This document shows, in pieces, positions 1 to 23,536 of a stretch of DNA of 23,536 bases. Under the pieces are notes generated by a model, which ran no database searches, had not been told where the DNA came from, and saw only the letters and a program-made list of their open reading frames with translations. Position 1 is the stretch's first letter; each line of letters begins with the position of its first letter. Location of the stretch: IMG/VR virus record IMGVR_UViG_3300014820_000127, positions 1-23,536 of that record. One strand, 5' to 3'. Source of the DNA: a virus. Both the position numbers and the translations under genes were made by a program.

Positions 1-2
1 GA

Positions 3-2735
3 TCATGGACGTTTGGTATTAGATCACACGAAGGCCGGAACGCCATAACGTTTGCCGGGGCAACTCCTAATAAGGTAAACAGAATAACACTGCTTGATAA
101 TGGCAGTTCACAGAACACTAAAAAAATGGGTTCTGTAGAAAAGTATGCTTTTGTTTATGAAGACGATGACGGGCGGACAGGATTAGGCAATACATCCGAT
201 AATTGCCTGGTGAATATCCCTTTTGAAACATCTATACTTCCAGGACAAACAACCCCGATAGGGTTACAGTTGCCGGTAGTTACTATATCTGTTATGCACC
301 TGCCGCCGATTTGGGCTAAATATTACCGGTTGGTACGTACAGCAGGGCCGCAGACATTTATTCAGCTTTTAATACAGCAGGTAAATATTGTACAGGTAGC
401 AAATGAGAATTCATATCTTGATCTGATTGTAGGTAGTTTGTTTACTTATCAGAAGGTTCACCCGGATACTATATTGGCGTATCAGTTCAGCAGGGGCGAC
501 AGGCTAAGGCTTATTTCGGATGAAAGCACCGTGCCGCCGACACCCTATACGCCAATATTTGAAACGGAAATATTGGGATATACCATTGATGAAGAACAAT
601 TCAGGAATGCAAGTATATCTATTGTTGGGGGAACAGCAGTCGTTACCCCTTCTGACGGTGTAGTTGCTGGTTTTGTTGGTAAATACATTATAATCGGTAA
701 CATACAGCGAACTATAAATAGTGTATCTGGCGGAACATACGTTCTCGATGAAATTATAAACCCAAATCCAGACTACCATTCAAGCCCGTTAGCAACGGTA
801 GTTTATCCAAACTATACCATAAAAGATACGCGGGGTGTAATGCGTATAAATTTACCACCGTCAACCATTACGATAAATAATATGTGCAAGGTTGAGGTGA
901 TCCGGCCCCAGCAAAACATAAATAATCAAAGTTTCCAGATATTTCAGGACTTTCAGCAGAAGTTTCCTATTTTAAATTGGGGAACAACCAGCGCTTCTCA
1001 TATCGGCAACCTCACCAATGGTTCAGGCACGCCAAACCAGGATCCCGCTAATCCGGTAACTACACCTGCAATCATTCAGGTTACCAACGGCGACGCATGG
1101 GTGCGTAACCGGGCGATGCCGTCAAACAACCAGAACCCAAACCCCCAGACGATAATTGATAAAATATGTGATCCGAATTTTAATGATTTTTATGCAAGTA
1201 ATCTCTATAATATAGGCAAGGTTTACCCGCAGCAGCAGGGTAACGGGCAGGTGACATTTAACCAGCGGGTGCGCTTCTCCAACAACTTTATTCAGGATAC
1301 ACAGGTAAACGGGCTGAATGACTTTGACGAGTTGGATTATATGGATTACAATGACCCGTATGGCGGCTTGACGCTGGCTAAGTTCAAACGGGGCGTATTG
1401 TATTTATTCAAACAACTGAAAAATACATGGACGCACGTATTGCAGAAAATAATCGTAGATAATGCCGGGAATCAAACATTGGCCACCTCTGACCAATTAT
1501 TGAACGAGTTAAGTTATTCGGAATGGGAGGGCGGCATAGGAGATAACCCGGAAGGTTTTGTGGAGGACGGCGATTTTATGTATATCCCATCAGCGAATTC
1601 AGGTGTATTCCTTCGTATCGGGCAGGATGGCTCAATCCCAATATCTGAAATATTCTTTTACGATAAACGGGCAAAGCAATTGTTAAGTTTTGCTCAAACA
1701 CACGGATTGCAAATACCGGGAGGATTTGATAAGCCAAACGGCGAGGTAATATGGACGGTGCCTGACTTTATTCAATACCTGTTTAATAATAACATTAACG
1801 TTTCGGATTGGGCGACAGCTATTGCAGCTTATCCATCGGGCACTACATGGGCAATCACACAACAGCCAGCCAACAGCACCGCAACAGTTACAGGCGATTT
1901 AATTACAGTTACCGGGACAAATACGCTTGGTAATGATTACTTTAAATTTCAGGGGACTAAGCCGGATACTACGCTTACGCCGGTAATGAACTTTTGTTTT
2001 ACTGTTATTGTGCCGCCGGTACGGGCTACCGCATGGCAGATAATGACTGCAAGTGTTTACTGTTTACAGGGATTAGGTGCTAACAACGGTCAGCAGGGCT
2101 GGGCGATATTGCAGCAGTATTATACCGACACCAATGCTGTAACCGGGCTTACAATGCCAAATTCCCCAATTATTTCACCGGAGGCATTGGTTCCGAATAC
2201 AGCTGGGATAGTTTACAACCAGGCAACAAATGTGACTCCTTCGGGTGGTTCAAATGGTGATGTTTGGTATAATATGCCTGCAAACCAACTTTACAAAAAG
2301 ACAGCAGGGGTATGGACACCACTGTATGATACTGCGGTAAATAGTAATTATATTGCGCCTATTGCCAACTTAACAGCATGTCCGTTGCCTACGCCACCTG
2401 TTGGGTCATATTGGGAAATACTGGCTTCTTACAATGTTAAAGTGGTGAGTATTGTTAACGGAACATCGACAGGTACACCTTCGGCTTTTGGTACAGCAAA
2501 CGTGCCATCGGGAAGTACATTATCGGCGATATATACAACACAAACTGCCGGGACTATAATAGTTCAGTTCAGCGGCACGCCGTACCCTACAGGGCACGTT
2601 AAAGGTGATCTTGTAGTGAATGGTGTGGTAGTTGATAGCCAGGTAATAACATCGACATATCCGGCATTTACGTTTACTTTACCAGCAACAGTTAGTTCAC
2701 CGATTACGATTCAGCTTCAAATAAACAGCTTCTAA
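3..2735 (+). CDS. Phage appendage/stabilization-like structural protein, 5' end cut by window
   Basis: The frame is open from the first codon at base 3, so the ATG at 126 is internal and the true start lies left of the window. About 910 residues are visible. The N-terminal part has a YEDDDGR segment (about 160-180) and WAKYYRLVRT (about 315-345). These match my recollection of the stabilization proteins of crAss-like and related Bacteroidetes podoviruses. A middle segment with DPYGGL and LYLFKQ (about 1345-1415), followed by SGVFLR and GSIPIS near 1600-1645, fits the repeated beta-propeller-like pattern of that family. The last 350 residues are Thr/Gly/Ser-rich, probably beta-sandwich domains, with a GDVWYNMPAN motif as in fibre proteins. 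The ATG of the next gene follows after one base, suggesting translational coupling. Its role is probably in the neck or tail of the virion. The family assignment is from memory of motifs, not alignment. Confidence 0.72.
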   Translation, partial: SWTFGIRSHEGRNAITFAGATPNKVNRITLLDNGSSQNTKKMGSVEKYAFVYEDDDGRTGLGNTSDNCLVNIPFETSILPGQTTPIGLQLPVVTISVMHLPPIWAKYYRLVRTAGPQTFIQLLIQQVNIVQVANENSYLDLIVGSLFTYQKVHPDTILAYQFSRGDRLRLISDESTVPPTPYTPIFETEILGYTIDEEQFRNASISIVGGTAVVTPSDGVVAGFVGKYIIIGNIQRTINSVSGGTYVLDEIINPNPDYHSSPLATVVYPNYTIKDTRGVMRINLPPSTITINNMCKVEVIRPQQNINNQSFQIFQDFQQKFPILNWGTTSASHIGNLTNGSGTPNQDPANPVTTPAIIQVTNGDAWVRNRAMPSNNQNPNPQTIIDKICDPNFNDFYASNLYNIGKVYPQQQGNGQVTFNQRVRFSNNFIQDTQVNGLNDFDELDYMDYNDPYGGLTLAKFKRGVLYLFKQLKNTWTHVLQKIIVDNAGNQTLATSDQLLNELSYSEWEGGIGDNPEGFVEDGDFMYIPSANSGVFLRIGQDGSIPISEIFFYDKRAKQLLSFAQTHGLQIPGGFDKPNGEVIWTVPDFIQYLFNNNINVSDWATAIAAYPSGTTWAITQQPANSTATVTGDLITVTGTNTLGNDYFKFQGTKPDTTLTPVMNFCFTVIVPPVRATAWQIMTASVYCLQGLGANNGQQGWAILQQYYTDTNAVTGLTMPNSPIISPEALVPNTAGIVYNQATNVTPSGGSNGDVWYNMPANQLYKKTAGVWTPLYDTAVNSNYIAPIANLTACPLPTPPVGSYWEILASYNVKVVSIVNGTSTGTPSAFGTANVPSGSTLSAIYTTQTAGTIIVQFSGTPYPTGHVKGDLVVNGVVVDSQVITSTYPAFTFTLPATVSSPITIQLQINSF

Positions 2736-2736
2736 T

Positions 2737-3654
2737 ATGGCATTTCAAATCATACAGGGAACAAACGGTTATATTCAACCATCGGTAGCGGCCTTAACAA
2801 CAGGCTGGTCAGTAAGTGGTGGGATAGCCTCGCACGTTGCCTGTAATTTGGGTATTATAATCTCAAAAAATTCATACGGGCTGATTATCGGCCGGCAGTA
2901 CACCTTTATCTATACCGTAAGCGGATTTGTAAGCGGATCTGTTAATATTATTTGCGGGTCGGTAGCTGGAGCGTCACGTACTGCAAATGGCACATATACT
3001 GATACCATCACCTGTACAACTACTGCCAGTGTTGGTTTTTATTCAAACGGGGTACTTTCTGTAAGTAATTTAAAATTTTACGATACTGTGAATGGATTGG
3101 TAAAAGGGGGGACCATTTCTTTCAACTCCAAAACAAAGCAATGGGGTTGTGAATATTCATTCCAGCAGGAGGTTTATATCAAATTCGGCGATAATTTCTT
3201 TTCATTAAAAAATGGCGGGTTGTGGCAGCACAATGTAAACCCGATCAGGAATAACTTCAATGGAGTGCAGTATAATTCACAGATACAGCTTTATGCCAAC
3301 TATGATCCTGCTACTGTTAAAATATGGTACAGTATGCGGGTGCAATCTAACAGGATATGGTTTTGCGCCAATTCCGGGGATATTAATATTGATCCGGTAC
3401 TGGAAAGGCCATTGGGTATGAGTTCACGGTTATTGGCGAACAGGTTTAATAATTACCAGGGAAGTTTCTTTGCTGATTTCCTGATGAATATTCTTGATCC
3501 CCGGTTCAGTTCAGGCAGTCAGGTTAATGCGCTGTTTAATGCCGAACCATTGCGCGGTAGGGTGATGAGCGTATTGCTTACCAATACTGACACAGTTGAG
3601 GTTTTATTGTTTGAGGTTGATTTTAAATCAAGCCCGAGTGCATATACGTATTAA
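2737..3654 (+). CDS. Structural protein with C-terminal stabilization-protein-like domain
   Basis: This 305-aa protein starts at an ATG one base after the stop of the preceding gene. Residues 1-120 form a Ser/Gly/Thr-rich beta-type domain with no recognised family, perhaps carbohydrate-binding or assembly-related. From about residue 125 a second domain begins: FNSKTKQWGCEYSF, then GDNFFSLKNGGLWQHN, then an Asn/Phe-rich segment and VKIWYSMR. That order resembles the C-terminal end of crAss-like stabilization proteins, which usually belongs to the same polypeptide as the upstream part. Here it is a separate gene, so the two genes may be a split form whose products assemble together. No signal peptide or membrane segment is visible. 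The role as a virion appendage component is inferred from context and motif order. Confidence 0.7.
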   Translation: MAFQIIQGTNGYIQPSVAALTTGWSVSGGIASHVACNLGIIISKNSYGLIIGRQYTFIYTVSGFVSGSVNIICGSVAGASRTANGTYTDTITCTTTASVGFYSNGVLSVSNLKFYDTVNGLVKGGTISFNSKTKQWGCEYSFQQEVYIKFGDNFFSLKNGGLWQHNVNPIRNNFNGVQYNSQIQLYANYDPATVKIWYSMRVQSNRIWFCANSGDINIDPVLERPLGMSSRLLANRFNNYQGSFFADFLMNILDPRFSSGSQVNALFNAEPLRGRVMSVLLTNTDTVEVLLFEVDFKSSPSAYTY

Positions 3655-3685
3655 TTAATAAAAATAATTACATTTGGTAACAAAT

Positions 3686-4141
3686 ATGGAACTGATTCAA
3701 CCAACCGATACCGAAATTATAAACGCCTTCATGGATAATGCGGAGGTTTTTATATCACAGTTGCCCCCGGTTGACGTTAAAATTGAGCATATATTTGCGC
3801 CTGGTGTTTATATTCGTAAAATGATCTTGCCAAAAGGAGCGATTTTAACCAGCAAGATACATAAGACTGAAAGCGCATTTATTGTATCAGGCGGTAGGAT
3901 ATTGGTTTATGACGGAGTGCATGAGGCGGTGATACTACAGGCTTCATACGATGGGATAACGTTACCAGGTACCCGGAGAATGGGCATAGCATTGGAAAAT
4001 ATGGTTTGGTTTAATATCCATCCGACAAGAATAAAGCCGAAGAATAACAGTAAGGAAGCTATAGAAGAAGCAGTGGCAAAGATAGAGCGTAGCATAATTG
4101 AACCATATACGAATTTAAAATTAATACAAGGAGGTAATTAG
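3686..4141 (+). CDS. Cupin-like small virion protein
   Basis: The ATG at 3686 gives 151 aa. An in-frame TTG at 3674 would add four residues, but ATG is preferred. The core looks like a single cupin barrel: GAILTSKIHKTESAF resembles cupin motif 1, with Lys replacing the first His of HxH. PGTRRMGIALENMVWFNIHPT matches the second half, and AGTRR.G.A.E..VW..H is common in small phage cupins. Loss of one metal ligand suggests a structural rather than enzymatic role. Its stop codon (4139-4141) shares one base with the next start. It sits between appendage genes and the internal-virion-like gene, so it is probably a minor virion or assembly protein, but no function is established. Confidence 0.7.
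   Translation: MELIQPTDTEIINAFMDNAEVFISQLPPVDVKIEHIFAPGVYIRKMILPKGAILTSKIHKTESAFIVSGGRILVYDGVHEAVILQASYDGITLPGTRRMGIALENMVWFNIHPTRIKPKNNSKEAIEEAVAKIERSIIEPYTNLKLIQGGN
4128..4134 (+). promoter_or_regulatory. Strong Shine-Dalgarno for the GTG start at 4141
   Basis: AAGGAGG lies six bases before GTG at 4141. It decides the non-ATG start, which overlaps the previous stop by one base (TAGTG). Most other genes in the window lack such a site, so this start may depend on direct initiation. Confidence 0.75.
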
Positions 4142-4851
4142 TGGCTTGGGCGATGGTTGTGGGCACAGTGGTATCAGCAGGTGCCGCTGCTTATAAAGGA
4201 ATACAGGGGGCTGACCAACAGGCGCAGGCTAACAGGCTTAAACCTATGAACCCAGGATATCAGGTTAATTATGGCGTATTGGACAATGCCCGGACATTAA
4301 GCCAGCAATACGGTAACTACCAACTCCCCGGCTATTCAGCCGTTCAGGGAAATATAAATACAAACTTTTCCAATGCTTTTAATAACGGTGCAAGGGGCGC
4401 TACATCCGGCAATGATATTTTAGGGCTTGCCACAAAGATGGCTTACGGAAAAAACGAGGCAAATAACCAATTGGCTGTACAGGGCGCGCAGGGCAAACAA
4501 AGTATTTTGGGCGAGTATCTTAACGGCAATGCGTCGGCTGGCCAGCAATATCAAAATCAGAATGAATGGGAGCGTCAGCAGTACGACCAGGCGTTAAGAG
4601 AGAAAGCGGCATTAACACAGGCCGGGGCGACAAACACCTACGGCGCCATTGATTCACTTTCGGCGCTTGGTGCAAAGTATGCGTTTTCGAAGGTGGGCGA
4701 TGGGGCAGCTACCACTAAGAATAACGGCGGCAAAACCGGGAACGGTACAGGAATAGCGCAGGGTTTTGGCACGAGTGACGCAACCTTTCCTGATGGCACT
4801 CCCCGATTTGATGCAAATGGAAATCCTTTACCTTCAGCGGGACATATATAG
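4141..4851 (+). CDS. Internal virion / DNA-pilot-like protein
   Basis: This 236-aa protein uses a GTG start supported by AAGGAGG six bases upstream. The N-terminus MAWAMVVGTVVSAGAAAY is a short hydrophobic, Ala/Gly-rich segment that could insert in a membrane. It is followed by GADQQAQANRLKPMNPGY, a Gln-rich helix and an NPGY turn. The middle has SGNDILGLATKMAYGKNEAN and a Gln/Asn-rich helical stretch. The tail is Gly/Asn-rich and probably disordered. This pattern (short hydrophobic start, K-P-NPGY, small-residue helices, AG..N at the end of the helix) is one I associate with minor internal or pilot proteins of podoviruses and Bacteroidetes phages. A role in DNA ejection is inferred; the family is not certain. 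Confidence 0.6.
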   Translation: MAWAMVVGTVVSAGAAAYKGIQGADQQAQANRLKPMNPGYQVNYGVLDNARTLSQQYGNYQLPGYSAVQGNINTNFSNAFNNGARGATSGNDILGLATKMAYGKNEANNQLAVQGAQGKQSILGEYLNGNASAGQQYQNQNEWERQQYDQALREKAALTQAGATNTYGAIDSLSALGAKYAFSKVGDGAATTKNNGGKTGNGTGIAQGFGTSDATFPDGTPRFDANGNPLPSAGHI

Positions 4852-4874
4852 TTAAACAATAAACATCAAAAATC

Positions 4875-5054
4875 ATGGAACAGAACGCGAGATTAGCACT
4901 ACAAAATAACTTTTCAGCAATGATTGAGACGAAAGAGGAAACTGAAAAGATGATAATAAATCCTAATATTCCAATTACCCAAAAGCAGGGGTTTATTGAT
5001 GATTTGTCTTTAATTAGGGATAAAATAAACAACTACAAAAAATTAAATAGCTAA
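4875..5054 (+). CDS. Small hypothetical phage protein (59 aa)
   Basis: ATG at 4875 to TAA at 5052-5054 gives 59 aa starting MEQNARLALQNNFSAMIETK. It fills the gap between two virion-type genes, with 23 bases before and 3 bases after, so it fits the operon spacing. The sequence is charged and helical, with no Cys, signal peptide or membrane segment. I recognise no family. Short helical proteins in this position are often minor virion or assembly factors, but that is context only. Confidence 0.6.
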   Translation: MEQNARLALQNNFSAMIETKEETEKMIINPNIPITQKQGFIDDLSLIRDKINNYKKLNS

Positions 5055-5057
5055 AAA

Positions 5058-6833
5058 ATGCCAACCGCTGCAACATTTTCAGGCGATACGGTTCCTCTCG
5101 GCGAAGCAGGCACAGGAGCCGCTTATATCCTGCCTCAACAAAGTCAGGGGATACAGCAGGGATTGGACTATATCGACGTGAAAGCCCAAGCGGAGGCTAA
5201 TGCTAAAGCGGCAGCGCAGAAACAAGCGCAGCAGTTGGCAAAGGATTGGCAAACAAATAGGTTGAGCATCAAGGGCGGTACACTATGGCAACCGGAAATT
5301 AATAAAAAGGTCAGCGATGTAACCAATGAGGGAATGGGGTTGATGAAGGATAAGATTGACCCAACTCAATATTATAATGATCCAGCCAAACAAGCCCGCG
5401 TAGATGCTTATAATCAGTATAAGCAAGAAGCCATGCAAATGGGTGACGTGCGGGACGCATATACAAAGCAAGCCGCAGAATACGATAAAATGATTGCCGA
5501 GGATAATGGGGAAATTGATCCTGCTTCTGTGGATGCCTACCATGCATTTTTTAAAACAAGTTTGGCCGATCACATGAAAAATGGCGATATGATGCCGGGA
5601 CCTAAAAAGGCATATCAGATGCAAAAAGGTATTGACGCACTAAAATCAGCAGAAATAGAAACCAAATCATTGCCCGATCAAAATGGTGTAGTGAAGGATA
5701 TGGTTTTGCCAGATCACGATGCTAATATTCGTACTGCGTCAAATTTTGTCAATAATACCCCGCAAATGAGGTCGCGTATTGAAAAAAATACAGGAATGTC
5801 ATTTGATCAGATTGGAGATGAAACCGATCCCGCTGTTATAAAGAAGCAATTAGATGACCATTACCGTAGTCTACCAAATATCCCATCATTAGCGGCGCAG
5901 GGGGTTACGACCTATGGTAATTCATTTGGAAGCGCGGCAAATAGTAACAGCAATGGCATACCAGACCAAACAGGACCGCCAATGCAGCCAACAACTCAAC
6001 CAGGAAGTGCTTATGATAACTTAATTACAAGGGAGGCGCAAATAAGAGCTAATGCCGCTAAAATGAAACAAAGCGATATAACCGATACCGCACAACAGTT
6101 GGATGATAATGTTCATAAAAAAAATATGGCTACATTCAGCGATGAGTATAATCAGGCGCAGGATCGTAGAATACGTATGGGATGGGATAGGCAAAAGTTT
6201 TCTGATTATGTGGCTGACAGGCAAAATGATTCGGGCACGTTAACAATTGGCAATCAAAACAGCTATGTGCCGGTAATGAAGCAATACGTGAACCAAGACC
6301 ACGGAGGTTCAGCCGGGGCCGAGCCTGAAAAGGGAGCATCTTTGTACGGTGTTAACCTGCCAGCAGTTTCTACGGTTGTTAGGCCAGCTTCGGTCACTGA
6401 TATGAAAACAGGAAAAACAGTTAAAAATACGGAGCCCATGGACGTTAAGATAAGCCAGATACAAATGGTTCCAGTATTTAAGGGGTTGCAAAAGGATGCT
6501 TTTAATGGTTCTGAAATATCTGCAAGGCAATTAAAGGAGATCATTGCCGGAACAAATAAAAATGGGGCTTCTCTTAATAACATCACCTTTCAGCCATTTG
6601 CATACGGTATAAAAAGTGAGCATGATGCTAATAATGTACATACCATTAATACTCCAATAAAATTTTCTTACGATGCTATCAAAGGAAGTAATATAAAAAA
6701 GATAAATACTACTACCTTTGATAACGCAACGGAACAATTAAAGGCGATACAGGCTAATCCTAAATTTCAGGGATTAACCCCGGAACAAAAAATTGATTTT
6801 CTGTCAAAGAAGTATAATTTAAATCTTGATTAA
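5058..6833 (+). CDS. Putative internal virion/ejection protein, 591 aa
   Basis: ATG at 5058 follows an A-rich leader three bases after the previous stop. Residues 40-66 are Ala/Gln/Lys-rich (AEANAKAAAQKQAQQLAKDW), a likely amphipathic or coiled helix. Residues 70-230 are mixed alpha-helical and charged. Residues 285-315 form an Asn/Gln/Pro/Ser-rich linker. The C-terminal part ends with LTPEQKIDFLSKKYNLNLD. No catalytic motif is visible. Position between the pilot-like gene and the giant polyvalent gene suggests a virion protein of the ejection apparatus, perhaps packaged with the giant protein. The next ATG follows after one base in the TAATATG junction. Function is inferred from context only. 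Confidence 0.65.
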   Translation: MPTAATFSGDTVPLGEAGTGAAYILPQQSQGIQQGLDYIDVKAQAEANAKAAAQKQAQQLAKDWQTNRLSIKGGTLWQPEINKKVSDVTNEGMGLMKDKIDPTQYYNDPAKQARVDAYNQYKQEAMQMGDVRDAYTKQAAEYDKMIAEDNGEIDPASVDAYHAFFKTSLADHMKNGDMMPGPKKAYQMQKGIDALKSAEIETKSLPDQNGVVKDMVLPDHDANIRTASNFVNNTPQMRSRIEKNTGMSFDQIGDETDPAVIKKQLDDHYRSLPNIPSLAAQGVTTYGNSFGSAANSNSNGIPDQTGPPMQPTTQPGSAYDNLITREAQIRANAAKMKQSDITDTAQQLDDNVHKKNMATFSDEYNQAQDRRIRMGWDRQKFSDYVADRQNDSGTLTIGNQNSYVPVMKQYVNQDHGGSAGAEPEKGASLYGVNLPAVSTVVRPASVTDMKTGKTVKNTEPMDVKISQIQMVPVFKGLQKDAFNGSEISARQLKEIIAGTNKNGASLNNITFQPFAYGIKSEHDANNVHTINTPIKFSYDAIKGSNIKKINTTTFDNATEQLKAIQANPKFQGLTPEQKIDFLSKKYNLNLD

Positions 6834-6834
6834 T

Positions 6835-7044
6835 ATGTCAAAGGCACACGTAGAAGATGGACAAACCAGTATCGATGATGAGTTAGATAATTATATCCAG
6901 ACACATCAGGTCAAACCCGTTGTCGCTTCTACAGATAATAGTATTGATCTATTCGGTGGTAGTACGCCTCAAAAAAAAAAGTCGTTACTTCATCGCCTTC
7001 TAACAAGGTTTCTCAACCTTTTCAGCCCGAAACTGGTGAATTAG
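6835..7044 (+). CDS. 69-aa frame leading into the giant gene (possible frameshift partner)
   Basis: ATG at 6835 follows the previous stop by one base, as in two other junctions here. An upstream in-frame TTG at 6826 is less likely. The product begins MSKAHVEDGQTSIDDELDNY and becomes Pro/Ser/Thr-rich. At 6971-6980 there is a run of ten A. In this frame the sequence after the run (LLHRLLTRFLNLF) looks unlike the sequence before it and stops at 7044. In the -1 frame, from 6981, it reads on as a similar Pro/Ser/Thr-rich segment and enters the giant gene without a stop. Two readings are possible: a separate 69-aa protein, or the true N-terminus of the giant protein reached by frameshifting. Slippage would give a product of about 4536 aa. 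Confidence 0.55.
   Translation: MSKAHVEDGQTSIDDELDNYIQTHQVKPVVASTDNSIDLFGGSTPQKKKSLLHRLLTRFLNLFSPKLVN
6971..7020 (+). promoter_or_regulatory. Candidate -1 frameshift element: A10 run with A AAA AAG and downstream hairpin
   Basis: The run of ten A (6971-6980) followed by G contains A AAA AAG at 6975-6981. It is phased so that AAA and AAG are zero-frame codons, as in the known dnaX slippery site. A perfect 6-bp hairpin with a TCTC loop (AAGGTT 7005-7010, AACCTT 7015-7020) lies downstream. The spacer of about 23 bases is longer than usual for a stimulatory structure. Slippage by -1 joins the frame starting at 6835 to the giant frame. Transcriptional slippage or a homopolymer sequencing error would give the same picture. 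Confidence 0.45.
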
Positions 7045-7097
7045 CTACACAAAGAAACTTAACAATACCAGGGCTTTCAACGCCATCGGCATTACAG

Positions 7098-10000
7098 ATG
7101 CCGTCCCCTCCTGTTTACACCAAACAGCAATCAGAGTCGGATGCTAAATCAGGGTTAATTCCTATCTATGATCCAAATGCTAATAATATTCTAAACGCAG
7201 ATAAGAATGTAGGCAATATCCCGCAACAAAAGCCGGATAGGGTTGCCGCAGGTGAGCCCTCTTTTTCAGATCATGTAAGAAACGTTGTTATTCCGTTTGA
7301 CGCTGGTGTATTGAACGCCGTTGGTGAAGGGTTACACGCATTAAAACAAGTACATTCAGATATTGGTGATTTGGGTGTTAAGGCTGGCTTTATTGATCCG
7401 GGCCATGAACAAAACATACAGCAGGGCGAAATGGATGCTTTGGCAAAGTATGACCAAGGCGCTAACCTTGGATATAATCAGGATTTTATAAATAATAGTT
7501 CTGCCGCATCTGTAGGTAAAATGATACCCATGCTATTGGGGGGTGAATCACAGGGCGCAAAGATCATGGGGTTACAGGCCGTTGGCAATATGTCAAGAAC
7601 CGTTGATAACCTAAAAGCACAGGGAGTTAAGTTTGATAATGGCACAGACAGGTTGATGATTTATGGGAGCGGCCTTATCAGCTACGCTTTAGGTAAATCA
7701 GTAACCGGCACAATATTAAGTAAAGTAGGGGGACAGCCGCTTGTGAATGAGGTTACCGCTTCATTAGCCGCTGATGCTACAAGATCACTTGCTGATTTAC
7801 CGGCAAATGCTACGGCTGATGATATTTCACAATATTACAGCCAGCAGGCCCTTGCCAAAACATTATCCTTTTCTCAAAAGTTTGGACAGGTTGGTTTGGG
7901 ATATTTAAAAGCATATCCTAATATTGCGCTTGACTTCGCCGGGGCTAATCTTGCCAGGAGTGCTTTAAAGGCAGGTGTTAATGCTTTAAATAATAAGGCA
8001 CCTTTTCCAGGTGTTACCGGTGATGAAATTGTAAAGGATATTTCCTCACCAGTTTACAATGACAGCACACCAGCTAACGGCTCATTAGGGCAATTTGCCT
8101 TAAATATGATAAATACCCCTGCCGCTGGGTTTTCATTGCTACACGCGGCCTCTACGGATGGTATGCTGTACGATAAGTCGCCATATCTTAATCCGGTGGT
8201 AGATGTTTTGCAAAAGGATGGTTCACCACAAACAGTTCAGGCAATAAAAGTTCAGTTAGGTAATATTGGGAAACAAAAAGGATGGAGCGCTACTGATATT
8301 TTACACACACAAGGAAAGGTCGATGAAATCGCAGATGTGGTTAATTCAATACCAAAGGGTTTGCAGCCAAATAAATTCAATGCCGCAGTTAGCTTGATAT
8401 TGGGTAGGCGGCAATTGGAAGGTGTACAGGAAGGTATTGCAAATAATGAATCAGGTATTGATCCGGCAATGCAGCCAAAGGTAGAGGGTTTAAAGAACCT
8501 GGTAACGGCTAAGATTGAGCAGGCTAATGATCAATTGACCGAATTGGCTACAGATAAGTCATTCCGTTATTTTGAGAAGGAAGGTAAGTTTTGGAAGCAG
8601 CAGAACGGCGAGGAACCGATTGAGATAACAAAGGACAGGGCTGATCTTGAAGATTACGAGAAAGAACAGGAAAAGAAACGAGCCGCTCAAATAGCTGCGC
8701 CTGCTGAATCAGTACAGCCTAATCCACCTGCGCCTGTAGCTGCATCACCAGCGGTTGATGCTTCACAGCTTGATGACCTGGATAATGAACTGGATGCGTT
8801 TAAACAGCAGCAGGCACCAGCCCAAACCAACGCTGAAAAGCTGGACGAGGTTGTGGCCGCTAATCCTGATAGAATAATCAAAGCAACTATACCTAAAAAT
8901 GAACAAGCCAAAACAAATACGGAGATATCTGCTCAACAACCGGCAGATGAAACAGCAGGCGCGGGAAAAGCTATTGCGCCAGTTAATAAAACTGTTGAAA
9001 ATAAGCCGGTAGTTGCAGAAACCGAAACAACTGATGTTAATAAATTTTTATCTCCCGATCAATCGATAGAGCCAATAAAAAAGGGGACAGCTAAAATATT
9101 TGATCAGCATGTTGATAAAGACGGGAACAATATTGCATTAATCACTGCAAAAAGTCAAACAGGCCAAGATATTGCTACGATTAGGCAAATTGATAAGAAC
9201 GGACAATTACAGCTTGATGCCAGGGAAAGCGGTTGGAAAGTTCCGTTCAGGGCTAAAGAATATTTTTATACATTAACAAATAAGGAGGAACCAACAAATG
9301 CCATTTCAGAGCAAAGCACAGGAAAAGTGGGCATTCGCGAATCATCAGCCATGGGCGAAGGATTGGGCAGCGAAAACCGATCAGAAGTCCCTGCCGGAGA
9401 AAGTGCAGCCAAAAATGAAGCCGGGCAAGTACAAGGTAATGACCAAAAAGTAGCCGAAAATCCGTACTATGTTTCCATGGGGACTGCCGAAAAACCTGAA
9501 TATGTTCAGGTAGAGGGTGAACCATTGAATTTAAAAAACAACTATAAATTAGATGTTTTTACTCATAAACTTCATGGTACTGACGGATATGGTGTCACAG
9601 AGGGTTCTACCGGACTATCTTTAGGAAAAGGAAAAACCAAAGAAGATGCTATTGAAGCATATAAACGTAATTTATCAAAACTAACGCCAGCAGAGTTGCA
9701 GGCAAAAATAGATCAATCTTATGAATCTGGCCTTAAATCCCCACGAGGAACAATCAAACCCGAAGGTGAAAACACCGATACCGAAAATACTGAAGCTGTT
9801 ATCGCTAAAGCGACAGTTACAGTTGGAAAAGCAAAGGCTACAACAAGAGGAAGTGCCAAGTCAGCAGGGGTCATTAATGAAATAGACGCATCTATTGATG
9901 AAGTTGACAAAGAACTGGCTAATGCCGGGTTACCGCAACCATCAAAAGAATCGCCCTCTGTTATTACGCTTGGTAAAGACCGCACACCTTATACCCATGT

Positions 10001-13000
10001 CGGTACAAATGCCGCAGGAAAGGATTTGTACGAAAATGAGCATGGTGTTCGCGCTAAAGATGAGGGTAATGGCATATTCAGTCAGGAAAAAGTAAATATC
10101 ATCCCGACCCGGCAAGGCGTAACGGTTGGATTACAGCCACGCGAGGATGATTTTAAAACTACCGATGAAAAGGCTCCTGAACCGGAGCAGCCAAAAGAAG
10201 AACCGAAGTCCGAAAAGCAGTCCAAGCGTGCCCAATACGAAGATGAGCTTAAAAAGGCAAAGAAAGCCTTTATGGACACCTTCAATAAGGCCATGTCCGG
10301 CATTAATCCAGAAACCATTGAGAAAGGTATCAAACTACTGGCCATCTACGCTAAAATAGGCATACACGACTTTGGAGAGATAGTTAAAGACCTGTACGAA
10401 GATCTCGGTGAAAAAGCTGGCGAAGTTTTTGATGGATTAAAAGCCGCATACGGAGCATTTGCCACCAGCGCAGATGCTACCGATGAAGAAATAGAGGCCA
10501 TGACCAACCTCAAAGAAGTACGTAAAGCAAAATTTGAGGATTATATAACCAAGAAAGAAAATGGAACAGACAATGAACGACAGCGAGTGGAAGGAAATAC
10601 ACCTTCAATTCCTGCGGGACAATTACCCGGAAAGGCTGCAAATGCTGTACCAGGAAAACAAACTGAAGAAGTACCTGGACGACCTGACAACAACAGCGGT
10701 GAAAATGGAAATGCAGATCATGGAAAACAAACCGTCCCTGAAGTACGACCAGGTGGAAGCGATGATAACGGAAGCCCTGCTGGCACCGGAAGTGGACCTG
10801 ACAGACAGGGAGGACGTTCCAAAAATGCCGGATCAGGAGTACCAAAAAATACTGAAAAGCGTAGTTTAAAGCCTGAAGATCAAAATCACTATATCCGGCA
10901 GGATGATGAAATAGGTGAAGGCTCCCCTATTGAAAAGTTCAACAAAAACATGGATGCCATTTTCCTGCTTAAAAAACTGGAAAGTGAAGACCGTAACCCA
11001 TCCCCGGAAGAAAAGAAGGTACTGGCACAATTTGTCGGGTGGGGGGGCTTGGCTGAATACCTTAAAGGCGGTGAATACTCCAATGAGCAGGCTGTAAATG
11101 CGGCCATAGCCGGGAAGCGCGAAGTGGTGCGCCTTAACCGGTGGGATAATAAAATTTTGGACTTTTCAAAAGACGGGCCCATTAACGCACCTTCTTATTC
11201 CTCATTCAGCGAACTTGCCAATGAGATAAAGAATAAGCTAAATAATTCAGGTTATCCAATCGGTATAGATGAAGTGCGCAAATCATTGGTTAGCTCATTG
11301 TTTACCAATGATGAATTGAATGCGGCTAAAAACTCAACTATCAACGCGAACTATACCGAACGCCAGGTTATCAATAAAATGTGGGAACTGGCAAAGCAGT
11401 TGGGCTTTAAAGGTGGGAATACGCTGGAAACATCTGCCGGTATAGGAAACTTCTTTGGCCTGATGCCGAAAGACCTGCGTGACAGCACAAAGCTAACCGG
11501 CTATGAGCTCGACAGTATCACCGGGCGTATGCTTAAAAAACTTTACCCGGAAGCTAAGATAACCGTGTCAGGTTTTGAAAAATCAAACGTGCAGCCCAAT
11601 AGCCAGGACCTTGTTATCGGTAATGTGCCATTTGCACAGAAAGCGCCATTCGATAAAAACTATCCTGACATCTCCAAATTCAACATGCACAATTACTTTA
11701 TCGGTAAAAGTATGCGGTTGTTAAAGCCTGGCGGTGTTGCAATGGTTATCACATCGAAAAGCACGCTTGATGGCGACCCAAAATTCCGCGAATGGATGTC
11801 AAGCCCGGACGGTGGCAATAGCGTGCTTGTGGGGGCTGTGAGGCTACCAAATAACGCATTTTCAGAGAACGCAGGCACACAGGTTACGACTGATATTGTA
11901 GTATTCCGTAAACGGGATAATAATAAAATTAATCCACTGGAGAATGAGTTTAGGTACACCTATCCAATAGAAGAAAAGCATTTTGATAAAGAGGGCAACC
12001 AGGTACCTATAAATGTAAATGAATATTATCATCAGCATCCTGAAAATATGCTTGGTAAGATGATGACAGCCGATGAAGCTGGATCAGGCGGCTTATATGG
12101 AGGTAAGGATGCCACGTTACATGCGCCATCGGGGTACAACGTTATCTCAAACTTAAATAAAGCTATCAAGTCTTTCCCATCTGATATTATGCAGCAGGAA
12201 CAATCAGCACAGGTTGAAAAGCCTGTTGAGGAAACTGTAGAGGCCATTGACAAAAAAGAGGGCAGCATGTTTGAAAAGGGCGGTAAGATTTATATGGTGA
12301 GGGATGGTGAGGGAGTAGCTAAGTATAATGAAAAGCCTGCCGAGGTAAAAATAGCCAAAGCATATATCGCACTTAAAACCACGTTGCTTGAATTGATCAA
12401 GCAGGAATTATCTCCGGTAAATGCAGAAGCTAATATTGAGGCCCTCCGAAAAGAATTAAATAAAGAATACGATGCTTTTGTTGAAAAGAATAAAGCCCTG
12501 CATAAAAATAGGGCAATAAAGTTTCTTGAAGATGACGTTGACTATCCTTTGGTTCAATCGTTAGAGGAAGCAAAGGATAAATTTGTAGATGATGGTAAGG
12601 GAGGTGGTAAAAAAGTTACCGAAATAAAAAAATCAGCATTATTTAAAAAGCGGATAAACTTTCCCCGTACCGAACCGGATGCAGCAGAAAATATTAAGGA
12701 TGCTATAAATATTTCATTTAATTACAGAAACGGCCTTGACCTGAATTATATTTCAAAACTGTTAGGTCAGCCGGTAGCTGATGTTAAAAATACGTTAATA
12801 AACGAAAACCTTGCCTTTGAAAATCCGAATACAGGTTTATTGGAAAGCCCGGAAGAATACTTGTCTGGCTATGTGCGTGACAAACTGGATCAGGCTAAAG
12901 CGGCTGTTGAAACTGATGAAAAGTTTAATAGGAACGTAGCTGAACTTGAAAAAGTTATTCCAAAAGATATACCAGCATCACTTATTCAATATTCACTTGG

Positions 13001-16000
13001 TTCAACCTGGGTTCCCCCTGCTATTTATGAAGATTTTGTTAAATCACTTTTAGGAGTTGATTCAACAATAAAATATAAAGAGGCCCTTGCTAAATGGGAT
13101 ATTGCTTCAAGTTATGGCCTGCATGATTCAAGGAATAGAACCACCTATGCAGGTGGTGGTGTTGATGGTGTACGGCTGTTAGAAAACGCTTTAAATAACA
13201 TTCAGACAACCGTTAGTATGCCAAAAGCAGACGGCGGTGGTATTGATGCTCATGCAACTGAAGAAGCAAGGGAAAGGCAAGCGCAGATCGAGGATGAGTT
13301 TGTGACTTTCATGCGGTCAAATAAAGAGGCACAGGATATTACCGAACCGATATATAATAAAATCTACAACAATTTTGTTGAGCGAAATTGGCAGACACCT
13401 AATATTGATTATTATCCGGGGCAGTCTAAAACAATCAGTTTATACGATGAGCAAAAGAGATCAGTAGCCAGGGGGCTTGCTGAAAGTACGCTCGGAGCGC
13501 AAGAGGTTGGCTTCGGTAAGAGCTTCGTGCAGCACATCCTGGCCATGGAAGCTAAAAGGCTTGGATTGGCTAAAAAGACGATGGTGGTGGTACAGAAAGC
13601 AACGCTGGGGCAATATGTTACCAGTTTCCGCAGAATGTATCCTACGGCTAAAATACTGGCGCCATCCGAAGCAGATTTCTCCGCAGAGAACAGGGCTAAA
13701 CTTTATGCGAAAATTTCTACGCAGGATTGGGATGCTATCATCATGCCGCATTCTCAATTTGATATGATCCCTGATAAGCCGGAGCGGCGCAAGGCATATA
13801 TTCAGGAAAAAATAGATAATCTTCAAAAATCCATCGACGAGGCTGATAATGGCGCCGATAAAAAAGCTATCGAAAGCAAGCTACGTGACCTTGATCACGA
13901 GATGCGCCTGGTGGATGATCCGGATGCGCTTAAAATGAACGCAAAGGGTGAGTATATTGAAAAGAAGGGTAAAAATGTAAAGAATGAGGCTAAAAAGGCT
14001 TTGAGTACAGAAGCTAAAATGGAAAGGTTGCTAAATCGTCATACTGATAGGTCGGCCTTGCATTTTGAGGACATGGGGATTGATAACTTAATCTTAGACG
14101 AGTGTTTCCCTTACGAAACCCCGGTCTTAACAACCAAAGGTTGGTTACCAATAGGGCTGATAGTTGAGCAAAAATTAGACTTGCAAGTATTAAGCTATAA
14201 TGTATTATCGGGGACGTATGAGACAAAAAGAATAACCAATTGGCTGAGGAAACCAATTGTAAATAAAATGTTGAAAGTGAGGCATAAATACGGTACTTTT
14301 GTATGTACGTCCAACCACCATATATTAACCGAAAATGGATACATCCGAGCAAAAGACCTCACCAATAACGACAGAATTATATTTACCACTTTGCAGGTGG
14401 TGTCAGAAAGTCCCGGTCAAAAAGGAGAAGTATGTATTTTGCAGCACGAGATGTGCGTCTCTATACAAAGCAACCCAAGTCACACAGGACAATCCAACAG
14501 GGAGAAATCTGAATCCAATGCCGATATGCGAATGGTGCAAAATAAATCCAGTAAAAGTACGGTCGAAAAGATTTTGTTCGGGACATTGTGCAGCGAAGTA
14601 TCGGAACAGTTTGCCACATATTCAAGAGCAAAAGAGACTTCACGGAATTTGGTTGGGGAAAAAGTCTTTGGGGATACCAAGTCCAAGTTCGTCAGCCAGA
14701 ATGAAATTAAACAATACAATGAGCAACCCGAAATCTGTAGCAAAAATGAAAGCCAGTATGCAGGGGAAAACATTTTTGTCAAGGGGAGGCAATGGGACTT
14801 TAACCCCGCAGCAAATTACCCTATGCAAAGCATTGGGATTGCCGGAGGACAATATGGAGTGGGGGATAGCGACGAGGCCTGTATGGGGACAATTCCCATC
14901 GTTGCCAAATCATTACAAGGTGGATATTGGTATGCCCGATCTGATGATAGCTATAGAGGTAGACGGGAAAACACACAGGTTGAAGAAATGGAAGTTTTTG
15001 GACAGGCGGAAAACGGAAATTTTGAATGCGTTAGGGTGGAAGGTATTGAGGTTTACGAACGAGCAAGTGACGCAGGATTTGGATTTAGTAATTCGCCAAG
15101 TGACCGAGTTTATGACCTTACAGTTGCCGACAACCATAATTACTTCGCCGCTGGCATCTTAGTATCAAATTGCCATGCCTACAAAAAACTTGGCCTAACC
15201 ACTTCGCTACAAAACATAAAGGGAATTGACCAGACAGCATCAAAGAGGGCTCAATCGCTTTATCTTAAAACCCGGCATATTCAGGAAAAGACAGGCGGTA
15301 AAAATGTAAACTTCTTCACCGGTACCCCGATCACCAATACCATGGCCGAAGTATGGACATGGATGCGGTTTATCAGGCCGGAATTAGTTGAGCGATTAGG
15401 CATAACGCATTTTGACCAGTTTGTAAATACATTTGGCGTTATAGCAAATGATATTGAATTTAATGCTACCGGTTCTTTTAAAAACGTAAACAGGTTCCGT
15501 AGCTTTAAGAATGCTCCTGAACTATTGACCGCCTTCAGGTCGATTGCTCATGTGGTTTTAAAAGATGATGTTAAGGAAATAACCGACAGTGGTTCTGTTC
15601 CTAAATTGTTAAACGGCGAGAAGACTAAAAACATAATCCCGCTTACACCGCCAGTAAAGGAAATTTTAGATAGCATCGTAAGGCAATTAAAAGCCTGGGG
15701 CAATCTATCTTCGCAAGAAAAACGGTTAGGCCGGAACAGAAGTATCCCGGTGGTGCTTTATGGGCACGCTAAGGTTGCCAGTATTGATCCGCGTATGTAC
15801 AACCCGGAGGCGCAGGACCATCCCGACAGTAAGGTTAATAATCTTATTAAGGTAATTGTAAAGAAACACGCAGATACCAAAGCTATTAAAGGTACGCAGA
15901 TGATATTTTCAGATCGTCAAAATAGCATGACAGGCGAACGGCAATATCTTGATGAAAATGAGGAGTTTTTAAATCCGGCATACGGTAAAAAACAGTTTCA

Positions 16001-19000
16001 TCTTTTTGAGGATATGAAGAAGAAGTTAATCGCTGCCGGGATTCCTGAAAATGAGATAGCTATTGCTACCGACCCTAAATATGATAAACAGGAACGTAAA
16101 CAAGCATTGTTTGAAGCGGTAAACGAGGGGTTGGTACGTGTAGTGTTTGGGAGTACCGAAAAAATGGGAGTAGGTGTAAATGCTCAAAAACACTTAGTCG
16201 CCGAACATCATCTTGACGTTCCCAACCGTCCTTCGGATATGGTTCAGAGGGAGGGACGTATTTTAAGGCCTGGTAATGAAAATAAAATAGTTGAGGTTTC
16301 AAACAACGGCATGGAAGGCACCGCAGATGCGATGGCATATAATGTTCTGATGAATAAAGAGAAGTTCATCAAGCAACTTATGACTACCGGGACAGTTGAG
16401 CGCGTTATTGATGATGCGGCCGGCGAAGATGTGCCGACCTTTGATGAAATGATGGCCAGGCTATCCGGGAGCAAATATGCCATTGAAAAAATAAAAACAG
16501 ACGCTAACATAAAAAGAGAAAAAACTAAAAAGGATATTTTCTTTGGCAGGGTTATCCAGGCGAAACGCGACTTACAATCAGCGCAGTCTAATTTGAACCG
16601 CAATAAAGCCGCTTTAAATAAGGACGAGTTTAATGCAGCCAAAGTAGAAAAATCATTCCCTGATGGAGAAATATTGAAAGTAGAGGTTAGTGGCCAGCCG
16701 GAAGCTACCGAAAAGTTCCCTGCTGCTGTTGATGGTTATTTAGACCGGCTGAATAAAAAGTATGAGGAAAGTCCTACCAAATATTCCACTGGTGAAATAA
16801 AGATAAACGGTGTCCCTGTTCAACTGTCATTACATGAGGGATTAGGCGGTTCGGTACTTGAATATACCATACTGGATCTCGGAATAAAAGATCCTTATTA
16901 TACAGGCAAAGGTATAGCCGTTCCGAGTGGTAAGGGTGTTGGCTTGTTATCGTCACTACGTTCAAAATTGGAAGATGTTATTGAAAAGCCTGGTAAGACA
17001 AAAGCGCTTATATCCCAAAACACAAATAATATCGAGCAACTTGGTCATGATATTGATCAAAAATTCGACGATACCCATTTAAAAGAACTTGAAGTACGGT
17101 CTGAAACTTTAAAAGGGTTAATGATTGAAGAAGGGGTTGAAAAAGAAAAAAGCGAAAATGAGCGGCTTCCTGCCATTGATGAAATATTAGACCAAAGCAA
17201 CGTTAAGCCGATACTGGACGCTATGGATAAGCTAAAGGCTAAACCTGGTGGTCAAATGATGGGGTTGCTTGTACCAATACCTCCGGCTGTATGGAACGGG
17301 GCAATTGATATACTGAAGAACGTGGTTAAAGCAACCAACAGTACACAGAAGGCAGTTAGAATAGCAGTAAAGTATATCATTGATAGGGGCGGCGATACTG
17401 CACAGGCAAGCGACTTTGAGCAGAGTATTAATGAAATGCTGGCAAAAACTACTATTCCTCAAAGGCATACTGCGCCGGATACCAACGATACTGATACTGA
17501 AGCCAACCTGGTGAAAGCGGCCATAGAATTGCAGTCAAAAATAAAAGCCAGTTCGCCGGATGAAAAAACATTTGCAAAATTGCCTTTGATTGGCCTAAGC
17601 AAAAAGCAATTGCATAAATACATCGAAGTGGCCGCAGTAATGGCTGCGGACCCGGATGGTGTGTTGAGTTCAGATTTAAGCGGCGCTATTCCTCCGCCAA
17701 AACCTCCGGTTACTCCGCCCGTAACTACCGGGGGGGAAGATGGTGAGCCAAATCGTCGGATACCCAAAAAGGAAAAGATACCAATGGAGTTGATCGATGC
17801 GCCGGAATCAGAAAGCCCGGATGAACCAGATGGTGTTAAAAAGAATTATAGCCTATGGGGCAAGTTAAAAGATGTTCATGTGCGTAACCTTGAGCAACTT
17901 AAATTCTATGGCAAAGATATGACCGATATGACGGCATTCCGCGCTATGCTTCATTTTGCTGCTTCAAAATCAGAAGCTAATGTTAATATTAAACTATCCA
18001 ATGATAAAATAAATAAACTGATCGGCGAAGATGGTTATAAAGTATTGCGCGAAGCATTGATGGAAAGCAGGCTACGCGGTACACGGGAACGGTGGCAAAA
18101 CTTTGCAAGGGATATCAGGGCGATGGATGATACTGAATTATCTGACTTGTTTGACGCTGGCAAATCATCCGCAGTTTATTCTATCATAAAAGACCTGGAA
18201 GGCTACGATGATGACGAGAACCCCGCGCAGAGCATACTGGCATTATTGGATAATCAGGAATATGACGATGCGCGGGATTACCTTGGCCAGATGTTTGATA
18301 ATGCAGCTGACAACGTTTCTTTCTTTGGTAAGTTATCCAACGGGAAAACGTTTGATGAAATGACGCAGCCGGATGGTACCGGTAATTTATCGTTTGTTAA
18401 TCCAAAATATCAGGAATCCTTACAGCAATACAAGCAATTAATCGAAAAACCATTCAGGGAAAGTCACGTTACCAATGAGGGTATATTCAGCGATGCGCTG
18501 GGGCCGCTTGATACTTATTATCCATTGTCACCTGTTGGAAAGGATGCACATAAGGTTGTTATGCCTGCAAAGACAAAATACAATGAGCCCGCCAATATAA
18601 ATAACCATTTTACAAAAGGGAGCGCTGATTTGTATAGTTCAGAAATATCAGCGCTGGCTAAGAAGCTATCAGCGTCATTTAAAACCAATAATAAAGCTGC
18701 CGCAATCAGGGCATTGTATGATGCTGGGTTAGTAGCGCATGTTTCCGGCGATAGCAGCGACAAATATATTTCAATCAATGGCGTAACCTACGAAGCTACC
18801 AAAGTACCTGTAGCGGATGCCAGGACCATTATTACAAACAACCAGATAATTCATACACCAACAAGATATGTGCTTGTGCCTAATTGGCTGTATCAGGAAA
18901 TTAAACCGATAATAGAGGGCGATATTTCAGATCACGACCATTATACCGCGTTCGGGCATATATTGAACGCCACGGTTAACTTTATGCTGGGTGGCCCTGC

Positions 19001-20444
19001 GGAGGCCGTAGGTCACTCATACCGCTTATTATCGGGGATTATCAACTCAATGCCTTATATGCAGGAATGGGCTTATCAGAATGGCATATTAGGTCATGCA
19101 GCCGGATTAGTGCTGAATAACCCTATTGTTAAAATATTCGGAGCCATGGGTAAAGTTTTATTTACCAGTCCATCTTCAGATGAATTTGCACAGGACGTTC
19201 AGCAAATGGCTGCAATGGGTTTAATTCCTGAAAAGACCTGGACACATACCTATAGCCATGAGTTTGCAAAATCAATGGGAGTTGAACCGACACAATTTCC
19301 TTTACCATGGAAGGACCTGCTTGCCGGTAATTTCAAAAAGGTATTTAACAAGGGTAAATTTCTTGACTTTTCTCCATTGCTTTACGGTAAGAACGGGATA
19401 GACCTGAAAGCCAGGGTAACAATGTTTCGGCTGGTACGGGCAATGAATCCGAACGCCACTCCTGAACAGTACGTTAAAATGCTTGCCGATATGGGACAAT
19501 ACACATCGTCATTGCAGGGTAAGTTAGAGAAGTTTATTAAAGAAAATGGGATTGCGCCGTTTGCTACATTCTCCAGGGCATATTATCGCGCTGGGTTAAA
19601 GAACTTGCTTATGATGACACAGATGCCAATTGATAATCCTTTTAGTAAAGGAGGCGGCGGATTTGATGATCCAGGAAAAGCCGGGAAGTTTATTTATTAC
19701 AAGCTGGCGCAAATAATGACAGGTGGTATTTTGGGGCTTATCGGCTACTGGATGCTTATCCATAAAGAAGTAACCGGCAAGTGGCCATCAGACGATCCGC
19801 ATGCAAAACTGTTAAAAGTACCCATTCCTGAAGAATGGAAAAAAGATGCTTTCATTAAAAAGTTTTATTACAACAAGCGCACAAATAGTTGGGATGATTT
19901 CAGTATAGGGTTTACCAATATTGTTGCAGATCGCGGGTTAAAAGCTGTTGGGGCATATAAAGGATATGAAACTGCTAAACTTGGTGGTAATATTGGCCAG
20001 GTTATTGAATCTTCAGAAATACAAGCTGTAAACACCTATTTAAGCCAGTACACGGCTTCCCCGTTGGTTTCCATACCATTTACCGGAACTACCGGAGATG
20101 CACCTTATTTAAGCCGCATACATAACTTCAGGGGACAGGTAGAGCCATCATTCCTGCGTAAGTCAAAAACAGCACCTGCGGGATTGCAGATGCCGGAGAA
20201 TCTTGCCCAGGGTTTATTTGGTATTAATCCCATGTTTGAAATGGCTAATCCAATAAGCGGATCGCTGGATGATGATTACAACCAGAAAGACTATGAATCT
20301 GGTAGGTTTTTAAAATCAATATTGAATATTGCCGCTCCACAATTAATGTCGCCACATGGAAATGATGCTAAGAAAGCTAAATCAATAAAAGCTAATGCGA
20401 ATGCTATTGAAACGACAATAAAAAAAGAGCATGAAAATAAATAA
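7098..20444 (+). CDS. Giant polyvalent phage protein: DarB-like methyltransferase-helicase with intein and virion-type C-terminus
   Basis: This 4448-codon frame starts at ATG 7098; the frame is open back to 6963, so the real start may be upstream. Residues 1-500 contain Gly/Ala-rich hydrophobic stretches and helices, like internal virion proteins. Residues 530-1260 are mostly linkers. A conserved-looking helical unit near 1080-1150 (INPETIEKGIKLLAIYAKIG) resembles domains attached to other polyvalent proteins. Methyltransferase signs: GWGG (1314-1317), ETSAGIGNF (1444-1452), and NVPF (1509-1512) in place of NPPY. Helicase signs: EVGFGKS (2136-2142), DE at 2334-2335 then CH at 2692-2693 after intein removal, TGTP (2741-2744), QREGR (3050-3054). 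A segment with PIPPAVWNGAIDILK lies near 3392. Residues 3600-4448 resemble large ejected virion proteins and include a membrane-like stretch near 4199-4221. Related proteins (P1 DarB, polyvalent proteins) are packaged and protect incoming DNA; that role here is inferred. Mature length without the intein is about 4092 aa. Confidence 0.85.
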   Translation: MPSPPVYTKQQSESDAKSGLIPIYDPNANNILNADKNVGNIPQQKPDRVAAGEPSFSDHVRNVVIPFDAGVLNAVGEGLHALKQVHSDIGDLGVKAGFIDPGHEQNIQQGEMDALAKYDQGANLGYNQDFINNSSAASVGKMIPMLLGGESQGAKIMGLQAVGNMSRTVDNLKAQGVKFDNGTDRLMIYGSGLISYALGKSVTGTILSKVGGQPLVNEVTASLAADATRSLADLPANATADDISQYYSQQALAKTLSFSQKFGQVGLGYLKAYPNIALDFAGANLARSALKAGVNALNNKAPFPGVTGDEIVKDISSPVYNDSTPANGSLGQFALNMINTPAAGFSLLHAASTDGMLYDKSPYLNPVVDVLQKDGSPQTVQAIKVQLGNIGKQKGWSATDILHTQGKVDEIADVVNSIPKGLQPNKFNAAVSLILGRRQLEGVQEGIANNESGIDPAMQPKVEGLKNLVTAKIEQANDQLTELATDKSFRYFEKEGKFWKQQNGEEPIEITKDRADLEDYEKEQEKKRAAQIAAPAESVQPNPPAPVAASPAVDASQLDDLDNELDAFKQQQAPAQTNAEKLDEVVAANPDRIIKATIPKNEQAKTNTEISAQQPADETAGAGKAIAPVNKTVENKPVVAETETTDVNKFLSPDQSIEPIKKGTAKIFDQHVDKDGNNIALITAKSQTGQDIATIRQIDKNGQLQLDARESGWKVPFRAKEYFYTLTNKEEPTNAISEQSTGKVGIRESSAMGEGLGSENRSEVPAGESAAKNEAGQVQGNDQKVAENPYYVSMGTAEKPEYVQVEGEPLNLKNNYKLDVFTHKLHGTDGYGVTEGSTGLSLGKGKTKEDAIEAYKRNLSKLTPAELQAKIDQSYESGLKSPRGTIKPEGENTDTENTEAVIAKATVTVGKAKATTRGSAKSAGVINEIDASIDEVDKELANAGLPQPSKESPSVITLGKDRTPYTHVGTNAAGKDLYENEHGVRAKDEGNGIFSQEKVNIIPTRQGVTVGLQPREDDFKTTDEKAPEPEQPKEEPKSEKQSKRAQYEDELKKAKKAFMDTFNKAMSGINPETIEKGIKLLAIYAKIGIHDFGEIVKDLYEDLGEKAGEVFDGLKAAYGAFATSADATDEEIEAMTNLKEVRKAKFEDYITKKENGTDNERQRVEGNTPSIPAGQLPGKAANAVPGKQTEEVPGRPDNNSGENGNADHGKQTVPEVRPGGSDDNGSPAGTGSGPDRQGGRSKNAGSGVPKNTEKRSLKPEDQNHYIRQDDEIGEGSPIEKFNKNMDAIFLLKKLESEDRNPSPEEKKVLAQFVGWGGLAEYLKGGEYSNEQAVNAAIAGKREVVRLNRWDNKILDFSKDGPINAPSYSSFSELANEIKNKLNNSGYPIGIDEVRKSLVSSLFTNDELNAAKNSTINANYTERQVINKMWELAKQLGFKGGNTLETSAGIGNFFGLMPKDLRDSTKLTGYELDSITGRMLKKLYPEAKITVSGFEKSNVQPNSQDLVIGNVPFAQKAPFDKNYPDISKFNMHNYFIGKSMRLLKPGGVAMVITSKSTLDGDPKFREWMSSPDGGNSVLVGAVRLPNNAFSENAGTQVTTDIVVFRKRDNNKINPLENEFRYTYPIEEKHFDKEGNQVPINVNEYYHQHPENMLGKMMTADEAGSGGLYGGKDATLHAPSGYNVISNLNKAIKSFPSDIMQQEQSAQVEKPVEETVEAIDKKEGSMFEKGGKIYMVRDGEGVAKYNEKPAEVKIAKAYIALKTTLLELIKQELSPVNAEANIEALRKELNKEYDAFVEKNKALHKNRAIKFLEDDVDYPLVQSLEEAKDKFVDDGKGGGKKVTEIKKSALFKKRINFPRTEPDAAENIKDAINISFNYRNGLDLNYISKLLGQPVADVKNTLINENLAFENPNTGLLESPEEYLSGYVRDKLDQAKAAVETDEKFNRNVAELEKVIPKDIPASLIQYSLGSTWVPPAIYEDFVKSLLGVDSTIKYKEALAKWDIASSYGLHDSRNRTTYAGGGVDGVRLLENALNNIQTTVSMPKADGGGIDAHATEEARERQAQIEDEFVTFMRSNKEAQDITEPIYNKIYNNFVERNWQTPNIDYYPGQSKTISLYDEQKRSVARGLAESTLGAQEVGFGKSFVQHILAMEAKRLGLAKKTMVVVQKATLGQYVTSFRRMYPTAKILAPSEADFSAENRAKLYAKISTQDWDAIIMPHSQFDMIPDKPERRKAYIQEKIDNLQKSIDEADNGADKKAIESKLRDLDHEMRLVDDPDALKMNAKGEYIEKKGKNVKNEAKKALSTEAKMERLLNRHTDRSALHFEDMGIDNLILDECFPYETPVLTTKGWLPIGLIVEQKLDLQVLSYNVLSGTYETKRITNWLRKPIVNKMLKVRHKYGTFVCTSNHHILTENGYIRAKDLTNNDRIIFTTLQVVSESPGQKGEVCILQHEMCVSIQSNPSHTGQSNREKSESNADMRMVQNKSSKSTVEKILFGTLCSEVSEQFATYSRAKETSRNLVGEKVFGDTKSKFVSQNEIKQYNEQPEICSKNESQYAGENIFVKGRQWDFNPAANYPMQSIGIAGGQYGVGDSDEACMGTIPIVAKSLQGGYWYARSDDSYRGRRENTQVEEMEVFGQAENGNFECVRVEGIEVYERASDAGFGFSNSPSDRVYDLTVADNHNYFAAGILVSNCHAYKKLGLTTSLQNIKGIDQTASKRAQSLYLKTRHIQEKTGGKNVNFFTGTPITNTMAEVWTWMRFIRPELVERLGITHFDQFVNTFGVIANDIEFNATGSFKNVNRFRSFKNAPELLTAFRSIAHVVLKDDVKEITDSGSVPKLLNGEKTKNIIPLTPPVKEILDSIVRQLKAWGNLSSQEKRLGRNRSIPVVLYGHAKVASIDPRMYNPEAQDHPDSKVNNLIKVIVKKHADTKAIKGTQMIFSDRQNSMTGERQYLDENEEFLNPAYGKKQFHLFEDMKKKLIAAGIPENEIAIATDPKYDKQERKQALFEAVNEGLVRVVFGSTEKMGVGVNAQKHLVAEHHLDVPNRPSDMVQREGRILRPGNENKIVEVSNNGMEGTADAMAYNVLMNKEKFIKQLMTTGTVERVIDDAAGEDVPTFDEMMARLSGSKYAIEKIKTDANIKREKTKKDIFFGRVIQAKRDLQSAQSNLNRNKAALNKDEFNAAKVEKSFPDGEILKVEVSGQPEATEKFPAAVDGYLDRLNKKYEESPTKYSTGEIKINGVPVQLSLHEGLGGSVLEYTILDLGIKDPYYTGKGIAVPSGKGVGLLSSLRSKLEDVIEKPGKTKALISQNTNNIEQLGHDIDQKFDDTHLKELEVRSETLKGLMIEEGVEKEKSENERLPAIDEILDQSNVKPILDAMDKLKAKPGGQMMGLLVPIPPAVWNGAIDILKNVVKATNSTQKAVRIAVKYIIDRGGDTAQASDFEQSINEMLAKTTIPQRHTAPDTNDTDTEANLVKAAIELQSKIKASSPDEKTFAKLPLIGLSKKQLHKYIEVAAVMAADPDGVLSSDLSGAIPPPKPPVTPPVTTGGEDGEPNRRIPKKEKIPMELIDAPESESPDEPDGVKKNYSLWGKLKDVHVRNLEQLKFYGKDMTDMTAFRAMLHFAASKSEANVNIKLSNDKINKLIGEDGYKVLREALMESRLRGTRERWQNFARDIRAMDDTELSDLFDAGKSSAVYSIIKDLEGYDDDENPAQSILALLDNQEYDDARDYLGQMFDNAADNVSFFGKLSNGKTFDEMTQPDGTGNLSFVNPKYQESLQQYKQLIEKPFRESHVTNEGIFSDALGPLDTYYPLSPVGKDAHKVVMPAKTKYNEPANINNHFTKGSADLYSSEISALAKKLSASFKTNNKAAAIRALYDAGLVAHVSGDSSDKYISINGVTYEATKVPVADARTIITNNQIIHTPTRYVLVPNWLYQEIKPIIEGDISDHDHYTAFGHILNATVNFMLGGPAEAVGHSYRLLSGIINSMPYMQEWAYQNGILGHAAGLVLNNPIVKIFGAMGKVLFTSPSSDEFAQDVQQMAAMGLIPEKTWTHTYSHEFAKSMGVEPTQFPLPWKDLLAGNFKKVFNKGKFLDFSPLLYGKNGIDLKARVTMFRLVRAMNPNATPEQYVKMLADMGQYTSSLQGKLEKFIKENGIAPFATFSRAYYRAGLKNLLMMTQMPIDNPFSKGGGGFDDPGKAGKFIYYKLAQIMTGGILGLIGYWMLIHKEVTGKWPSDDPHAKLLKVPIPEEWKKDAFIKKFYYNKRTNSWDDFSIGFTNIVADRGLKAVGAYKGYETAKLGGNIGQVIESSEIQAVNTYLSQYTASPLVSIPFTGTTGDAPYLSRIHNFRGQVEPSFLRKSKTAPAGLQMPENLAQGLFGINPMFEMANPISGSLDDDYNQKDYESGRFLKSILNIAAPQLMSPHGNDAKKAKSIKANANAIETTIKKEHENK
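9282..9288 (+). promoter_or_regulatory. Strong internal Shine-Dalgarno for nested ATG at 9298
   Basis: AAGGAGG sits nine bases before the ATG at 9298, inside the giant gene. It is one of only a few perfect Shine-Dalgarno sites I found in the window. It matches a start in the +1 frame rather than any start in the giant frame. Confidence 0.75.
9298..9453 (+). CDS. Nested 51-aa phage protein in the +1 frame of the giant gene
   Basis: ATG at 9298 to TAG at 9451-9453 encodes 51 aa starting MPFQSKAQEKWAFANHQPW and continuing AKDWAAKTDQKSLPEKV. The start is supported by AAGGAGG nine bases upstream. The pattern MPF.SKAQ..W.FA...P..AK.WA..T....LPEKV is one I recognise as a recurrent small protein of phages and mobile elements, function unknown. 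It is basic and helical. The giant frame across the same bases (residues 734-786) reads as Ala/Glu/Gly/Ser/Asn-rich linker, as expected if it merely reads through this gene. A chance match of motif, start and ribosome site together is unlikely. Confidence 0.72.
   Translation: MPFQSKAQEKWAFANHQPWAKDWAAKTDQKSLPEKVQPKMKPGKYKVMTKK
10561..10869 (+). CDS. Nested 102-aa helical protein (TnpV-like?) in the +1 frame of the giant gene
   Basis: ATG at 10561 (or ATG at 10573, giving MNDSEWKEI) to TAA at 10867-10869. The product is acidic and strongly helical: LQFLRDNYPERLQMLYQENK, then KLKKYLDDLTTTAVKMEM, then YDQVEAMITEALLAPEVDL. This resembles small TnpV-like or similar helical proteins found beside methyltransferase-helicase genes of phages and conjugative elements; the family name is uncertain. 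Across the same bases the giant frame (residues 1155-1258) reads as a Gly/Pro/Asn/Ser-rich linker. The methyltransferase module of the giant protein begins immediately after the nested stop. The upstream ribosome site is weak (AAGAAAGAAA), which is common in Bacteroidetes. Unlike the giant frame here, this frame looks protein-like, so I regard it as a real overlapping or recently overprinted gene. Confidence 0.62.
   Translation: MEQTMNDSEWKEIHLQFLRDNYPERLQMLYQENKLKKYLDDLTTTAVKMEMQIMENKPSLKYDQVEAMITEALLAPEVDLTDREDVPKMPDQEYQKILKSVV
14103..15170 (+). mobile_element. Intein (356 aa) inserted in helicase motif II (DE^CH)
   Basis: Removing these bases joins LILDE to CHAYKKLGL and restores a DECH helicase box. 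The N-terminal splicing block is CFPYETPVLTTKGWLPIG with catalytic Cys at giant residue 2336. Block B is TSNHHILTENGYIRAKDL with the TxxH signature. The C-terminal blocks are VYDLTVADNHNYFAAGI and LVSN, ending in Asn 2691, followed by Cys 2692 as the +1 nucleophile. The penultimate residue is Ser instead of the usual His; inteins with such changes are known, but splicing may be slower. The middle of about 245 aa lacks LAGLIDADG or HNH motifs in this frame and looks like an out-of-frame reading of the nested endonuclease. Insertion at an invariant ATPase motif is typical of inteins, because imprecise loss destroys the host protein. Confidence 0.93.
14335..15162 (+). CDS. Homing endonuclease, Vsr/DUF559-like (EDxHD type), nested out of frame in the intein
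   Basis: This 275-aa frame lies entirely within the intein but is shifted +1. Residues 20-40 and 65-85 are two zinc-binding repeats with identical spacing (C-x2-C-x12-C-x3-C): CRWCQK..FCSTRC and CEWCKI..FCSGHC. Residues 108-145 (SSSARMKLNNTMSN, SVAKMKASMQGK) resemble NUMOD3-type DNA-binding repeats. The nuclease core is at 195-245: DLMIAIEVDGKTHRLKKW, then LDRRKTEILNALGWKVLRF. Candidate catalytic residues are E208/D210, H214 and D223, as in Vsr-like EDxHD homing enzymes such as I-Bth0305I. ATG 14335 falls in the block B coding sequence. The TAG at 15160-15162 lies eight bases before the intein end, so the last 15 or so residues share bases with blocks F and G. There is no clear Shine-Dalgarno. 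Its expected role is to cut intein-free alleles at the DECH site. Confidence 0.85.
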   Translation: MDTSEQKTSPITTELYLPLCRWCQKVPVKKEKYVFCSTRCASLYKATQVTQDNPTGRNLNPMPICEWCKINPVKVRSKRFCSGHCAAKYRNSLPHIQEQKRLHGIWLGKKSLGIPSPSSSARMKLNNTMSNPKSVAKMKASMQGKTFLSRGGNGTLTPQQITLCKALGLPEDNMEWGIATRPVWGQFPSLPNHYKVDIGMPDLMIAIEVDGKTHRLKKWKFLDRRKTEILNALGWKVLRFTNEQVTQDLDLVIRQVTEFMTLQLPTTIITSPLAS

Positions 20445-20480
20445 TATTTTTTTTTACTTATATTTATCAAAAATTAAGTT

Positions 20481-20972
20481 ATGGCAGTATTAGCGTTAGC
20501 ATTTTCAGCAACTCAATCAGGAGATGGTAAAACTGTCACCATAACGGATTTGAGTAATTGGGTAGGAAACTCATCGGGCTATACAGAAAGCCAGTTCGTA
20601 AAGAGTTTTATACTTACGGATTATTTAGGCAATCCAATTACAACCATTGCAATGGCTACCGGCGTTTATGTGGCTACCTATACTGTTCCTGTTGGCACAA
20701 ATCCGTATATAAGCATAGAGTTTAGTGCGGTATCGGCAGGAATACTGCTAACGTTGACATTAACACAGAAGTATGGGTTTGTCAGGTACTTCCAATTAGC
20801 TTACATTTCCGCGAATAAGAACGCCTGCGGGTGCCGGGATATGCAGCGCATAGATATGGCCGATGTGGATACAAAGTACGTTGTAGGGGTTGAATTTGCG
20901 TTACCTACGGGGGGTGCCGCAGACTATCAAAATAACATTAATGCCGCTTACCAATTATTAACCACTCCTTAA
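20481..20972 (+). CDS. Phage structural protein of unknown function, 163 aa
   Basis: ATG at 20481 follows a 36-base AT-rich gap after the giant gene and has no Shine-Dalgarno. The N-terminal half is beta-rich (ALAFSATQSGDGKTVTITDL), a pattern seen in small virion proteins of Bacteroidetes phages. The C-terminal part has FVRYFQLAYISANKNACGC followed by RDMQRIDMADVDTKY, with a C-x-C pair that could bind metal or crosslink. The next gene starts one base after its stop through the TAATATG junction. It sits between the giant gene and the tail fibre, so a tail or neck role is plausible. No family name can be given from the sequence alone. Confidence 0.65.
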   Translation: MAVLALAFSATQSGDGKTVTITDLSNWVGNSSGYTESQFVKSFILTDYLGNPITTIAMATGVYVATYTVPVGTNPYISIEFSAVSAGILLTLTLTQKYGFVRYFQLAYISANKNACGCRDMQRIDMADVDTKYVVGVEFALPTGGAADYQNNINAAYQLLTTP

Positions 20973-20973
20973 T

Positions 20974-21555
20974 ATGGCTACTATCGGACAAATTACTGCG
21001 GACGTTAATAGTGCTAAGGTTTATGCCATTCAGCAATCGGGGATTAACCTGATACTACAAAAGAACGGGCAATGCGCGCCTGGGATAAAAAACATTACCG
21101 CTTTAAAAAGAATTATCAGGTGCCTTACTTTCCAAATCAACGCCAACGTAGTTGATACGGATACCAACACCCTGTACAATTGTCTTCTTAAAACATTGGC
21201 CGGGTTTAATTCAAATTATACAATTGATCCTTCAGTTATTATTCCAGGTACAACTATAATTATTTCGGGAGGCGGGTCAAAGGTTAATAGTGCAATTATT
21301 CCATTTAATAATCAAACCGTTATTTTATTGGCTGGATACCAGGCCACTTATTACCCTACGTATGGTAATACACCATACGTTCAGATATTTGTTGCAGATG
21401 GCGTTGGTGGTTTTGCACAGGATAACGGGACAGCGCCGGACTATACATACGTTACGCCAGGCAACCCGGCCAGTGGTATTACATCAATAACATGGGCTTA
21501 TGGCGTGGTAACAAGTGGGTATGTGCTTATATCAGGCGTACAGCCTACAACTTAA
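20974..21555 (+). CDS. Phage structural protein of unknown function, 193 aa
   Basis: ATG at 20974 is one base after the previous stop. Residues 1-75 are helical, with three Cys (QCAPG, RCLTF, NCLLK) and ITALKRIIRCLTFQINANVV. Residues 80-193 are Gly/Thr/Tyr-rich and beta-type (TTIIISGGG, YVQIFVADGVGG), similar in texture to fibre or receptor-binding domains. The product probably pairs with the preceding protein, because the two genes are tightly coupled and lead into the tail fibre. I do not recognise a named family and see no enzymatic motif. Confidence 0.63.
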   Translation: MATIGQITADVNSAKVYAIQQSGINLILQKNGQCAPGIKNITALKRIIRCLTFQINANVVDTDTNTLYNCLLKTLAGFNSNYTIDPSVIIPGTTIIISGGGSKVNSAIIPFNNQTVILLAGYQATYYPTYGNTPYVQIFVADGVGGFAQDNGTAPDYTYVTPGNPASGITSITWAYGVVTSGYVLISGVQPTT

Positions 21556-21561
21556 AGAAAT

Positions 21562-23536
21562 ATGAAAAAACTAATCAACCTTTTACTTGCTGCAATCACC
21601 TTAATGGCCGGGTGTTCATTGCCGGCAATGGCGCAAACACCGTGTTGTACTGTAGGGCCTGTTACAACATTTACCAGATATTACAATCCAATAACCCATA
21701 GATGGTACACGTATCATGGAGTAGCTTATGGCTATACACAAGATGTTGATAGTGTTGAATTGGCTGCACTAAAAACCGACACCCTCACCTTCACCAACGG
21801 CCTTGTAAAGGTAGGTAGTGTGGTAGGGTTTGGGGGGAATTTAGCGTCAAATACAGTCATTAATACTAACGACCATATATTTGAGATTGGGAATACTATA
21901 GGATCTTACGGTAATATTTTTATAGCAAAAAAAGGCCATTACATAAATTTAAGTGCGGTAGATACAGTTACATCATTTACTTCTATATTTCATGCAGGTG
22001 GAGACGGTATAAATCTCTCTATGGGTAATGGTTCAGTATCTGGTGGTATAAGATTACTTTCAGGCTATCCAGGCAATTATGGATTTCAAGTTAGTGACCC
22101 TTTTTCAGGGATAGGTTTTAATTATGCAGCAGATTATTCAGCAAATGGTATTGTTGTTATCGGTGCCAGATGGATACCGGACAAAGGCTATATTGATGGT
22201 CATTATGCTCCAATTTCCGGCTCGTCAGCTTACCTTGCCAAAGCAAACAACCTTTCAGATGTGGCAAATGCGGCGACTGCGTTAAGTAATTTAAGCGGAG
22301 AAAATGTGACAAACAAAACCGCAACCCCTTCGGCATCGGCAACGGCGTACCCGAACTGGCCGGGGGTGACAGCGCAGTTTGTTCCATTTACCGATACAGC
22401 AACAATGTTATCAACCTACCTTCACACTATCTCCGGGATAATAGCAGGGGGTGATTTGGCAGGTACTTATCCTAATCCTACTGTAAACACAATAAACAGC
22501 ATTACAAAAAGCTATTATGACCCCACTTCATCTATTCAAACACAAATAAATAGTAAAGTAGCAACAACCCTGATCAATGCAGTTAATGGTGTAGCACCCC
22601 TTGATGGCAGTGGTAAAGTACCTTTGGCAAACCTACCAGCCAATATTTTAGTTTATAAAGGGCAATGGAACCCTGCTACTAATACGCCAACTTTAGCAGA
22701 TGGGACAGGAACGGTAGGTTATGTTTATGAAGCAAGTGTAGCGGGTACTATTAATTTAGGGAGTGGCTCAATTACATTTGCACAGGGCGATTTTGTTATA
22801 TACAATGGTACGGCATGGCAGATTTCAGCAGGAACAGACCGGGTAACATCGGTTAACGCACAGCAGGGGATTGTTGTATTAAATACTGATGATATAGGGG
22901 AAGGCAGTACTAATGAATATTTCACCAATAGCAGGGCACAAGCAGCAATCTCATTAACAACAACCGGCAGCAGCGGTGCTTCTTCCTATTCAGGTGGTGT
23001 GCTAAACGTGCCTACTTATACAGCGACGGGATTAGGAGCAGTAACAGCTATTGGCGTAACTACAGCAAACGGGGTATCAGGCACATCATCAGGAGGCACA
23101 ACTCCGAATTTAACGATTACATTAGGGGCAATTACGCCGACAAGTATAAACGGGCTGCCTGTTAGTTTAGGGTATGGATCTATATCTTCTAATACGGCAA
23201 TAGGTGTAGGTGCACTTTCATCGACTTCGCTTACAGGCATTCAGAATACGGCGAATGGTTATTATGCCCTCAATCAAAACACCACAGGCAGCTCCAATAC
23301 GGCTAATGGTATGGCTGCCCTCTCTTACAACACCACAGGCATTCAGAATACGGCTAATGGTATGAGTGCCCTCTATCACAACACCACAGGCATTCAGAAT
23401 ACGGCTAATGGTATGAATGCCCTCTATTACAACACCACAGGCAGCTCCAATGCGGCTAATGGTTTGAATGCCCTCTATTACAACACCACAGGCATTCAGA
23501 ATACGGCTAATGGTATGAGTGCCCTCTATTACAACC
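21562..23536 (+). CDS. Tail fibre protein with N-terminal signal peptide, 3' end cut by window
   Basis: ATG at 21562 opens a frame with no stop before the right edge (658 codons visible). The N-terminus MKKLINLLLAAITLMAGCSL followed by PAMAQ is a clear export signal. It could be cut after AMA, or lipidated at the Cys of LMAGC. Downstream are fibre motifs common in Bacteroidetes phages: LAKANNLSDV, GGDLAGTYPNPTV, LADGTGTVGYVY, FAQGDFVIYNG and TDDIGEGSTNEYF. From base 23233 the protein enters 17-residue repeats of the type TGIQNTANGMSALYYNT, a trimeric beta-helical stalk pattern. Fibres with such repeats often end in an S74-type intramolecular chaperone, which would lie outside the window. An export signal on a virion fibre is unusual; a host-exported adhesin-like protein is the alternative. 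Function as receptor-binding fibre is inferred. Confidence 0.78.
   Translation, partial: MKKLINLLLAAITLMAGCSLPAMAQTPCCTVGPVTTFTRYYNPITHRWYTYHGVAYGYTQDVDSVELAALKTDTLTFTNGLVKVGSVVGFGGNLASNTVINTNDHIFEIGNTIGSYGNIFIAKKGHYINLSAVDTVTSFTSIFHAGGDGINLSMGNGSVSGGIRLLSGYPGNYGFQVSDPFSGIGFNYAADYSANGIVVIGARWIPDKGYIDGHYAPISGSSAYLAKANNLSDVANAATALSNLSGENVTNKTATPSASATAYPNWPGVTAQFVPFTDTATMLSTYLHTISGIIAGGDLAGTYPNPTVNTINSITKSYYDPTSSIQTQINSKVATTLINAVNGVAPLDGSGKVPLANLPANILVYKGQWNPATNTPTLADGTGTVGYVYEASVAGTINLGSGSITFAQGDFVIYNGTAWQISAGTDRVTSVNAQQGIVVLNTDDIGEGSTNEYFTNSRAQAAISLTTTGSSGASSYSGGVLNVPTYTATGLGAVTAIGVTTANGVSGTSSGGTTPNLTITLGAITPTSINGLPVSLGYGSISSNTAIGVGALSSTSLTGIQNTANGYYALNQNTTGSSNTANGMAALSYNTTGIQNTANGMSALYHNTTGIQNTANGMNALYYNTTGSSNAANGLNALYYNTTGIQNTANGMSALYYN
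23233..23536 (+). repeat. 51-bp tandem repeats in the tail fibre gene, nearly six copies, continuing past the edge
   Basis: Units start at 23233, 23284, 23335, 23386, 23437 and 23488 (the last cut). Each encodes 17 residues beginning TGIQNT or TGSSNT and ending ALYYNT or similar. Copies differ at a few codons, with a hypervariable pair (IQ or SS) and variable residues around ANG and AL. All keep the reading frame. High DNA identity between copies favours expansion and contraction by recombination. Confidence 0.92.

Follow-up and report, generated by a model that had tools for sequence, protein, structure and literature searches.

A phage intein inserted in a helicase motif is very probably a mobile element that carries its homing endonuclease as a gene of its own, read in the +1 frame over the linker between the two splicing halves, with splicing, cleavage and homing all predicted from sequence and structural models. 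The element lies in a 23,536-nucleotide stretch of viral DNA (IMG/VR record IMGVR_UViG_3300014820_000127), the whole of which is referred to as the window. Judged by the genomes compared, the nested design is real and widespread, with more than 100 distinct phage and bacterial sequences having it.

An intein in the Walker B motif of a giant phage gene

The host gene product (Table 1) matches an Eco57I methylase (8.6e-6) and, weakly, Helicase_C and SNF2. The insertion point, between the DE and the CH of DECH, corresponds to motif II (Walker B) of the SNF2-like helicase domain, for which the domain matches are weak. All 356 frame-0 codons of the insertion are free of stops within the host ORF. 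They run from Cys1 (14103) to a terminal Asn356 (15168-15170), followed by a +1 extein Cys (15171), and they contain both N- and C-terminal splicing blocks, block B being T69..H72 (14307-14318). The residue before the terminal Asn is Ser, where His is usual. Frame 0 matches Pfam Intein_splicing at 3.3e-10, exceeding the curated cut-off, as well as the NCBIfam models of the intein N-terminal region (TIGR01445, 3.7e-7) and C-terminal region (TIGR01443, 1.4e-6). In the AlphaFold model, frame 0 takes up a HINT fold, its middle being disordered, and matches the Mtu RecA intein over 136 residues (Z 20.7) and the NrdJ-1 split intein (Z 20.1). Frame 0 is an intein by these sequence and model features, and self-splicing is predicted. 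Elsewhere in the window, virion structural protein matches are found at 126-2732, and the nearby stretch 2737-3651 weakly matches the crAssvirus muzzle C-terminal domain (0.016).

The +1 frame encodes a predicted EDxHD endonuclease

Most of the +1 gene sits on the frame-0 linker, and its TAG (15160-15162) is located inside the block G Leu-Val codons (TTA GTA) of the intein. The product matches DUF559 (9.9e-12, residues 193-259) and contains two CxxC...CxxxC repeats. Across 50 homologues, Cys65 and Cys68 of the second repeat are invariant and Cys81 and Cys85 nearly so, while E208, D210, G211, H214 and D223 are invariant; E208, D210, H214 and D223 are presumably the catalytic residues of the EDxHD motif. 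The AlphaFold model (pLDDT 84.9) resembles 3hrl (Z 11.7), I-Bth0305I (3r3p; Z 10.8, rmsd 2.6, 93 residues) and the Vsr endonuclease (1cw0; Z 9.5, 98 residues), with alignments of about 90-98 residues. The +1 product is predicted from its sequence and model to be an EDxHD (Vsr-like) homing endonuclease with zinc fingers, which would cleave DNA site-specifically. The initial annotation had placed an intein in frame 0 and, with start and stop codons both inside it, a nuclease gene with zinc repeats and a Vsr-like core in +1; the ORFs bear this out, as does a profile search of both frames, in which Intein_splicing was found in frame 0 and DUF559 in +1. A single base, at position 14716, differs between the window (A) and the near-identical contig L002 (C). 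With C, residue 128 of the nuclease is the family-consensus Pro instead of Thr, and the frame-0 residue is Ser instead of Tyr.

Table 1. Features of the host gene, the intein and the nested nuclease gene, in window coordinates
Feature	Position	Strand	Description	Basis
Host (extein) gene	7098-20444	+	4448-aa phage methylase/SNF2-like helicase protein	Largest ORF of the window
Intein	14103-15170	+	Frame 0, 356 aa	Pfam, TIGR models, HINT fold
Intein N-terminal splicing half	14103-14402	+	Residues 1-100, blocks A and B	pLDDT about 95
Frame-0 linker	14403-15002	+	Residues 101-300, stop-free, mostly predicted disordered	pLDDT mostly <50
Intein C-terminal splicing half	15021-15170	+	Residues 307-356, first strand 307-318, blocks F/G	Profiles, AlphaFold
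Nuclease gene	14335-15162	+	+1 frame, 275 aa, ATG 14335 to TAG	DUF559; AlphaFold
First zinc-finger-like repeat	14389-14457	+	CxxC...CxxxC	Sequence
Second zinc-finger-like repeat	14524-14592	+	CxxC...CxxxC	Sequence, homologue alignment
Catalytic core	14911-15111	+	EDxHD/Vsr-like	DUF559, conservation, structure match
Doubly constrained core	15034-15054	+	GWKVLRF in +1; RVEGIEV in frame 0, one base earlier	Conservation peak

The nested arrangement in other phages and genomes

A tblastn search of 50,697 phage records with the nuclease as query matched 40, in which the gene is labeled as a helicase, P-loop protein, coil-containing protein or hypothetical protein and the nuclease is unannotated. Six of these records were opened, from four Vibrio phages including CP-T1, Pseudomonas phage MR14 and Corynebacterium phage phi673; all six have a frame-0 intein between DE and CHH and the nuclease in +1. 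A wider set came from scanning viral contigs and prokaryote genomes with patterns of the nuclease frame only, and the loci were then classed with HMMs of the intein ends built from 69 nested loci. For close relatives, single-sequence patterns found only the near-identical contig, and alignment-based patterns were needed. The resulting sample of at least 209 loci, among the matches listed, is not exhaustive. Of the 209 listed loci classified, 166 are nested in +1 and none in +2; the others comprise 8 split loci, 2 in-frame archaeal loci, 4 with a C-terminal end only and 29 without intein ends, a class (FREE) that includes many distant, ordinary DUF559 proteins from outside the nuclease family. 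Independently of these HMMs, Pfam recognized Intein_splicing in 48 out of 50 frame-0 sequences that were sampled, and all 50 nuclease sequences matched DUF559. Host genes of the nested loci include SF2/SNF2 helicases and DnaX-like clamp loaders, the insertion boundaries are nearly always DE, then C...(H/S)N for the intein, then C, and the cellular genomes with nested copies include Ktedonobacter, Akkermansia and a Thermodesulfobacteriota MAG. A plasmid search yielded the DUF559 domain alone and nothing further.

Different states of the same helicase site were found in Vibrio phages whose helicases are 80-93% similar: the site is empty in 1.251.O, holds a 150-aa intein without nuclease in K389, and holds the nested intein and nuclease in 1.088.O. 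PS65A.1 (L215) and 13VV501A (L216) have mini-inteins at the motif II site together with a second intein at Walker A, and natural nuclease-free inteins at the motif II site span 143-150 aa. This patchwork of empty, mini and filled sites is the pattern expected from homing, a putative activity of the element. The mini-inteins in Vibrio phages would be either precursors or products of homing endonuclease gene loss. The initial annotation had pointed to homologous phages with an empty site or a mini-intein as a comparison; both occur in the Vibrio phages. No empty site was found in close relatives of the window intein, the search giving only L220, a 34%-identical host homologue that reads DEAH. 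The annotation had also envisaged that a free-standing homing gene invaded a mini-intein, and as a single event in the window phage this is unsupported: nesting is old and common to a family found in phages of many hosts, and it most likely reached the window phage as a unit. The second intein at Walker A is short in 13VV501A; PS65A.1 and L039 have long, in-frame versions. That of L039 gives LAGLIDADG matches, and the translation of that of PS65A.1, read by eye, resembles an intein of the ordinary kind, with a LAGLIDADG-type domain in frame.

Selection on the host frame

In 69 nested genes of less than 85% identity, nuclease codons were swapped for synonyms at the usage of the host gene. No host-frame stop was present within the nuclease, against 1030.6 expected, and the other forward frame held 1386 stops against 974.6 expected. 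In a second set, the 127 non-redundant nested genes among the listed loci, synonyms were weighted by the G+C of each locus, and host-frame stops across the nuclease again numbered 0, against 1895.3 expected. Free-standing relatives, used as a control, had 170 stops against 162.9 expected (n = 11), and split relatives 92 against 105.7 (n = 4). A third-position T before codons beginning AA, AG or GA, which equals a host-frame stop, occurs at 0 of 6168 positions in nested genes, as compared to 5536 of 16166 (34%) before other codons in the same genes. The stop counts and the missing third-position T indicate that selection keeps frame 0 open, in agreement with the initial reading that frame 0 is held stop-free across the nuclease. 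Openness by chance was rejected on these stop statistics, with their internal and external controls.

Conservation of frame 0 was compared with a null in which the nuclease protein was kept, synonymous codons were shuffled and frame-0 stops were disallowed, using 110 nested genes of less than 60% identity. The mean z beyond this null was 0.6-1.0 over nuclease codons 1-231, 8.8 at codons 232-245 and 5.6 at codons 246-269, so that excess conservation is limited to the 3′ end of the nuclease gene. At its peak, the RVEGIEV of the intein falls in the first strand of the C-terminal half in the AlphaFold model (residues 307-318). The nuclease stop occupies few recurrent positions in the family, 8-74 nt before the intein end. 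As had been proposed from the window alone, the middle of the linker in frame 0 appears mostly unconstrained, both by conservation and in the model. Functional overlap had been expected at both ends of the nuclease gene. At the 5′ end none was seen, and block B lies upstream of the nuclease ATG; at the 3′ end overlap is present, starting at about 15030 in the nuclease catalytic core and so earlier than the 15105 originally given.

A functional domain in the frame-0 middle would be another reason for its openness, and a few isolated middle columns do reach z 5-7, with AlphaFold placing a helix at residues 152-183 (pLDDT about 65). Against this stand the mean z of 0.6-1.0 over the middle, the mostly disordered prediction, profile searches that gave no convincing family match there, and the natural 143-150 aa inteins at the same site that do without this stretch, and such a domain is very unlikely. 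The chance that an in-frame nuclease was displaced by misassembly or by a pair of compensating indels is negligible. L002 differs from the window by one substitution and by no indel, the phase is identical in independently sequenced Vibrio, Pseudomonas and Corynebacterium phages, and each of the 127 non-redundant genes has 0 host-frame stops. A reading of the arrangement as sequencing error was rejected because independent phage genomes share the phase. Compensating indels and an unconserved +1 frame, the two outcomes that the initial annotation had named as speaking against nesting, were both absent, many independent phage genomes having the same phase and the +1 frame being conserved among homologues.

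Predicted expression and activity of the nuclease

A Shine-Dalgarno core (AGGA, GGAG or GAGG) lies at the right distance from the first nuclease ATG in 50 of 124 genes, against 10.3% at control positions, a fourfold enrichment (p 2.6e-18); by the same motif test, the ATG of the window itself lacks such a core. In 86 of 127 genes, a stop closes the nuclease frame at most 30 nt before its ATG. This enrichment and the close upstream stops favor internal initiation over frameshifting. A programmed +1 ribosomal frameshift would make a fusion of helicase, intein N-terminal half and nuclease, and the +1 phase would then be mechanistic. All nested cases among the listed loci are indeed +1 and none is +2, which common descent explains equally well, and a frameshift is distinctly unlikely in view of the enriched Shine-Dalgarno cores, the upstream stops, which leave little room for a slip site, and a conserved nuclease start (M in 96 of 97 aligned). 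It is also unlikely that the nuclease lacks homing activity and is carried along as a passenger, the intein persisting by descent alone, as the presumed catalytic residues are invariant in the 50 homologues, empty, mini and filled sites are patchily distributed among similar helicases, and the nuclease frame is intact in 127 of 127 genes.

Under the preferred reading, that of a mobile intein with an independent +1 nuclease gene, ribosomes in frame 0 would translate the host gene without interruption. Both intein ends would form the HINT domain, with self-excision restoring the helicase, and the roughly 200-residue middle would be a stop-free, mostly disordered loop. A separate start at the internal ATG just past block B would yield the 275-residue zinc-finger/EDxHD endonuclease. 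This nuclease would be expected to cut the intein-free Walker B site in other phages, and repair would then copy the intein and nuclease jointly (homing).

Fractured, free-standing and in-frame relatives

In the fractured loci L040, L076, L091 and L094, the intein halves have the same phase, and frame 0 is filled with stops across the +1 nuclease; in L040 and L076, which were read in detail, the N-terminal half stops just after the nuclease start. Fractured relatives are also listed as L040, L076 and L091-L095. The fractured loci form one clade (support 99) that adjoins L082, itself nested, and falls among the other nested loci of the tree, a quick tree with many weakly supported branches, a weak backbone and long branches for L193, L086, L205 and L038. 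This one clade and the shared phase suggest, at the level of sequence comparison, an evolutionary direction from nested to split. Along such a route, a stop would arise in the frame-0 filler and a start in the C-terminal half, splitting the gene around the nuclease. There is about an even chance that the nested loci represent a large, so far unannotated class of mobile inteins with a +1 overlapping nuclease, in which a single piece of DNA encodes both a core strand of the nuclease and a strand of the intein, and that the nested state leads to natural split inteins in phages.

Other layouts were also observed. In L074 (3926-4525) and L108 (3358-3996), a free-standing nuclease gene immediately precedes a helicase gene that has nothing inserted at motif II, and the L074 helicase looks frameshifted at that site. 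In the Thaumarchaeota loci L193 (4302-6425) and L199 (4266-6398), a distant zinc-finger/DUF559 nuclease is in frame with an intein in a radical-SAM-like gene, an ordinary bifunctional layout.

Comparison with known systems

Fractured genes, attributed to Dassa 2009 (a paper cited in PMC10448857), reportedly consist of a split intein whose halves flank a gene for an EDxHD (Vsr-like) endonuclease. The window resembles them in having an EDxHD-type nuclease between intein halves, but its host gene is unsplit and the nuclease overlaps a contiguous intein; the layout of two ORFs with a nuclease between them is found in L040, L076, L091 and L094. The catalytic-core fold of the nuclease is shared with I-Bth0305I and Vsr, at 18-23% identity and in another gene layout.

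Canonical bifunctional inteins combine HINT with an in-frame homing endonuclease domain (PMC6801210). Like them, the window has a HINT domain in a conserved motif, interrupted by a homing endonuclease between its halves. Unlike them, its endonuclease is a separate gene in +1 rather than in the frame of the splicing domain, and frame 0 contributes only a stop-free loop. In the ShiLan domain and the Pacc40 insertion, both located in phage methylase genes, an HNH endonuclease is encoded out of frame and no splicing domain is detectable (PMC11855218). The window is similar in that an out-of-frame endonuclease lies within a stop-free insertion of a phage gene, but it has a full HINT intein and an EDxHD (DUF559) rather than an HNH nuclease. 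A preprint entitled as a study of actinobacteriophage inteins of non-canonical architecture (bioRxiv 10.1101/2025.01.02.630785) is cited for overlapping frames in PMC11855218. Its title and this citation suggest that it may deal with phage inteins whose nucleases are out of frame and so anticipate the idea, which is the main reservation about novelty. A literature text search, whose coverage does not extend to this preprint, found no intein with an out-of-frame EDxHD nuclease.

Implications

In the textbook arrangement, an intein and its homing endonuclease share one frame; in the nested class, spread over phages and genomes of many hosts, overlapping genes do the same job. Only a helicase is annotated in the phage records examined, and the nuclease is overlooked. 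As natural inteins, HINT halves joined by a 200-residue loop that is probably dispensable would be useful for protein engineering. Nested inteins are a natural and deeply sampled case of dual coding, and they offer a concrete, testable route by which a contiguous intein may become a split one.
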